Below, piece after piece: positions 1 to 64,000 of a stretch of 64,000 bases of DNA (the stretch's first letter is position 1; the number at the start of each line of letters is the position of its first letter). The stretch spans positions 868,001 to 932,000 of the forward strand of contig NZ_FOIS01000001.1 of the NCBI RefSeq assembly GCF_900110455.1, read 5' to 3'. The position numbers and the translations under genes were made by a program. The DNA comes from Natrinema salifodinae. GTDB lineage: Archaea > Halobacteriota > Halobacteria > Halobacteriales > Natrialbaceae. The notes beneath the pieces were generated by a model that worked only from the letters and a program-made list of their open reading frames with translations, was not told where the DNA came from and did no database searches.

Positions 1-16
1 AGCGCGACGCCGACGC

Positions 17-250
17 TTACGCCGCGAGGTAGAGGGAAAGCCAGTAGAGGTAGCCGCCGGTGAGGACGAGGGCGATGATCGCCTCCGCGAATTTGACGTA
101 TGTCCGTCCGTATGCGCTGCGGAAGTCCTGAATCAGTTGAATCCGGCGCCAGATCGGCATGAGCCGTGGCGGAACGATCTCTTCGAGTCCACCGACGTTC
201 TCGGTGTCGACCGCCTCTTCCGGATCGTCGTCGGCAGGGCGCGCGCTCAT
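17..250 (-). CDS. Small single-span membrane protein coupled to TRAP permease
   Basis: 77-residue protein: an acidic N-terminal half (about residues 1-30), a basic stretch, then one hydrophobic segment near the C-terminus (about residues 55-75). Its ATG overlaps the TGA of the upstream TRAP permease gene (ATGA-type overlap), so translation is probably coupled and it may be a small accessory subunit of that transporter. I do not recognise a named family. It is the last visible gene of the transporter operon, which ends near the window edge. Confidence 0.7.
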   Translation of the reverse strand: MSARPADDDPEEAVDTENVGGLEEIVPPRLMPIWRRIQLIQDFRSAYGRTYVKFAEAIIALVLTGGYLYWLSLYLAA

Positions 251-2262
251 TGTCCCACCCCCTTGAGGAACGGCAGGTTCCTGTCGCGGACCATCACCTT
301 CTCTATGACGAAGACGCCGGCGAAGAGGGTGATTCCGGCGAGTTTGACGAAGCGGCCGGGATAGACCATCACGATCGTCCCGAGCACGGTCAGCCCCAGC
401 CGCAGTGCGAGCCGGCGGCCCGCTCGCATCTTGAACGGATAGTTCAGACCGTAAATCATCGCGATCGCACCGAGGAGCACCAACGCACCGGCGATCACGG
501 TCGCGAGGCCGAACGACATGGAGACGAGCGCCGGATTGTAGACGAACGCGATCGGCAGGACGAACAGCGGTGCGGCGATCTTGATCGCAGCGCCACAGAC
601 CCGCCAGAAGTTCGCCTCGGCGATGCCGGCCGTCACGACCGCGGCTGTCGCGACCGGCGGCGTGATCCCGGCCAGGATAGCGGCGTAAAACACGGTGTAG
701 TGGGCCGTGATCTCGGGAATGTTGAAGTCCGAAATGAGAGTGGGCGCGATGAGGATCGCGACGATGACGTACGCTGCGACCGTCGGCATCCCGATACCCA
801 TCAGGATGCTCACGAGCATCGCGAGGAGCACGGCGAACAGCAGGACCCCGCCCGAGAGATCGATCAACAGCAGCGCGATCTTGTTCGGCACGCCGGTCAC
901 GCTAAAGATGTCGACGACGCCGTTGACCGCCGCCAGGATGATCGCGATCGGGGCGAGGATGATCGCCCCGCGGCGGAACCCGCGGATCGTGTTCCAGAGC
1001 TGCGTGAGCAACTCGTTTAGGAGTTGCATGAGCAACTCGACGGCGTCGGACGCCGATCCGTCATACAACCGCTGGCCCACTGGGAAGAAGACGCCGGTGG
1101 TGATCATCGCCACGATCGTCCACAGCGCGGACGTCATCACGGTGTACTGGACGACCCCCAGCAGATAGATCAGGACGAGAAACGGGATCCCGAACCGGAC
1201 CGCTTCGACCAGTTTTTCCCGGTTGGTCATCCGTTCGTCGAAGAACTCGTCGAAGTCCATCTCCTGGGTGCTCGCGTCGCTGATCGCCGTGTAGTGGACG
1301 GCGATGCCGACCGAGGCGACCAGAATTGCCGCCGGAATCAGGCCCGCGACGACGATGTTGAGGTAGGCAACGCCGAGGTACGACGCCATGACGAACGCGG
1401 ACGCGCCCATAACGGGCGGGAGGACCTGGCCGGACGTCGACGCGACTGCTTCGATGGCCGCCGCGCGGTGGCTCGCCATGCCGCTGTCTTTCATCGTCGG
1501 GATAGTGAACGAGCCGGTCATGGCAGCGTTCGCGGTGTACGAACCGTTGATCGATCCGATAACGGTCGACGCGAGCACCGCAGTCTGGGCGACGCCGGAC
1601 CGGATGTAGTTCGCCGACTCGATCGCGACCCGCAGGATCAGGTCGAACGCACCGTAGGCGAACAGCAGGCCGGCGTACAGGAGGAAGGGGGCGATCCACG
1701 CGGCGGTCAGTTGCGTGAGGCTCCCGTAGAACCCGTACAGGTCTGTGACCAGCGACTGCAGGAGCGTCAGTTCGGTCATCCCCCCGTGGTTCAGGATTCC
1801 GGGGGCGAGGTCCCCGAACATCCCGTATATAATGACGCCACCGACGAGCCCGAGGAACAAGTTCCCGAACTCGCGCCACGTGAGATACAGGATCGAGACG
1901 ATGATGAGCCGCGCGAGCATGTACTCGTGATCGAGCGCGTAGCCCTGTTGGTGGACGTAGACGCGTTCGAAGTTGAGGGCGAAATAGACCGACGCCGTTA
2001 TGAGCACGATCGAGGCGGGCAACAGGACGGCGGCATCGAGTCGGTCACCCTCTTCGAGCGCTTGCCGCGACTGGTCCATCGCGTACACGGTGAGGATTGC
2101 ACCGATGAAGATCACGCCGTACTTGACTCGAGACATTCCCTGGGTACGGGCCCAGTAGAGGACGATGAGCCAGAACAGGACCGAACTGAGCGTAACGCTG
2201 ATGTCCAGCAGGCGGGGGAGCCAGGCGGTCGATCGATGCGTGGTTTCGGGTTCTGAATTCAT
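247..2262 (-). CDS. TRAP transporter fused permease (DctQM type, TAXI system)
   Basis: 671-residue polytopic membrane protein. The N-terminal part (about residues 15-115) has several spans resembling the small DctQ subunit, and the long remainder with many hydrophobic spans matches the large DctM subunit. Such 4TM/12TM fusions are usual for TAXI-type TRAP systems, which import organic acids using an ion gradient. It lies 67 bases downstream of the TAXI binding-protein gene and overlaps the following small membrane gene, so the three form one operon. The substrate cannot be read from sequence; the neighbouring enolase-superfamily, SDR and FAH genes suggest a sugar acid or related carboxylate. 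Confidence 0.92.
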   Translation of the reverse strand: MNSEPETTHRSTAWLPRLLDISVTLSSVLFWLIVLYWARTQGMSRVKYGVIFIGAILTVYAMDQSRQALEEGDRLDAAVLLPASIVLITASVYFALNFERVYVHQQGYALDHEYMLARLIIVSILYLTWREFGNLFLGLVGGVIIYGMFGDLAPGILNHGGMTELTLLQSLVTDLYGFYGSLTQLTAAWIAPFLLYAGLLFAYGAFDLILRVAIESANYIRSGVAQTAVLASTVIGSINGSYTANAAMTGSFTIPTMKDSGMASHRAAAIEAVASTSGQVLPPVMGASAFVMASYLGVAYLNIVVAGLIPAAILVASVGIAVHYTAISDASTQEMDFDEFFDERMTNREKLVEAVRFGIPFLVLIYLLGVVQYTVMTSALWTIVAMITTGVFFPVGQRLYDGSASDAVELLMQLLNELLTQLWNTIRGFRRGAIILAPIAIILAAVNGVVDIFSVTGVPNKIALLLIDLSGGVLLFAVLLAMLVSILMGIGMPTVAAYVIVAILIAPTLISDFNIPEITAHYTVFYAAILAGITPPVATAAVVTAGIAEANFWRVCGAAIKIAAPLFVLPIAFVYNPALVSMSFGLATVIAGALVLLGAIAMIYGLNYPFKMRAGRRLALRLGLTVLGTIVMVYPGRFVKLAGITLFAGVFVIEKVMVRDRNLPFLKGVGQ

Positions 2263-2329
2263 TGTATGGTGTGGTTCGTATTATAATATCTTGGAGTGTC
2301 CCCCTCTCGATTCGGATCGGGCGGATCAA

Positions 2330-3370
2330 TTACTCCGGGGTCGGGAGACTATCGTCCCAGGCGTCGTTGTCCTGATAGTACTCGACCGCGCCGGAATGGA
2401 AGGGGAACGTGTCGTCTTCGAGGGCCGCGCCGAGCATGTCCTCCGTCGATTCGAAGTCGTTGAACTGCTCTTCGCCCTCGTTGACGGTGTCGTTGTGCTC
2501 GTCGACGACGCGACAGAGTTCGTAGACGGCGTCGTCGCTGGCGTCGGGGTGGAAGACGTAGTTGACCTGCAAATCCCAGGTGAACACCTCGTCGACGCCG
2601 ATGTCCTGCTCGAGCCCCCAGTCGTCGTACGCGATCTGTGAGGTCCCGGCACCGGCGTACGATTCGGCGGATTCGACCAGCGCATCGGTCTCTTCGACGT
2701 AGTGGACATCGACGCGGGCGTCGTATTCGGTCACGAAACCGGTGTACCTGACCGGCGGGGTCCCGTAGGCGATCGCGGCGTCGATGCGTTCCTCCTCCAT
2801 AGCACCGGGGGCGTCGTCGACGCCCATGTCCATGATATTCATCTCATCGTAGACGTCCGCCGTCGGGTCTTGGCTCCAGACGTCGAGCGTCGTTGCCCGC
2901 GTCGAGTAACCCGGCTCGGCCGGGTAGACGTTCGCGCCCGCCAGATCGTCGAATGTTTCGATCCCCGTCCCGTCGCGAGCGACGATATAGATGCTGTACG
3001 GGAACGCGTAGAATCCCTGATAGGGAATCATATCGACGCCCTCGTCCTCGAAACTGCCACGGTCTTCGGCTGCCTTCGTCATCGAGTTGTTATCGACGAT
3101 ACCGGCGTTGAATTGATCCTGATCGAGCCGGTACAGTGTGCCGATGTATCCCGGGCTCTCGACCGTCGAATAGTCGAGTTCGTCGCTCTCCTGATCGACC
3201 GCTCGTTCGACGGCGAGTCCGACGTCTTGCGTTCCCCCGGCGGAGGTTCCGACGCGGAGCTGCATCTCGTCGCCACCACCGCCTAAGCAGCCTGCCACGC
3301 CGATCGCGCTCGCGGTCGCTGCCCCTTTGAGAAATTGCCGCCTATCTACACCATTATCTGGCATATACAT
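2330..3370 (-). CDS. TAXI family TRAP transporter solute-binding lipoprotein
   Basis: 346 residues. The N-terminus carries a twin-arginine signal (RRQFLKG, residues 10-16) and a lipobox ending in VAGC (Cys28), so the protein is expected to be Tat-exported and lipid-anchored, as is common in haloarchaea. The mature part begins with LRVGTSAGGTQDVG, typical of TAXI (TRAP-associated extracytoplasmic immunogenic) binding proteins. It is the first gene of the transporter operon and delivers substrate to the fused permease. The start could also be Met3. The upstream spacer contains a short inverted repeat at 3410-3430. Confidence 0.92.
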   Translation of the reverse strand: MYMPDNGVDRRQFLKGAATASAIGVAGCLGGGGDEMQLRVGTSAGGTQDVGLAVERAVDQESDELDYSTVESPGYIGTLYRLDQDQFNAGIVDNNSMTKAAEDRGSFEDEGVDMIPYQGFYAFPYSIYIVARDGTGIETFDDLAGANVYPAEPGYSTRATTLDVWSQDPTADVYDEMNIMDMGVDDAPGAMEEERIDAAIAYGTPPVRYTGFVTEYDARVDVHYVEETDALVESAESYAGAGTSQIAYDDWGLEQDIGVDEVFTWDLQVNYVFHPDASDDAVYELCRVVDEHNDTVNEGEEQFNDFESTEDMLGAALEDDTFPFHSGAVEYYQDNDAWDDSLPTPE

Positions 3371-3409
3371 ACGTGGTATCTCATGGCATGCTTAACAATC
3401 TATCTGTTT

Positions 3410-3430
3410 ATTCCCTATTGTGATAGGAGT
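3410..3430. promoter_or_regulatory. Inverted repeat upstream of the TRAP operon
   Basis: CCTAT-TGTG-ATAGG is a perfect 5-bp inverted repeat inside a longer imperfect one (ATTCCCTAT / ATAGGAGTAAT), about 40-60 bases upstream of the binding-protein start. It could be an operator or part of the promoter. It has wider arm spacing than the palindromes near iclR, so I do not assume the same regulator binds it. Confidence 0.3.
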
Positions 3431-3601
3431 AATTATACCATATAGAGACTATAATAGCATGGCGTTCGATACCGGACATTCGTTCGAATTAGTTCGAAGG
3501 GCCCGATTCGGTATTCGATCGCCATCGCGAGATGGCCGTGAGAGTTGCGATGGTGATGATCCACAGAATCGGCGACTAGCGGCCGTGTACCGATTCGATA
3601 G

Positions 3602-4822
3602 CTATTCGAAGCCGTCCGTTCCGTCGAGTCGGTGGTCCTCGGCGACCCCCTCGTCCAGTTCGATCCCGAGGCCAGGCGCCTCCGGCACCTCGATGTATCC
3701 GTCCTGGATAAGCGGCTCGTCGCGCGTGTGCAACTCGTCCCACCAGTCGACCTCGAGGGCGTGATACTCGAGGACGTCGAAGTTCGGGATGGCAGCGCCG
3801 AGATGCACGCAGGCCATCGTCCCGATCGGACTGCAGACGTTGTGTGGGGAGATCGGCATGTAATTCTCCTCGGCGCGATCCGCGATCCGCATCGTCTCGC
3901 CGAGACCGCCGACGGTCGTCGGATCCGGCGTCACGATGTCGACGCCGTGGTCGTAGATCAGGTCGGAGAGTTCGTGGACGCGGAAGCGGTTCTCACCGGT
4001 CGCGACCGGCGTCTCCGTCGCTTTCGTGACCTCGATCTGCGCGGCCGTGTTCTCCGGCGGAATCAAGTCCTCGAGCCACATGAGGTCGTAGTCCTCGAGC
4101 TTGTACGCCAGGCGCTTCGCGCTCTCGACCGAGTAGTCCCAGTGACAGTCGAACGCGAGGTCGACGTCGTAGCCGATTTCCTCGCGGACCGCCTCGACGA
4201 GCTTGCGCTTGTACTCGACGGCCCCGTTGCTGAGCCGACCGTTGAACGGGTCCGGGTCGTTGTCCATCTCGAGGTCGAGGTCGAACTTGAGCGCGGTAAA
4301 CCCCATGTCGACGACCCGCCGCGCCTCGTTCGCGTATGCCTCGGGGGAGTACGCGTCGGCGTCGGCGTACTCGGTGTAGCCGTCCTCGACGGCGTAGGCT
4401 TCGCCCGCGTGACAGTCGCAGTAGATCCGGATCTCGTCGCGGAACTTCCCACCGAGCAGCTGATAGACGGGGACGTCGAGGATCTTGCCGGTGATGTCCC
4501 ACAGCGCGATCTCGATGCCGGAGGCGGCGGTGATGACCTTGCCGGTCGTCCCGCCGTGACCGGACATCTCCTGGATGATCCGCCTGTAGAGCCGCTGGAC
4601 GTCCAGCGGGTTCTCGCCGATCAGGAACCGCTTCGCGTACTCGACGAGTTCCGGCACGCCGCCGCCCCGGTAGGACTCGCCGATCCCCGTGACGCCGGCA
4701 TCGGTCTCGATCTTGATCAGGTTCCATTCGAAGTTCCCTTCGACGACGCAGGTCTGGATGTCGGTTATCTCGACGTCGCGGTCCGCGTCTCGGTTCGATA
4801 TCTGGTTCGAGAAGTCTTTCAT
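3602..4822 (-). CDS. Enolase-superfamily dehydratase (mandelate racemase/muconate lactonizing family)
   Basis: 406 residues, normal length for the family. Visible active-site features are K179-F-D181, D225-C-H227, E251 (WLED), E277 (TGEN), D300 and H327 (SPHN). The D-x-H motif on the third barrel strand is the arrangement known from galactonate and mannonate dehydratases, with the late His as second acid/base, so an acid-sugar dehydratase making a 2-keto-3-deoxy acid is likely. The gene follows a second enolase-superfamily gene on the same strand after 27 bases, so they are probably co-transcribed. The exact substrate is unknown. Confidence 0.88.
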   Translation of the reverse strand: MKDFSNQISNRDADRDVEITDIQTCVVEGNFEWNLIKIETDAGVTGIGESYRGGGVPELVEYAKRFLIGENPLDVQRLYRRIIQEMSGHGGTTGKVITAASGIEIALWDITGKILDVPVYQLLGGKFRDEIRIYCDCHAGEAYAVEDGYTEYADADAYSPEAYANEARRVVDMGFTALKFDLDLEMDNDPDPFNGRLSNGAVEYKRKLVEAVREEIGYDVDLAFDCHWDYSVESAKRLAYKLEDYDLMWLEDLIPPENTAAQIEVTKATETPVATGENRFRVHELSDLIYDHGVDIVTPDPTTVGGLGETMRIADRAEENYMPISPHNVCSPIGTMACVHLGAAIPNFDVLEYHALEVDWWDELHTRDEPLIQDGYIEVPEAPGLGIELDEGVAEDHRLDGTDGFE

Positions 4823-4849
4823 GGTGCTGGTGAGTTCGGCTAGTCGATT

Positions 4850-5980
4850 TCAGTTCGCCTGGTACGATTCGTACGTCCGGTTGAAGTCCGCAAGCGCGTC
4901 CGCGTCTAACTGCACGCCGTGGCCGGGGGCATCCGGGAGCGGAATCGTCCCGGTTCCGTCGGGCCGGAGCGGGGTTTCGACGATATCGTCGAACACCTTC
5001 ACGTCCATGTCGCGGTAGAAGTACTCCACCCAGAGCCCATTCTCGATCGCGCCGAGCAGCGACGCGTGCAGGTTCCAGTTGTAGTGGGGTGCGATCCGCA
5101 CGTCGTTGGCCGCCGCGTAGTGGGCGATCTTGAGCCACTCGGTGATCCCGCCACAGACGGTCGCGTCGGGCTGGAGGATGTCAGCGGCGCCGTCGTCGGA
5201 CAGTCGTTCGAAGGAATAGCGCGGTCCCTCGAGTTCGCCAGTCGCGACCGGGTACGGGATCGCCTCGTTGACATCGGTCATCGCGCCGACGCTATCGATC
5301 ATAACCGGTTCCTCGATGAAGTACGGATCGTACGGTTCGAACGCGCGACACGCTCGGATCGCTTCCGTCGCGCCCGACCAGGCGCCGTTCGCGTCGAGCA
5401 ACAGCGTCCGATCGGACCCGATCTCGTCGCGGACGGCCGCCACGCGGTCGGCTTCCTCGGAGATCGACCGGCGACCGACCTTCATCTTGACGACGTCGTG
5501 TCCCTCATCGAGGTACCGGCGCATCTCCTCGCGGAGTCCCTCGTGGCCCTTCTCGTCTCGGTAGTAGCCGCCGCTCGCGTAGGCGGGGACCGTGTCGGCG
5601 TGGCCGCCGAGGAGTTTGTACAGCGGTTGGTCGGCCGCCTTCGCCTTGATGTCCCAGAGGGCGATATCGACGGTCGATATCGCCCGGAGAAGCACGCCGC
5701 TCCGTCCGATCTGGACCGTCCCGTCGAACATCTCGCGCCACAGCCGTTCGGTGTCCCGCGGATCCTCGCCGACGACGAGCGGTTCGAGCAAGGATTCGAC
5801 CGCATCGGCGATCAGTCCCGCGCCCTCGTAGCCAAGCGAGTAGCCGACACCCTCGCGTCCGCTTTCGGTCCGGACGTACGTGATCGCGTGATCGCGATAG
5901 GTGAGCGTCCGGTTCGAGAAGGACACCGGCTCTTCCAGCGGTATCGCCACTGGAAAGGACTCGACGTGGTCGATCTCCAT
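4850..5980 (-). CDS. Enolase-superfamily enzyme, mandelate racemase subgroup
   Basis: 376 residues from the chosen start. Motifs fit the mandelate racemase subgroup: K165-M-K167 (KxK), metal ligands D196 (DANGAW), E223 (EEP) and E249 (TGE), D272, and H299 (APHYNW). It may be a racemase/epimerase or an acid-sugar dehydratase. The frame is open for another 48 codons upstream, but the family begins at MEIDHVESFPV and the shorter start leaves a 90-base divergent promoter region opposite the gene at 6071. It pairs with the dehydratase downstream, suggesting two steps on one substrate or parallel use of epimers. Confidence 0.88.
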   Translation of the reverse strand: MEIDHVESFPVAIPLEEPVSFSNRTLTYRDHAITYVRTESGREGVGYSLGYEGAGLIADAVESLLEPLVVGEDPRDTERLWREMFDGTVQIGRSGVLLRAISTVDIALWDIKAKAADQPLYKLLGGHADTVPAYASGGYYRDEKGHEGLREEMRRYLDEGHDVVKMKVGRRSISEEADRVAAVRDEIGSDRTLLLDANGAWSGATEAIRACRAFEPYDPYFIEEPVMIDSVGAMTDVNEAIPYPVATGELEGPRYSFERLSDDGAADILQPDATVCGGITEWLKIAHYAAANDVRIAPHYNWNLHASLLGAIENGLWVEYFYRDMDVKVFDDIVETPLRPDGTGTIPLPDAPGHGVQLDADALADFNRTYESYQAN

Positions 5981-6070
5981 ACCATGAGACTGAGGGGCAC
6001 GGTAAAATCGACTCATATACCGGCAATTATTTCCACAGTAAACTATACGTCGGGAGACTAGACGTGGGGT

Positions 6071-7369
6071 ATGGAGTTCCCCGACCAGAGCGACATAGCC
6101 GATCTCATCGATCCGCAGCCGCACCCGCCGTTCGCGCGCGTCAGTTACGAACCGTCTACCGAGACCCTGACCGATCCGCTAGCGACGGTCCGGTCGGAGC
6201 TGGATCGGCTCCCGTTAGACGAGATAGAGCCCGGCGCGACGGTCGCCGTCGGCGTCGGCAGCAGGGGGATCCACCGGATCGACGACGTCGTCGCTGAGAC
6301 GGTATCGGTCGTCGAGGAGCGCGGGTTCGAGCCGGTCGTCGTCCCGGCTATGGGTAGCCACGGCGGTGCGACTCCCGAAGGGCAACGAGAGATCCTCGCG
6401 GCGCTGGACGTCACCGAAGAGCGGATCGGTGCGCCGATCGACGCCCGGATGGACGTCGAGCAACTCGACGAGATAGACGTCGACGGGACGACGACGCCCG
6501 TCTACTTCTCGGCCGCCGCGCTCGAGGCTGACGCGGTCATGGTGATCAACCGAGTCAAGCCGCACACGAACTTCACCGGCCGGATCGAGAGCGGACTCTG
6601 CAAGATGCTCACCGTCGGACTCGGCAAGCAACGGGGCGCCCAGGCGTTCCACTCGACGGCGATCGAGCAGGGATACGTGCCGACGATCGAATCGCTCGTC
6701 GCGGCCATCAGGAAGTCGGTCCCCCTGCTCGGCGGGCTCGCGCTGGTGGAGAACTTCCACGAAGAGACGGGCCACATCGAGGCGATTCCGGCGCCGGAGC
6801 TCGAGGAGCGCGAGCCGGCCCTGCTCGACCGCGCTCGCGAAGAGATGGCGACGCTCCCCGCCGACGAGATCGACCTGCTCGTCGTCGACGAACTCGGGAA
6901 GGAGATCTCCGGCGCGGGGATGGATACGAACGTGATCGGCCGATATCGTGTCCTCAACGCGCCCGATCCGGAGACACCCTCTATCAAACTCATCTACGCC
7001 CGCGGGCTCACGGACGCAACCAGCGGCAACGGGAACGGGATCGGCCTGGCCGATATCACTCGCCAGGCCGCCGGCGAGCAACTCGACTTGCGGAAGACCT
7101 ACGCGAACGCCCTGACGAGCGGCTCGCTCGCCAAAGCGAAGCTCCCGCCCGTCGTACCGAACGACGAACTGGCGATGCGAGTCGCGCTGAACGCGCTCGG
7201 CGGTTACGACCCGGAGACGGTCCGGATCGTCTGGATCGAGAACACGACCGACCTCGCCGAGTTCTACGTCTCGGAGGCACTGCTTGAGGACATCGACGAC
7301 GGCGTCACTGTCGAAAATCGGGTACAACTCGCTTACGACGACGGAACGGCGGCGTTCGAGCCCGTCTGA
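6071..7369 (+). CDS. LarA-like (lactate racemase domain) protein
   Basis: 432 residues matching the LarA/DUF2088 family. The N-terminal half has MGSHGGATPEGQ (near residue 100) and the segment VKPHTNF...LCKMLTVGLGKQ...AFHS, holding the conserved His/Lys residues expected around the catalytic site. Known LarA enzymes use a nickel-pincer nucleotide made by LarB/C/E; none of those genes is in this window, so the cofactor must come from elsewhere or this member does another reaction. Divergent from the two enolase-superfamily genes. If the local pathway releases L-lactate, a 2-hydroxyacid racemase would fit here; that is inference. Confidence 0.82.
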   Translation: MEFPDQSDIADLIDPQPHPPFARVSYEPSTETLTDPLATVRSELDRLPLDEIEPGATVAVGVGSRGIHRIDDVVAETVSVVEERGFEPVVVPAMGSHGGATPEGQREILAALDVTEERIGAPIDARMDVEQLDEIDVDGTTTPVYFSAAALEADAVMVINRVKPHTNFTGRIESGLCKMLTVGLGKQRGAQAFHSTAIEQGYVPTIESLVAAIRKSVPLLGGLALVENFHEETGHIEAIPAPELEEREPALLDRAREEMATLPADEIDLLVVDELGKEISGAGMDTNVIGRYRVLNAPDPETPSIKLIYARGLTDATSGNGNGIGLADITRQAAGEQLDLRKTYANALTSGSLAKAKLPPVVPNDELAMRVALNALGGYDPETVRIVWIENTTDLAEFYVSEALLEDIDDGVTVENRVQLAYDDGTAAFEPV

Positions 7370-7370
7370 T

Positions 7371-8171
7371 TCACTCGACGACGTGATCGTTCGAACTATC
7401 AGGTGACGAGTAAGTGATGTTCAGTTCGAGTTCGTTCGCGGCCGCGAGCAGGCGGTCCGGAAGCTCGTCCTCGAGCCGCTCTCCGGTCAGCCGGTTGGAC
7501 GGCCCCGCGACAGCGAGCGCCCCGAGAACCGCCCCATCGCGTTTGACGGGGACCGCGGCCCCGTTGATTCCGTCGACGTGCTCCTCGCGGTTGAAGGCGA
7601 CGCCGCGCTCGCGGACCTCCTCGAGTTCCGCGTAGAGCTCCTCGCGGTCGGTGATGGTGTTCTCGGTGAGCGACGGCAGCTCCCACCGGTCGAAGATGTC
7701 GTCGACGCGCTCTCGCGGGTAGTGCGCGAGTATCGATTTGCCCGCCGACGACGAGTGGAGGTGGATCTGCCGACCGACGCCGAACCCGGCGCGGACGGCC
7801 TTGCTGCCGGTCGCCATGTGGATGTAGATCCCGAGTCCGTGATCTTCGACGACGAACTGCGATCGCTCCTGGGTTTCCTCGGAGAGGGTCTGGACGTACT
7901 GCTTCGCCATTCCGTACGCCGGGTCCCTCATTTGCGCCGCTCGGCCCAACCGCACGAACCGGAGTCCGATCTGATACCGTTCTCCCACCCGCGACACGTA
8001 CCGGAGATCACAGAGCGTGTTGAGGTGCCGGTGCGCTGTGCTCTCGGTAATATCGAGTTCGGCGGCGATCTCGGAGAGCCGGGCGGGACCGTTCTCGTGG
8101 AGTTCGTGGACGATCTCGAAGCTCGTTTTCGTGCTCCCGATCCGATTTCCGCCACCAGTGTTTCGTTCCAT
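7371..8171 (-). CDS. IclR family transcriptional regulator
   Basis: 266 residues from the chosen start. An N-terminal winged helix-turn-helix (about residues 10-70, including LSEIAAELDITESTAHRHL) is followed by the IclR effector-binding domain (about 80-250). The frame extends upstream, but the shorter start keeps a perfect 16-bp palindrome (8181-8196) outside the gene. Its stop faces the end of the larA-like gene with almost no gap. IclR proteins usually control neighbouring catabolic operons; here the divergent SDR-cupin-FAH operon and the enolase/TRAP genes are candidate targets. Three related palindromes in the upstream spacer are candidate operators. Confidence 0.93.
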   Translation of the reverse strand: MERNTGGGNRIGSTKTSFEIVHELHENGPARLSEIAAELDITESTAHRHLNTLCDLRYVSRVGERYQIGLRFVRLGRAAQMRDPAYGMAKQYVQTLSEETQERSQFVVEDHGLGIYIHMATGSKAVRAGFGVGRQIHLHSSSAGKSILAHYPRERVDDIFDRWELPSLTENTITDREELYAELEEVRERGVAFNREEHVDGINGAAVPVKRDGAVLGALAVAGPSNRLTGERLEDELPDRLLAAANELELNITYSSPDSSNDHVVE

Positions 8172-8180
8172 CATACCACT

Positions 8181-8196
8181 CCATGATCGATCATGG
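8181..8196. promoter_or_regulatory. Perfect 16-bp palindrome just upstream of iclR
   Basis: CCATGATCGATCATGG reads identically on both strands. It lies 10-25 bases before the iclR start, where a bound dimer could block transcription or translation initiation. Candidate autoregulatory site; not demonstrated. Confidence 0.4.
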
Positions 8197-8204
8197 GTTA
8201 AAAA

Positions 8205-8219
8205 TTCCGCCATATGGAA
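8205..8219. promoter_or_regulatory. Candidate IclR operator, copy 1
   Basis: TTCCGCCATATGGAA, an inverted repeat with TTCC/GGAA arms. It matches two further sites in the same spacer (8307-8321 and 8497-8511), which share the core CCG-N5-TGG or CCG-N5-CGG. This copy is nearest iclR. Confidence 0.5.
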
Positions 8220-8306
8220 TCATCCCTCTCGGTCCCTATTTTCGCGCCGAATCGATCGATTCGATTCCGAGACTGGTCGCTCAACGGCTTCGACGGCCGA
8301 CTTTCG

Positions 8307-8321
8307 AACCGTATTACGGAA
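8307..8321. promoter_or_regulatory. Candidate IclR operator, copy 2
   Basis: AACCGTATTACGGAA; the centre CCGTA-T-TACGG is a perfect inverted repeat. Read on the minus strand it is TTCCGTAATACGGTT, close to copies 1 and 3. It sits in the middle of the spacer between iclR and the SDR operon. Confidence 0.5.
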
Positions 8322-8496
8322 TGTTCGTCCGACCGAACCGAGACGAGACTCTCCTGAATTACATGCCTATGTTTGTAAATATCTGTGTGGTGTGCGATAG
8401 CTATTACCTCAATTCTATGGGAAGCAACGTTTCGTTCGCGGTTCTGGGCCGCGTAGCCGCGACGACGGCGTCTCTTTCTCCGTTCGAGCGGTCCGG

Positions 8497-8511
8497 TTCC
8501 GCAATACGGAG
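8497..8511. promoter_or_regulatory. Candidate IclR operator, copy 3
   Basis: TTCCGCAATACGGAG, matching copy 1 at 12 of 15 positions by eye. It lies 85-99 bases upstream of the SDR start, a plausible activator site for that operon. The rest of the 424-base spacer (8172-8595) holds no convincing gene; CAAATCTTTTTG near 8556-8570 could be the TATA region for the SDR gene. Confidence 0.5.
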
Positions 8512-8595
8512 CGTATGGGTGCGTCGGAGAGCAGAGTGGTACGAGTTACCGCAACACAAATCTTTTTGCTCTTCTCCTCGGGGATTACGGACGAA

Positions 8596-9381
8596 ATGGA
8601 TCTCCAGATTACTGACAATGCGGCGCTGGTCACGGCGTCGTCCAGCGGGCTCGGCAAGGCGTCCGCGAAGGCGCTCGCTCGGGAAGGCGCGAACGTCGTC
8701 ATCAACGGGCGCGACGAGGATCGACTCGAAGCGGCGAAAGCGGAGATCGAAGACGTCGCCGCGGGTACCGTCGTCGCTCGACCGGGCGATCTCACGGATG
8801 AGGACGACATCGAGGCGCTGGTCGAGACGACCGTCGACGAGTTCGGCGGTATCGACCACCTCGTGACGAGCGCCGGCGGACCCCCCTCCGGTCCGTTCCT
8901 CGACACCGACGACGAGGACTGGTACCAGGCCTACGAGCTGCTCGTGATGAGCGTCGTGCGCCTGGCCCGCGAGGCCGAGCCGCACCTCCGCGAGGGCGAG
9001 GGGACGATCGTGAACATCACGTCGCGAAGCGTCAAGGAGGCCATCGACAGCCTCGTGCTGTCGAACTCGGTCCGCATGAGCGTCATCGGTCTCGAGAAGA
9101 CCCTCTCCCAGGAGTTCGCGCCCGAAGTGCGGGCCAACGCGGTGCTCCCGGGTCCACACGAGACCGAACGGATCGAGAGCCTCGTCGAGCAGGCGGTCGA
9201 TCGCGGGGACTACGACTCCTACGAGGAGGGCCTCGACGACTGGGCGAGCAACCCCCTCGACAGGATCGGCGATCCGATGGAACTGGGCAACACCGTTGCC
9301 TTCCTCTCGTCGCCGCTGTCGGGCTATATCAACGGCGAGAGCGTCCTGATCGACGGCGGCTCCACGGGGGCGAACCTATGA
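8596..9381 (+). CDS. SDR family oxidoreductase lacking the canonical YxxxK
   Basis: 261 residues. The Rossmann nucleotide-binding motif is TASSSGLGKA (residues 13-22), with NGRD at the end of beta-2 and TSAGGPPSG in place of the usual NNAG. The catalytic Ser region (ITSRS, 141-145) is present, but the YxxxK pair is replaced by S156-N-S-V-R160. A known subgroup of FabG-like SDRs has this divergent active site, so the protein may be a variant dehydrogenase. The ATG at 8596 is preferred over a longer frame from 8515 because the family starts at MDLQ. First gene of a three-gene operon with overlapping starts and stops. Confidence 0.88.
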   Translation: MDLQITDNAALVTASSSGLGKASAKALAREGANVVINGRDEDRLEAAKAEIEDVAAGTVVARPGDLTDEDDIEALVETTVDEFGGIDHLVTSAGGPPSGPFLDTDDEDWYQAYELLVMSVVRLAREAEPHLREGEGTIVNITSRSVKEAIDSLVLSNSVRMSVIGLEKTLSQEFAPEVRANAVLPGPHETERIESLVEQAVDRGDYDSYEEGLDDWASNPLDRIGDPMELGNTVAFLSSPLSGYINGESVLIDGGSTGANL

Positions 9382-9728
9382 AGCCGGTCGACTTCGACGA
9401 CGCGGCGACTTACGAACCCGACGAGGGCTGGCGGCGGGTCTCACTGGCCGGTAGCGACCGGTTCTCGTTCGAGTGGTTCGAGAAGCCGCCGGGCCACAGC
9501 TCCCCGATGCACCATCACGAGAACGAACAGGTCTGTCTCTGTCTCGAGGGCGAACTCACCGTCGCGAGCGAGGACGGCGAGTCGGTCACCCTCGAACGGT
9601 ACGACTCCGTCCTGCTCGAGTCCGACGAACCCCACAAGGTCGAGAACACCGGCGACGAGCGGGCGGTCGGCCTGGACGTGTTCGCGCCCGGCCGATCGTT
9701 CGACTTCTGGACCGACCGAGACGAATGA
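9378..9728 (+). CDS. Cupin domain protein
   Basis: 116 residues forming a single small cupin barrel. The metal-binding motif is visible as MHHHENEQVCLCLEGEL (near residues 38-54), with a second His near DEPHKVEN. Its ATG overlaps the end of the SDR gene and its own TGA overlaps the ATG of the FAH gene, so all three are translationally coupled. Single-domain cupins in sugar-acid operons may be isomerases, lyases or helper proteins; the reaction cannot be fixed here. Confidence 0.85.
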   Translation: MKPVDFDDAATYEPDEGWRRVSLAGSDRFSFEWFEKPPGHSSPMHHHENEQVCLCLEGELTVASEDGESVTLERYDSVLLESDEPHKVENTGDERAVGLDVFAPGRSFDFWTDRDE

Positions 9729-10546
9729 AGTACCTCGCACGAACCACCGACAGCCGACCGCTGCTCGGGGATGACGAGGGATTCGTCCCGCTCTCGTCGG
9801 CCGCCCCGGATGTCGCGAGCGTTCGCGAGGCGCTCCCCCTCGCTGCGAGCGGGCGGCTCCCCGACACGGACGCGGCCCCCGCCGATCGGATCGATCGGCG
9901 ACACGTGCAGTTCGGTCCGCCTCTCGAACGGTTCGGCAAACTGTGGGGCATCGGGCTGAACTACGCCGAACACGCCGGCGACTTGGACGAGCAACGGCCG
10001 GACGAGCCCGCAAGCTTCCTGAAGCCGACGAGCGCCGTCACCGGGCCCGGCGGCCCGATTCAACTCCCGCCGGCCGATCAGAGCGACGGCGTGACGGCCG
10101 AGGCCGAACTCGCCGTGTTGATCGGGCGAGAGTGTCGCAACGTCGCCGAAGACGAGGTCGACGACGTGGTTGCGGGATATCTCCCCATCATCGACATGAC
10201 CGCGGAGGACGTCCTCCAGCGCAACCCGCGGTTCCTGACGCGAGCCAAGAGCTTCGACTCGTTCCTCGTCGTCGGACCGACGATCGCCGTCCCCGACGAG
10301 CCGCCGCGCCTCGAAGACGTGACGGTCCGGACGATCGTCAACGAGACGGTCGCCGCCGAAAACGAGGTTCGGAACATGCTGTTCCCGCCGCGGGAGATCG
10401 TCTCGTTCCACTCCGACGTGATGACGCTCCAGCCAGGCGATCTCTTCAGTACGGGAACGCCCGGTGCGGAACCGATCGAACCGGGGGATCGCGTTCGCGC
10501 GACCGTCGAGACGATCGGCGACGTCGACGCGCCGGTCGTCCGCTGA
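9725..10546 (+). CDS. Fumarylacetoacetate hydrolase (FAH) family protein
   Basis: 273 residues. The FAH fold is shown by GIGLNYAEHAGDL (77-88), SFLKP (97-101), the metal-ligand region AEAELAVLIG (125-134), and IIDMTAED (155-162) with ARAKSFDSF just after. Family members hydrolyse C-C bonds of diketo acids or dehydrate/tautomerise related acids. With two enolase-superfamily enzymes and an SDR nearby, a 2,4-diketo-3-deoxy acid hydrolase of the acid-sugar diketo pathway is attractive (inference). ATG at 9725 overlaps the cupin stop; a longer frame upstream is only a reading of the cupin gene. Confidence 0.88.
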   Translation: MKYLARTTDSRPLLGDDEGFVPLSSAAPDVASVREALPLAASGRLPDTDAAPADRIDRRHVQFGPPLERFGKLWGIGLNYAEHAGDLDEQRPDEPASFLKPTSAVTGPGGPIQLPPADQSDGVTAEAELAVLIGRECRNVAEDEVDDVVAGYLPIIDMTAEDVLQRNPRFLTRAKSFDSFLVVGPTIAVPDEPPRLEDVTVRTIVNETVAAENEVRNMLFPPREIVSFHSDVMTLQPGDLFSTGTPGAEPIEPGDRVRATVETIGDVDAPVVR

Positions 10547-10652
10547 CGGGCACCCCGTCCGCGGCTCGCCGTCGACCGGAACCGCCGCTCGCCGCTCCGG
10601 GTCAGGCGGCGGTTGACAAAGCGTTTACCGCCTCGACGCGAGGTCCTCGGTA

Positions 10653-11831
10653 ATGGCACGAACGGTATCCTGCTACGACTGCGGGAACACGTACGCGTTC
10701 GACGAGCGAAAGCGCTGTGCGTGCGGCGAACCGCTCTGGTTCGAGACGACACCGGACGAGTTCGCCTGGGACGACGCGGGTGCGATCGACGACGCGTGGC
10801 GCTACATCGACGCGCTCCCCGTCTCGAACCCGACCGGCGTCGCGCCCGGCGGCACTCCACTGGTCCGCGCGGAGCGCCTCGACGAGTACGCCGGCTGTAC
10901 CCTCTCGTTGAAACACGAGGGACAGAACCCGACCGGTAGCTTCAAAGATCGAGGCAGCGCCGTCGGGATCGGGTACGCCCTCGAGGCTGGTCAGGCGTGG
11001 GTCGGAACCGTCTCCCACGGCAACATGGCGTTGAGTATGAGCGCGTACGCCGCCGGTGCGGGGCTCGACTGCGCCGTGTTCGTGCCCGCCGACACCCCCG
11101 CGGAGCGACTCGAACTGATCGGCCGCCACGACCCGGAGATCTTCCGGGTCGAGGGCGACTACGGGCGACTCTACGCGGACACCCTGTCGCTCGACGCCCC
11201 CGTGAACTTCGTCAACTCCGATACGCCGCTTCGCGTCGCCGGGCAGAAGACGGTCGCCTACGAGATCGTCGAGCAGTCGGCTCCGGACGCGCCCGACGCG
11301 ATCGTCCTTCCGGTCAGCAGCGGTGGCCAGGCGAGCGCGGTCTGGAAAGCGCTCCGGGAACTGGAAACGGCTGGCGCGATAGACGAGATTCCGCGACTCT
11401 ACTTCTGTCAGGCGGCCGCGTGCGACCCGATCGCGGCCGCGTACCGGGACGACGAGCCGCGGGTCACGCCGGTGACCCCCGAGGAGACGATCGCCGTCTC
11501 GATCGCGAACGCCGATCCGCCGAGCGGAACGCGAGCGCTCGCGGCGGCGCGCGAGACCGGCGGCGCGGTCGTCTCGGTCCCGGACGCGGCGATCCGCGAC
11601 GCGATGGACCGACTCGCGACGCGGGTCGGACTCTCGGTCGAACCCTCGAGCGCCGTCGCCGTCGCCGGCGTTCGCCGCCTGGCGCAGCGGGGCGAGATCG
11701 AGCCGAGTGACGACGTCGTCACCGTCCTGACTGGCTCGGGCTACAAGGAGCGGTACGACGCCGACGTCCGGAGCCGAACGATCGACCTCGACGACGTCGA
11801 GCGGGAACTCGCGTCGGTCGTCGGCCGCTGA
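10653..11831 (+). CDS. Threonine synthase-like PLP-dependent enzyme
   Basis: 392 residues. The N-terminal Cys motif (C7-x2-C10, C22-x-C24) resembles the zinc ribbon of archaeal threonine synthases. The PLP lysine lies in NPTGSFKDRG (K98). The phosphate-binding loop reads VSSGGQ rather than the more usual GNGGN form, so it may be a threonine synthase paralogue or related beta-eliminating enzyme. It follows the FAH gene after 106 bases on the same strand but probably has its own promoter. A biosynthetic role is as likely as a role in the catabolic cluster. Confidence 0.82.
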   Translation: MARTVSCYDCGNTYAFDERKRCACGEPLWFETTPDEFAWDDAGAIDDAWRYIDALPVSNPTGVAPGGTPLVRAERLDEYAGCTLSLKHEGQNPTGSFKDRGSAVGIGYALEAGQAWVGTVSHGNMALSMSAYAAGAGLDCAVFVPADTPAERLELIGRHDPEIFRVEGDYGRLYADTLSLDAPVNFVNSDTPLRVAGQKTVAYEIVEQSAPDAPDAIVLPVSSGGQASAVWKALRELETAGAIDEIPRLYFCQAAACDPIAAAYRDDEPRVTPVTPEETIAVSIANADPPSGTRALAAARETGGAVVSVPDAAIRDAMDRLATRVGLSVEPSSAVAVAGVRRLAQRGEIEPSDDVVTVLTGSGYKERYDADVRSRTIDLDDVERELASVVGR

Positions 11832-11849
11832 CCCGTTCGCGGAGCGCTG

Positions 11850-12416
11850 CTACGTCGCTGATCGAAACGGCGGCGATTCGTCCGGGCGGACCTCGAACGC
11901 GTTCAGCACGCAGGCGAGCATCGCGTAGTAGCCCGCGGTCGCGGTCAGTTCCACCAGGCCCCGGACGCCGAAGCGTTCCTCGGCTCGTCGAAACGTCCGC
12001 TCGGAAACTCCGTGGTCGCGGAGCAGTGCTCGGACGTACCGGACGACGAGAGCGTCGGCGTCCGGCACCGCGTCGAGCGCATCATCGGTGGCGACCGCGT
12101 CGATGGTCGCCGTCGGGACCCCCTCTCGTCGGGCAATCGGCTCGTGGAAGACCCATTCGTAGGCGCAGTCGAACTCGCGTGCGGTCGCGAGGATCGCCAG
12201 CTCCCGTTCTCGACCGGCGAGTGCGCTCTCGAAACGGACATACGCTCCGAGACGTCCCACTCTCTCGGCCAACTCCGGGTGCTGCAAAAGTACGGGGAAC
12301 GGCCCGCTGACGTCGTCGCGACCCTCCGCGATACTGTCGTACCGGTCGCGCTGATTCGGCGGTAGCTCGTCTCTCGTCGAGATCGTTGGAATCCGTGGCG
12401 ATCGCTCGTCCATCAC
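11850..12416 (-). CDS. Carboxymuconolactone decarboxylase / AhpD-like family protein
   Basis: 188 residues, all-helical. The family signature region is ELAILATAREFDCAYEW followed by VFHEPIARREGV. The CxxC pair of peroxidase-type AhpD proteins is absent; only one Cys (EFDCAYEW) with the downstream His remains, as in many decarboxylase-like members. The gene converges on the threonine-synthase-like gene with 18 bases between them. Start could be Met1 or Met2. Substrate unknown. Confidence 0.82.
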   Translation of the reverse strand: MMDERSPRIPTISTRDELPPNQRDRYDSIAEGRDDVSGPFPVLLQHPELAERVGRLGAYVRFESALAGRERELAILATAREFDCAYEWVFHEPIARREGVPTATIDAVATDDALDAVPDADALVVRYVRALLRDHGVSERTFRRAEERFGVRGLVELTATAGYYAMLACVLNAFEVRPDESPPFRSAT

Positions 12417-12527
12417 CGGTCCGTCGGTGGTCCATGGTATTAATCTGCACGGCCCTGTCCGCGTCGGAACGATGCTGTCTGAAACGCGTCCAAACCGGCC
12501 GACTAACTGACTCCACCCCCGTGACTG

Positions 12528-13817
12528 TCAGTCGCCGTCCACGTTCGCCGCGCGGGTCCCATTCGCCGCGTCGCCGGTGACGAGCAGCGAGCCGCTGAGC
12601 AGGCAGGCCAGGACCGCGACACCGGCGAGCGTCGCGAACATCGGGACGATCCCAAAGCCGTCGTAGACGACGCCGGTGAGCGCGGCACCGAGCGCGCCGA
12701 CGCCGAACGTGCCGACGTACGTGAAGCCGTAGGAGAGCCCGCGAGCGTTCGCCGGCGAGTACCGAGCGATCGTCGCCTGGTACAGGGGCTGGATCAAGAA
12801 GAGGACGAAGCCGAGGGCGGCGCTGACCAGCGCGAGCGAGACGGCGCCGGCCCGGGCCGCGGGGACGAAGGCGAGCGCGATGACCGCGAGTGAGCCGAAC
12901 GCGACTACCAGTCCCCGTTCGGTCGGCAATCGATCGGTGAGTTTCCCGCCGACGTACTGGCCGCCGATGCCGACGAGCAGCAGTCCCGTGTAGAAATACC
13001 GCGATGGCTCGAACTCCGACGCCAGCGCGGAGTTGGGATCGAAGAGCCGGAGGTCGCCGATACTCGGTTCGAGCATCGTCGTCAGAATTTCCGGCAGCAA
13101 CGTCAGCGTTCCGCGGTAGAACAACCCGCTGAGCATGACGATGACGAAAACGAGGGCGAACCCGGTCGCGAACAGGGCCTTCGAGCCGGCCCACAGCTCC
13201 GACAGCGACGACGCCGACGGGGCAGCGCTTTCGTCCGCGTCGGCCCGGCGCGCGTTCGCGCCGGCGTGCTCGTCGAACCGAACCGTCAGCGCGTAGCCCG
13301 CGACGACGAGGGACGGAAGCGACAGCAGAACGGTGACGAGCCGCCAGTCGACGACGAGCAGGAGGAGCGCGGTCACCAGAGGACCGAGGGCGATACCGGC
13401 GTTGCCCGCGACGCCGTGATACGCGAACGCCGTGCCGCGGTCGACGACGCCCGTACTGATCAGCGAGAGCCCCGCCGGGTGGTAGATGCTCGCCGCGATG
13501 CCCCAGCAGACCAGCGCCAGCACGAGGACGTGGAGGGTCGGCGCCGCGCTCACGAGGAGAAACGACGCGCTCATGCCGACGAGACAGCAGACGATCAGCG
13601 TTCGCGAACCGTAGACGTCGGCGAGGACGCCGGTCGGAAGCGCCCCTAATCCAAACATTGCGTAGCCGGCGGAGACCACGACGGCGAGGGAGCCGATTGA
13701 GATCGAGAACGCGTCCACCCACAGGAGCATGAGAATAGGAATCGAGAGCTCGTACGTGTGCACGATCGCGTGCGATAGCATAACGAAACTGATGATAGAC
13801 CGATCGTTCGCGTCCAT
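12528..13817 (-). CDS. MFS transporter
   Basis: 429 residues with about 12 hydrophobic spans in two halves separated by a polar central loop rich in Asp and Ala (around residues 190-210). This is the classic MFS layout; the N-terminal half has a GALPTGVLADVYGSR loop, equivalent to the MFS signature between spans 2 and 3. The start at MDANDRSI is chosen because the 27 upstream codons are polar and non-hydrophobic. Substrate unknown; it could be an efflux or uptake carrier. Confidence 0.88.
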   Translation of the reverse strand: MDANDRSIISFVMLSHAIVHTYELSIPILMLLWVDAFSISIGSLAVVVSAGYAMFGLGALPTGVLADVYGSRTLIVCCLVGMSASFLLVSAAPTLHVLVLALVCWGIAASIYHPAGLSLISTGVVDRGTAFAYHGVAGNAGIALGPLVTALLLLVVDWRLVTVLLSLPSLVVAGYALTVRFDEHAGANARRADADESAAPSASSLSELWAGSKALFATGFALVFVIVMLSGLFYRGTLTLLPEILTTMLEPSIGDLRLFDPNSALASEFEPSRYFYTGLLLVGIGGQYVGGKLTDRLPTERGLVVAFGSLAVIALAFVPAARAGAVSLALVSAALGFVLFLIQPLYQATIARYSPANARGLSYGFTYVGTFGVGALGAALTGVVYDGFGIVPMFATLAGVAVLACLLSGSLLVTGDAANGTRAANVDGD

Positions 13818-14478
13818 ACGGTACCCGTTGGTTCGCGGTACCCTGGGTAAAATGTACGTCTTCCAGCAGCGTTTTCGCGATTCTACCGATGCCGACATGA
13901 GCTGAGTGATCGCATGCTCGACGGGGTAACTATCGTTCGACTACGAGCACCGTGAGCGCGTCCGAATTCCTGGTGGAACTTCGAGTCCCCCTACGGCGAA
14001 AGAGAGACCGAATCTGAGATCCCTCATGGTGGCCCTCAGACGAAACATATCAGACCCAAATCTATTGCGTATAAAATATGTTTGCAACGATGTATGGTTT
14101 GCATTTATTTTATCAGACCAGTACTATAGTCGGTAATACTCTAAATACGCCCCTATTTCTGTGTAGTTTAGAGATAAAGACGATTTAGGAACGTATATAA
14201 GAAATAGTGGGGTGGGAGATGAGGGATGCGCCTAATATAGCTATCAAGAGAGATCATATCGCTAGATTCGGGATGTAGAGTCGGGCCACTAGATCATATA
14301 TGGAATCGTATACAACATCAGACGTATCAGTTATATTTCTGTCCTAGGATAAGATCGGATCATGTAACGCAAGCAACTATAGGCAAACGGAAACGACCCC
14401 TACGAACGACATCTCGTCCCGGCGCAGCGGTAGACGCGGATTGCCGGCGACACCGCGTCCGGCGTACCCGGCGGGCAA
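13818..14478. other. AT-rich intergenic gap without a recognisable gene
   Basis: 661 bases between the MFS start and the DnaJ-protein end. From about 14030 to 14390 the sequence is much richer in A and T than the surroundings, with many stops in all frames and short repeats such as ATCAGACC (near 14049 and 14114). No coding sequence, tRNA or clear terminal inverted repeats were found. It could be a decayed insertion, a regulatory RNA locus or an untranslated leader. Confidence 0.5.
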
Positions 14479-15843
14479 TCAGCGACCGAAGTGTTTCCGA
14501 ATCGTCGCCCGCAGCGGCAGTCCGAGCGCGCCGGCCAGCGGCAGCACGACGAACGCAGCCAGATCGGCCGGGAGCGAAGCGACGCCCGCCGCCGCGGCGC
14601 CCAGGCCCACGAGCGGCGCGAGGACCGGCAGAACGTAGAGGTACGACGGCGTCCAGCCCGGCCCGCGCCTGGTGTGGCGGACGATCACGCCGAACAGCAA
14701 AGGCATGAGCGTCGCCCCCGCGAGCAGGGGGCCGCCGACCAGGCCCGTCGCGGCCGTTACCGCGAGCGCGACGACGATCGTCTCGTCGATCGTCACCGGG
14801 TCCCACCGCTCGGCCGCTTCTCGACGGACCAGGCGGACGCCGACCAGGCAAGCCAGCGCGAGCGCGACGACGCCGGCCAGCGCGGCGTACCACGGCGTCG
14901 GCGCCAGCGGCGGCGTCACGAATTCGACGCCTCGAACGAACGCGACCGTCGTGTCGATGCCGTGGCGGCTCTCCGAGAGCAGGGCCCAGAGGCCGGCCGG
15001 ATCGGTGCCGACGCCGCGCACGTCGGCCCAGAGCGAGCCGAGCGCGGCGCCGTTTTCGCGTCCGAAGTGGCCGAGCCCGACGGCGTAGACGAGCACCGAG
15101 AGCCAGATCAGCGGCAGGGAGAAGTTCTGGCGACGCCACCAGCGGACGAGCGGATTGGCGGGCCCCGAATCGGCCGTCCCGGTACGAGTTTCGGTCCCGG
15201 TCCCGCTCGCTCGGCCTGGTCCGCGCTCCGATTCGCCGGTCGCGGCCCCGGACGGCCCGCTCGATCCCGAACCGGTTCCGGGTCCCGTTTTCGCGCCTGT
15301 CCCCGTTCCGGTCGCACTCGAGGAGTCGGTCGCGGTTCCGGCCGACGCTGCGCCGGCCGCTGACGTCGACGCGCGCGACCCGGCCGCGCCGGTCGTGGCC
15401 GAACGCCCCGTTGTCGAACCGCTCACCGTGGCGGCGGAATCGTCGGCGGCTGCCGTCGACGACGCGGTCGACGCCGAGGCCGATGCCGACGCGGATTCGC
15501 TCTCCGTCTCGGACTCCGACTCCGAGTAGCTCAGTTCCGTGCCGCTCTCGTCCTCGTCGTCCTCATCATCGTCGCTATCGCTCTTCCAGACGTCGGGCGA
15601 GGGGAGGCCGCTGGTCCGCTTGGCGACGTACTCCTCGTGACCCAGTCGGTCGTAGGCCTGGCGCTCGACCGGATCGCCGAGGATGTCGTAGGCGGTCTTG
15701 ACGGCGGTGAACTGGGCCTGCGCGCGATCGTCGTCGTTCACGTCCGGGTGATAGACCCGGACCTGATCGCGGTAGGCCTCCTTGATCTCGTCCTGGGAGG
15801 CGTCGGGAGGGATCTCGAGAAGATCGTAGAAGTCCTCTGTCAT
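14479..15843 (-). CDS. DnaJ-domain membrane protein
   Basis: 454 residues. An N-terminal J domain (about 3-70) contains the HPD tripeptide (residues 32-34, in VYHPDVN) needed to stimulate Hsp70. A long low-complexity stretch rich in Ser, Glu, Ala, Thr and Gly (about 95-230) follows, then several hydrophobic spans up to the C-terminus. It is not canonical DnaJ: no Gly/Phe region or zinc-finger repeats. It probably recruits DnaK at the membrane. Conserved haloarchaeal proteins of this layout exist; function unproven. Confidence 0.85.
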   Translation of the reverse strand: MTEDFYDLLEIPPDASQDEIKEAYRDQVRVYHPDVNDDDRAQAQFTAVKTAYDILGDPVERQAYDRLGHEEYVAKRTSGLPSPDVWKSDSDDDEDDEDESGTELSYSESESETESESASASASASTASSTAAADDSAATVSGSTTGRSATTGAAGSRASTSAAGAASAGTATDSSSATGTGTGAKTGPGTGSGSSGPSGAATGESERGPGRASGTGTETRTGTADSGPANPLVRWWRRQNFSLPLIWLSVLVYAVGLGHFGRENGAALGSLWADVRGVGTDPAGLWALLSESRHGIDTTVAFVRGVEFVTPPLAPTPWYAALAGVVALALACLVGVRLVRREAAERWDPVTIDETIVVALAVTAATGLVGGPLLAGATLMPLLFGVIVRHTRRGPGWTPSYLYVLPVLAPLVGLGAAAAGVASLPADLAAFVVLPLAGALGLPLRATIRKHFGR

Positions 15844-15948
15844 ATGAACATGGGGCGGTGTGCTGAAGTCTGCTACGGTGATTGTCGGGGAGGGGTTATA
15901 ATTTCGATGTTCTTTCCGCTCCTGATGACTATCGCTCTGACCGAGTGG

Positions 15949-17298
15949 TTACGAGAAATCCGCGAGCGAGGTTTGACCGCTCGGTCGGTCGTCGAGCACA
16001 GCAGTCGGCTCCGATTCCGACTCTGGCTCCGACTCTGACTCCGTCTCTCGGCTGCGATCCTCGTCCCCCGTCTCGTCCGTGGGATCGGTCTCGACTTCGG
16101 CTGCGGGTTCGGAACCGTCGTCGTCCCGTTCCCAACTCGCCAGGCTGGCCTGGTCGGCGGCGGCGAACTCGAGGTTGGCCACGCGGACGCCGACCTTGCG
16201 AACGGGCTCGGTCTCGAACTCGGCGAAGAGGTCGCGGGCGACGCGGTCGACCAGATCGGGGTCGTCGATCGGGCCGGACAGCGACCGCTCGCGCGTGTTG
16301 ACGTCGTACGGCGGCGTGACGGCCTTGACGCCGATGGTCCGGTACAGCGCGCCCTCTCGCCGGGCGCGGTCGGCGACGGCCGCGGCGAGCGTCTCGATCT
16401 GTTCGTACTTCGGTTCCGGCTCCGAGACGGGGTCGGCGAAGGCCGATTCCCGGGAGAAGCTCTTAGGATCGCCCTTCGGCTGGACCCGCCGGTCGTCCTC
16501 GCCCCGTGCGCGGTCGTAGAGTTCCCGGCCGCGCTCGCCGAACCGCTCGACCAGCGGTTCCGGGTCGGCCGCGGCGACGTCGCCCGCCGTTTCGAGTCCC
16601 ATTTCCCGGAGTTCGCGGGCGGTTACGGGACCGACGCCGTGGAGCAGGTCCGCCGCCAGCGGGGCCAGGAACTCCCGGAGTTCGCCCGGTCGGACGACCG
16701 TCAGCCCGTCCGGTTTGTCGAAGTCGCTGGCGATCTTCGCCGCGCTCATCGTCGGCGCGACGCCGACGCTGACGGTGACGCCGACCTCCCGGCGGATGCG
16801 GTCCTTGATGTGGCGAGCGAAGCCGTCGGCGACCTGCCAGGCGGTGCGGTCGGTCACGTCCAGATAGGCCTCGTCGATGCTCACCTCGCGGACGACGTCG
16901 GCGCAGTCGTGGAGGATCTCCCGGACGTCGGCCGCGACGGACTCGTAGTAGTCCATGTCGACGGGGCGGTAGTGGCCGGTCTGCTCGCGCGCGACGTCGC
17001 TCTCGAGGTCGCCGGACTCGTAGGCCGCGCGCCTGGGGAGCCGTTCGAGCGCCGTCGAGATGGCCTGGGCGCTCTCGACGCCGAACTCGCGGGCCTCGTA
17101 GCTGGCGGTGGCGACGGCGCCGATGGTTTCGCCTGGTTCGTATCCCATACCGACCACGAGGGGTTCGCCGCGGAGGTCGGGCTCGCGGAGTCGCTCGCAG
17201 GAGGCGTAGAAGCAGTCGGCGTCGACGTGACAGACGATGCGGTCCTCGTCGTCCTCGTCCTCGACATCGACCCCCGGTAGCCGCGGCCCGTCGGACAT
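15949..17298 (-). CDS. dinB: DNA polymerase IV (Y-family translesion polymerase)
   Basis: 449 residues. Metal-binding acidic residues sit in CHVDADCFYAS (D26, D28) and in VSIDEAYLDV (about 140-150), followed by helix-hairpin-helix (LLHGVGPVTARELREMG) and little-finger regions. The C-terminal tail is a Ser/Glu-rich linker ending in GQTSLADFS, which resembles a PCNA-interacting peptide. The protein would copy past DNA lesions, recruited by the sliding clamp. Length fits archaeal Dpo4/DinB with an extended tail. Confidence 0.95.
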   Translation of the reverse strand: MSDGPRLPGVDVEDEDDEDRIVCHVDADCFYASCERLREPDLRGEPLVVGMGYEPGETIGAVATASYEAREFGVESAQAISTALERLPRRAAYESGDLESDVAREQTGHYRPVDMDYYESVAADVREILHDCADVVREVSIDEAYLDVTDRTAWQVADGFARHIKDRIRREVGVTVSVGVAPTMSAAKIASDFDKPDGLTVVRPGELREFLAPLAADLLHGVGPVTARELREMGLETAGDVAAADPEPLVERFGERGRELYDRARGEDDRRVQPKGDPKSFSRESAFADPVSEPEPKYEQIETLAAAVADRARREGALYRTIGVKAVTPPYDVNTRERSLSGPIDDPDLVDRVARDLFAEFETEPVRKVGVRVANLEFAAADQASLASWERDDDGSEPAAEVETDPTDETGDEDRSRETESESEPESESEPTAVLDDRPSGQTSLADFS

Positions 17299-17391
17299 TC
17301 GTCTACCCGTCGATTCGTCCGGACCGATGTGAACGTTGCGCCCCGGACCGGGCCTCGGCCGACGGTCGCTCTCGACGGTCGACGCTGGCGA

Positions 17392-18123
17392 CTACAGCTC
17401 GTACGCCATCATCACCTCGTCGATGTGTTCGCCGTCGATCGTGTAGTGGTCCCTGCGGATCGCCTCGGTGTTCCAGCCGTGGACGGTCAGGAATTCGAGC
17501 GCGGTGTCGTTGACGACCGGAATGCTGTTGTACACCTTCCGGTAGCCGTTCGCTTCGGCCCACTCGATCCCGCGTTGCAGGAGCGCGCTCCCGATCCCGT
17601 GGCCCCGATAGCCCTCGCGAACGCCGACGGTCTGTTGGGCGACTTCCCGGACCGGGTCGACCCCATCGCAATCGAGGTGGGTCCACCCGACGACGTCGCC
17701 GTCGACCGTCGCGACGAAGAACGTCCGAGACTGGACCGCGTTGTGCCTGATGACCGTGTTCTCGTACAGGAGCTGCTCGGCGATGGTCTCCGCGACGACG
17801 TACGTCTCTTTCGCCGTGACGTCCCGGATTGTATCGACCAGCCCCTCGAAATCCATCTGCCGGGCCGGGCGAATGACGACGGTGAACTCGCCTAAGTCGT
17901 GTTTCTCGACGGCACCGAACTCGAGCGCGATCCGTAGCGTTCCGCCGTCCTCCTCGAGGTATCCGTCGGATTTCAGCTCCTCGAGTCGCGTTCGAAACTC
18001 CTCCGAAGGGAGGGAGACGACGTCCAGTACCTTGTGACGTTCGACGGTCCCGTGCCGTTCGACGTACTCGTAGATGCGTCTGCTGGCGTCGGACGCAAAC
18101 GACGGCCGATCAATCGCGTCCAT
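17392..18123 (-). CDS. Winged-helix / GNAT acetyltransferase fusion, copy A
   Basis: 243 residues from the chosen start. The N-terminal part (about 1-75) looks like a small winged helix (RRIYEYVERHGTVERHKVLD...GYLEEDGGTLRI). The rest is a GNAT domain with the acetyl-CoA loop VREGYRGHGIGSALLQRGI. A close paralogue lies at 36570-37298 with the same fusion and the same C-terminal ...EVMMA.EL. In haloarchaea such fusions may act as regulators or protein acetyltransferases. The frame is open 16 codons further upstream, but the family begins around MDAIDRPSF. Confidence 0.85.
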   Translation of the reverse strand: MDAIDRPSFASDASRRIYEYVERHGTVERHKVLDVVSLPSEEFRTRLEELKSDGYLEEDGGTLRIALEFGAVEKHDLGEFTVVIRPARQMDFEGLVDTIRDVTAKETYVVAETIAEQLLYENTVIRHNAVQSRTFFVATVDGDVVGWTHLDCDGVDPVREVAQQTVGVREGYRGHGIGSALLQRGIEWAEANGYRKVYNSIPVVNDTALEFLTVHGWNTEAIRRDHYTIDGEHIDEVMMAYEL

Positions 18124-18517
18124 ACACGTACTACGAGGAATCCACGCATATTCCTTGCCCATTGTTATCATTCATTACCCGATCGTCGAACGTTACGGTC
18201 GATCGGACCGCGTGCATCGGAACGGATCAGGTCAACGTGCGTTTCTATCAGATGAGGACGGCCTGGCGACCGATACGAATCGCCGAAAATCGCGGGTGCT
18301 CGAAGATGGTAGCTCGTCTCGAGCGATTACAACTCCGAGATCCGGGAGGTACTCGGCGAGGACCTCTTGCTCCTCGGCTCACTATCGTCCCGGCTAACGC
18401 CTCCCCGCTCCGCGATCGTCGTCGGCGCCTCGACGACGATCCGCATCGTCCATCTCGAAGGACCCGCAGGAGTGCGGCCGTTCGCGCCGTTCCTGTCGCT
18501 GGAGACTGCCGTGCCAA

Positions 18518-18847
18518 TCAGTTGTACTCCCGCCAGCGGTTTCCACACTCGGTGCACTTGAAGAACCGCGTCGGCGGTTCGTCGGCCGAGGCGGTCTGCT
18601 TGAGGGTGTACCAGGCCTCCTCGTTGCTGCACTCATCGCAGACGACGTCGGTGGCCTTCGGCTTCCCCTCGAAGTTGGCCTCCTCGCTGGACTCGATCAC
18701 GTCGTCGTCGGTCTGGGACTCGGTCGTGACGAACGCGGCTTCCTGCTCGCGGTCCCGGTCGCTCGCGGCGCCGCAGTCCTCGTTCGTACAGACCATGCGG
18801 TCGCCCTGTGCTTTCATCATGGAGCCGCAGTCGTCGCAGAATTGCAT
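18518..18847 (-). CDS. tfs: Transcription factor S (archaeal TFIIS-like)
   Basis: 109 residues, usual for archaeal TFS. An N-terminal zinc ribbon (CDDCGSMM at 4-11, CTNEDC around 20-25) is joined by an acidic linker to a C-terminal ribbon (CDECSNEEAWY ... FFKCTECGNRWREYN). The acidic hairpin ASADEP before the last Cys pair corresponds to the DE residues that stimulate RNA cleavage by stalled RNA polymerase. The ATG at 18847 places the first Cys where the family has it. Confidence 0.95.
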   Translation of the reverse strand: MQFCDDCGSMMKAQGDRMVCTNEDCGAASDRDREQEAAFVTTESQTDDDVIESSEEANFEGKPKATDVVCDECSNEEAWYTLKQTASADEPPTRFFKCTECGNRWREYN

Positions 18848-18931
18848 ATCGTGGGCGTACGAACTCGACACGCAAAAATACTCCACTTCGCTCGACTCGC
18901 GTTGCCGCTCGCTCCCTGCTCTTCGTCCCCG

Positions 18932-19924
18932 CTACCGTCGATCACCGGCGTCGTCCGTCCGGGCTCGCGCGCCGGTCTCGGCCGGCTCCGCGAGGAACAC
19001 TCGGCCGTCGAGTCCGCGGTCCGCGAGCGCGTCCTCGGCCGCGGCTTCGGCCTCCGCGACGTGGGCGGCGTCGGTCACCCCGTAGACGACCGGCCCCCAC
19101 GAGGACTGGCCGACCCCCGAGAGCACCGGACAGTCCTCCAAGGCCTCGACGAGCGCACCCGCGGGCGGCCGGAAGACCCCGCCCTGCGCGTCGGCGTACC
19201 AGGCGCCGTTCTTGCGACCGATCTCGGCGACGGCCTCGCCGAAGGGCTCGAGCCGCCCCGCGGCGACGGCCGGCAGCAGTTTCCGGGTAACGACGCCGGC
19301 GATCTCGTCGGAAACGGCGGGATCGGCGCGTTCGACGACCGCGCGCATGCTCGCGTCCTCGTCGTCGCCGCTGCGGCCTGGTTCGGCGTCGGGGACGACG
19401 ACGAGGAATCGCCAGTCGGCGGGCAGATCGTGGCGGGCGACGACCGGCGGTACCGTCCAGTCACCCTCGGCGGGCGGTTCGGTCGTGAACCGGTTCGTCG
19501 GGTGGCCGGCGTCGACGACGAAGCCGCCGTCCTCGAAGGTGGCGACGCCGACGCCGCTGCGGCCGCCTCGGCCCATCGCAGGGGCTCGCTCGCGGACTCG
19601 CGGGTCGCGGCCGTGTGCCCGTGCGGTGGCCGTCAGCACGGCGAGCGCGAGTTGGGTGCCGCTGCCGAGGCCGACGTGACGCGGCAGTCGCTCCTCGATC
19701 GAAACCGCGACGCCAGGCTCGTCGAGGATCTCCGTCGCGCGGCGGGCGTACGCGCGGACCAGGCGGTCGTCGGCGTCGATGGTCTCGGCCGGTTCGGCGG
19801 TGACGGTGACTCGGGGTTCGGCGAGTCCGACGCCGATGCCGCCGTAGAGTCGCTCGCGAGCGAGCGAGAGGTTCTGGAAGCCGACGTGGAGTCGCGCACC
19901 CGCGCTGACGCTGACGGTCGCCAT
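18932..19924 (-). CDS. mptG: Beta-ribofuranosylaminobenzene 5'-phosphate synthase (GHMP family)
   Basis: 330 residues. It starts with VSAGARLHVGFQNLS and has the GHMP ATP/phosphate loop RHVGLGSGTQLALAV (about 88-102), then GRGGRSGVGVATFEDGGFVVD. These are features of RFAP synthase, which joins PRPP and 4-hydroxybenzoate or 4-aminobenzoate at the first committed step of (methano)pterin synthesis. Haloarchaea keep this gene although they are not methanogens. The F420/H4MPT-like LLM reductase at 53476 could use a related cofactor, but that link is speculative. Confidence 0.88.
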   Translation of the reverse strand: MATVSVSAGARLHVGFQNLSLARERLYGGIGVGLAEPRVTVTAEPAETIDADDRLVRAYARRATEILDEPGVAVSIEERLPRHVGLGSGTQLALAVLTATARAHGRDPRVRERAPAMGRGGRSGVGVATFEDGGFVVDAGHPTNRFTTEPPAEGDWTVPPVVARHDLPADWRFLVVVPDAEPGRSGDDEDASMRAVVERADPAVSDEIAGVVTRKLLPAVAAGRLEPFGEAVAEIGRKNGAWYADAQGGVFRPPAGALVEALEDCPVLSGVGQSSWGPVVYGVTDAAHVAEAEAAAEDALADRGLDGRVFLAEPAETGARARTDDAGDRR

Positions 19925-20005
19925 GTGTCGCGGCGTAGGGGAAGCGCCGTCAAGGGAATTTCGACGGTGGCAACGATCGTGCGGGATCGACTCCCGATCG
20001 GCCGG

Positions 20006-21337
20006 TCAGGGCGGCGCGTAGAACACCCAGCTCTCGGGCGGCACCCAGACCTCGACCCGTCCGTCGCCGTCGACCTCGACGTCGTCGGCGGTGCCGCTGT
20101 AGTCGTTGAGCGTCTCGTTTCGCCAGGTCGTGGACACCTGCTCGCCGCGCCACTCGTCGGTGTCGTTGTTCAACCCGACCAGCAGGTTGTTCTCCCGTTC
20201 GTAGATCGCGAGGGCGGAATCGGTGTGGCGCCAGTGCGTCTCGCCGCCGGCGAGATTCGATTTGACCCACACCATGTTGGTGATCGCGTCGTCGTCGAGG
20301 ATCTCGTCCGGATACAAGTTATACACCATTGGGGTCCCCTCGATCGTGAGGACGTGGGCGTGGGCGAGGTGGTACTGCGACGGCGCGCCCTCGTCGTGGT
20401 TCTGGACGAACGGCCAGGCGTGCCACGGATCCTGCGCCACGACGCCGGCCCCTTCGAGGCGGCTCATGTCGCCGTGGTCGAAGACCTCGTCGAGGGTCCA
20501 GTACAGCGGGTAGTCGAAGGTGTCCATGCCGGTGTCGATGTAGGTCTGCACGTAGTCGACGCCGCCGTCGAACACCTCGCCGACGCGGTTCATGCCGAGT
20601 TCGTCGGCCCACGGATTGGCGTACCGCTCCCAGAACTCCGCTTCGACGTGTTTGACCGCGTCGTACCGGTAGCCGTCCGCGCCAAAGCTCGCGATCTTTT
20701 CCATGTAGTCAGAGAGCTGTTCGCGGACGTACGGCGCCGTGTCATCGTGGCCGTGGGTCTCGAGCTGCGCCAGGTCCTTCAGGCCGAGAAGGTTCCCGTG
20801 TTCGACCTGATGTTCGTCGTCCCAGTCGTCGATCGATCCGACGTGGGTGTGGAAGTGCTCCTCACCGAACTGCGGGAAGTCGTACCCGCGGTCCGCGGCC
20901 ATGTGGTTCATCACGCAGTCGACGTACACCTCGAGGCCGTGGTCGTGTGCAGTGTCGATGAGTCCCCGGAGGTCGTCCTCGGTTCCGAACTCGCTGTCGA
21001 ACGAGCGGAAGTCGACGGGCTGGTAGCCGAGTGGCGGGTCGTTCCGCCCGTCCCGATCGTCCCAGGTCAGTTCGCTCTCCTGGGGCGCCTGGATCCAGAT
21101 CCCGTCGTAGCCCCGATCGGCGACCCTCGAGAGGTCGTTCGTGATCGTCGGCCAGGTTTCGTGGAAGTACTGGAAGAACACCCGTTCGCCGGCGGCCGCC
21201 GTCGCCGTCGAGGCGGCCCCCGCGCCGGCGAGCGAGAGACCGGCCACCGCGGCGCCGCGGACAACCGTGCGTCTGCTGATCGTTCGATTCGGTTCATCGG
21301 TTCGATCACTGAATTTGTGATTGTCATTCTCTGACAT
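20006..21337 (-). CDS. Tat-exported alpha-amylase (GH13)
   Basis: 443 residues. A twin-arginine signal (SRRTVVRGAAVAG, residues 21-33) and an Ala-rich cleavage region near 42-50 predict export as a folded enzyme. GH13 motifs are VDCVMNH (139-145), DGYRYDAVKH with nucleophile D226, GEVFDGG with acid/base E254, and NHDEG (313-317). It should hydrolyse alpha-1,4-glucans outside the cell. The large GH97 enzyme at 27812 is a functional partner candidate for starch or maltodextrin use. Confidence 0.93.
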   Translation of the reverse strand: MSENDNHKFSDRTDEPNRTISRRTVVRGAAVAGLSLAGAGAASTATAAAGERVFFQYFHETWPTITNDLSRVADRGYDGIWIQAPQESELTWDDRDGRNDPPLGYQPVDFRSFDSEFGTEDDLRGLIDTAHDHGLEVYVDCVMNHMAADRGYDFPQFGEEHFHTHVGSIDDWDDEHQVEHGNLLGLKDLAQLETHGHDDTAPYVREQLSDYMEKIASFGADGYRYDAVKHVEAEFWERYANPWADELGMNRVGEVFDGGVDYVQTYIDTGMDTFDYPLYWTLDEVFDHGDMSRLEGAGVVAQDPWHAWPFVQNHDEGAPSQYHLAHAHVLTIEGTPMVYNLYPDEILDDDAITNMVWVKSNLAGGETHWRHTDSALAIYERENNLLVGLNNDTDEWRGEQVSTTWRNETLNDYSGTADDVEVDGDGRVEVWVPPESWVFYAPP

Positions 21338-21838
21338 TCAGCCGTGACGTACTATTTCATCATAGATATATCTGGAGGCAATTGCCGTTACAATTAGCGA
21401 ACAGGAAGAAAAATGATGGCGGCGCTTCAGACGTCGTCTCTCTCGAACTCCGCGTTTCCGATCACGAGAGGCGTTTCGCCGTGCAGACCGGCGGACGACC
21501 TGCGAAGCGACCGGCGGCTTTGACGAATCGCTGCGCTTCCTCGAGGACTCCTATCACTCCCGGTTGGTGCGCCGCGAAGGGACCGTCGTCTACGATCGCT
21601 CCCGACGCGATGTCCGCCCGCCGCCAGGCGCGGGCCAAGTACGGGCGGCTCCGCTGGACCTGCCCCGCGGCGATCCCGAATCTGCGGTGCCGAGACTATC
21701 GCCGGCACAGGAGTGCTTGTAGACGGATCGTCCCTCTCGAATCGGCTCGATCAGCCGCACCCGTTCGACCGGATCGGATTCGATCGAACGGTTGCCCGGG
21801 AAAGGGTAACTTATGTCCCTCCGACGCAAGGTCCGACC
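21338..21838. other. Intergenic gap before ilvD
   Basis: 501 bases between divergent amylase and ilvD genes. The first 80 bases are AT-rich and probably hold the amylase promoter. GGGTAACTTATG around 21805-21816 lies about 25 bases before the ilvD start and may be its TATA region, consistent with a leaderless transcript. The GC-rich middle has open frames on both strands, but none has a good start or recognisable family. Confidence 0.45.
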
Positions 21839-23566
21839 ATGAGCAGCGACAGCGAATTCGACTACGGCAAGGACGAGGACCTCCGGAGCCGCGAGGTGAC
21901 GGAGGGCGCGGAGAAGGCGCCGCATCGCGCGATGTTCCGAGCGATGGGGTTCGACGACGAGGACTTCGGCGCGCCGATGATCGGCGTTCCAAACCCCGCG
22001 GCCGACGTTACGCCGTGTAACGTCCACTTAGACGACGTCGCCGAGGCCGCGCTCGAGGGCGTCGACGAGGCCGGCGGCATGCCCATCGAGTTTGGCACAA
22101 TCACCATCTCCGACGCCATCTCGATGGGAACCGAGGGGATGAAGGCCTCGCTGATCTCCCGGGAGCTCATCGCCGACTCCGTCGAACTGGTCTCCTTCGG
22201 CGAGCGAATGGACGGCCTGGTCACCATCGGCGGCTGCGACAAGAACATGCCCGGGATGATGATGGCGGCCATCCGGACGGACCTTCCCAGCGTGTTCCTC
22301 TACGGTGGGTCGATCATGCCTGGCGAGCATGGGGGACGGGAGATCACGGTCCAGAACGTCTTCGAGGGCGTCGGCGCCGTCGCCGAGGGAGACATGTCCG
22401 AGGACGAACTCGACGAGATGGAGCGCAACGCCTGTCCCGGCGCGGGCTCCTGTGGCGGCATGTTCACCGCCAACACGATGGCCTCTATCTCCGAGACCAT
22501 CGGTTTCGCACCGCTCGGGTCGTCCTCGCCCCCGGCCGAGGACGAGGACCGCTACGAGGTCGCCCGCGAAAGCGGTGAACTGGCCGTCGAAGCCGTTCAC
22601 GAACAGCGCAAACCCTCGGACTTCCTCTCGAAGGAGTCCTTCGAGAACGCCATCGCGCTGCAGGTGGCGGTCGGCGGTTCGACCAACGCCGTGCTCCACC
22701 TGCTGGCGATGGCCGCCGAGGCTGGCGTCGATCTCGACATCGAGGAGTTCAACGAGATCAGCGCCCGCACGCCGAAGATCGCCCACCTCCAGCCAGGCGG
22801 CGAGCGCGTGATGAACGACCTCCACGAGGTCGGCGGCGTGCCGGTCGTCCTGCGGGAGCTGCTCGAGGCCGACCTGCTCCACGGCGACGCGCTGACCGTC
22901 ACCGGCGAGACGCTCGCCGAGGCCATCGAACGCGTCGATCCGCCGGCCGTCGCGGACCTCGACGCCGACTTCCTCCACACCGTCGACGACCCCATCCACG
23001 AGCGGGGCGCCATCCGCATCCTGACGGGGAACCTCGCCCCCGAGGGCGCCGTCATCAAGATCACCGGCGAGGACCACCTTCACCACGAGGGTCCGGTCCG
23101 GATCTTCGAGAACGAAGAGAACGCGATGGAGTACGTCCAGGAGGGCCGCGTCGAGAGCGGCGACGTCATCGGGATTCGTAACGAGGGGCCCCGCGGTGGT
23201 CCCGGCATGCGCGAGATGCTCGGCGTCACGTCGGCCGTCGCCGGCCAGGGTCACGCCGAGGACGTCGCGCTCTTTACCGACGGCCGGTTCTCCGGCGCGA
23301 CCCGCGGGTTCTCCATCGGCCACGTCGCTCCGGAGGCCGCCGTCGGCGGTCCCATCGCCGCGCTCGAGGACGGCGACACGATCACCATCGACATCGACGA
23401 CCTCGAACTCTCCGTGGACCTCTCCGACGAAGAGATCGAACGGCGCCTCGAAGAACACGATCTGCCCGAACCCCAGTACACGAGCGGCGTGCTGGCGAAG
23501 TACGGCCGCGACTTCGGCTCGGCCGCGAACGGCGCCGCGACCAACCCCGGCGTCACGGACGACTAG
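21839..23566 (+). CDS. ilvD: Dihydroxy-acid dehydratase
   Basis: 575 residues, typical for IlvD. The iron-sulfur cysteines expected for the family are in DVTPCNV (C60), GGCDKNMPG (C133) and [11 protein letters not shown] (C205). It dehydrates 2,3-dihydroxy-isovalerate and -methylvalerate in valine, isoleucine and pantothenate synthesis. The start at [10 protein letters not shown] is preferred over a frame extending 42 codons upstream, which lacks family similarity and crosses the promoter. Sugar-acid dehydratases of the same superfamily exist, but the sequence reads as ordinary IlvD. Confidence 0.94.
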
Positions 23567-23755
23567 TCGCGCGCGGTTATCCTCGCGCCGGGTCACGGAG
23601 GCGGCCCGAAGCGGGACGCTACCCCCGGCGACCTCCTCCCTCCCCATCCCGACCATCCAAACGGACTACTTCCTCGCACCGGCAAGAGCCGGTCCCTTCG
23701 ATTTCCTGCACGGGCCTTTCCCGCCTTTGTGAGCGAATACCGGCTAGACCGACGA

Positions 23756-23914
23756 ATGTGTAAGTACTGTCTCGAGTGCGACTGGCAGATAAGTACCGCC
23801 GACGGCTATACAGAAAAGGAAGTCTCAGAGAAGGCAATCGAGCACTTCGTCGAGACGGGGCACACGGTCGACTCGCTCCGGCTGCCGCCGCCCGCGGTCG
23901 TCATCGAGAACTGA
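23756..23914 (+). CDS. Small Cys-containing haloarchaeal protein
   Basis: 52 residues from the ATG; an in-frame GTG at 23729 would add nine. MCKYCLECDWQ places three Cys and a Trp near the N-terminus and HFVETGHTVD supplies His residues, a pattern seen in small zinc-binding proteins. Acidic composition and the clean open frame suggest a real gene. Function unknown. Confidence 0.65.
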   Translation: MCKYCLECDWQISTADGYTEKEVSEKAIEHFVETGHTVDSLRLPPPAVVIEN

Positions 23915-23999
23915 GCGAGAAATCGAACCCGATCGGGCGAACGTCGGTCCCGCTCTCTCGATGCCGCGACTCGAGACGACCGCCGCCCTTTCTCGCCGC

Positions 24000-24431
24000 T
24001 TATCCCCGCTGGTCGAGGATCCGCTCGATGATCAGCCGCGTCGACAGCAGTTCGTCCTCGGCCGCGGGTTCCCTGGCGCCGGCGCGGCGCACCTCGCAGT
24101 CGATCCCGCGGCGTTCGAGTTCGGCCTCGATGGCGGCGTCGTCGTGGTGCTGATCGTGACCCAGCGCGATCACGTCCGGATCGAGTTCCTCGATCGGGAC
24201 GAAGATATCCTCCTCGTGGCCGAGGATTGCCTCGTCGACGGCCGCTAACGCGCCGACGACGTCCCGACGTTGGGTCGCGGGACAGATCGGCTTCTCCTTG
24301 TGGTCGACGTTAGCCTTCCGGGCGACGATCACGACCAGTTCGTCGCCCATCGCGGCGGCCTCCTCGAGGTAGTGGACGTGGCCCGGATGGAGGATGTCGA
24401 AGGTGCCTTGCGCGATAACCGTCCGCGTCAT
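24000..24431 (-). CDS. ribL: Archaeal FAD synthase / cytidylyltransferase-like
   Basis: 143 residues. The nucleotidyltransferase HxGH motif is in [14 protein letters not shown] (H15-P-G-H18), and a later [10 protein letters not shown] segment resembles the ISTT/R motif. The length and Cys-containing [15 protein letters not shown] segment match archaeal RibL, which makes FAD from FMN; a glycerol-3-phosphate or related cytidylyltransferase is the alternative. Confidence 0.85.
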
Positions 24432-24516
24432 GTGGGTCTCGCCTTCGATATGTCGGCCGTCGGTTCCGTCGCGGTGCGTCCCGTAGTCAGTGGCATCGTC
24501 TCGCGCATAGCGAATC

Positions 24517-25014
24517 TCATCGTCGCAGTTCCTCGTCGATGTCCGCCTGCGTGAAATCGAAGAACTCCTCGGTCTCGGGCAGGTCGACGTCGATCACGTT
24601 CAATTGAGTGGGCTCTCCCTGCGAGTCGAACGCCCGCCAGTCGGTCCGGCGGTAGGGCGCGCCGATGATGATGTGGACGCTGCCCCGTCCGAACGTCTCC
24701 AAGTCCGCGTCGCTCGGGCTGATGACGCCGTTGGGATGGGAGTGGACGCTCCCCAGCGCCTTCATGTCGTTGGGTATCTGGTTCGTCTTGACCGTCGCGC
24801 TGACGCTGTTGGACTCGGTGCCGGGGATCACGAGGATGTCCGTGATGACGAGTCCGTCCCGATCCAGGCCCAGCCGGTGTGCCTCGGTACCCCGGAGAAA
24901 CCCCATGTACTCGTCCGGATGGGCGGCCTCCGAGGCTTCGAGGGCGAACTCGAGTGTCTCCTCGGCGATCCCGAGGATCTCACTCGAGCGAAACAGCGCG
25001 TCTAACAGCCCCAT
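24517..25014 (-). CDS. JAMM/MPN metalloprotease-like protein (Mov34 family)
   Basis: 165 residues. The zinc motif is complete: E35 in HPDEYMGFL, then H91-x-H93-x7-S101-x2-D104 in [17 protein letters not shown]. Archaeal JAMM proteins (JAMP, HvJAMM1) cleave ubiquitin-like SAMP proteins from targets or are related peptidases; with the full motif this one could be active. Start at MGLLDALFR, because 32 upstream in-frame codons are Gly/Arg-rich and unlike the family. Confidence 0.87.
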
Positions 25015-25143
25015 ATCCCCATCTGCGGCCTTGCGGTTGCTAAACGTTCCGATGCGCCCGTTGCTCGGTCCGCGCGGAACGCCGCCGGGATCGATCGGGA
25101 CGCACGTCACCGCTCACGGCTCACGGCGGCCGCGAGCGACCGA

Positions 25144-25560
25144 TCACTCGTCGTCCGGTTCGGACACCGCGTCTTTCGGGATGATCCCGTCGATGTCGCC
25201 GCGCAACACCTCCTCGTTGGCTTCGTTCGTACAGACCGTCGAACTCCGCACGTCGTAGTACTCGTCGCGCTCGGTCACCGAGTCGAGGCGACACGTACAG
25301 GAGATCCGTTCGCCGGTGTGGACCGGCTGGACGAACTCGAACTCCATGCTGCGCGCGATGTAGTTGAGATCCCCGCCGATCTTCGTCGGTAGCGTCGCGG
25401 TAAGCAGCCCCTGGACGGTCAATCGGCCCAGTTCGTCCGGCTCGGTATGGATCGGCTGCTGATCGCCCGAGAGTTCGCCGAACTCGCGGACGTCCTCGCG
25501 GTCGAACGACCGTTCGTACGCGTACTCGTCGCCTTCTTCGGGCGGGAATGACACTGTCAT
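25144..25560 (-). CDS. MaoC-like / hot-dog fold protein
   Basis: 138 residues. YERSFDREDVREFGELSGDQQPIHTEP resembles the MaoC hydratase pattern in which Asp and His lie near SGDxxPIH; a middle segment (TVQGLLTATLPTKIG) and the strand-rich rest fit a single hot-dog domain. It may hydrate a CoA ester or be a thioesterase-like protein. Start chosen at MTVSFPPEEG; the frame runs on upstream into basic residues typical of noncoding sequence. Confidence 0.8.
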   Translation of the reverse strand: MTVSFPPEEGDEYAYERSFDREDVREFGELSGDQQPIHTEPDELGRLTVQGLLTATLPTKIGGDLNYIARSMEFEFVQPVHTGERISCTCRLDSVTERDEYYDVRSSTVCTNEANEEVLRGDIDGIIPKDAVSEPDDE

Positions 25561-25677
25561 GCACGGATAGTTTCGGCGACGCGGCTTGTAACTACTCCTC
25601 GGTCGCGTCAACTCGATCGGGCGCCCATCGCTTCTTGACAAGGGTTATACGCGACCACCCCCAAACGGCGAATCAAG

Positions 25678-27582
25678 ATGACGTGTGACTCCGCCGGGGA
25701 CCCCGGCGCAGACGACGGGGATTCCGTCGTCTACGATCTCGCTTCCGATTGTACCGCTGACGACGTGGAGTACGACCGACCCTATCTCGCCGAGATCAAC
25801 GGCATCGTCGACTACGGCGTCTTCGTCGATCTCTCCGACTCCGTCTCCGGTCTCGTCCACGAATCCGTCCTCGAGGGCACCTACGCCGTCGGCGACGAAC
25901 TGGTCGTCGAACTCGAGAGCGTCCGCGAGAACGGCGACATGGCCTTCGAGCCCGTCGACGTCGACGACTACACGCTCCGGCAGGTCTCCCACGACTACGC
26001 CCTGACCGGCACGGACCGCCTCGAGAGCAACCTCGGCGAACAAATCCACCTCGAGGGCGAGGTCACCCAGGTCAAACAGACCGGCGGGCCGACGATCTTC
26101 CACATCGCCGACGAGGACGGCGTCGTCCCCTGTGCCGCCTTCGAGGAGGCCGGCGTCCGCGCCTACCCCTCCATCGAGGTCGGCGATGTCGTCCGCGTGA
26201 CCGGCGCGCCCGAACACCGCGAAGGATCGGTTCAGATCGAGGTCGACGGCCTCTCGAAGCTCGAGGATCAGGACGCCGAAGACGCCCGTGAACGCCTCGA
26301 AAACGCCTTCGAGACCCGCGCCGAACCCCACGACGTCGAGCCGCTGATCGACTGGCCGGCCTTCGAGAAGCTCCGCCCGAACTTGGAGGAGGTCGCCAGG
26401 CTGCTCCGCCGAACCGTCCTCGAAGGACGCCCGATCCGGGTGCGCCACCACGCCGACGGCGACGGGATGTGCGCCGCCGTCCCCGTCCAGATCGCCCTCG
26501 AACGATTCATCGCGGACGTCCACGAGGACGACGACGCGCCGCGCCACCTCATCAAGCGGCTGCCGTCGAAGGCGCCCTTCTACGAGATGGAGGACGCGAC
26601 CCGCGACCTCAACTTCGCTCTGGAGGACCGCGAGCGCCACGGCCAGCAGCTCCCGCTCCTGCTGATGCTCGACAACGGGTCGACGGCCGAGGACGTGCCG
26701 GCCTACGAGACGCTGGCCCACTACGACATCCCGATCGTCGCAGTCGACCACCACCACCCCGACCCCGACGCCGTCGGCGACTTACTCGACGCCCACGTCA
26801 ATCCGTATCTCCACGACGAGGACTACCGGATCACGACGGGGATGCTCTGCGTCGAACTCGCGCGGATGATCTACCCCGACCTGACCGAGGAACTGCGCCA
26901 TGTCCCCGCCGTCGCCGGCCTCTCGGACCGCTCGAAGGCCGACGCGATGGAGGACTACCTCGAACTCGCCGCCGCGGAGGGCTACGACGAGGAGCGTCTG
27001 CAGGACGTCAGCGAGGCTCTGGACTACGCCGCCTTCTGGCTGCGCTACAACTCCGGCGATCAGCTGATTCAGGACCTGCTTCAGGTCGACAGCGACGACG
27101 AGGAGCGCCACCGCGAACTCGTCTCCTTCTTCGCGGACCGGGCCCGCGAGGAAGTCGACGAACAGCTCGAGGCCGCGACGCCCCACCTCGAACACGAGAC
27201 GCTGGACAACGGCGCCCACCTCTACCGGATCGACGTCGAGAACCACGCCCACCGCTTTACCTACCCCGCTCCGGGGAAGACCACCGGCGAGATCCACGAC
27301 CGCAAGATCGAGGAGACCGGCGATCCGGTCATCACGGTCGGCTACGGCCCCGACTTCGCCGTCCTCCGCAGTGACGGCGTCCGCCTGGACATCCCGAACA
27401 TGGTCTCGGAACTCGAGGCCGAGATCGCCGGCGGCGGCGTCTCCGGCGGCGGCCACTTGGTCGTCGGCTCGATCAAGTTCGTCACCGGCAAGCGCGAGGA
27501 AGTGATCGACGCCTTGGTCGAGAAGATGGCCGAGGCAGACATCGACGAAGCCCTCTCGAGCGCGGCGCCGATCGACGACTGA
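25678..27582 (+). CDS. RecJ-like DHH phosphoesterase with S1 and OB domains
   Basis: 634 residues. Order: an S1-like RNA-binding domain (about 34-90), a second OB-fold nucleic-acid-binding domain (about 120-195), a DHH domain with RHHADGDG (256-263) and AVDHHHPDPD (about 359-368), and a C-terminal DHHA1 region with GGGVSGGGHL near the end. Haloarchaeal RecJ-like proteins of this architecture are single-strand-specific exonucleases linked to replication or repair. Divergent from the MaoC-like gene. Confidence 0.9.
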   Translation: MTCDSAGDPGADDGDSVVYDLASDCTADDVEYDRPYLAEINGIVDYGVFVDLSDSVSGLVHESVLEGTYAVGDELVVELESVRENGDMAFEPVDVDDYTLRQVSHDYALTGTDRLESNLGEQIHLEGEVTQVKQTGGPTIFHIADEDGVVPCAAFEEAGVRAYPSIEVGDVVRVTGAPEHREGSVQIEVDGLSKLEDQDAEDARERLENAFETRAEPHDVEPLIDWPAFEKLRPNLEEVARLLRRTVLEGRPIRVRHHADGDGMCAAVPVQIALERFIADVHEDDDAPRHLIKRLPSKAPFYEMEDATRDLNFALEDRERHGQQLPLLLMLDNGSTAEDVPAYETLAHYDIPIVAVDHHHPDPDAVGDLLDAHVNPYLHDEDYRITTGMLCVELARMIYPDLTEELRHVPAVAGLSDRSKADAMEDYLELAAAEGYDEERLQDVSEALDYAAFWLRYNSGDQLIQDLLQVDSDDEERHRELVSFFADRAREEVDEQLEAATPHLEHETLDNGAHLYRIDVENHAHRFTYPAPGKTTGEIHDRKIEETGDPVITVGYGPDFAVLRSDGVRLDIPNMVSELEAEIAGGGVSGGGHLVVGSIKFVTGKREEVIDALVEKMAEADIDEALSSAAPIDD

Positions 27583-27811
27583 ACCGGTCGGTCACGCTCG
27601 GCACGTTTTTCGTCCTCGTTCGTCACGCCCGATAGCGGTGGCGCTCACCCTCGGTTGGATTGCGACCTCGTTCGAACGTCGTCCTCCGCCAGAGCGAGCC
27701 AGCGCCAGCGAGCCGTCGTGGCGGCGGATCGGACGGGTTCCGAAACTATCACGTAAATGTATTTAAATCATAGTTAATTTTTAGTGGGGGAGTAATGACG
27801 TACGACGGGAA

Positions 27812-30800
27812 ATGGAGGATGAAAAACCACACCACACTTTGGGACAGTATCGACGACGAGGCTTCCTCGGCGGGATGGCGTCGCTGTTCGCGGCGACGGC
27901 CTACTCGCTGACCGTCTCGGCGGACGCCGCAGCGCCGGTCGGCGAGGGTGACGATTCGGCGACGCAGACCGTCACCTCCCCGGACGGGAGCGTGGCGTTC
28001 ACCGTCGACGTCGCGGACGGGACGCCGACGTACAGCGTCTCGTTCGAGGGCGAGCCCGTCGTCGATTCCTCGCGGTTAGGCTTCGAGTTTCGGAACCAGG
28101 CGATCTTCGGCGTCGGCGCGGACGCGGCCGACCTCGCCGTCACGGGGAGCGAGCGGACGACGGTCGACGAGACCTGGGAGCCCGTCTGGGACCGGTACGA
28201 CGAGATCCGCGAACACTATACCGAACTCCGGCTCGGCCTCGAAGAACGGGCGGAGCCGGGACGAGGCGGCACGCTCGAGGTCCGGGTATTCGACGACGGC
28301 GTGGGCTTCCGGTTCCTCTTCGACGAGCGCTTCGGCGAGGGGTTCGTCATCACCAGCGAGCGCACCGAGTACGAGTTCGCCGACGACTACGCGTCGTGGT
28401 GGATCCCCAACGACTACAACAACTTCGAGGTCGAGTACGAGGAAACGCCGCTGAGCGAGGTCGACGCGACGCTCGAGGACGATCTGGGCGGCGAGTTCGA
28501 CGGCGTCCACACGCCGATGACGATGCGGACCGACGACGGCCGCTACGTCAGCGTCCACGAGGCGAACCTCGACGACTACGCCTCGCTCGCGATCGCGCCA
28601 CAGGACCGCGGCGACACGACCTTCGAGTCGACGCTCGCGCCGCTACCCGACGGCACGAAGGTGTCCGCGTCCGCGCCCCACAGGACCCCCTGGCGGACGG
28701 TCCAGTTGGGACGGCAGCCAGGCGACCTCGTCGAGTCGAACCTCGTCGTCAACCTCAACGAGGACTACAGCGACGACGTGTTCACGCAGGGCGTCGACTG
28801 GATCGAGCCCCAGAAGTTCATCGGGGTCTGGTGGCTGATGATCACGGGCCGCGCCGACTGGGAGTATCAGGGTCCACGGACCGGCAACCACGGTGCCCAG
28901 ACCGGCCGCGCGAAGCAGTACATGGACTTCGCGAGCGAGCACGGCATCCCCGGCGTCCTCGTCGAGGGGTGGAATCGGGGCTGGTCGAGCTACCCGGGCG
29001 ACGGGAGCGACCTCGACTTCACCGAGTCCTACCCGGACTTCGATCTGGAGGGCGTCACCGACTACGGGACGAGCTTAGCGCCCCCGACGCAGATGACGAT
29101 GCACAACGAGACGGCGGGGGACTTCCACAACTACGAGTCCCAGCTCGAGGAGGCCTTCGGGCTGTACGACGACCTCGGTATCCGGACCATCAAGAACGGC
29201 TACGTCGCCGACGACGGCGACCTGGCCGGCGAGGGCCACAACCACCACAACCAGGTGCTGGTCAACCACCACACCCTGGTCGCCGAGACGGCGGCCGCCA
29301 ACCGGCAACTGCTCGACATTCACGAGCCGATCCACCCGACCGGTCGCCGGCGGACCTATCCGAACCTGATGACCCGCGAGGGCGTGAAGGGCCAGGAGTA
29401 CGACGCCTTCGGCGACGTCAGCCCGAGCCACCACGTGACGTTCCCGTTCACGCGGATGCTCGGCGGCCCGGTCGAGTACACGCCCGGCATCTTCGACATG
29501 GATTCGGGCTCCGGCGGTATCGAGACGACGCGGGCCAAACAGCTCGCGATGTACCCGACCTACTTCAGCGGCCTCCAGATGATCGCCGATCTGCCGAGTT
29601 CGTACTTAGCCGATCAACCCGCGACCTTGGACGTCGGCGAAGTCGGCCAGGCCCAACACGCCGAGCTGGACGGGTTCGTCACACAATCGGAGTGGGCCCA
29701 CGCGCAGGGCGAGGAGTACGTTCCCTTCGACGCCAACAGCGTCGACGGCGGCGCGTCGGCGGCGTGGACGCTCGAGGACGTCGACGCGGCCGGCGAGTAC
29801 GACGTCCACCTCCGGGTCGCCAACTACGAGGCCGACAACGGGCTCGACGAGGGCGTCGACGCGACGGCGACCCTCCGGATCGACGGCGAGCCGGTCGAGC
29901 GACTGACGATCCCCGGCACGGCGTACTGGGACGTCTGGACCGCGACCGCGACGACCGTCTCGCTCGAACCCGGTGACAGCGAACTCTCCCTGACCCTGAC
30001 CGACGAGGACACCGGCGGCTTCAACCTCGATTCGATCGCCGTCACCGAGTCCGGCCAGGCGATGCCGGAGCCAGACGAGCCGCCGATCACCGGCCCGACG
30101 GTCCCCGAGTTCCGGTTCATCGAGGACGTGCCAGCGGCGGGCTGGGACGACACCCGCGTGCTAGACGCCGCGATCGGCGAGTACATGATCACCGCCAGGC
30201 GGAAGGACGACGAGTGGTACGTCGGCGCGATGACCGACGAACATGGCCGCGCGCTCGACGTGCCGCTTTCGTTCCTCGACGAGGCGCCCGGTCGACGGCG
30301 CGGTCACGAGAACGGCGAGGGGAAGGGCCACGGTCACGGCGACGGCGACGGGAACGGCGGGAATCGCAGTCGCGAGCGGGGCCGCGGCAACGGCCACGCG
30401 AAGGGCAAGTACGTCGCCGAACTCTACTCGGACGGCGTCGACGCCAGCTACGACGACGAACTCGAGGACGTCCGCATCGACGAGGCTATCGTCGATTCCT
30501 CGACGACGGTGCTGGCGTCGACGGTCGGCTCCGGCGGCACCGCGATTCGGCTGCGGCCGGCGACCCGCGAGGATCTCGAGCGGCTGCCGCGATACGAGCG
30601 GCCCGCGCAGGACGTCGACGTCTCGATCGACGCGAAGACCTTCGTGCGCGAGCCGTTCGTCGCGGCGAGCGGCACCAACGACGGCGACTACGTCGGCGGC
30701 ACGAACGTCGAACTCGTCGTCGACGGCGAGGTCGTCGCCCGCGAGAACGTCCGCTTCGCGCCGGGAGCCGAGGACGGGACGTTCGCGTTCGGCGCGACGA

Positions 30801-31585
30801 TCGACGAACCGGGAAGCTACGACGTGACCGTCCGAACGCCGGACGGGGAGACTCTCGCCGACCGGACGGTGACGGTAACCCCGCCGGAGACCGTCGCCTC
30901 GTTCGACGATCCGAGCGGCGACGACCACGGCCCCGGCGAGTACACGTACCCGACCGCCGACGACTTCCCGGACGGCGCCTTTGACCTCCGATCGGTCGAG
31001 GTGACCCGGACCGAGCGCACCGTCGAGTTCACCTTCGAGACCGAGACCCTGCCCAATGTCTTCGGCAGCGACCGCGGCTTCTCGCCGCAGCTGTTCGCGC
31101 TGTGGCTCCGCGACCCGACCGCCGACGGCGGGACCGCGTCCGAACTCGGCGACCTCGGCCTGGCCGCCGGCTTCGAGGCGCCGTGGCACTACCGCCTGGA
31201 GGTCAGCGGCTTCACGAAGAGCGCGGTCGACGCCGGCGGCAACTCGCTGACCGACGTCGACGGGAACGCGATCGCGGTCCGGGACGACGTCGACACCGAC
31301 GCGAATACCGTCTCGCTGGCCGTCGATCGCGCGGCGTTCGGCGAGACCGACGTCTCGGAACTCGAAGCCGTGGCGATGGTCCAATCCGAGGACCGCGGCG
31401 AACTCCGCCCCGTCGCCGAAGAGGCCGAGGGCTACGTGTTCGGCGGTGCTATCCCCGGCGCCGAAGCGAACGCGCCGCGGGTGATGGACCTGGTGACTCC
31501 CGGGGGCGTCAGCCAGAGCGAGGCCCTGGCCTACTCGGCCGAGGAGCGGGCGACGCTGCCGTTCGTGCCGCTGAGCGACGGCTGA
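27812..31585 (+). CDS. Tat-exported GH97 alpha-glucosidase with accessory domains
   Basis: 1257 residues. Order: Tat signal (RRRGFLGGMAS, near 14-24), GH97 N-terminal beta domain (about 52-300), catalytic barrel (about 310-610; landmarks EGWNRGWSSYPGD, IRTIKNGYV and HEPIHPTGRRRTYPN), a CBM6/35-like beta module (about 615-750), the GH97 C-terminal domain (about 760-925) split by a Gly/His/Arg-rich stretch (829-870), an Ig-like segment (about 930-1030), and a terminal module like glucodextranase domain C (about 1030-1257). The HE pair in DIHEPIHPTG resembles inverting SusB-type enzymes. It likely releases glucose from alpha-glucans outside the cell. TATTTAAAT at 27760-27768 is a TATA candidate. 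Confidence 0.88.
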   Translation: MEDEKPHHTLGQYRRRGFLGGMASLFAATAYSLTVSADAAAPVGEGDDSATQTVTSPDGSVAFTVDVADGTPTYSVSFEGEPVVDSSRLGFEFRNQAIFGVGADAADLAVTGSERTTVDETWEPVWDRYDEIREHYTELRLGLEERAEPGRGGTLEVRVFDDGVGFRFLFDERFGEGFVITSERTEYEFADDYASWWIPNDYNNFEVEYEETPLSEVDATLEDDLGGEFDGVHTPMTMRTDDGRYVSVHEANLDDYASLAIAPQDRGDTTFESTLAPLPDGTKVSASAPHRTPWRTVQLGRQPGDLVESNLVVNLNEDYSDDVFTQGVDWIEPQKFIGVWWLMITGRADWEYQGPRTGNHGAQTGRAKQYMDFASEHGIPGVLVEGWNRGWSSYPGDGSDLDFTESYPDFDLEGVTDYGTSLAPPTQMTMHNETAGDFHNYESQLEEAFGLYDDLGIRTIKNGYVADDGDLAGEGHNHHNQVLVNHHTLVAETAAANRQLLDIHEPIHPTGRRRTYPNLMTREGVKGQEYDAFGDVSPSHHVTFPFTRMLGGPVEYTPGIFDMDSGSGGIETTRAKQLAMYPTYFSGLQMIADLPSSYLADQPATLDVGEVGQAQHAELDGFVTQSEWAHAQGEEYVPFDANSVDGGASAAWTLEDVDAAGEYDVHLRVANYEADNGLDEGVDATATLRIDGEPVERLTIPGTAYWDVWTATATTVSLEPGDSELSLTLTDEDTGGFNLDSIAVTESGQAMPEPDEPPITGPTVPEFRFIEDVPAAGWDDTRVLDAAIGEYMITARRKDDEWYVGAMTDEHGRALDVPLSFLDEAPGRRRGHENGEGKGHGHGDGDGNGGNRSRERGRGNGHAKGKYVAELYSDGVDASYDDELEDVRIDEAIVDSSTTVLASTVGSGGTAIRLRPATREDLERLPRYERPAQDVDVSIDAKTFVREPFVAASGTNDGDYVGGTNVELVVDGEVVARENVRFAPGAEDGTFAFGATIDEPGSYDVTVRTPDGETLADRTVTVTPPETVASFDDPSGDDHGPGEYTYPTADDFPDGAFDLRSVEVTRTERTVEFTFETETLPNVFGSDRGFSPQLFALWLRDPTADGGTASELGDLGLAAGFEAPWHYRLEVSGFTKSAVDAGGNSLTDVDGNAIAVRDDVDTDANTVSLAVDRAAFGETDVSELEAVAMVQSEDRGELRPVAEEAEGYVFGGAIPGAEANAPRVMDLVTPGGVSQSEALAYSAEERATLPFVPLSDG

Positions 31586-31749
31586 TCGGACGCGGAGCTC
31601 TCGAGCTGTGACTACCGAAGCGTGAGAACTGCGACGCGCCCGACGGAGACCCGTCGGACGGCGCTTCGAATCGTCGAAGCGAGACTATCGAGACCGCATC
31701 GAGAGGGAATCGTCGGTCGATACGCCGTGTCGGATGCGGGACGCGCCGA

Positions 31750-31878
31750 TCAGTCGGCGCCGTGTCGCGGGGTGTAGCCGCACTCCGCGCACTCGAGCGA
31801 GCCGTGTTCCGCCGTGAGGGAGCCCGAGCATTCAGGACAGCTGTATGCCGATTCGGTCGTGGACTGCGTGATCGCCAT
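31750..31878 (-). CDS. Very small zinc-ribbon protein
   Basis: 42 residues: MAITQSTTES, then SCPECSGSL and ECAECGYTPRHG. The two CxxC knuckles form a minimal zinc ribbon, like the many small zinc-finger proteins of haloarchaea. An in-frame Met 22 codons upstream would add a hydrophobic stretch, but the short form matches such proteins better. Role unknown. Confidence 0.7.
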   Translation of the reverse strand: MAITQSTTESAYSCPECSGSLTAEHGSLECAECGYTPRHGAD

Positions 31879-32079
31879 ATTCGGTCCGGAGAACTGCGCG
31901 GCAATAAGCGCACCTATTACGAGATAGATATTGTATATTGGCAATAAATGTCGTATTGATTTCTGCTGCCAACCCGTTATCGGATCGACCGGACGTCGCC
32001 GCGGTTCGCGACGGGTGTCTCGAATCGACGCGACCCCGGCCCATTGCCGGCTGCTAACCGCCGACCGCCGGCCTGGCGA

Positions 32080-32403
32080 TCAGAACTGGTAGCGCCGCTC
32101 GTCGTCCATCGTCGGATACTGGTCCGCGCCGGTCATCTCCTCGAAGGTCATGCCGGAGAGGTACTCGTCGTAGGTGACGTCGTAGTCCGACCGGAGCTGG
32201 AAGTCGAGCTTGCCGGTGTCGACGGTCGACTGGAAGAGCATGTGGATCGCCCGCCGGACGAGTTCGTCAGTCGCCTCGGGTTCGAGGGCGGTCTCGAGCA
32301 GGGCGAGTTCGTTGCGCGTCTCGCGGTCGAGCGAAACGGTCAGCTCGTCGCCGATCCCGGCGTAGGAATCCGTGACGTCGTCGGTGAGATCGTCCAGGCT
32401 CAT
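32080..32403 (-). CDS. Conserved haloarchaeal-type hypothetical protein
   Basis: 107 residues, acidic and without Cys or membrane segments. The N-terminal half is helical (VSLDRETRNELALLETALEP) and the C-terminal half is rich in Asp and Tyr, ending DDERRYQF. I do not recognise a family. The short start (ATG at 32403) is preferred because the frame upstream is Arg/Pro-rich and runs towards mutY. Divergent from mutY, sharing a spacer of about 110 bases. Confidence 0.75.
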   Translation of the reverse strand: MSLDDLTDDVTDSYAGIGDELTVSLDRETRNELALLETALEPEATDELVRRAIHMLFQSTVDTGKLDFQLRSDYDVTYDEYLSGMTFEEMTGADQYPTMDDERRYQF

Positions 32404-32512
32404 ACGGAAGGGGAATCGAGCCGACGGCATAGGGCTTTCGTGGTCGGGTCGAGGACGGACCCGGTGTCGCCGAATCATCACTGATAAACCGTCGCTTCCC
32501 TAATCCTCGCCG

Positions 32513-33436
32513 ATGACAACCGGGGCCGAGGAGTGGACGCTGCCCGACGACCGCCAGGCCGTTCGGCGAGCGCTGGTCGCCTGGTACGAGGACGACCACC
32601 GCGAGTTCCCCTGGCGGCGGACGGACGATCCCTACGAGATCCTCGTCAGCGAGGTGATGAGCCAGCAGACCCAGCTCGGCCGTGTCGTCGAGGCCTGGGA
32701 GGAATTCCTCGAGCGCTGGCCGACGACCGCGGACCTGGCCGCGACCGACCGCGCGGACGTCGTGGGTTTTTGGACGGATCACAGCCTGGGCTACAACAAC
32801 CGGGCGAAGTACCTCCACGAGGCGGCCCGCCAGGTCGAGGAGGAGTACGACGGGGCGTTTCCGACTACGCCCGACGAACTCCAGGAGCTAATGGGCGTCG
32901 GGCCGTACACGGCCAATGCGGTCGCGAGTTTCGCCTTCAACAACGGTGACGCGGTCGTCGACACGAACGTCAAGCGGGTGCTCTACCGAGCGTTCGACGT
33001 GCCGGACGACGACGCGGCCTTCGAGGAAGCGGCGCGCGAACTCATGCCCGAGGGCCGTTCGCGGGTCTGGAACAACGCGATCATGGAACTGGGCGGCGTC
33101 GCCTGCGAGCAGACGCCCCGGTGTGACGAGACGGGGTGTCCGTGGCGCGAGTGGTGCGGGGCCTACGCCAGCGGCGACTTCACCGCCCCTGACGTACCCA
33201 CGCAACCGAGTTTCGAGGGGAGCCGCCGGCAGTTCCGCGGGCGCGTGATCGGGACCCTCCGCGAGTACGACGAACTCGACCTCGACACGCTCGGCCACCG
33301 TATCCGCGTCGATTACGCCCCCGACGGCGAGTACGGCCGCGAGTGGCTTCGAGGCCTCCTCGACGACCTGGCCGATGACGGACTCGTCGAAACGGGAGAG
33401 CGCGACGGGGAGGTCGTCGCCCGACTCCATCGATAA
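32513..33436 (+). CDS. mutY: A/G-specific adenine DNA glycosylase
   Basis: 307 residues. SEVMSQQTQLGRV contains the catalytic Glu (E47), the helix-hairpin-helix is LMGVGPYTANAVASFAF (about 127-143), and VVDTNVKRVL holds the catalytic Asp (D150). Four cysteines (198, 204, 209, 215) bind the [4Fe-4S] cluster; their spacing differs slightly from the common Cx6Cx2Cx5C. The C-terminal NUDIX-like domain of bacterial MutY is absent and replaced by a short wHTH-like tail. It removes A opposite 8-oxoG. Confidence 0.93.
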   Translation: MTTGAEEWTLPDDRQAVRRALVAWYEDDHREFPWRRTDDPYEILVSEVMSQQTQLGRVVEAWEEFLERWPTTADLAATDRADVVGFWTDHSLGYNNRAKYLHEAARQVEEEYDGAFPTTPDELQELMGVGPYTANAVASFAFNNGDAVVDTNVKRVLYRAFDVPDDDAAFEEAARELMPEGRSRVWNNAIMELGGVACEQTPRCDETGCPWREWCGAYASGDFTAPDVPTQPSFEGSRRQFRGRVIGTLREYDELDLDTLGHRIRVDYAPDGEYGREWLRGLLDDLADDGLVETGERDGEVVARLHR

Positions 33437-34040
33437 CCGGTCCGGCGTCCCTGCGCACCGCTACAGGTGCAAGGTCGTGCGCTGATTTCGTCGCGGGACC
33501 GGTCACAGCGGACGGCACGCCGGAGAGTCGACGACGGTCGTCACGTCCCGTCGATCCCGTCGAGTCTGAACGAACGCGCGGCGGCGACGCCTGAGAAATG
33601 AGCGACACAACCGTCGACGCCCGACCGCCTCGACTCGTCGACCGATCGGTCTTCCGCAACCGGTTCCGTTCGCCGTTTGAAAACGCCGAACAGCCTGCAT
33701 TCCCTGTCAGCCAAATTTCTGCGCTGGCCACCTGAAACGAGTGTCCGACGATACTTGTACCTGCTCGCGAGTTACAAGAATTGAGAACGGTCGAACCGTT
33801 TCGAGAACTCCGTTTCTCTCGAGTCGGCGCTAAAAACGAACTTGAAACACGGTTGACTAGTCCACTGGATTTTGAAACGCGGGCTGAGACGAAAGCAGTT
33901 ACAGTCGCTCTGTGAATACCTTTCAGACGCAACCAATTATCACAAGTGAGCCTTCGGTGAAAGTGACAATCACCGGAATTGGGTGGCGGGAAAGGCTACC
34001 GGAAACGTAACCCGTCTATAGGTCTTCGTGGTGGAATCCG
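33437..34040. other. Intergenic gap between mutY and the Bat-like gene
   Basis: 604 bases. The right half (from about 33700) is AT-richer than the neighbours. A minus-strand frame stays open across much of it and into mutY, but its protein is basic and Ser/Arg-rich, unlike haloarchaeal proteins. I see no gene, tRNA or repeat that I can support; a decayed gene is possible. Confidence 0.45.
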
Positions 34041-34736
34041 ATGATGACCACAGTCGTCGAACTCGAGATTCCGGCTGACCGACTCGGTCTCGCTCGGACG
34101 TTTGATCACGTGTCGGCGTTCGAGTTCCGGATTGGCGGGATGATCGGCGGGGCGCCACCGCTCGTCTGGACCGGCGGCCCGGATCGGACGACCGTCCGCC
34201 AGGCGCTCGAGGCGGATCCGTCGATCGACGTGATCGCGAGCGTGGCCGACGACGGCGACGCGGCGGTGGACGAGACGGGGGCCGGCCCGACCGACCAGTG
34301 GTTGTTCCGCCTCGAGTTCGGTGACGGCGTGAAGCTATTCGAGCAACTCGTGACGGAAAACGACGGGGCGATCCTGTCGGCCCGCGGCGACGACCACCGG
34401 TGGATACTGAAGTTGCTCTTCCACGACCGCGAGTCGGTCTCGGCCTGCCACGACCTGCTCGAACAGTACGAGTTCGGCGCCGACGTCAGGCGGATCAGCG
34501 GCGTCAACGACCTCGCGACCGCGCGGACGCCGCTGACCGAGACCCAGTACGAAACGATCTGTAAGGCCCACGAGCAGGGATACTTCGACGTCCCTCGCGA
34601 GATCACCCTCAAGGAACTGGCCGCCGAATTGGGGATCTCACACCAGGCGCTCTCCGAGCGCCTCCGCCGGAGCCACGCCGCCCTCGTGAGCGCGGAATTA
34701 TCCGAGCGGTCCGCCCCGATGGAGATCGATCCCTGA
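34041..34736 (+). CDS. Bat-type HTH transcriptional regulator
   Basis: 231 residues (Met1 or Met2 start). The N-terminal 160 residues form a sensor-like region found in haloarchaeal Bat/bacterio-opsin-activator homologues. The C-terminal HTH_10 domain begins LTETQYETICKAHEQGYFDVPRE and continues with LKELAAELGISHQALSERLRR, the DNA-recognition part. Lacks the PAS/GAF domains of full Bat. Targets unknown; isolated gene with its own upstream spacer. Confidence 0.9.
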   Translation: MMTTVVELEIPADRLGLARTFDHVSAFEFRIGGMIGGAPPLVWTGGPDRTTVRQALEADPSIDVIASVADDGDAAVDETGAGPTDQWLFRLEFGDGVKLFEQLVTENDGAILSARGDDHRWILKLLFHDRESVSACHDLLEQYEFGADVRRISGVNDLATARTPLTETQYETICKAHEQGYFDVPREITLKELAAELGISHQALSERLRRSHAALVSAELSERSAPMEIDP

Positions 34737-35180
34737 TCGGTCCACCGACGGTGTGTCCGAGACCGACGCTGCGGAAACCCCCACCGTTAGAGAGCGGACG
34801 CGCCCTCCTCTGTCCCTCCCTGCGTCCACATGTACTGAGGAATAGCTAACAATCATACACCTATTCTCGAAGTTCTGTGGTATTTGTACCAATAGATAGC
34901 TTTATTTCTGGACTCCCCAATACTACGATGTCGGCATCACGCCGACCCGACGTATCAACGCTCGCTGTGAACGCCGGTGGATCACCCGTGCTCAATCACC
35001 GATCCGCGGTCATTCGTGGCTGTGTGGCCGCATCGCTACCGGACTCCCGACGGGTCGCGGGACACGACCCGTACCCCGTTTTCGCCGCGTCCCGTGCGCC
35101 GCGTCCAGCGACTCGGGTTCAGTTCGAATTGGTGCGTAGATTTATCTGTCCGTCGGAAATACAGTCTTTCGAGAACGGAC
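34737..35180. other. Intergenic gap upstream of the DUF7344 gene
   Basis: 444 bases. GATAGCTTTATTTC near 34894-34907 is a TATA-like element about 25 bases before an ATG at 34928 that opens a 95-codon frame, but the resulting protein looks random. A second TATA-like element (GATTTATC near 35137) precedes the GTG chosen for the DUF7344 gene. Confidence 0.4.
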
Positions 35181-35762
35181 GTGATCGGACGCAGCCGGAC
35201 GGACCCCGTCGGTGAGCCGCCTAGAGCCACTGATGCCGTCGACGTTCCGTCGGAGTTGTCGCTGGACGATATCTATCACCTCTTGCAGACGAAACGCCGA
35301 CGCGACGTCCTCCGTTACCTGCGCGACGCCGACGGCCCGGTCCGCATGCGGGAGCTCGCCGAACAGGTCGCCGCCTGGGAGCAAGGGACCAACGTCGAGC
35401 AGTTGAGTTCCGACGAACGCCAGCGCGTCTACATCTCGCTGTACCAGTCGCACCTGCCGAAACTCGATAACCACGGCATCGTCGACTACGACAAAGACCG
35501 CGGCTTGGTCGAACCGACGGCGCTCACGCCCCGGCTCGATCCCTTCATCGAAGGCGTCGGCGAGTCCGGGTCGACCGATCCGTGGCCCCGTCGGTACGCG
35601 GCGACCGTCGCGCTCTGTGGCCTGGTTCTCGGAACGATCGCCGCGGGAATCGCGCCGCTCTCCGGATTCGCGGGCGCAGTCCTCGTCCTCGGGGCGTTCG
35701 CGATCGCGACGAGCGTCCACGCCTGGTCGACGGGCGCGGTGGCTCGAACCGGCGATCGATGA
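35181..35762 (+). CDS. DUF7344-type winged-helix protein with C-terminal membrane spans
   Basis: 193 residues from a GTG start. The domain runs from LSLDDIYHLLQTKRRRDVLRYL to HLPKLDNHGIVDYD and contains the QRVYISLYQSHLPKL motif shared with the protein at 54615. Two hydrophobic segments follow (about 140-185), so the protein is probably a membrane-anchored DNA-binding or signalling protein. The frame is open upstream to 34977, but that part is Arg-rich and does not resemble the family. Confidence 0.8.
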   Translation: MIGRSRTDPVGEPPRATDAVDVPSELSLDDIYHLLQTKRRRDVLRYLRDADGPVRMRELAEQVAAWEQGTNVEQLSSDERQRVYISLYQSHLPKLDNHGIVDYDKDRGLVEPTALTPRLDPFIEGVGESGSTDPWPRRYAATVALCGLVLGTIAAGIAPLSGFAGAVLVLGAFAIATSVHAWSTGAVARTGDR

Positions 35763-35826
35763 GACGGGAAAACAGCGAACAGCGGCAACGAAATCGGGAC
35801 ACACGGCGGCCGCCGTACGACGACCG

Positions 35827-36288
35827 TCAGTCGGCGCGGGAGGGGGCCGCCGCGTTCGAATCGCGAGTGCGGGCTCGTTTCCGTTCGAGGAGCTGCTGGG
35901 CGTGGAACGCGACCGAGAAGTCCTGCGGACTGGGCAGCGAACAGGCGAGCCAGCCGATGGCAGCCGCGGCGACGACCGGCGCGTCGCTCGTCACGAGTCC
36001 GGCGAGGGCCAACCCGAAGACCGGAACGGCGAGGAGGGCGGGCGCGAGCGCCGCGAGGCGAAGCGTCCAGGGCGGTTCGCGGCCGGTCGGTCGGGGGTGG
36101 ACGGCAGCCCAGGGACGGGTCGTCAGCGCGGCGACGACGCCGTCGGACCGGCCGGGAAAGTAGGAGACGGAATAGTCGACGCGGGCGAGTCGGAGGGTCG
36201 CCGCGTGGGCGGACTCGTGGGCGACCAGGCCGACCGCCACCGAGAGGGCAAGCGCGCACCCAGCAACCACCACGTTCGAGCCGATCAT
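35827..36288 (-). CDS. Membrane-embedded putative zinc peptidase (HExxH)
   Basis: 153 residues with hydrophobic segments near 5-25, 75-95 and 105-120. H24-E-S-A-H28 sits at the end of the first segment, matching the HExxH zincin motif, and SPQDFSVAFHAQQLL near 118-132 could supply a further ligand. Layout fits small M50/DUF3267-like proteins that cleave or chaperone within membranes. Converges on the DUF7344 gene. Family assignment tentative. Confidence 0.65.
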   Translation of the reverse strand: MIGSNVVVAGCALALSVAVGLVAHESAHAATLRLARVDYSVSYFPGRSDGVVAALTTRPWAAVHPRPTGREPPWTLRLAALAPALLAVPVFGLALAGLVTSDAPVVAAAAIGWLACSLPSPQDFSVAFHAQQLLERKRARTRDSNAAAPSRAD

Positions 36289-36569
36289 AGGGGACTACGA
36301 GATGTACACTGTCGACCGCGCCGACGGCGCGGCGATCATCTCGCGCTCGAGTCGATGAACTGCCGGTGGAAGTTCGTCCGGCTGTACTAGTTGTCGCCTT
36401 AAGGGCGGGCAAAAGGGGCCGGCGATCGGCGATGGAAGTGAGGTCGTCCTTCCCTGCTGATGGTATCGCCGTACGCCACCGCTTTTCAGCGATCGTATCC
36501 TATCACTGGAGCGTATTCAACAGGAAGCGCCAACGAAGGGTTAAGTATTGTTGGGTGGTAGCGTACACC

Positions 36570-37298
36570 ATGGAACGAGAAACCCTCGAATTTGGGCACG
36601 AGGACCGCAGGCGGATTTACGAGTACGTCGAGCGTCAGGGGGCGGCCGATCCTGACGAGACGCGAGATCGACTCGGCGTCGATCCTAGCGGGTTCCGCCA
36701 CCACGTCGCGATCCTCAAGCGGGACGGGAGAATCGAGGAAGAAGGTGGCAAACTGCGGGTCACACTCGACGCCGGCGCCGAGGAGGAGTACGTCTCCGAG
36801 GACCTCGAGTTCCACATCCGGCCGGCGCGCCAGGAGGACCTGACGGGGATCGTCGGCGCGATCCGCCAGGTCGCCGAGGAGAAGACCTACATCGAGGCCG
36901 AGACCGTCGCCGACGAGATCGACCACGAGGAGGCCCTCCTCCGGCACAACGAACTGGAGTCGCGGATGTTCTTCGTCGCCACCGTCGAGGACGAAGTGGT
37001 CGGCTGGGTCCACCTCCACGCGCCGGAACTCGAGAAGCTGAGCCACACCGCCGAGCTCACGGTCGGCGTCTTGGAGGAGTACCGCGGCCACGGCGTCGGT
37101 TCACACCTTCTCTCGCGCGGACTCGAGTGGGCCGGCTCCAACGGCTACGAGAAGGTCTACCAGAGCGTCCCCTCGACCAACGAGGACGCGATCGCGTTCC
37201 TCGAGGAACACAACTGGGAGACCGAAGCGATCCGCGAGGATCACTACAAACTCAACGGCCACTACGTCGACGAGGTGATGATGGCCGTCGAGCTGTAG
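36570..37298 (+). CDS. Winged-helix / GNAT acetyltransferase fusion, copy B
   Basis: 242 residues. Paralogue of 17392-18123: N-terminal winged-helix-like part (RRRIYEYVERQGAADPDETRDRL), then a GNAT domain with VLEEYRGHGVGSHLLSRGLEW for acetyl-CoA binding, ending VDEVMMAVEL. The ATG at 36570 aligns with the paralogue start; the frame runs on upstream through Arg-rich noncoding sequence. A GGGTTAAGTATT element at about 36538-36549 may be the TATA box. Substrate unknown. Confidence 0.87.
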   Translation: MERETLEFGHEDRRRIYEYVERQGAADPDETRDRLGVDPSGFRHHVAILKRDGRIEEEGGKLRVTLDAGAEEEYVSEDLEFHIRPARQEDLTGIVGAIRQVAEEKTYIEAETVADEIDHEEALLRHNELESRMFFVATVEDEVVGWVHLHAPELEKLSHTAELTVGVLEEYRGHGVGSHLLSRGLEWAGSNGYEKVYQSVPSTNEDAIAFLEEHNWETEAIREDHYKLNGHYVDEVMMAVEL

Positions 37299-37338
37299 TC
37301 GACATCCCCTCTTCTCCCCTTCGTCGCTCTCGGGTCTC

Positions 37339-37749
37339 TCAAACGGGACTCTCCTCGGCCTCGGCGATCTCGAAGAGTTGCTCGTAACCTTCGTCCGCCG
37401 GCAGCTGCGTGCGGAGATCCTCGTAGGCGTCACCGGTGACCGCCTCTGCGACGACGTCCATGACGACTTGCGCGTGCAGCGCGGCCGCCGGCTCGTCCTC
37501 GTCGCCGACTTCCTCGCGGTCGGCGACGCGGTCGACGTACCCGTCGAAGTCGAACCGCTCGACGTCGTCGCCCTCCTCAAGGAACCGACCGAGTTCCTCG
37601 GGCAGTTGGGCGCCGATATTCTCCGCCTGGCCGGGTTGAGTTCGCTCGGAGAGGGTGGTCAGGGTGGCCCGAGTAATGCTCAGCGCGGCCTCTCGGGAAT
37701 CGAGCTGTGCGCGGTGCTGGACTTCGCCGATGAAGTCGTCGTACTGCAT
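37339..37749 (-). CDS. DUF2267 domain protein
   Basis: 136 acidic residues. It starts MQYDDFIGEVQHRAQLDSREAA and continues ITRATLTTLSERTQPGQAENIGAQLPEEL, the helical pattern of DUF2267 proteins. No catalytic residues are evident; homologues are often stress-linked. Divergent from ychF; the 175-base spacer contains an 18-bp tandem repeat. Confidence 0.85.
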   Translation of the reverse strand: MQYDDFIGEVQHRAQLDSREAALSITRATLTTLSERTQPGQAENIGAQLPEELGRFLEEGDDVERFDFDGYVDRVADREEVGDEDEPAAALHAQVVMDVVAEAVTGDAYEDLRTQLPADEGYEQLFEIAEAEESPV

Positions 37750-37802
37750 GTGCGGCGGTTCCGCCGCCGCGGTGTTGAGGCTGAACCCTTCGGTACAAGC
37801 GA

Positions 37803-37844
37803 TGGACGATGGGTGACGGGTGGACGGTGGGTGACGGGTGGCGG
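37803..37844 (+). repeat. 18-bp G-rich tandem repeat in the ychF promoter region
   Basis: TGGACGATGGGTGACGGG (37803-37820) is followed directly by TGGACGGTGGGTGACGGG (37821-37838), differing at one base, and then a partial third unit (TGGCGG). G-runs of three or more on one strand could form unusual DNA structure. Lies between the divergent DUF2267 and ychF genes. Confidence 0.8.
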
Positions 37845-37924
37845 ATGGCGAGCGCAGGGGCGCGCTCTCGGAGCGCATTCGAGGAATCGAAAGACAATTC
37901 CTGTAGACGGCGCTACGACACGGT

Positions 37925-39103
37925 ATGCTTTCGATCGCGCTTGCCGGAAAGCCGAACGCCGGCAAGTCCACCTTCTACACGGCGGCGACGATGGCGGACG
38001 TGGACGTCGCCAACTACCCCTTCACCACGATCGACGCCAACCGAGGGGTGAGCTACGTCCGGACCGAGTGCCCCTGCCTCGAGCGCGACGAGCGGTGCAA
38101 CGCCGATAACTGCGAGGACGGCAAGCGCTACGTCCCGATCGAACTACTCGACGTGGCGGGCCTGGTCCCCGGCGCCCACGAGGGGAAGGGCCTGGGCAAC
38201 CAGTTCCTCGACGAACTGACGAACGCCGATGTGATCGTCAACGTCGTCGACGCCTCCGGCGGGACCAACGAGAAGGGCGAACCCGTCGACATCGGCGCAC
38301 ACGACCCGCTCGAGGATATCGACTTCATCGAGGAGGAAATGGACCTCTGGCTGGCGGGCATCGTCGAGCGCAACTGGGAGTCCGTCGAGCGCAAATCCCG
38401 CTCGCCCGACTTCGACATCGACGACGCCCTGGCGGAGATGCTCTCGGGCTTCGGCGCCTCGCCGAAACAGATCGCGACCGTCCTGCGGGAACTCGACTAC
38501 CCCGAGGACCCGATCCAGTGGGAGGACGACCACCGCGAGGAACTGGCGCGCCTGGTCCGTGAGCGCACGAAGCCGATCGTCGTCGCGGCGAACAAGATCG
38601 ACGTCGCGCCCGAGGAGAACGTCGAGCGGCTGCTCGACCTCGATAAGCCCGTGATCCCCACCACCGCGGAGGGCGAACTCGCGCTCCGCCGGGCCGCGGA
38701 CAACGGCCTGGTAGAGTACGATCCGGGCGACGAGACGATCGAGATCGGCGACGACGTCAGCGACGCCCAGCGGGAAGCGCTGGAAGGCCTGGCGGACACG
38801 ATGGCCGAGTGGAACGGAACGGGCGTCCAGTCGGCGCTCGACTACGCAGTCTACGACCTGCTGGACCACCTCACCGCCTACCCGGTCGAGGACGCCTCGA
38901 AGTGGTCCGACGGGAGCGGAAACATCCTGCCCGACGCCTTCCTGTTATCCGAGGGGTCGACGCCGGTCGACCTGGCCTACGCCGTCCACTCCGACATCGG
39001 CGACGGCTACCTCCACGCGGTCGACGCCAAGTCGAACCGAGAGGTCGGCGAGGGCTACGAGTTAGAAGAGGGGGACGTAATCAAGATCGTGAGCACTAAC
39101 TGA
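37925..39103 (+). CDS. ychF: Redox-regulated ATPase/GTPase YchF (Obg-related)
   Basis: 392 residues. P-loop GKPNAGKS (8-15), switch and G3 region (LLDVAGLVPGAHEGKGLGNQFL), and NKID in VVAANKIDV. The C-terminal TGS domain (about 310-392) ends in EGDVIKIVSTN, the usual end of the family. It binds ribosomes and nucleotides and is nearly universal and single-copy. The final eight codons recur three times downstream, suggesting this 3' end is the target of repeated insertions; the present tail is intact. Confidence 0.95.
   Translation: MLSIALAGKPNAGKSTFYTAATMADVDVANYPFTTIDANRGVSYVRTECPCLERDERCNADNCEDGKRYVPIELLDVAGLVPGAHEGKGLGNQFLDELTNADVIVNVVDASGGTNEKGEPVDIGAHDPLEDIDFIEEEMDLWLAGIVERNWESVERKSRSPDFDIDDALAEMLSGFGASPKQIATVLRELDYPEDPIQWEDDHREELARLVRERTKPIVVAANKIDVAPEENVERLLDLDKPVIPTTAEGELALRRAADNGLVEYDPGDETIEIGDDVSDAQREALEGLADTMAEWNGTGVQSALDYAVYDLLDHLTAYPVEDASKWSDGSGNILPDAFLLSEGSTPVDLAYAVHSDIGDGYLHAVDAKSNREVGEGYELEEGDVIKIVSTN
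39077..39103 (+). repeat. ychF 3'-end core, copy 0 (the gene's own terminus)
   Basis: Nine codons, VIKIVSTN plus TGA. Followed 42 bases after the stop by GCGACCAGTACAGGG (39146-39160), which matches blocks after copies 1 and 3. Unlike the other copies, it is preceded by ychF coding sequence, not by the GTTGTGTACACTGT block. Confidence 0.85.
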
Positions 39104-39229
39104 CAATAAGATAACAAACCGAATACTGTGTTTTAGGCGGGTGTGGCGACCAGTACAGGGCGTACAAGCATCGTCCATTCCAATTCCTCACACAGAAAGC
39201 TTATATGAATATGTCGCAGATATGATTAT

Positions 39230-39706
39230 ATGATTTCTCGTCGCGCTACCCTCCGAGCTACGTTCCCTCTACTCGCCGGTACGCTTTCTGGATGTACTGC
39301 CTCGGCTTTTTCCAACAGGCATCCTCATCTCAACTGTATCGAACTAATTAATTTAGACACCGAATCGAATACTGTTCACCTGCGTGTTGAATACGAGAAT
39401 GGAGAAACATTCTCTGATTCCTATACTATTGATGGTCGTGAAGAAGACGGTCGGGTTAAACAACGATGGATTCCACAGGAGTTGCCCGATGAGACGGGAC
39501 AATTCCGTGTCCATTTTCGGATGGACACGCATTCAGAGTGGGTAACAATCGAATCTGAGGAGGAGTTGGGCGAGTATGCTATCCAGATAGCGTATCGGAT
39601 TGATTCAGATGGCCACGGCATACCCTTTTGGGAAATGCGTGATGCTGATCACGACGAGCGAGGTTGTAGCGAATCGCTCGCAAACCCAATTGAAATTGAC
39701 GGGTGA
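39230..39706 (+). CDS. Tat lipoprotein, cargo of module 1
   Basis: 158 residues. MISRRATLRATFPLLAGTLSGC gives a twin-arginine-like signal and lipobox (Cys22), so it is probably lipid-anchored outside the cell. The remainder is a beta-rich domain with no recognised family (LRVEYENGETFSD, FRVHFRMDTHSEWVT). Base composition is visibly AT-richer than ychF, and it is the only gene between ychF core copies 0 and 1. TTATATGA around 39201-39208, about 25 bases before the ATG, suggests a leaderless transcript. Confidence 0.75.
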   Translation: MISRRATLRATFPLLAGTLSGCTASAFSNRHPHLNCIELINLDTESNTVHLRVEYENGETFSDSYTIDGREEDGRVKQRWIPQELPDETGQFRVHFRMDTHSEWVTIESEEELGEYAIQIAYRIDSDGHGIPFWEMRDADHDERGCSESLANPIEIDG

Positions 39707-39763
39707 ACCAATGTTCATATTGAATGTGGTTTCCGTCGTTCTCCCCCCATAGCCGGTCAGTTC

Positions 39764-39869
39764 GCATCTGCAGTGATCGCGAAGTTCGAAGCAGATCAAA
39801 ATGGAGTTTATATGTTGTGTACACTGTGTGTACTCAGAAATGGTAATCAAGATCGTGAGTACCAACTGA
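39764..39869 (+). repeat. 106-bp module end, copy 1 (with ychF core)
   Basis: Matches 40438-40543 over 106 bases without gaps and with 16 differences by hand count. It contains the block GTTGTGTACACTGT...ACTCAG (39814-39837), five spacer bases, and the core 39843-39869 encoding VIKIVSTN-stop. A GCGATCAGTACGGGG block follows at 39917-39931. Confidence 0.85.
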
Positions 39870-39980
39870 CAAAAACCTAATAAATATGGCCTCCGCTTTT
39901 TATTTAGTTGGCCCCAGCGATCAGTACGGGGATTCACGTATCACTCGGTACAGAGTAGATACTGAGCGCCGATAGCTTGT

Positions 39981-40337
39981 TTAGGCAGTCCGAGATTTCT
40001 GATATCGGGACGTAGAGAGATGGAGAGCGGCAAATGTACTCAACAGAATAACTGCACTCAACAGGACAGTGATCGACATTTCATTGCTGACCGTAGTGAA
40101 TTCAACCACAATCCGTGGGACAAGGACACCTGCAATAATAACCGCACCGACACCGAGGACACCAGAAGGTAACCATGCCTCGCGAGGTACGAATATGACT
40201 GTTCCAATAAGAACCCCTCCGAGAACAATCGCGGGAAGAGGATCAGAGACACCCATCAACATATAGATGATCAGCGCCAGACTGCTGGCGACGGTGACCA
40301 CTATGTTGAACTCGATCTCTTGAACCGTGTTTCTCAT
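39981..40337 (-). CDS. Four-span membrane protein, cargo of module 2
   Basis: 118 residues from the chosen ATG, mostly hydrophobic, with about four spans (near 10-27, 30-50, 52-75, 85-110) and short polar ends. No family recognised. Base composition is AT-rich against the neighbourhood. It is the only gene between ychF core copies 1 and 2 and is transcribed opposite to ychF. A longer start 27 codons upstream is possible but adds a non-matching polar tail. Confidence 0.65.
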   Translation of the reverse strand: MRNTVQEIEFNIVVTVASSLALIIYMLMGVSDPLPAIVLGGVLIGTVIFVPREAWLPSGVLGVGAVIIAGVLVPRIVVEFTTVSNEMSITVLLSAVILLSTFAALHLSTSRYQKSRTA

Positions 40338-40437
40338 GCATAATACCCCATCTTGATTTGATAAAATTCTATGAGTTATAAGCGCTATTGACAAGATGGT
40401 GTTCGTCTCCGATCCCAATTGTGTATCTACAGCATTT

Positions 40438-40543
40438 GCATCTGTAGTGATCGCGAAAGTCAGGTCGGGTCAAAATGGAGTTTATACGTTGTGTACACTG
40501 TGTGGACTCAGTATTGGTAATCAAGATCGTCAGCACGAACTGA
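40438..40543 (+). repeat. 106-bp module end, copy 2 (with ychF core)
   Basis: Gap-free match to 39764-39869. Contains GTTGTGTACACTGT...ACTCAG at 40488-40511, five spacer bases, and core 40517-40543 encoding VIKIVSTN-stop, with three third-position changes against copy 1. No GATCAGTACGG block follows; the small partner gene of the Doc toxin ends 22 bases later. Confidence 0.85.
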
Positions 40544-40564
40544 TAAAATTAGAGTCGAAGTGCG

Positions 40565-40705
40565 TTACTCGTTTTCGAGCGCGTCGTAGATATCTCGATT
40601 CGAGTCTCGGTCAGCCGCCGCCACTCGCTGGACGAGTTCTCGTCGGATATCGTCCATCACTTCATCGAGCGGGGAACCGGACTCCGAACCTTCCTCGGTC
40701 GCCAT
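40565..40705 (-). CDS. Small partner protein of Doc, probable antitoxin
   Basis: 46 acidic residues, largely helical (LDEVMDDIRRELVQRVAAADRD). It lies 25 bases downstream of the Doc-type toxin gene on the same strand and is the only neighbour that could neutralise it. The order is toxin first, opposite to classic phd-doc. No DNA-binding motif is evident. The short start (ATG at 40705) leaves the normal gap after the toxin stop. Antitoxin role is inferred from position. Confidence 0.6.
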   Translation of the reverse strand: MATEEGSESGSPLDEVMDDIRRELVQRVAAADRDSNRDIYDALENE

Positions 40706-40730
40706 ATTTGGGGTATCGTCCCGACCGTGG

Positions 40731-41219
40731 TTAACCGTTCGGGTTAGATGAGTCACCGGTTAGTTCATCCAGTCCGTACTGGATGAGGTCGTCTCGCCAC
40801 TGTTCGATCTCGCCTGCAAGGTCGATTTCTTCAGTGTGAGATCGAAGATATTCGAGAGTTTCCGTTTCGTCGACGGTCGCCTGATCGGTGCCGAACTGCT
40901 TGAGGATCGTCCTGATTTCGTCGTCGTACGTGAACCGATATCCGTTGAGAAAGTAGAACACGACCGTTGTGTTGAGCGCAGTGCGCTTGTTTGCGTCGAC
41001 GAACGGATGGTTCGCCACCAATAACCGGAGGAGGTGAAACGCCTTCTCGTGAATCGTCTCGGGTGTCGTTCCGAAACTTCCGTTCTCGATGTAGTTCAGG
41101 GCAAACTCGATATCGCCACGATTCTGGACGCCAGCGTGCGTGTCGGAATACTCTGATACGATGTCGTCGTGGATGGCGAGTACGTCGTCGACTGACGGGT
41201 ACCAGAGTGAGTCTGCCAT
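40731..41219 (-). CDS. doc: Fic/Doc family death-on-curing toxin
   Basis: 162 residues. The Fic-fold catalytic motif is HPFVDANKR (71-79), close to the Doc form HxFxD/NxNKR. Doc toxins phosphorylate elongation factor Tu and stop translation; this protein could do the same to aEF1A, which is inference. Paired with the small gene downstream, and together they form the cargo of the module between core copies 2 and 3. Toxin-antitoxin pairs are common in mobile elements, where they help retention. Confidence 0.85.
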   Translation of the reverse strand: MADSLWYPSVDDVLAIHDDIVSEYSDTHAGVQNRGDIEFALNYIENGSFGTTPETIHEKAFHLLRLLVANHPFVDANKRTALNTTVVFYFLNGYRFTYDDEIRTILKQFGTDQATVDETETLEYLRSHTEEIDLAGEIEQWRDDLIQYGLDELTGDSSNPNG

Positions 41220-41324
41220 TCGATCCGCCGTTTAGGCCGCATCCGGGTAATCCTTGCTATCAACTTCGGCCAGCCAATACGTGACCTCTCTACGATCCCA
41301 TCGTTAATCGGACTGTATTTATTC

Positions 41325-41380
41325 GTTGTGTACACTGTCTGCACTCAGATGTACTGATCAAGATCGTGAGTACTAACTAA
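41325..41380 (+). repeat. Module end, copy 3 (block plus ychF core)
   Basis: GTTGTGTACACTGT...ACTCAG (41325-41348), five spacer bases, then core 41354-41380 encoding LIKIVSTN with TAA stop. A GAGATCAGTACGGAGG block follows at 41435-41450. The wider 106-bp similarity of copies 1 and 2 does not extend upstream of this copy beyond roughly 41318. Confidence 0.85.
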
Positions 41381-41479
41381 CGATATCGGGACACACCGAG
41401 ACCGCCGTTTTCATCTGCAGTCCAGTTGGACGCAGAGATCAGTACGGAGGCGTATTCTTCGGAGAGGACGTGTTTCGCC

Positions 41480-41875
41480 TCACTCTAGTGGCTGGACGTA
41501 ATCGACCTGTTTCGGTCGGAAGTTCGTATCGCGGTGGAACCGGCGGGCGTCCTCGTTCCGCCACTCGCAGGAGACTTTGAGGTGGTCGTAACCTTGATCG
41601 CGAGCCAGCTCCGTTACGCGCTCGATGACTCTCGAGCCGTGACCTCGGTTCCGGTGGTCTTCGTCGATAGCGAGGTTTACGATGCGGAGATACCGAGAGT
41701 ACTGTCGGGAGGAGTGGTGACCCTCGCGGAGCGTAACGAAGCCGATTGTCTCGTCCTCGTGAACGACGAGGTAGTCGGTGATCGCATCGTCGTCGAGATG
41801 GGCGTGAAAGCCGTCGTCGGGCACTTCGTCGACATCCGCGTAAACGAGTTCGTTCAGTTCGTCGTACACTTCCAT
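41480..41875 (-). CDS. GNAT family N-acetyltransferase
   Basis: 131 residues forming one GNAT domain. The acetyl-CoA loop is NRGHGSRVIERVTELARDQG, preceded by the usual beta strand (LRIVNLAIDEDHR). Substrate unknown. It is the first gene after the module stack and starts 28 bases from a divergent small gene, so it may belong to the original chromosome or be a further acquired gene. Confidence 0.87.
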   Translation of the reverse strand: MEVYDELNELVYADVDEVPDDGFHAHLDDDAITDYLVVHEDETIGFVTLREGHHSSRQYSRYLRIVNLAIDEDHRNRGHGSRVIERVTELARDQGYDHLKVSCEWRNEDARRFHRDTNFRPKQVDYVQPLE

Positions 41876-41903
41876 CGCTTCCGCGAGGGAATACCAGCGG
41901 TCA

Positions 41904-42125
41904 ATGCCCGCCGACCCGGGATCGCTCGAGGAGTTCCGCGAGTATCTGGATCATCATCTGCGCTGCCAGATCCGGGACTGTTACGTCGGGATGGGGCTGG
42001 TCCCGCCGGAGCCGTACCGCGTCGTCGGCTTCGGAAATTTCATCTACGCCCGCCGGTACGATCACTACGATCTGTACCCGCGAGTTCACCTCCAAGAGGG
42101 CGATCACAACGCCGCCTTTCGGTAA
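41904..42125 (+). CDS. Small hypothetical protein
   Basis: 73 residues with sensible composition (LEEFREYLDHHLRCQIRDCYVGMG, then VVGFGNFIYARRYDHYDLYPRVH). Two Cys and several His could bind metal, but no family is recognised. Preferred over an overlapping minus-strand frame because of its acidic, helix-then-strand character and clean start. Divergent from the GNAT gene. Confidence 0.6.
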   Translation: MPADPGSLEEFREYLDHHLRCQIRDCYVGMGLVPPEPYRVVGFGNFIYARRYDHYDLYPRVHLQEGDHNAAFR

Positions 42126-42178
42126 CGCTGGTCTGGACCAGTTTTCGATCACGAGCATACTCACTCGAGTGATTGTCG

Positions 42179-42559
42179 ATGGATCCGATTTCCGTTCGGA
42201 CGATCGGTATCACGACGATTTTTCTGGCGGTGAGCGGAACGTGTTCAGCGTTTCTGGCAGGTAGAGATGCGCTTTTCGTCGCTGGCGTCCTATACGTCGG
42301 TATGACGTATCGACCCAGTCGGGTTTCCCAGCCTCGACCCCAGCGCGAACGACCGATCGCGGCGCAGTTGGCCGCTCTCAACGAGCGCCTCGAGGTCGCC
42401 GAGCGACAGCACCGGCAACTGCGGAACACGGTCAGCGCGCTCGGCCGCGAACTGGGAGCCACAGTCGGCAGTCCGTGCGTCCACTGCGAGGAGAGCTATC
42501 TGCTCATCAAAGACGGGAGCATGTCCTGCCCTCGATGCGGGTACCGGGAGTCGCTATAG
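42179..42559 (+). CDS. Membrane-anchored coiled-coil zinc-ribbon protein
   Basis: 126 residues: two hydrophobic segments (about 8-25 and 28-42), a charged helical stretch likely to form a coiled coil (IAAQLAALNERLEVAERQHRQL), and a C-terminal zinc ribbon (CVHCEES...CPRCGY). Looks like a small haloarchaeal membrane protein that presents a ribbon to the cytoplasm. The ATG at 42179 is preferred over an upstream TTG. Confidence 0.7.
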   Translation: MDPISVRTIGITTIFLAVSGTCSAFLAGRDALFVAGVLYVGMTYRPSRVSQPRPQRERPIAAQLAALNERLEVAERQHRQLRNTVSALGRELGATVGSPCVHCEESYLLIKDGSMSCPRCGYRESL

Positions 42560-42619
42560 GCACGGCCCGAAGCGCGCGGTCGCCTCCACCAGGCGTGTCC
42601 GACTGACGCGCCCGCGTGT

Positions 42620-43480
42620 TCACACGAATGGTGCGATCGGTTCGAACCAGGCGGCCGCGACGAGCACGGCGAGGAAGACGTAGGAGCCCCGGATGAGCAG
42701 CATGGTCGCGAGCGTGGGGTCGGCCCGGCGGGCGACGGCGGCGACCGCGCCGAAGGCAAGCGCCGCGAGGATCGCCGTCGGCGGGAAGACGCGGACGACC
42801 GCCAACGCGACGACCGTCGCTAACGCGAGGGCCATTAGCCCGTAGGCGAGGTCGTACGCTCGTTTCGGACCGATCGCCACCGCGACGGTCCGCTTCTCGA
42901 TCGAGCGGTCGTAGTCGAAGTCCTGTGCGTCGTCGATCACCTTGATCCCCGAGAGGAGAACGAGGAAGACGACGGCGAAGCCAAGCGGCACGGCGGTGAC
43001 CGTCGACGTCTGGACGTAGAAGCCGCCCAGGAGGGCCAGCGCGATTCCGAGCGGGTAGCCCGTCGTCGCCGTCACTGGGTTCATGTCGAGTTGCGGCGCG
43101 TGGTGGTAGGCGATCAGCCAGGTCGGGAGGACCATACCGAGCACGAGCCCGTCGACGAGGGCGACGAGCAGGACACAACAGAGCGCGAACGTCGTGGTCG
43201 AGAGGGCGAGCGCGACTCGACAACCGGTCTCGGTCAGCGGGTGGTCGTCGTCCTCGCCGCGGACGTGGAAATCGACGTAGCCGTCCTTGACGTGGGCTGT
43301 GTAGACAGCCGCGAACATCGCGACGACGTGGACGGCCGCGAGCGTCGGATCGACGCTGCCGGCGAGGATCGCGCCGAACAGGGACGCGGCCAGCGGCGGC
43401 GTCATGAAGACGGGGTGGACCTGCGACCAGAGGGCTCGCACCGCCGGGCCGACACCGGTGCCGTCTCTCGCGAGGACCAT
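42620..43480 (-). CDS. UbiA family prenyltransferase
   Basis: 286 residues, about eight hydrophobic spans. Asp-rich motifs for prenyl diphosphate and Mg2+ are visible: KDGYVDFHVRGED (66-78) and IDDAQDFDYDRSIEKRT (182-198). Members prenylate quinone, heme or lipid precursors such as geranylgeranylglyceryl phosphate; which acceptor is used here is unclear. The start at MVLARDGTG leaves 114 bases of shared spacer with the divergent ThDP enzyme. Confidence 0.88.
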   Translation of the reverse strand: MVLARDGTGVGPAVRALWSQVHPVFMTPPLAASLFGAILAGSVDPTLAAVHVVAMFAAVYTAHVKDGYVDFHVRGEDDDHPLTETGCRVALALSTTTFALCCVLLVALVDGLVLGMVLPTWLIAYHHAPQLDMNPVTATTGYPLGIALALLGGFYVQTSTVTAVPLGFAVVFLVLLSGIKVIDDAQDFDYDRSIEKRTVAVAIGPKRAYDLAYGLMALALATVVALAVVRVFPPTAILAALAFGAVAAVARRADPTLATMLLIRGSYVFLAVLVAAAWFEPIAPFV

Positions 43481-43594
43481 CTCTGTGTCGAGCGACAACG
43501 AACTGACGTATAATACCACGGCTGGAACCGTCGGCGTCGGACGCCGACGGCCGGAACACACAGTTTGATGTGCCGTGCTGTGCCACGAGAGAGC

Positions 43595-45295
43595 ATGACT
43601 GACAGTGCTGGCTACACCGGCGCGGATCTCTTCACCGACGCCCTCGAGTCCTACGGCGTCGACTACGTCTTCGGCAACCCAGGGACGACCGAACTGCCGA
43701 TTCTGGAGGCCATCGGCGAGAGCGACCTCGAGTACCGGCTCGGACTCCACGAGGACATCGCCGTCGGGATGGCCGCGGGCTACGCCCAGCGCCGTCGGTA
43801 CCACGCCCACCACGACGACTCGGTCACGCCGGTCGGCGTGGCGAATCTCCACATCGCGCCCGGCCTGGCCCACGGCCTGGGCAACCTCTACGCGGCCAAG
43901 GTCGCCGGCGCGCCGCTCGTGGTGACCGCGGGCAACCACAGCACCGATTTCCGCCACGAGGAGCCGATCCTCTCGGGCCGACTCGCCGACATGGCCAGGC
44001 AGTTCTGCAAGTGGTCCGACGAGGTACTCGACGTCGCGGCGCTGCCGACGATGCTCCGGCGAGCGTTCCGAGTCGCGATGACGCCCCCGACGGGCCCCGT
44101 CTTCCTCGGCTTGCCGCTGGACGTGACGATGAGCGAGACCGACGCCGACCCGGAACGGCTCGGCCCGATCCCCAACGCCGGCAGCGGCGACCCCGCGCAG
44201 CTCGAACGCGCCGCCGAGCTACTCGCCGAGGCCGAGAGCCCGGTGCTGGTCGTCGGCGACGGCGTCGCCCGCTCGGGCGCGGACGCCGTCGCAGCAGCGG
44301 TCGAACTCGCGGAGGCAACGGGCGCCCGCGTCCACGGTGAAATCCTCGCCTCCGAGATCGACTTCCCGACGGACCACGAGCAGTGGGTCTCCTACCTGCC
44401 GGCCAGCGAGGAGGCCGTCTCCATGCTGCTCGACACCGACACGATCGTCTTCGCCGGCTGTTCGACCAACACCACGCTGACCCGCCACGAGGAGCCGCTG
44501 GTCGACGCCGACGCGACCTGCATCCACCTCGGCGACGACGCCTGGCAGGTCGGCAAGAACCAGCCCGCCGACGCGGCCGTGATCGGCGACCCCGGCCTGG
44601 TCATGCAGGGAATCACCGAACGCGTTCAGGGGAAGCTTTCGGACGGCGCGGTCGAAGACCGGCTCGACGACGTCGCCGAGGTGAAGGAACTGGTCGAGAC
44701 CAAACTGTCCGGCTACGGCGAGGGCGACGAGAACGGCGACGATCCGCGCGCTTCGAAAGCGCAGTTAGTCGACGCGATGGAGCGCGTCGCCGGCGACGCC
44801 GCCATCGTCGACGAGGGCGTCACCTCGAAGTACGCGATGCTGACCAGGTGGGAGCTCGCGCCCGAGCAGTACATCTCGAACAAGGGCGGCGGCCTCGGCT
44901 ACGGGCTCCCGGCGGCGGTCGGCGCCGCGGTCGCGGAGGAACAACGCGACGATCCGCGGGACGTGGTCGGCTTCATCGGCGACGGCTCCTACCAGTACTA
45001 CCCCCACTCGATCTACAGCGCCGCCCGCTATGATCTGGACCTAACCGTCGTGATCTCGGACAACCGCAACTACCGCATCCTCAAGGACAACACCCTGGAC
45101 CTACTGGGCGGCGACGAGGACGACCACGAGTTCGTCGGCATGGACTTCGAGCCGGGGGTCGACCTCGTGGGGAACGCCGAGAGCCACGGCGCGCGCGCCG
45201 ACCTCGTCGAGACCCCCGACGCGATTGAGGACGCACTCGCCGACGCGCTCGAACGCGACGGTCCCGACGTGCTCGACGTGCTGGTCCACGACTGA
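43595..45295 (+). CDS. ThDP-dependent decarboxylase (benzoylformate decarboxylase / acetolactate synthase-like)
   Basis: 566 residues with the three ThDP-enzyme domains. The activating Glu is E53 in LHEDIAVGMAAGYA, and the ThDP-Mg motif is GDGSYQYYPHSIYSAARYD...DNRNYR near residue 475. The His-rich segment RRYHAHHDD (68-76) recalls benzoylformate decarboxylase. It likely decarboxylates a 2-oxo acid; substrate not determined. Start at MTDSAGY matches the family; the longer frame adds a Cys/Arg-rich stretch. Confidence 0.87.
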   Translation: MTDSAGYTGADLFTDALESYGVDYVFGNPGTTELPILEAIGESDLEYRLGLHEDIAVGMAAGYAQRRRYHAHHDDSVTPVGVANLHIAPGLAHGLGNLYAAKVAGAPLVVTAGNHSTDFRHEEPILSGRLADMARQFCKWSDEVLDVAALPTMLRRAFRVAMTPPTGPVFLGLPLDVTMSETDADPERLGPIPNAGSGDPAQLERAAELLAEAESPVLVVGDGVARSGADAVAAAVELAEATGARVHGEILASEIDFPTDHEQWVSYLPASEEAVSMLLDTDTIVFAGCSTNTTLTRHEEPLVDADATCIHLGDDAWQVGKNQPADAAVIGDPGLVMQGITERVQGKLSDGAVEDRLDDVAEVKELVETKLSGYGEGDENGDDPRASKAQLVDAMERVAGDAAIVDEGVTSKYAMLTRWELAPEQYISNKGGGLGYGLPAAVGAAVAEEQRDDPRDVVGFIGDGSYQYYPHSIYSAARYDLDLTVVISDNRNYRILKDNTLDLLGGDEDDHEFVGMDFEPGVDLVGNAESHGARADLVETPDAIEDALADALERDGPDVLDVLVHD

Positions 45296-45642
45296 CGAGT
45301 CCGCGGCGAACGGTCCGTACGTCGATCGACGGTCATCAGTTGCCGGCTTCCGGTCATCGCTCGCTCTCGCGGGCGGATGGACTGTTCGATCGGCGGATCT
45401 TCCGGCCCTCGACCCGCCGATTACCAGCAGTTGGCAACTCAGTTTTACCTAGTTTTGACGTGAAAACAATACGAGTTCTTAGCTGGAACCGCAATGACTA
45501 AAATGACTCACACACCCTCCAGATCCAACCAATCCATTGATGTTTCGACTTGAGTAACAGTAGATAATAGCACGGTTTCTTTATTCAGATATGGGTTGAG
45601 ATGGGATTGAGCGGCCCGGTAACTACGTGTACAAATTGAACA
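45296..45642. other. Intergenic gap before the cation-transport block
   Basis: 347 bases between two convergent genes. From about 45430 the sequence becomes AT-rich, which continues into the next gene and marks a composition boundary. No gene, tRNA or direct repeat was seen. Confidence 0.45.
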
Positions 45643-46899
45643 TCAATGTTGGTCCGGTTTTCCATCGACGAGGTACGGCTCTACGGCGGCCCACAGCACC
45701 TCAGAGTATTGCATTAGCACGCTTCCGAGGATGCTCATCACAAGTACATATCCGACTGTGAGATCGGGAATCGTCTCCGACATGATGGAACTGGTACCGG
45801 CCGTGGCGATCGTGGCTGCAATAATTAATGAGAACTCGCCGCGAGTGACCATGCCGGTCGCAACGCGCAGTGATCGACGCTCGTCAAGGTCATAGATACG
45901 GCCACCGAAGTAGCCGCTGATAAGTTTCGTTGGTGTCGTTGCCAACACCGTGACTGCGAGCAGGACGACCAGTCCAAGATCAGTGAACACGAGCGGATCT
46001 GTTCCGAGTCCGACCCAAAAGAAAAACACCGCTGCGAACACGTCACGGACTGGTGACAGCAGGTCCTCAATTTCCTCGACGTGATCAGTACTCGAAAAGC
46101 CCATCCCGACGAAGAAGGCTGCGACGGCTTCGCTGACATCGAGTAGTAATGCAACCCCCGCAACGAATACCACGAGGGCGATCGTCCGGAGTACTGTCAG
46201 TTCCCGAGAGTCGATCGCTAAGAACTGCTGGAAGAACGCATCACCGTAGAAGACCCCCGTGATGAGAACCAGAAGGAAGCCGAGTGCGACACCGATGTCT
46301 GTCGCTGCTTCACTGATATCACCACTTCCGACCACGACTGCGGTCATAATCGCAAGATAGAACGCGATAAAGAGATCCTCGAACACTAGTGTTCCTAACA
46401 TCGGATCGCTCTCATCGTTGGCGATCCATCCGAGATCGATTAGCGATTTGGTGATTACCGCACTCGAGGAGATGTAGACGATCCCGCCAAGTAGGACGGC
46501 TTCGATCAGTGACCAGCCAAGCACGAGGCCAAGCACGATCCCGGCCGGGAAGTTGATCGCCAAGTCGACGAGACCCGCTTTGCTGATCCGCTCGCTGCTT
46601 TCGAGTAGTCGGTTCACGCTGAACTCTAAGCCAAGGAAGAATAGCAGGAAGACGATTCCGAGTTCAGCTCCGAGTTCGACAAACTCGTTTTCGGAGATAT
46701 ATGGCTGCTGAACCTGCACGCTGAGATCAGCGAGCGCGAGCGTTAATGGTGCGACGGTCCCGAGGACGTGTTCGCTAGCGATCATTCCGCCCACGATATA
46801 AAACGGGATGACAGACTGCCCGGTTCGGTTGGCAGCCGCTCCTGTAAGAGCTACAATGACGAATAGAGCCCCGATCTCGATCAGCGGAGTCTCCGCCAT
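45643..46899 (-). CDS. Cation:proton antiporter, CPA2/Kef type
   Basis: 418 residues with about 12 hydrophobic spans, matching the membrane part of Kef/KhtU-type antiporters (NRTGQSVIPFYIVGGMI early, FFLGLEFSVNRL mid-protein). No TrkA-N/RCK domain is attached; instead a separate regulatory subunit is encoded immediately upstream. Together they would export K+ (or Na+) in exchange for protons. AT-richer than most genes here. Confidence 0.9.
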   Translation of the reverse strand: MAETPLIEIGALFVIVALTGAAANRTGQSVIPFYIVGGMIASEHVLGTVAPLTLALADLSVQVQQPYISENEFVELGAELGIVFLLFFLGLEFSVNRLLESSERISKAGLVDLAINFPAGIVLGLVLGWSLIEAVLLGGIVYISSSAVITKSLIDLGWIANDESDPMLGTLVFEDLFIAFYLAIMTAVVVGSGDISEAATDIGVALGFLLVLITGVFYGDAFFQQFLAIDSRELTVLRTIALVVFVAGVALLLDVSEAVAAFFVGMGFSSTDHVEEIEDLLSPVRDVFAAVFFFWVGLGTDPLVFTDLGLVVLLAVTVLATTPTKLISGYFGGRIYDLDERRSLRVATGMVTRGEFSLIIAATIATAGTSSIMSETIPDLTVGYVLVMSILGSVLMQYSEVLWAAVEPYLVDGKPDQH

Positions 46900-47439
46900 C
46901 TATGACTCGTCGATAGTCGACTGGTCGTCGCCTTCTGAGGGTTTGTTTAGGCTCGTATCGCCTGCCGCAAGGCGCTCGAACTCCTTGTGACTCTCTCGAT
47001 CACCGATGGAAACGAGCGTGTCTCCTTCGTTGATCGTGACATCCGGTGGTGGATTCTGGATTGTCTTGTCGCCGCGTTGGATGGCAATAATTGAGACACC
47101 AGTTCGTTGTCGGATGCCTGACTCAGCGAGTGTTCTGTCAACTAGCTCGGACTCGGAAGTGACTTTAGCCCATTCGATGATCGTGTCCCCGTCCAGTACG
47201 GTACTGATTTCGTTATCCCGGATTGGCTGGAAGTACGCACCCTCCATGATCGTGCCGACTTGCCGGGCGAGCTTGTCTGATAGTTCGACCAGCTTCTCGG
47301 AGTCGGCGTTAGGATTTTGCCGGAAAAACAACTCTCGTTTACCTGTGTTGTGGGTGACAATGATAAGCTGGGATTCTCCATCGAGGTCAATCTCGAACTT
47401 TTTGCCGACCCCCGGAAGATCAGTTTCGTAGACGGCCAT
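46900..47439 (-). CDS. KhtT-like regulatory subunit of the antiporter (TrkA-C domain)
   Basis: 179 residues. The N-terminal half matches the KhtT domain (YETDLPGVGKKFEIDL) and the C-terminal part is a TrkA-C/RCK-C domain (GVSIIAIQRGDKTIQNPPPDVTI... DTLVSIGD). The stop directly abuts the antiporter start, so both are coexpressed, regulator first. It presumably gates the antiporter in response to a bound nucleotide or ion. Confidence 0.88.
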   Translation of the reverse strand: MAVYETDLPGVGKKFEIDLDGESQLIIVTHNTGKRELFFRQNPNADSEKLVELSDKLARQVGTIMEGAYFQPIRDNEISTVLDGDTIIEWAKVTSESELVDRTLAESGIRQRTGVSIIAIQRGDKTIQNPPPDVTINEGDTLVSIGDRESHKEFERLAAGDTSLNKPSEGDDQSTIDES

Positions 47440-47765
47440 GTGAGAGACAAGACGGGAAAAGACAAAAGAACCTACGGGGAATGTTTTCGGGAATTAAATA
47501 AATATACTCTACATATATGCCAGATCACATTCCGTTTTATGTTACTGGTGGATGATGGTAAAGCAAGGGCCGTGCAATCGACCATCGATTATCAAATGTT
47601 TTCGATGGGGTGAGAATTGGAATATAAAATTAACACTATAACCATCTATATATCAAATATGAGGCTAAGTTATCGGTTAACTAATATTTCACCCGCGCTC
47701 TGTGGGAGCATCTGAATAGACCATGATTATCGAAGATATAACACACCCCTATGAAAGCACTAGAA
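47440..47765. other. AT-rich spacer between antiporter and channel genes
   Basis: 326 bases. Very AT-rich, with stops in all frames. It should contain the promoter of the two-gene antiporter operon. No gene or repeat found. Confidence 0.45.
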
Positions 47766-49424
47766 TTATTGAACGTCGACCGTTTGTTCGAATTCTTGAA
47801 TCGCCTCATCGCTTCCTGCAACAAATATCTCGTCGTCAGCTCTGATGGTGGTCTGTTCATCAGTATGGACAGTACTGTCGCGTGAGACGCCAATTACGGT
47901 CCAACTCCGTTCGGTGTCACGACGGGCATCCGCTAAGGTCTCACCAGTGAACAGAGCCGCGTCGGTTCGAACGAGTCGGATCTGGCTTGCTGGGTCCATG
48001 ACACGTTCACCATGAACTTCCGCTGCAACCAGTCGAGCAGATACTTGTTGGATAGAAAGGACATAATCAGCGCCTGCTCTGAATGCCGCCCGTGTCTTAT
48101 CACTATCGGTCACACGTGCAAGAATTTCCACCTCGTTGGAGAGTGATCGGGCGACGGCGATGGTCATCAATGCAGTCGAATCGGCACCGACGGTGACGAC
48201 CAACGCCGACGCATCCTCAATGCCGGCTTCGCGGAGCGTTTCGGGTTCAGTAACATCGCCAATGACATCGGGATTACGCTCCTCCGATTCATCGACAGTC
48301 GTTACCGAAACATCTGTTGAGAGCACATCGACGGCTGCGGTTCCGCCCTCGCCAAAGCCGGCGACGACGATCTTGGATTGGGTCGTGATGGGCCGTGATC
48401 GGACGCCCCCGATCTCGCTCGTCATTTCGTCAATCTCGTTTATCGGCCCGGCGACAGTCAGAACGGCGTTCGGCGTGAGTTTGTCGTCAGGGGATGGCGG
48501 CAGTCGCAGTTCTCCGTCGAACCATCCGGCAACCAGCGTCAGATTCGGATGTCTCACGATTGGTGAGTCACGCACCTGAACACCATGGAGTGGGCTATCC
48601 CGTCGGACCAGTATCTCGCGAATGTCGATTTCGTCCTCTTCAGACTGTTCATCAACTGTAACAGGCGTCGTCGCTTTCTCTGCTAGTTGTCGACCGATCA
48701 GCGCGTGTGGAGCGACGCTGTAGTCGACGCCAATTTCCGTGAGCGCTACGTTATGGCGTGTCGACTCGGTGAAACTAATTACCCGAAGGTCCTCGTTGGC
48801 TTCCAGCGCAGTTAGGACGATGCTCGCAGTTTTATCGCCAGCATCGGTGATGAGTAGCGACGCTCGTTCGATCGTCGCACGGTCAAGGTCGGCCTGTTCC
48901 TCCGGATCGCCGTTGATAGCCTGATATCCGGCATCAGAGAGGCGTTTTGCTTCCTCTACGTCGGATTCGATGAGGACGTAATCGATGTCGAGTTCTTCGA
49001 GTTCGTCGAGTAGCACATCGGTGTCACGCTGGTACTCCGCGATGACGACGTGGTCGTCCTTACTTGTGAGCCGACCGGCGAGGTTCAGCGGCGTCTGCTC
49101 AAATAGCGGGATGACCAAGACACGCAGTGCAACGAATCCGATGACGATGCCAGTCAACTGGATCGTCACCATCAAGATGTTCATTACCGATGTCGCCCAC
49201 GGTGAGTCCGCACCGAATCCGGTCGTTGTCATCGTCTCGACCACCGTCTGGAACGACCGAAAGATAGATTGGGGGCGATTTTCGAGCGCTCGCATCCCCC
49301 AGTTATAGATGAGTGTATAGAAAAGGACAACTAAGCCAAGACTGATAACGAAGATTACTAACAATCGTTGTCGTTGTGTGAGATCGCGGGGATGTAACCC
49401 CTCGATGTTCCGGAGCTCGCGCAT
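47766..49424 (-). CDS. Potassium channel with two RCK domains
   Basis: 552 residues. Two hydrophobic spans (about 20-42 and 82-105) flank a pore loop with T66-T-T-G-F-G71, a variant of the K+ filter TVGYG. Two RCK/TrkA units follow (about 122-330 and 345-552). The second Rossmann motif is intact (VVAGFGEGGTAAV), but the first (HVVIAEYQRDTD) lacks the Gly-rich signature. It likely conducts K+ and is gated by cytoplasmic ligand. Same strand as the antiporter operon, but separated by an AT-rich gap. Confidence 0.88.
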   Translation of the reverse strand: MRELRNIEGLHPRDLTQRQRLLVIFVISLGLVVLFYTLIYNWGMRALENRPQSIFRSFQTVVETMTTTGFGADSPWATSVMNILMVTIQLTGIVIGFVALRVLVIPLFEQTPLNLAGRLTSKDDHVVIAEYQRDTDVLLDELEELDIDYVLIESDVEEAKRLSDAGYQAINGDPEEQADLDRATIERASLLITDAGDKTASIVLTALEANEDLRVISFTESTRHNVALTEIGVDYSVAPHALIGRQLAEKATTPVTVDEQSEEDEIDIREILVRRDSPLHGVQVRDSPIVRHPNLTLVAGWFDGELRLPPSPDDKLTPNAVLTVAGPINEIDEMTSEIGGVRSRPITTQSKIVVAGFGEGGTAAVDVLSTDVSVTTVDESEERNPDVIGDVTEPETLREAGIEDASALVVTVGADSTALMTIAVARSLSNEVEILARVTDSDKTRAAFRAGADYVLSIQQVSARLVAAEVHGERVMDPASQIRLVRTDAALFTGETLADARRDTERSWTVIGVSRDSTVHTDEQTTIRADDEIFVAGSDEAIQEFEQTVDVQ

Positions 49425-49621
49425 TCACTGCCCTCCAGTCGTCGGTAGTAGTTCCTCTAATTGATTAAAGAACTAGTCGGCTGTTGCTGGGGTCTACCGT
49501 GGAGAAGCAGCTACACTAACCGTGATTGACCTGTGACTCAGGTTGGTGGATTGTTTATGAAACACCTATACTGAATGAAAGGTTCCAATATATAAATAAT
49601 GGGATCTATCGCCAACAACCG

Positions 49622-51169
49622 CTACGAGCGCCAGTACGCCGGCGTCAGGATCACCAGCACGGAGAGGATCTCCAGGCGACCGATCCACATGAGAAAGACC
49701 ATGTAGAGCTTCGCGGTGTGGGAAAACGGCTCGTAGTTATTCATCGGCCCGACGACGCCGATGCCAGGACCGATGTTCCCGAGCGTCGCGATCGCGGCGC
49801 TGGTCGCCTCGAGCGCCGACAGCGAGAGCCCCGGCGTCCGGTGGGCGTCGAGGAACAACACCACCGTCGAAATCGCGAACAGCGACAGGAACAGCACCAT
49901 GAAGACGAAGATGCTGTGGATCGTCTCCTCGTCGATGACCTCGGTACTCCGGCCCATCCGAACCGGCCGGACCGCTTGCGGATGGACGACCGTGAACAGC
50001 TCCCGCCGGATCGACTTCCCGACGACGTACCAGCGGATGATCTTGATCGATCCCGCCGCGGACCCCGCCGAGCCGCCGAGGAACATCGCGAACAGGAGGA
50101 TCACCTGCGTCGAGTCGCTCCACGTATTGAAGTCCATGCTGGCGTAGCCGGTCGTCGTCACGATCGCGAGCGTCTGGAAGAGCCCGTGTCGCAGCGACCG
50201 TTCGAGGCTCCCCGGAATCGCGGCCACTCCCTCGGGGACCTCGGCCAGGCCGACGCCGAGGAACAACAGTACCGAGAGGAGCGCGCCGATAACGGTCATC
50301 GACGCGAGGTACGACCGGAACTCGGCGTTGCTTATCAGGCGTTCGGGATGGCCGCGCCAGGCGTACCAGTAGAGCGCGAAGTTCGTCCCGGCGATGACCA
50401 TGAAGGGCATGACCGCCCACTGGACGATCGGTTCGAAGGCCTCGATGCTGCGGCCTTCCGGCGAGAATCCGCCGGTCGGGAGCGACGTGAGCGCGTGGGC
50501 GACGGCGTTGTAAAACGTCATGTTCGGGGCCAGCCCGAACAGGTTGAGCGCGTAGTAGACGACTACGGCGGCGAGGGTGAACCAGGCGTAGAGCAGCCAC
50601 AGCGCCCGGGCCGTCTCCCGGATCCGGGGCGTCAGTTTCTCGACCTGGATGCCGGGTGCCTCCTCGCGGATGAGTTGCGTGCCGCCCACCGACAGCTCCG
50701 AGAGGATCGCGACCATGAGCACGAGGATCCCCATCCCGCCGAGCCACTGGGTGAGCTGGCGCCACAGCATGATCGATCGGGGGTGGGCCTCGACGGAGAT
50801 TTCGTCCATGACCGTGGCTCCCGTCGTCGTGAAGCCGCTCATGCTCTCGAACAGCGCGTTGGCCGGGTGTGCGAGGGTCCCCGTGCCGTCGACGAGATAT
50901 GGGATCGTGCCGATGACGGGGACGAAGAACCACGTCAGCGCGACCATCAGGAACGCCTCGCGGTGCTCGAGCTCCGGCTCGGGCTCAAGGTGTTCGAGCC
51001 CCGTGCCCGCAGCGATGGCGATAGCTAGGGCGACGAGAAACGGAAGCGGCGACTCTCGGTAGTACAGCGCGACCGCTGTCGGCAGTAGCAGCGTCAGGGA
51101 GAGGTACTTCAACGCCGTTCCGAGGAGGCTGCAACTGGATCGGACGTCGACGTGAAACCGGCGACTCAT
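49622..51169 (-). CDS. trkH: TrkH family potassium uptake protein
   Basis: 515 residues, many hydrophobic spans. The first filter region is ALFESMSGFTTTGAT, and later pore loops include TSLPTGGFS and VTTTGYASMD, as in Trk/Ktr ion-conducting subunits. Its partner TrkA subunit may be elsewhere; the neighbouring RCK channel is another option. GC-rich again, unlike the three genes downstream. The start at MSRRFHVDVR is chosen because the 28 upstream codons do not resemble the family. Confidence 0.9.
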   Translation of the reverse strand: MSRRFHVDVRSSCSLLGTALKYLSLTLLLPTAVALYYRESPLPFLVALAIAIAAGTGLEHLEPEPELEHREAFLMVALTWFFVPVIGTIPYLVDGTGTLAHPANALFESMSGFTTTGATVMDEISVEAHPRSIMLWRQLTQWLGGMGILVLMVAILSELSVGGTQLIREEAPGIQVEKLTPRIRETARALWLLYAWFTLAAVVVYYALNLFGLAPNMTFYNAVAHALTSLPTGGFSPEGRSIEAFEPIVQWAVMPFMVIAGTNFALYWYAWRGHPERLISNAEFRSYLASMTVIGALLSVLLFLGVGLAEVPEGVAAIPGSLERSLRHGLFQTLAIVTTTGYASMDFNTWSDSTQVILLFAMFLGGSAGSAAGSIKIIRWYVVGKSIRRELFTVVHPQAVRPVRMGRSTEVIDEETIHSIFVFMVLFLSLFAISTVVLFLDAHRTPGLSLSALEATSAAIATLGNIGPGIGVVGPMNNYEPFSHTAKLYMVFLMWIGRLEILSVLVILTPAYWRS

Positions 51170-51393
51170 GGATATCGGTGAGCTGTGACGTAACGACCGA
51201 CGAGCGTCGCTGCCGAATACACCGTTGCCATCGTGTTCGAGCGCGACCGACAAAGTCGCCGTGCCGACTGTCGCAACCCGCGACGCCGGCTGCCGCCGTC
51301 GCCGTCAGCAGCGGCGCACGGCCTCACGAGAGGAACTGCCGGTAACGGGCGGTCATCGCCTCGGAAAGGGTGACCGACGAGTGCGACCGGCCC

Positions 51394-52824
51394 TCAGCTC
51401 TTCGGATTGCCGATTCGGCCCCCGTCGGCCGTCTCGGGGAAAATCTTGCCCGGGTTGAGCGTGTCGGCCGGATCGAGCGCCCGCTTGATCGTCCGCATGG
51501 TCTCGACCGCGCCCGCCCCGTGTTCCGGTTCGAGGTACCGCTGTTTGCCTGCGCCGACGCCGTGCTCGCCGGTCGCGGTGCCGCCCAGCGCGATCGCGCG
51601 CTCGACGATCGCGCGGTACAGCGCCTCGCCGCGCTCGACCTGCTCCGTGTCGTCCGGATCGACGAGCACGGTGTAGTGGAGATTGCCGTCGCCCGCGTGC
51701 CCGTAACAGGGCGCGAGCAGCTCGTACTCGTCGGCCAGGCGCTTGGTCTCGCGGACGATCTCGGGGTAGGAACTGATCGGGACCGTCACGTCGCCGGGGT
51801 GGAGCGGGTCGCGGTCGGGATCGTAGTTCGCGACGGCGTAGGCCATTTCTCGGCGGGCCTGCCAGAGGGTCTCCATCTCGGCGTCGTCGCCGCTAATCTC
51901 GAAGCGGGCAACGTCGTGATCCTCGAAGATCGCCCGGCAGAGGTCGATCTCCTCGCCGATGCCGTGGTTAGCGTGGAACTCGAGAAAGACCATCGGCGCG
52001 TCGGGGAGGCCGGTGTCGAGGTAGTCGTTGGCCATCCGCGCGCTCAGCCCGTCGACGAGTTCGATCCTCGCGACGCCGATCTCGGACCGGATCGCGTCGA
52101 AGATCGCCTCGGCCGCGTCGTCGAGCGTCTCGAAGATCGCCCGTCCGCCGCGGATCTGCTCCGGGCGGCCGGCGAGTTCCAGCGTGGCTTCGGTGACCAC
52201 CGCCAGCGTCCCCTCGCTGCCGACGAGGAGATCGGTCAGGTTGTAGCCGCTCGAGGTCTTGCTCGCCCGCGAGCCCGTCTCGATGACGGTGCCGTCGGCC
52301 AACACGGCCTCGAGGCCGAGCACCCAGTCGGCGATCTCGCCGTACCGGACCGTCTGCATACCGCTGGCGTCGGTCGCGATCATCCCGCCGATCGTCGAGA
52401 TGTCGCCCGAGGAGGGAAGCGGCGGGAAACAGAGGCCGTCGGCGGCGACGTACTCGTCGACGTCCGACCCGATGATCCCCGGCCCCACGTCGATCTGGAA
52501 GTCGTCCGGACGGTAGTCGACGACGTCGTCCATCCGCGTGAGGTCCAGGCTGATCCCGCTGTGGGCCGGGACGGCGTTCCCCTCGAGGCCCGTCCCCGCG
52601 GCGTAGGGCGTTACGGGGACCGCGCGGTCGGTCGCGGCGGCGAGCACCGCCGCGACGTCGTCGGTGCTCCCGGGCCAGACGACGGCGTCCGGAAGCACGC
52701 CGCTCTCGTGGTCGTTGTGCTCCGTCCCCCAATCGGTCGCGTGCGATTCCCGCCGGCCGTCCGCGAACGAGACCTGATCGTCCGCGAGGGCGAGGTCCGT
52801 GAGGAACGAACAGTCGGCTGTCAT
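51394..52824 (-). CDS. FAD-binding oxidoreductase (GlcD / D-lactate dehydrogenase type)
   Basis: 476 residues. N-terminal PCMH-type FAD domain (VTPYAAGTGLEGNAVPAHSGI near 75-95; FPPLPSSGDISTIGGMIATDASG near 135-157), and a C-terminal domain with PCYGHAGDGNLHY and GEHGVGAGKQRYL, both typical of glycolate/D-lactate dehydrogenases. It likely oxidises a 2-hydroxy acid to the keto acid. If the acid-sugar cluster at the window start yields lactate, this could consume it, but the two are 41 kb apart. Confidence 0.9.
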   Translation of the reverse strand: MTADCSFLTDLALADDQVSFADGRRESHATDWGTEHNDHESGVLPDAVVWPGSTDDVAAVLAAATDRAVPVTPYAAGTGLEGNAVPAHSGISLDLTRMDDVVDYRPDDFQIDVGPGIIGSDVDEYVAADGLCFPPLPSSGDISTIGGMIATDASGMQTVRYGEIADWVLGLEAVLADGTVIETGSRASKTSSGYNLTDLLVGSEGTLAVVTEATLELAGRPEQIRGGRAIFETLDDAAEAIFDAIRSEIGVARIELVDGLSARMANDYLDTGLPDAPMVFLEFHANHGIGEEIDLCRAIFEDHDVARFEISGDDAEMETLWQARREMAYAVANYDPDRDPLHPGDVTVPISSYPEIVRETKRLADEYELLAPCYGHAGDGNLHYTVLVDPDDTEQVERGEALYRAIVERAIALGGTATGEHGVGAGKQRYLEPEHGAGAVETMRTIKRALDPADTLNPGKIFPETADGGRIGNPKS

Positions 52825-52962
52825 ACAACCATGTTATCAACTACCAGTATCAACGTTTCCCACCGGTACGATCCGCGAAGGCGGTTCGCCGGCGAGCGGC
52901 CCGCGCTCCCGGTCGCTCCCGGCGTCGGAACCATCACGGTGCTCGCGACCGATACGCCGACC

Positions 52963-53334
52963 GTGACTGACGATCCCGCTGCGTCCGAATCCGCATCTGA
53001 GCCCGCGCCGGACGACGATCGCCGCGACCGCGACGTCGAGACCGACGGCGGTGCGGACGACCAGGCGTCGCTCGAGGACCGGACCCGCGCGCTCGCCGAC
53101 CACCTCGAGGCGACCGCCGAACTCCCGATCGAGCGCCGGACGAACCGCTGGCTCGGCGAAGCCGAGGCCGTCGCCCGGGACGCCGCGACGAGCGACCTCG
53201 ATCCCGAGATCGCGCGCGAGCGCGTCGAGAAGGTCCGAGGCCTCCTCTCGGAAGCCGACGAGCCCGATCACGACCGGGCGCGCGAACACCTCGCGACGGC
53301 GCGACGGCTGTGTGCCGACATTCTCGACGAGTGA
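52963..53334 (+). CDS. Acidic helical hypothetical protein
   Basis: 123 residues from a GTG at 52963; alternatives are GTG at 52939 and ATG at 52831. The later starts leave room for a promoter, since the divergent FAD oxidase begins at 52824. First 40 residues are a disordered Asp/Glu/Ala tract; the rest is helical (LEDRTRALADHLEATAELPI... RVEKVRGLLSEADE). It looks like a conserved haloarchaeal protein without known function. Confidence 0.7.
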   Translation: MTDDPAASESASEPAPDDDRRDRDVETDGGADDQASLEDRTRALADHLEATAELPIERRTNRWLGEAEAVARDAATSDLDPEIARERVEKVRGLLSEADEPDHDRAREHLATARRLCADILDE

Positions 53335-53475
53335 ACCGCGATTATCAGCTCGCCCCGGTACGTCGTCGAACGGACGGCGACATTACATTTTATGTGAATC
53401 CGTGACGCGGTCAGTGATGATGGGAGTCCGACGCACGACCCGATCGCTGCGAGCACCGACGCGGAGGGAAGCGCC

Positions 53476-54483
53476 GTGAACGCCGAACTGGACCTCCTGA
53501 TTCGACTCGGCGACTACGACCGGCCCCAGGGCGTCGCCGAGCGCGCCGTGCAAGCGGAAGAACTTGGCTTCGACCGACTCACGGTCGGCGAGACGACCGG
53601 GTGGAACATCGTACCGCCGCTGACGCTGGCCGCAGACCGCACCGACGAGTTGGGGATCTCCAACGACGTCATCTCGCCGTACGGGCGGTCGCCAGCGATG
53701 CTCGCCCAGACGGCGCTGACGCTGCAGGCCGCCGCGGACGGCCGGTTCCGGTTCGGGCTCGGGCCGAGTTCGCCCGCGATCACGGAGCGATGGCACGGGA
53801 AAGAGTTCGACCGCCCGCTGCGGCGGACCCGCGAGGTGATCGAAATAATCCGTTCCGTCTACGAGGAGGGCAATCCCGCCTACGAGGGCGAGATCTTCGA
53901 GATTCCCGGCCTCGACTACGAGCGCGGAATCCCCGAGACCCCGCCGCCGATCGACCTCGGGACCCTCGGCCCGAAGGCCACCGAGCTGGCCGGCCGCTTC
54001 GGCGACGGCTGGGCTCCTCAGCTATTCACGAGGGACGGCCTTCGAAATCGGCTCGCAGACCTGAAACGCGGCGCCGACCTGGCGGGCAAGGATCTCGACG
54101 ACCGCCGCGTCGCGCCGATCGTGCGCGGGATGGCTTCTGACGACCGCGACGAAGCGCGCGAGAAGACCCGCGCCACGATCGCGTTCATGCTCGGCGCCTA
54201 CGGCCCCTACTACGGCGACTCGGTCGCCGGCCAGGGCTATCCCGACGTCGTCGAGGAGATCCGGGCCGCCTGGCGGGACCGGGATACGGACGCGATGGCC
54301 GCGGCCCTGCCCGACGACGTGCTCGACGACCTGGCGCCGGCGGGGACGCCCGCGGAGGTCCGCGAGTGGGTCGAGGCCTACGGCGAAATCGACGGCGTCG
54401 ACGCCGTGCGGCTCGGCTTCGTCGACGGGATGACGGCGGACGACAAGCGGGCGACGATGGAAGCGGTCGCCGACCTCGTCTGA
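53476..54483 (+). CDS. LLM-class flavin/F420-dependent oxidoreductase
   Basis: 335 residues, GTG start. The bacterial luciferase-like barrel pattern is visible (AEELGFDRLTVGETTGWN, FRFGLGPSSPAI, IDLGTLGPKATELAGRFGDGWAP), close to methylenetetrahydromethanopterin reductase (Mer) homologues. In haloarchaea these use F420 or FMN; the specific substrate is not fixed by sequence. The RFAP synthase gene elsewhere in the window shows that a pterin-type cofactor route is present. Confidence 0.85.
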   Translation: MNAELDLLIRLGDYDRPQGVAERAVQAEELGFDRLTVGETTGWNIVPPLTLAADRTDELGISNDVISPYGRSPAMLAQTALTLQAAADGRFRFGLGPSSPAITERWHGKEFDRPLRRTREVIEIIRSVYEEGNPAYEGEIFEIPGLDYERGIPETPPPIDLGTLGPKATELAGRFGDGWAPQLFTRDGLRNRLADLKRGADLAGKDLDDRRVAPIVRGMASDDRDEAREKTRATIAFMLGAYGPYYGDSVAGQGYPDVVEEIRAAWRDRDTDAMAAALPDDVLDDLAPAGTPAEVREWVEAYGEIDGVDAVRLGFVDGMTADDKRATMEAVADLV

Positions 54484-54614
54484 CGCGTTCTCTCGTCGCC
54501 GGTCGGCTCGTAGCCGGCGGAAACCGCGCGAGATGGGGCAACCGATCCGCTTCCGGTGAGTGTTTCGATCGGACTCACAGGTCGTATAAATACTGTTCGG
54601 CCCATAGTCATGAT

Positions 54615-55016
54615 ATGATCCCGCTACTCAGTTCGCCCGACAGTCTCACTGCGTTCGGTGAGACGCGCGCAGACGCGGTCGATACAGCGATGGACCTGCT
54701 GGCGGACCGGCGGCGGCGGGCAGTGCTGGAGTACCTCGAGCAGACCGACGGCTCCGCCCCGCTTACGGAGCTGGCAGTAGAAATCGCGAATCAGGAAGCG
54801 GGGGTGGAGCCGAACGCGATCTCGGATCACGGCGAGATCTCCTCGCGGGAGCGACGATCGGTCCAGATCTCGCTGCACCACACCCACATTCCGAAGTTAG
54901 CCGCCGCGGACGCGGTCGACTACGATTCGGACGCGAAGCTGGTCACGCTCACCGAGCGCGGCCAGTCGCTGCTCTCCCGCCGAGACGCCGTCGACGGGCC
55001 GGCTCAGAAGGCGTAG
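54615..55016 (+). CDS. DUF7344-type winged-helix protein, soluble form
   Basis: 133 residues: AMDLLADRRRRAVLEYLEQ, then ERRSVQISLHHTHIPKLAAADAVDYD, the same motif order as the membrane-linked protein at 35181. No membrane spans. Probably a transcriptional regulator. The start ATG at 54615 follows a TATAAATA-like element (near 54586-54594), giving a leaderless or short-leader transcript. Longer upstream frame rejected. Confidence 0.82.
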   Translation: MIPLLSSPDSLTAFGETRADAVDTAMDLLADRRRRAVLEYLEQTDGSAPLTELAVEIANQEAGVEPNAISDHGEISSRERRSVQISLHHTHIPKLAAADAVDYDSDAKLVTLTERGQSLLSRRDAVDGPAQKA

Positions 55017-55088
55017 GCTACTCCCGTTTTTCGGCGTCCGTCGCGGTGCTGTTTCGATCCCGTCCGAGCCGCTGGTCCTCGCAGCGGA

Positions 55089-56054
55089 CTACGGCTCGAT
55101 AACGAGTTTTCCGAGGAAGCTGTCCGCCATGACGGCGCGCTGGGCCTCGTCGGCCTCCTCGAGGTCGTAGGTTCGCGCCACGTCGATCGAGAGGTCGCCG
55201 GCGTCCATGAGGTGTGCCGCGCCGCGCAGCGGCACACGCAGATCCGGCGTGTTGAACATACTCATGAACTGGTAGGAGACGTCCTTCGATCGGGCGGCGC
55301 CGTCGTTCGTGAAGCCCGGATCCGGGCTGTTCTCGCCGATGCCGACCACGCGGGCGCCCGTCGCGGCCACGTCCGCGTCGAACTGGAGGTAGTCGTCGAG
55401 CCGGTGGTCCAAGACGGCGTCGACCCCGCCGTCAGAGGCCTCGCGGACCGCGTCCGCCAGGTCGTCTCGCGTATAGTCGAGCACCGTCTCGGCCCCGTAG
55501 TCGGCGAGTTCGTCGTGATACTCCTCGGCGGCGGTGGTGATCACGCGCGCGCTCACGGCGGCCGCGATCTGGACGGCCGCGTGACCGACCCCGCCCGACC
55601 CGCCGTGGACCAGGCAGTACTCCGCGGGATCGAGGTCGGCGTGGTCGATCAGCGCCCGCCAGGCGGTGACGGCGACGACGCCCGCGGCGCCCGCCTCGGT
55701 GATATCGGCGCCGTCGGGGAGGAGGACGACTCGGTCCGTGGGGATCGTCGCGTACTCGGCGTAGGAGCCCTGGGAGGAGCCGTTGCCGATGCCGGTGCCG
55801 TAGACGCGGTCGCCCGCCGCGAACTCCTCGACGGCCGCTCCGGTTTCGGCGACGACGCCCGCGACGTCGACGCCTGGCGTGAACGGCACGTCGACCGGGG
55901 TGTACGACCCGTCTCGGAAGTAGGTGTCGACGGGGTTGACGCCGGCGGCGGCGACCTCGACCAGCAGTTCGTCGTCGGCCGGCTCCGGTCGTTCAATTTC
56001 GTCTACGTGCAGTACGTCGGTGTCTCCGTGCTCGTGAAGGCGTACGGCGCGCAT
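55089..56054 (-). CDS. NADPH:quinone reductase-like MDR family oxidoreductase
   Basis: 321 residues. GroES-like N-terminal part (VNPVDTYFRDGSY, FTPGVDVAGVV) and Rossmann domain with GGSGGVGHAAVQIA near 145-158. No catalytic zinc ligands, so a zinc-independent quinone oxidoreductase or enoyl reductase is likely. The ATG at 56054 (MRAVRLHEHG) is the family start; MPPRYVLPNE at 56084 is an alternative. Start region is divergent from the PfpI gene. Confidence 0.87.
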   Translation of the reverse strand: MRAVRLHEHGDTDVLHVDEIERPEPADDELLVEVAAAGVNPVDTYFRDGSYTPVDVPFTPGVDVAGVVAETGAAVEEFAAGDRVYGTGIGNGSSQGSYAEYATIPTDRVVLLPDGADITEAGAAGVVAVTAWRALIDHADLDPAEYCLVHGGSGGVGHAAVQIAAAVSARVITTAAEEYHDELADYGAETVLDYTRDDLADAVREASDGGVDAVLDHRLDDYLQFDADVAATGARVVGIGENSPDPGFTNDGAARSKDVSYQFMSMFNTPDLRVPLRGAAHLMDAGDLSIDVARTYDLEEADEAQRAVMADSFLGKLVIEP

Positions 56055-56199
56055 CTCGTTCGGGAGCACGTAACGCGGTGGCATAAGGGTACACGAGACG
56101 GCAGCGTGAGCCGTCTTCCCGACGGAGAGTACCATCGCGACAGCCGGTGTTGCAGCAGCAAGTCCAACCCTTGTCAGTGCACCGGCCTTTCGTATCGAT

Positions 56200-56766
56200 A
56201 TGAGCAACTCCGATCAGCAACCGCTCGCGGACGTAACGGTCGGGATCTTTCTAGCGCCCGAAGGCACCGAAGAGGTCGAGTTCACCGAACCGAAGGACGC
56301 GGTCACCGACGCCGGCGCAACGGTCGACGTGCTCGGCAGCGAGACCGGGGAGGCCCAAACGGTCAACAACGACCTCGAGGAGAGCGACAGCTACGAGGTC
56401 GAGAAGCCCTTCGGCGAGGTCTCCGCGGACGACTACGACGCACTGATCGTCCCCGGCGGGACCGTCGGCGCGGACACGCTCCGCACCGACGAGGACGCCG
56501 TCGAACTCCTGCGACGGCACGTTGAAGACGGCAAGCCCGCCGGCGTGATCTGCCACGGCCCCTGGACGCTGATCGAGGCCGACGTCGTCGACGGGAAGAC
56601 GTTGACCTCCTACCACAGCCTCCAGACCGACGTCCGCAACGCCGGCGGCGAGTGGGTCGACGAGGAAGTCGTCGTCGACGACGGCCTGGTCACTAGTCGG
56701 AACCCGGACGACTTAGAGGCGTTCTGCGAGACGATCGTCGAGGCGTTCGCCGAGCGGAGCGGCTAA
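56200..56766 (+). CDS. DJ-1/PfpI family protein
   Basis: 188 residues. The nucleophile elbow is PAGVICHGPWTLIEA (Cys118) and the acidic partner region is GTEEVEFTEP early on, as in PfpI/YhbO-type proteins. Members act as glyoxalases, deglycases or proteases under stress. A stand-alone gene divergent from the quinone reductase; both might be stress-linked. Confidence 0.9.
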   Translation: MSNSDQQPLADVTVGIFLAPEGTEEVEFTEPKDAVTDAGATVDVLGSETGEAQTVNNDLEESDSYEVEKPFGEVSADDYDALIVPGGTVGADTLRTDEDAVELLRRHVEDGKPAGVICHGPWTLIEADVVDGKTLTSYHSLQTDVRNAGGEWVDEEVVVDDGLVTSRNPDDLEAFCETIVEAFAERSG

Positions 56767-56809
56767 CGGTGACGGCGGTTACGGAACGGTAACGCACCGG
56801 TCTCGCCGA

Positions 56810-57139
56810 CTACTCGCGGCGCGTCTTCACCGCGGTTCCCGAGACGTTGACCCAGAGCATCCCCTCGCGCATCTCCTCGTAGTCGAACGTGGCACCGACG
56901 ACCGCGTCGGCGCCCAGGTCGTCGGCCTCCGCGCGAAGGTCGGAGAGCGCTTCCTCGCGTCCTTCTTTGATCCGCTTCTCGTAGGAGGCGCTTCGGCCGC
57001 CGACGATGTCCCGGATGCCGCTGGCGATGTCGCTCACGACGTTCGCGCCGATGATCGCCTCGCCGGAGACGACGCCGCAGTACTCGGTTACCTCTCGACC
57101 CTCGATCGCGTCCGTCGTCGTGACGGTGATTTCGACCAT
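56810..57139 (-). CDS. YbjQ/UPF0145 (DUF74) family protein
   Basis: 109 residues. [28 protein letters not shown] and [19 protein letters not shown]-like segments are diagnostic of this small pentameric beta/alpha family. Function not established; sometimes described as heavy-metal-binding. The stop lies 43 bases from the PfpI gene end, converging on it. Confidence 0.9.
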
Positions 57140-57268
57140 AGTCGAGAGCGTGAACTCGACGACACATAAACGTAGAGTCTGAATTACAGCTCCGGCACAC
57201 CGAGACGGGAGTATATACGGCCGATACCGACAGGGACGAGACCGGCACCGGTACCGGCCACCGTCCGC

Positions 57269-58390
57269 TTAGCGAACCGCCCGCGTCGCGTCGTCGATGA
57301 TCTCGAGGGCCTCCTTCAGATCCTCGGTGCCCGTCGCGTACGAGAGCCGCGCATACCCCGCGCCGTTCTCGCCGAACGCGTCGCCAGGCACGACGACGAC
57401 GCCGCGATCGAGCACTTCCTCGCACCAGCCGTCGGGGACCTTCGGCATCGCGTAGAAGGCCCCCTGGGGCGTCGGCACCTCGAGCCCGGCGTCCTCGAGC
57501 CCGTCAAGGACCAGGTCCCGCCGTCGCTCGAAGGTCTCGACCATCTCTTCGACCGGCTCCTGCGGTCCCGTCAGGGCGGCTTCGGCGGCGAACTGTGCGG
57601 GCGCGGAGGCACAGGCCTGGCCGTACTGGTGGACCCGGAGCATTCGCTCGATCCGGCGGTTCGAGGCGACGACCCAACCGAGCCGCCAGCCGGTCATCGA
57701 GTAGGTCTTCGAGCAGGCGCTGATGGCAATGACGTTGTCCGTCTCGGCGAATTCCATCGGCGTGTGGTGCTCGCCGTCGAAGACGATGTGTTCGTAGACC
57801 TCGTCGGAGATGCAGAGGACGTCGTGTTCGTCCGCGATGCGGGCGAACTCGCGTACGTCGGCCTCGCTCTGGACGGCCCCCGTCGGGTTGGCGGGGCTGT
57901 TGACGATGAACGCGGCCGTGTCGTCGGTGATGGCCTCCTCGACCGTTGCGGGATCGAGCGTCAGATCCTCGCGCAGTCCGACGGGCTTTGGCGTGCCGTC
58001 GGCGATCCGAGTGAGGGCGTCGTAGGAGACGAAGCCGGGGTCAGGGAAGATCACTTCCTCGCCGGGGTCGACGTGGGCCTCGAGCGCGAGATGGAGCGCC
58101 TCGCTGCCGCCGGACGTGGCGATCACGTCCCCGGGATCGATCTCGAGCCCGTAATCGCGGTCGTACTTCGCCGCGATCGCCTCCCGGAGCTGGGGAGTGC
58201 CCTTGTTCGAGGTGTAGGCGTCGGCCCGGCCGGACTCGATGGCCTCGATCGCCCCGCGGCGAGCGTGGGCGGGCGTCGGGAAGTCCGGCTGGCCGAGGCC
58301 GAGGTTGATCGCGTCCTCGTCGGCGGCCTCGAACACTTCGCGGATGCCGCTGATCGACACGTCTTCGACCCGCTTGGCAAACTCCGTCAT
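57269..58390 (-). CDS. PLP-dependent aminotransferase, class I/II
   Basis: 373 residues. PLP Lys is K228 in SACSKTYSMTGWRLGW; NPTGA (168-172) and the earlier LGLGQPDFPTP (30-40) are also present. Fold-type I aspartate/aromatic aminotransferase-like. Amino donor and acceptor cannot be fixed; haloarchaeal members are often annotated as aspartate aminotransferases. Start at MTEFAKRV. Confidence 0.9.
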   Translation of the reverse strand: MTEFAKRVEDVSISGIREVFEAADEDAINLGLGQPDFPTPAHARRGAIEAIESGRADAYTSNKGTPQLREAIAAKYDRDYGLEIDPGDVIATSGGSEALHLALEAHVDPGEEVIFPDPGFVSYDALTRIADGTPKPVGLREDLTLDPATVEEAITDDTAAFIVNSPANPTGAVQSEADVREFARIADEHDVLCISDEVYEHIVFDGEHHTPMEFAETDNVIAISACSKTYSMTGWRLGWVVASNRRIERMLRVHQYGQACASAPAQFAAEAALTGPQEPVEEMVETFERRRDLVLDGLEDAGLEVPTPQGAFYAMPKVPDGWCEEVLDRGVVVVPGDAFGENGAGYARLSYATGTEDLKEALEIIDDATRAVR

Positions 58391-58500
58391 GCGTAAACGG
58401 GTGGGGCCGACCCCGATAACTCTTAATGAGTCGGCCGGCACGGAACAGCGGTGTTTCGGATTTGTGAACAGTTAGGAATCGTGACCCGAAAGGGTTGCCG

Positions 58501-59547
58501 ATGGAGGCGTCGAGTCGGATGTACGCGGCGGCGACGATCGGGGTGATTCTCATCGTCGCTCTGTTTCGGTGGACGCCGTTCGGTCTCTACCCGAGCCTGG
58601 TCGCCGTGATCGCTGGCGCCGCGGTGATACTCGTTCCGACGCGGTCGATCGGAGAAGGACTCCGTCGCATCTCGAGACGGACCGGCGTCGACCGGGAGCG
58701 GTGGCTCTTCGCGCTGGGTGCGTTCCTCGCGTTCGTCGCCGTGACGAAGCGCCTCGGCGCGCCGGACGTGCTGGTCGGGTGCGGGACCGGGAGGAGGATC
58801 CTCTGTCCGACCGGGTACGGCGTCGGCACGGCGCTCGTCCTCTTCGGGAGCAGTGCGCTGCTACTCGCGGTCGGGTTTGGATCGAAATACCGCGCGTTCC
58901 GCCGCGCGCCGGCGAGTCGCGTCCCGGGACCGGACGTTGATCGAGCGACGATCGAGGGTGTACTCGAGCCAGCGGAGCGGCCCCTGAAGACGCCGATCGA
59001 CGGCGAGCGAGCGCTTTGGTACGGCTACGAGATCGCCGAACGGCAGCCCGGTGGCCCCCTCGCCGGCCGCTGGCTGCCGGTCGCGAGCGGCGAGCGATCG
59101 ACGCCGTGTCGGGCGACGATCGCCCGGGAGCGACGGCCCTCGGTCGCGTTCGAGTCCGTTCGCCTCGCGCCGACGGTCGATGACGCGAACGTCCGAGACG
59201 CCGAACGGACGGTTCGGCCCGACGACCCGTTGCCGGCCGGTATCGCTCGCCTCGAACGGACGCTCGCGGATGGCTCGGACGATACCCGAACGACAGCGCG
59301 ACGGTACCGCGAGTGGTACGTCGCCCCCGACGACGTCGTCGGCGCCACCGGTCGCCTGGCGTCCCGAGGACACGGCACGGATCGGGTGCTCGGCGGTGAC
59401 GACGGCCCCACGGCTGTCGCGGTCGGCACGACCGCGCCCGAACTCCGCGCGACGCTCCGGGTGCGGACCGTGCTGTGGGGCGGTGTCGGTCTCGCGGTGA
59501 CGCTCGTTGGCCTGGCGCTCGTCGGTCTGGCGATTCCGACTGTTTGA
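58501..59547 (+). CDS. Membrane protein with GIDE-like domain
   Basis: 348 residues. Four hydrophobic spans: two near 8-45, two near 75-125; a C-terminal span ends the protein (about 325-348). The middle part (VPGPDVDRATIEGVLEP, then ALWYGYEIAE) resembles the GIDE domain also found in MUL1-type ligases but without any RING finger. Function unknown. The ATG at 58501 is preferred to TTG at 58495. Confidence 0.72.
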   Translation: MEASSRMYAAATIGVILIVALFRWTPFGLYPSLVAVIAGAAVILVPTRSIGEGLRRISRRTGVDRERWLFALGAFLAFVAVTKRLGAPDVLVGCGTGRRILCPTGYGVGTALVLFGSSALLLAVGFGSKYRAFRRAPASRVPGPDVDRATIEGVLEPAERPLKTPIDGERALWYGYEIAERQPGGPLAGRWLPVASGERSTPCRATIARERRPSVAFESVRLAPTVDDANVRDAERTVRPDDPLPAGIARLERTLADGSDDTRTTARRYREWYVAPDDVVGATGRLASRGHGTDRVLGGDDGPTAVAVGTTAPELRATLRVRTVLWGGVGLAVTLVGLALVGLAIPTV

Positions 59548-59636
59548 CAAAACGACAGTTTCGGATTCCGAACGGTCTTGTCTGTGAGACTGAAGATGCC
59601 ACAACTAATATGGCGTTCCTGGCGAACCTCTGGGTA

Positions 59637-60305
59637 ATGACGACATCTCGACGATCGCTGCTGGCTGCAGGCGCGACGGGGACGCTCGCGCTGACGGCCG
59701 GGTGTCTCGATTTCGTACTCGGCAACGGACCGCTCGAATTCGATGCCGATCGCGTCGCTCCGAGCGACGACGCGCTCGAAGAAACCGGGTACGACGAAAC
59801 CGACGCCTCCGAGGAGTCGATCGAGCGATCGGTCGAACTCTCCGGCGGCGTCGAGCGCGAGGTTCGGGCCTCCGTCTGGACCTCGGTCTACACGAAAGAG
59901 GTCGAATACGGGGGGCAGAAACGGGAGGGAGCGGCATTCGCCGCCGTCTCGATTCCCGGGATGGAGGTCATGGGACGGTCGGTCAATCCGCTCGACGATA
60001 TGTCCAACAAGGACCTGCTCGAGGAATTCCTGAACCAGGCCGCCGGTGAACACGGCGAGATTCGACGCATCCAACACGAGGAATCGTTCGATCTCGAGAT
60101 CCTCGACGATGGCCGCGAGGTCGATACGTTCGTCGGGGAGTCGGACCTCGAGGGCGAGTCGATCGAGGTCGAGATCAAGGTCGCGTCGTTCGATCACGAG
60201 GGAGATCTGCTCGTGTTACTCGGCACGTATCCGAAGCAGCTCACGGCGGAGTCCGCGAACGCCGAGGTGCTGATGGAGTCGGCCGAACACCCCGTCGAGG
60301 GGTGA
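59637..60305 (+). CDS. Tat lipoprotein, DUF6517-like
   Basis: 222 residues. Tat signal SRRSLLAAGA and lipobox ending TAGC (Cys23). The mature domain is acidic with a mix of strands (VEREVRASVWTSVYTKEVEY, IEVEIKVASFDHEGDLL) and resembles the haloarchaeal DUF6517 family. Membrane-anchored outside the cell; no activity predicted. A start 54 codons upstream overlaps the previous gene and is unlikely. Spacing is 89 bases. Confidence 0.82.
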   Translation: MTTSRRSLLAAGATGTLALTAGCLDFVLGNGPLEFDADRVAPSDDALEETGYDETDASEESIERSVELSGGVEREVRASVWTSVYTKEVEYGGQKREGAAFAAVSIPGMEVMGRSVNPLDDMSNKDLLEEFLNQAAGEHGEIRRIQHEESFDLEILDDGREVDTFVGESDLEGESIEVEIKVASFDHEGDLLVLLGTYPKQLTAESANAEVLMESAEHPVEG

Positions 60306-60468
60306 GAGGGAGAGGGAAGCGGAGACCGGCGGACGGACGGCAGACGGGTCTCTCGTTTTCGGGTCGAGTCTCGATCACGGCACGGACTGCCGAACCGCGG
60401 GCTGAGGAGAGTTAGCGGAAAAAGACGGCACCGAGCGAACGGAGCGGCGGATCCGGGCGTCGCGCGAG

Positions 60469-61335
60469 TCAGTAGAACTCGCGGACGAGGTCCATCGCGT
60501 CTTCCGGCGCGCCGTCCGGAATGTCGGACATGTCCTCGGTGACGCCGTGTTTCTCGTGGTACGGCACCGAATCCTCGTTCTTGTACATGACGCCCTGGTA
60601 CTCCTTCTCGCTGTCGAGGATGACTTCCTTGGCGGCCTCGTAATCGTCGGGGTCGTGGTCCTCCTCCTCCTGGAGGTCGACGAGACTGTCGCGGAAGTAG
60701 TCGTAGGTGTCGACGTCGTTGAACGTGACACAGGGGCTGAAGACGTTGACGAAGCCGAAGCCGTCGTGCTCGATGGCCTCCTGGATGATCTCCTGGTGGC
60801 GCAGCGCGTCCGAACTGAACGACTGGGCGATGAAGGACGCGCCGGACGCGAGCGCGAGGGCGAGCGGGTTGACCGGCGGCTGCTTGGGACCCTCAGGGGT
60901 CGTCGAGGTCTCGAAGTCCGACCGCGAGGTCGGCGAGGCCTGGCCCTTGGTCAGCCCGTAGATGCGGTTGTCCATGACGACGTAGGTCATGTCGACGTTC
61001 CGGCGGACGGCGTGGACGAAGTGACCGGCTCCGATCGAGTAGCCGTCACCGTCGCCGCCGGCGACCATGACCTCGATGTCGGGGCGGGCCATCTTGACGC
61101 CGGTACCGACCGGGAGCGCGCGGCCGTGGACCCCGTGCAGCGCGTAGCTGTGCATGTAGGTCCCGATCTTACCGGAACAGCCGATCCCGGCCACGACGAA
61201 CGTGTTGTCGGGGTCGTTGCCGGTCTCGGCGAGGGCTTTCATCATGCCGTTCATCGTCCCGAAGTCGCCGCATCCGGGACACCAGGTCGGCTGCTTGTCG
61301 GACTTGAAGTCAGTGAATCGAACGTCGGAGCTCAT
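60469..61335 (-). CDS. korB: 2-oxoacid:ferredoxin oxidoreductase, beta subunit
   Basis: 288 residues. CPGCG (C19-x2-C22) and GIGCSGKIG (Cys in the 50s) supply iron-sulfur ligands, and GGDGDGYSIGAGH is the ThDP/Mg motif. Follows the alpha subunit gene with overlapping start and stop (ATG and TAA share one base). Length and sequence fit haloarchaeal KorB (2-oxoglutarate) rather than PorB, though pyruvate cannot be excluded. Electrons pass to ferredoxin. Confidence 0.9.
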   Translation of the reverse strand: MSSDVRFTDFKSDKQPTWCPGCGDFGTMNGMMKALAETGNDPDNTFVVAGIGCSGKIGTYMHSYALHGVHGRALPVGTGVKMARPDIEVMVAGGDGDGYSIGAGHFVHAVRRNVDMTYVVMDNRIYGLTKGQASPTSRSDFETSTTPEGPKQPPVNPLALALASGASFIAQSFSSDALRHQEIIQEAIEHDGFGFVNVFSPCVTFNDVDTYDYFRDSLVDLQEEEDHDPDDYEAAKEVILDSEKEYQGVMYKNEDSVPYHEKHGVTEDMSDIPDGAPEDAMDLVREFY

Positions 61336-63089
61336 TATGCTGGCACCTCTTCGGTGAATTTGTCGTTAATCTCGTCTGCGAGTTCGTCGGCCTTGAATCG
61401 CACGCCGGTGTACTTGTTGATGCGCTTGACGCGGGTGAGTACGTCGTGTTCGATCACGTCGGCAAACTGGCCGGTCGCGTTACACTCGACGACGACCGTC
61501 TTGTCGGCGGCTTCGATCTCCTCGGACAGATCCGGCCGCGGGAAGATGTAGGGCACCGAGATGACGCGGACGTCGATCCCCTCGTCCTCGAGGTAGTCGA
61601 GCGCCTCGACGAGCGCGCCCTCGTTCGACCCCCACGAGATGATGAGGTTGTCGGCGTCTTCGTCGCCGAACTCCCGGTAGTCCCACTCCTCTTCGGCTTT
61701 CGCGGTCTCGACCTTGCGATTGCGTTTGTCGACCTGCTGGACGCGTTCGTCTTCGTCCTCCGTCCGGCGACCGAGTTCGTCGTGCTCGAGGCCGGTGGAC
61801 ATGTGGGCGCCCTCGGTCGTACCGGGGACCGCACGCGGACTGACGCCGTCATCGGTGACGGCGTGGGTGCGGAACCGACCCTGGGCGTCGAGCCACTCGT
61901 CGATTTCGTCCTCGTCGACGAGTTTGCCGCGATCGATCTCGACCTCGTCCATGTCGAAGGCCTCCGGCGGGAACGTCTGTTCGGTGACCGACATCGCCAG
62001 GTCAGAGACCAGGAAGACCGGCGTCTGGTACTTCTCGGCGAGGTTGAACGCCTCGACGGTCTTCCAGAAACACTCGGTGATCGACGTGGGGGCGACGACG
62101 AACCGCGGTACTTCGCCGTGGCCGCCGTACAGCGCCATGTTGAGGTCGCCCTGTTCCTGCTTCGTCGGCATCCCGGTCGACGGACCGGAGCGCTGAACGT
62201 CGGCGATGACCAGCGGGGTCTCGCTCTGGGCGACCAGGCCGAACGTTTCGGTCATCAGGTCGATCCCGGCACCGGAGGTGGCGGTCATCGAGCGGGCGCC
62301 CCCGCGGGCGGCACCCAGCGCCATGTTAATCGCCGACAGCTCGTCCTCGGCCTGAACGACGTGGCCGCCGTAGTCCTCGATGCGCCCGGTCAGATACTCC
62401 ATGATCGACGTCGCGGGCGTGATCGGATAGCCGGCGTAGAACCGGCAACCGGCAGCGAGCGCGCCCATACCGATCGCCTCGTTGCCGTTGAGCAGGACGT
62501 AATCGTTGTCGGTCGTCTCGACGTTGTAGCCGAGGTGGTCGAGGTCGTAGTTCTCCTGAACGTACTCCTGTCCGAGGCGCGCGGCCTCCTTGTTGTTCTC
62601 GACGATCTTCGAGCCCTTGCCGCCGAAGCGCTTCTCGAGGGCTTCGTCGAGGTACTCGACGTCGAATCCGGTGATCTCACACGCGGCACCGAGCGCGACG
62701 ATGTTGCGCATGATTGCGCCACCGGCGTCCTCGGCCAGCGACTTCAGCGGGACGTCGACTGCCGTCATCTCGTCGGGGATATCGGCCTCCCAGGAGCGCT
62801 CGCCGTCGTAGATGATGGCGCTCCCCTCGTGTAGCTCGTCGAGGTTCTCGTCGATCGTGCGCTGGGTCAGCGCAACGAGAATGTCGAGTCGGTCGACGAC
62901 GCTTTGGACGCGGTCGACCGACGTCCGAATCTTGTAGGCGGTGTAGCCGCCGCGGATCCGCGACGCGAAGTCCTTCGACGTGAACACGTGCCGTCCGGCC
63001 CGGGACAGTGCCTGAGCGAAGATTTTACCGGTAGAGTCGATACCGTCACCGGCCTCGCCTCCGACCGCCCAGTTGAGATCCTCAGCCAT
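61335..63089 (-). CDS. korA: 2-oxoacid:ferredoxin oxidoreductase, alpha subunit (gamma fused)
   Basis: 584 residues. The gamma domain comes first (WAVGGEAGDGIDSTGKIFAQ through RIRGGYTAY), then the alpha domain (YAGYPITPATSIMEYL near 225; MTATSGAGIDLM near 290). This fused gamma-alpha layout with only two subunits and no separate ferredoxin-like delta is typical of haloarchaea. Forms a heterodimer with KorB and serves the citric-acid cycle. The start at MAEDLNWAV is clear; the longer frame runs through noncoding sequence. Confidence 0.9.
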   Translation of the reverse strand: MAEDLNWAVGGEAGDGIDSTGKIFAQALSRAGRHVFTSKDFASRIRGGYTAYKIRTSVDRVQSVVDRLDILVALTQRTIDENLDELHEGSAIIYDGERSWEADIPDEMTAVDVPLKSLAEDAGGAIMRNIVALGAACEITGFDVEYLDEALEKRFGGKGSKIVENNKEAARLGQEYVQENYDLDHLGYNVETTDNDYVLLNGNEAIGMGALAAGCRFYAGYPITPATSIMEYLTGRIEDYGGHVVQAEDELSAINMALGAARGGARSMTATSGAGIDLMTETFGLVAQSETPLVIADVQRSGPSTGMPTKQEQGDLNMALYGGHGEVPRFVVAPTSITECFWKTVEAFNLAEKYQTPVFLVSDLAMSVTEQTFPPEAFDMDEVEIDRGKLVDEDEIDEWLDAQGRFRTHAVTDDGVSPRAVPGTTEGAHMSTGLEHDELGRRTEDEDERVQQVDKRNRKVETAKAEEEWDYREFGDEDADNLIISWGSNEGALVEALDYLEDEGIDVRVISVPYIFPRPDLSEEIEAADKTVVVECNATGQFADVIEHDVLTRVKRINKYTGVRFKADELADEINDKFTEEVPA

Positions 63090-63360
63090 GTTAGGCTGAC
63101 CCTTGCCCCCCATAAATGAAAAGGCTTCTGAAACCCCAGGCGGACCACCGCAACGATCGCCGAACTGTTCGGCTTCAGTGGACAGTATCCGGAACGCGTT
63201 TGTGATCATAGAATAGGAGTTCACGGGATATAGAACCGAAAAGCGAGTAAATTCGTTCACGCCACGTCGGTGACGTATCACGAACCATATTCGTCCTCGA
63301 ACCGGCGTCGGCGCGGACAGAACGGAACGCCTTTTCAATCGGCCGTCGAACCGGTTCGAC

Positions 63361-63996
63361 ATGGAAGGGACGTCAGTCACCGTCGCATCGGTCAGCGAAG
63401 TCGGTCCCGACACCGTCGCACTCGAACTCGAGACGCCCGAAGGCTTCGATGCCCTCCCGGGTCAGTTCGTCTTACTGCGGGCCGAGCCCGAAGACGAGGT
63501 CGTCTCGCGTCACTACACGCTCTCATCGTCCGTCGACGACACCTTCGAACTCACCGTCGGGATCGATCCCGACGGCGACCTCTCGCCCTGGCTCGCCGAT
63601 CTCGAGGGCGGAGAGACCGTCCACATCGAGGGCCCGTTCGGGACGATCACCTACGAGGGCGGGGACGACATCGTCGCGATCGCCGGCGGGCCCGGCGTCG
63701 GTCCTGCAGTCGCGATCGCCGAGGCGGCCGAGGAGGCTGGCCACGGCGCCGTCGTGATCTATCAGGATGACGAGCCGGCCCACGTCGACCGGCTCGAAGC
63801 GCTCGAGGACGCGGGCGCGACGGTCGTCTTCGTCGACGAGGACGCCGACGACGACCTGGCGGACGCCGTCGCGAGCCACCACGAGGCGGGCCAGGCGTAC
63901 GCGTTCGGATTCGACGACTTCGTCACGGCCGTCGCCGAGGCGATCGAGGACGCCGGCGGCGACGCGGACCAGGCGCTGATCGAGAACTTCGGGTAA
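63361..63996 (+). CDS. FNR-like FAD/NAD(P)-binding oxidoreductase
   Basis: 211 residues. FAD motif R50-H-Y-T-L-S-S is present, followed by the NAD-binding signature IAGGPGVGPAVAIAE (about 105-120). The protein resembles ferredoxin-NAD(P) reductase-type modules without other attached domains. Being next to the KorAB ferredoxin reductase genes, it could reoxidise ferredoxin (inference). CCTTTTCAA about 30 bases before the ATG may be the TATA region. Confidence 0.85.
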   Translation: MEGTSVTVASVSEVGPDTVALELETPEGFDALPGQFVLLRAEPEDEVVSRHYTLSSSVDDTFELTVGIDPDGDLSPWLADLEGGETVHIEGPFGTITYEGGDDIVAIAGGPGVGPAVAIAEAAEEAGHGAVVIYQDDEPAHVDRLEALEDAGATVVFVDEDADDDLADAVASHHEAGQAYAFGFDDFVTAVAEAIEDAGGDADQALIENFG

Positions 63997-64000
63997 CGAG

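Follow-up and report, generated by a model that had tools for sequence, protein, structure and literature searches.

The principle by which an integrating element restores the 3′ end of its target gene while the old end is displaced is already known from islands at tRNA genes and ssrA and from the SCC/ECC elements at the 3′ end of rlmH. The SCC/ECC elements are tens of kb long and have ccrAB serine recombinases (PMC6222049). In the Dehalococcoides ssrA islands the target is the tmRNA, and 16 islands have an integration module that includes a serine recombinase (PMC3146451). CIMEs are defined as decayed ICEs/IMEs, and tandem accretion of integrase-less units is already known under this name (PMC5704250). 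Here we describe an array of short units located behind ychF in a haloarchaeon of the family Natrialbaceae. The stretch of DNA analysed, 64,000 nucleotides long, is referred to as the window. As judged from comparisons of nucleotide sequences, the units are very probably small integrase-free mobile cassettes recombined site-specifically into the 3′ end of ychF, and the short repeats between them (cores) would be fossil functional endings of this gene. No description of ychF cassette arrays was found in the open literature searched.

The protein encoded by ychF in the window, where the gene was found to be the insertion target, has the C-terminus GDVIKIVSTN, and the gene ends with the codons GTA ATC AAG ATC GTG AGC ACT AAC TGA. 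The window's genome has a single close copy of ychF. A second YchF-like GTPase (48% identity) is encoded in the same genome (G000:C3:282298-283521, locus L002); its end is ATCGAGGTCGTCACGACGAACTGA, and no cassettes were recognised at this locus. The core is 24 nt long and occurs in four copies on the + strand (Table 1), all of them encoding IKIVSTN followed by a stop, with differences limited to synonymous codons or stop codons. This confirmed, at all four positions, the main observation of an earlier reading made from the sequence alone (the sequence-only reading). Its codon table was also right (Val GTG/GTG/GTC/GTG, Ser AGC/AGT/AGC/AGT, Thr ACT/ACC/ACG/ACT, and stop TGA/TGA/TGA/TAA in cores 0-3), and the leading codons are GTA/GTA/GTA/CTG (Val/Leu). 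The span to which it was assigned, 39843-41380, takes in the three displaced cores only; the native copy including its leading codon is found upstream, at 39077-39103. No further core copies were found in the window, 100 shuffles gave 0 matches, and these four are the only perfect cores in the whole genome. A conserved arm of about 40 bp (TTTATNNGTTGTGTACACTGTSTGNACTCAG), absent from the sequence-only reading, precedes each displaced core, and it marks them as attachment sites rather than random repeats. The GTACTCA motif of the arm (39830-39836) is found inverted as TGAGTAC in core 1 (39856-39862). We infer from the sequence that the crossover takes place inside the 11-bp ATCAAGATCGT (39080-39090 at core 0), in which case 39091-39103 would be the element-borne tail.

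Table 1. Coordinates of ychF, the cores and the cassettes in the window.
Feature	Coordinates	Strand	Basis
ychF, Obg-like GTPase with TGS domain, insertion target	37925..39103	+	Pfam YGR210-like_G4, MMR_HSR1, TGS
Core 0, working 3′ end of ychF	39080..39103	+	24-nt core match
Cassette 1, 742 bp between cores	39104..39845	+	cassette comparison across ychF loci
Gene of cassette 1 without Pfam match, 158 aa, N-terminus like that of a lipoprotein	39230..39706	+	
Right arm of cassette 1 (GTTGTGTACACTGTGTGTACTCAG...)	39807..39845	+	model R1 77.7 bits
Core 1, putative displaced former ychF tail, IKIVSTN-stop	39846..39869	+	24-nt core match
Cassette 2, 650 bp between cores	39870..40519	+	cassette comparison across ychF loci
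Gene of cassette 2 without Pfam match, product of 145 aa, hydrophobic (membrane-like)	39981..40418	-	
Right arm of cassette 2	40481..40519	+	model R1 74.4 bits
Core 2, putative displaced former ychF tail, GTCAGCACGAACTGA	40520..40543	+	24-nt core match
Cassette 3, 813 bp between cores, Doc-type toxin-antitoxin	40544..41356	+	cassette comparison across ychF loci
46-aa ORF, antitoxin position upstream of Doc gene	40565..40705	-	read from sequence
Fic/Doc-family toxin-like gene, 162 aa	40731..41219	-	PF02661 E=1.3e-10
Right arm of cassette 3	41318..41356	+	model R1 70.1 bits
Core 3, putative displaced former ychF tail, stop TAA	41357..41380	+	24-nt core match
Probable fourth cassette, right arm and core lost, right limit uncertain	41381..41900	+	left module, repeat D5, ends ...GATCAGTACGG
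GNAT acetyltransferase gene	41480-41875	-	Pfam GNAT

The three complete cassettes of the window are arranged in tandem and their cargo is unrelated, each with a single gene or a toxin-antitoxin pair. No recombinase genes were found in them. Cassette 3 is of the commonest type, the Doc-type toxin-antitoxin cassette, of which 16 copies were found in 11 genera, and its 46-aa ORF is also present in the cassette of another locus (L138). The segment that follows core 3 is a probable fourth cassette minus its right end. Genes related to its GNAT gene were found 59-129 bp behind ychF at seven other loci, and GNAT is therefore common cassette cargo. Copies of the cassette 1 cargo (39151-39770) with 77-89% identity are present at places other than ychF in at least 7 other Natrialbaceae genomes. 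These copies (L254 4001-4604, L267-L272) have near-identical sharp boundaries, CAGTACAG on the left and GGTCAGTTCGCA on the right, an indication that this cargo moves between attachment systems.

The distribution of these structures was analysed in 125 genomes of the family. The core was detected by pattern search in 76 of them, many of which have it in tandem, two to four times; a control pattern had 0 matches in every genome. The sample of loci consisted of 120 ychF loci taken by coordinates, to which the window and three loci of organisms not in the family were added. The arm profile was built without the core, so that displaced cores were found by the arm alone; it produced 49 matches downstream of ychF and 0 on either the reverse complement or the reversed sequence. 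When an arm-core model of 68 positions was run over the 125 whole genomes, full-length sites were found at ychF only, once one inversion and one contig break had been resolved. In genome G066, the array at ychF is divided, its right part being located 182 kb off, in opposite orientation, before the usual ubiA (L260 ~9659; C1:1543658), probably as the result of an inversion with its breakpoint within the first cassette. In genome G039, the array is split over two contigs (L181, L261), the second of which opens with an IS200-type transposase-like reading. The cargo of the 49 cassettes fell into 23 clusters. Cassettes are mostly single-gene and range from 167 bp to 2 kb (median 650 bp), with a GC content of 49% versus 65% for ychF. 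Two strains of Natrinema thermotolerans, A29 and DSM 11552, have different cassettes and tails at ychF. In strain A29, ychF and a Doc cassette are found in record CP031304.1 (L253 6071-8100), which is labelled as a plasmid and may be a mislabelled chromosome.

The end of ychF was readable at 123 loci, 90 with TN followed by the stop (mostly VSTN) and 33 of the TA type (STAS, STA, STAK or similar). Arms were present at 34 of the 90 TN loci versus none of the 33 TA loci (Fisher p = 5e-6). Beyond the family, the ending of ychF is almost always STAK, STAS or STAGP, and the TN exceptions are loci matching the core, including that of Natronocalculus (L114), which has its own two-cassette array. Because arms are found at TN loci only and endings outside the family are of the TA type, TA is most likely the ancestral ychF ending and TN the mark of integration. 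The change from TA to TN altered the YchF end and made it one residue shorter. Two findings weigh against the integration reading. At the threshold used, 56 of the 90 TN genomes had no recognisable arm, and loss, decay or inheritance must explain them. Most multi-cassette arrays have a TN rather than a TAS core at their outer end, which means that the first tail to be displaced was lost there, decayed or was exchanged. Together, these two findings indicate that loss and decay are common. The TN tails also carry foreign codon use: GC3 in TN genomes is 0.45 for the last Ser codon, 0.55 for the last Thr codon and 0.67 for the last Asn codon, versus 0.91-0.95 for these amino acids in the body of the gene, and the tail serine is AGY in 77 of 89 TN tails, while TCG and TCC dominate gene bodies and TA tails.

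At four TN loci the ancestral ending, IKIVSTAS followed by a stop, is still present behind the arm, on the side of the insertion away from ychF. The displaced tails are ATCAAGATCGTTTCGACGGCGTCGTGA in L211, ATCAAGATCGTTTCGACAGCCTCGTGA in L238 and ACCAAGATCGTCAGTACCGCCTCGTGA in L221, and that of L191, displaced likewise, has a 1-nt deletion. Comparison of L191 with its empty sister L193 showed 173 of 187 nt identical before the crossover and 201 of 226 from the displaced core onward, with a cassette of about 800 bp inserted between the matching flanks. This pair and the displaced TAS tails are direct evidence that the old tail was pushed downstream. The arrays could also have grown by tandem duplication and homologous recombination between arm-core repeats, with no site-specific recombinase involved. 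The 64-bp arm-core repeats could support exchange between occupied loci, and two neighbouring sites in L210 look duplicated. However, the insertions into empty TAS sites are precise and have only 11-14 bp in common with the cassette, and the cargo of neighbouring cassettes is unrelated. Furthermore, on a tree of the ychF body the TA/TN character needs 17 changes, at least 13 of which are forced by well supported branches and count as independent conversions. We consider growth by homologous recombination unlikely. Tail haplotypes needed about 74 changes over the 90 tips of the same tree.

If the crossover takes place within ATCAAGATCGT, the next 13 nt should travel with the cassette on the right and not with the preceding right arm. 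The linkage test took intact cores and cross-genus pairs only. Among pairs with similar left ends, 25% had identical 13-nt tails versus 3.8% of the dissimilar pairs (0 of 1000 shuffles), while similar right arms showed no linkage (7.7% versus 8.3%; 570 of 1000 shuffles). The rare tail with a TCT serine adjoins the same left end in five genera. Moreover, core 2 of the window (the third core) and the first ~17 nt beyond it are identical to the functional ychF end of a relative (G010, locus L208). The expectation that cores would match native ychF ends was thus borne out for core 2, although the "donor species" of the sequence-only reading is better understood as a donor cassette.

Of the displaced cores, 49 in total, 28 encode exactly IKIVSTN and stop. 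Missense changes, between one and three per core, were found in 8, another 3 are TAS tails, and the remaining 10, which include the L191 TAS tail, are broken. Displaced cores therefore decay, as expected after coding stops, which is a qualification to the sequence-only reading. Compared with the native consensus, codon differences in the alignable displaced cores are synonymous in 59 cases and non-synonymous in 11, where random single changes would give 26% synonymous. Non-synonymous changes in these arm-found cores had therefore not accumulated as often as synonymous ones, in agreement with the sequence-only reading, and the synonymous variation is an inheritance from the time when the cores were functional ends. 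A second alternative is that the cores are kept only by recombinase binding, the native core being the only one that ever coded and the synonymous pattern being a coincidence. Near-invariance of the arm and of the 11-bp ATCAAGATCGT shows that a binding constraint is real there, and the TGAGTAC of the tail pairs with the arm as an inverted repeat. Nonetheless, variation falls on third codon positions, which account for 43 of the 48 differences that intact distal cores show, identical tails serve as functional endings elsewhere, and the displaced TAS tails are wholly without TN sequence. Maintenance by binding only is already disfavoured by these data and we regard it as very unlikely. The mechanism proposed in the sequence-only reading, that an element-borne tail replaces the end of the gene and pushes the old one downstream, was supported by six tests: the displaced TAS tails of the four loci, the L191/L193 pair, the association of TN with arms, the linkage of the tail to the right-hand cassette, the foreign codon use, and the disagreement with the gene tree.

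Another alternative is a reversible host device, in which excision and reinsertion of cassettes would switch the YchF C-terminus between TAS and TN or between codon variants. The shortened YchF end and the existence of variation within species are compatible with such a device, but most tail differences are synonymous, the distribution looks like horizontal acquisition, and the data have no sign of within-strain switching, all of which makes it highly improbable. The probability that the cores are target-site duplications made by a transposase favouring the ychF end is close to nil: although direct repeats are found on both sides of each insertion, such duplications start as identical copies of host sequence, whereas here TN on the gene side systematically faces TAS on the far side, which already contradicts this origin, the near-side tail follows the cassette and not the host, and no transposase was seen in the cassettes.

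The reading that we favour, integration of cassettes into the 3′ end of ychF, can be described by the following pathway. A circular cassette would bear an attachment site composed of a ychF-like core preceded by the ~40-bp arm. A recombinase provided in trans (the circular form, the enzyme and its class are all predicted) would exchange strands within the 11-bp ATCAAGATCGT common to the cassette and the gene. As a result, ychF would gain the cassette's version of the last codons, Ser-Thr-Asn-stop, and its previous ending would come to lie beyond the cassette, after the cassette's arm. With each further insertion the cassettes would stack up, presumably with the newest adjoining ychF, and selection through ychF function would keep the element-borne tails in frame and coding. 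Displaced cores that are fossil functional endings would for that reason differ from one another at synonymous positions. Of these steps, the sequence comparisons show the replacement and displacement of tails and the linkage of each tail to its cassette; they also show that insertions were many and independent, that cassettes are diverse and that a linked tyrosine integrase is absent. Since the TGAGTAC partner of the arm's inverted pair is mostly absent from TAS tails, it may be speculated that a first insertion improves the site for later ones.

Weighing against the favoured reading, a homologue search of 80 loci found no tyrosine recombinase encoded within 10 kb downstream of ychF. In the search for an integrase-bearing parent, the arm and core patterns had 0 matches in viral contigs and 0 in phages, and, likewise against this reading, neither an autonomous parent nor a circular form was found in these two collections. 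The only hit among plasmids was the ychF locus of the plasmid-labelled record CP031304.1. No large parent, at ychF or elsewhere, was found by the arm/core searches, including the arm-core profile of the 125 genomes, and Rfam gave nothing above threshold. Large serine recombinases (PF07508) are encoded in 7 of the 125 family genomes, none of which is the window's genome and two of which are TA-tailed. Their presence did not match that of the arrays, and no site was found at three of their loci. They were found at L279, L280, L281 and in four other genomes; in six of these Natrialbaceae genomes two such genes face opposite ways, for proteins of about 320-380 and 400-530 aa, and in the seventh there is a single one. 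A plasmid repeat that shares the end motif of cassette 1 was traced through five plasmids and rejected: it is dispersed between genes, and no neighbouring annotation there names a site-specific recombinase. A ~35-bp repeat (GGTCAGTTCGCACACGTAGTTACCGGTCAGTACAG) lies between short one- or two-gene units in the Natronorubrum aibiense plasmid NZ_CP045489 (L254 3466-4922) and was matched in 21 Natrialbaceae plasmid records. These units are possibly a second cassette system.

The synonymous codons and the displaced TAS tails demonstrate stepwise how mobile elements can rewrite the end of a conserved chromosomal gene and remain in frame. The arrays are a hot spot at which haloarchaea acquire single genes, among them genes for toxin-antitoxin pairs, GNAT and HIT proteins and membrane proteins, and most Natrialbaceae have it in the same fixed place. 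As a tentative proposal, for which we see somewhat less than even chances, ychF could be a lineage-wide gene-capture platform of haloarchaea, integron-like, with the last codons of this conserved GTPase gene as entry site, standardised single-gene cassettes, an undescribed recombinase acting in trans, and insertions that edit the C-terminus from TAS/TAK to TN and possibly better the next landing site. The missing recombinase is a concrete and findable target, and it could serve as a compact genome-insertion tool for archaea.

Integrons, including the archaeal integrons (PMC9668308), resemble the ychF arrays in their tandem short single-gene units, each with a recombination site, and the 23 cargo clusters described above show that their content is diverse. 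They differ in that no IntI, no attI-intI platform and no tyrosine recombinase near ychF were found, in that entry takes place at the 3′ end of a host gene, and in that each ychF cassette carries a piece of the target gene. A reading of the junctions as attC sites was not supported by single-strand folding; the bottom-strand fold z-scores were -1.93, 0.51 and -2.64, and no structure was common to the three junctions. Because no IntI and no consistent attC-like fold were found, the ychF array is not an integron. The likeness to CIMEs (PMC5704250) consists in the lack of integration or transfer genes, the retention of flanking att sites, and tandem accretion at one target. In agreement, the cassettes are short and mostly single-gene, no tyrosine-integrase-like ORF was found downstream of ychF in the 80 loci, and both attL and attR are retained, with a core on both sides and the arm on the right side. 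In contrast to CIMEs, no large parent of the ychF cassettes was seen, and they look like standard minimal units with an arm common to many genera. The Dehalococcoides ssrA islands (PMC3146451) are also in tandem, each closed by a copy of the target's 3′ end, and have a conserved motif just upstream of the displaced repeats. As in ssrA and tRNA islands, the end of ychF is supplied by the element and the old end is found at the distal junction, according to the TAS tails and the linkage test. The ychF cassettes, however, are without an integration module, and their target is protein-coding, so that the tail exchange is visible at the level of codons. Like the ychF cassettes, SCC/ECC elements (PMC6222049) have a conserved protein-coding gene as target and enter it at its 3′ end; also shared are att repeats of about 50 bp, an inverted repeat in attR (GTACTCA/TGAGTAC in the ychF arm-core) and variable cargo. 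The ychF units differ from them in being only 0.2-2 kb long and in having mostly a single gene, and also in the absence of a linked tyrosine recombinase, their archaeal host and a target other than rlmH. What distinguishes the ychF arrays from the systems already described is thus their size (167 bp to 2 kb), the single gene that most units have, arms common to many genera, ychF as the target, an archaeal host, and a record of the exchanges at the level of codons.
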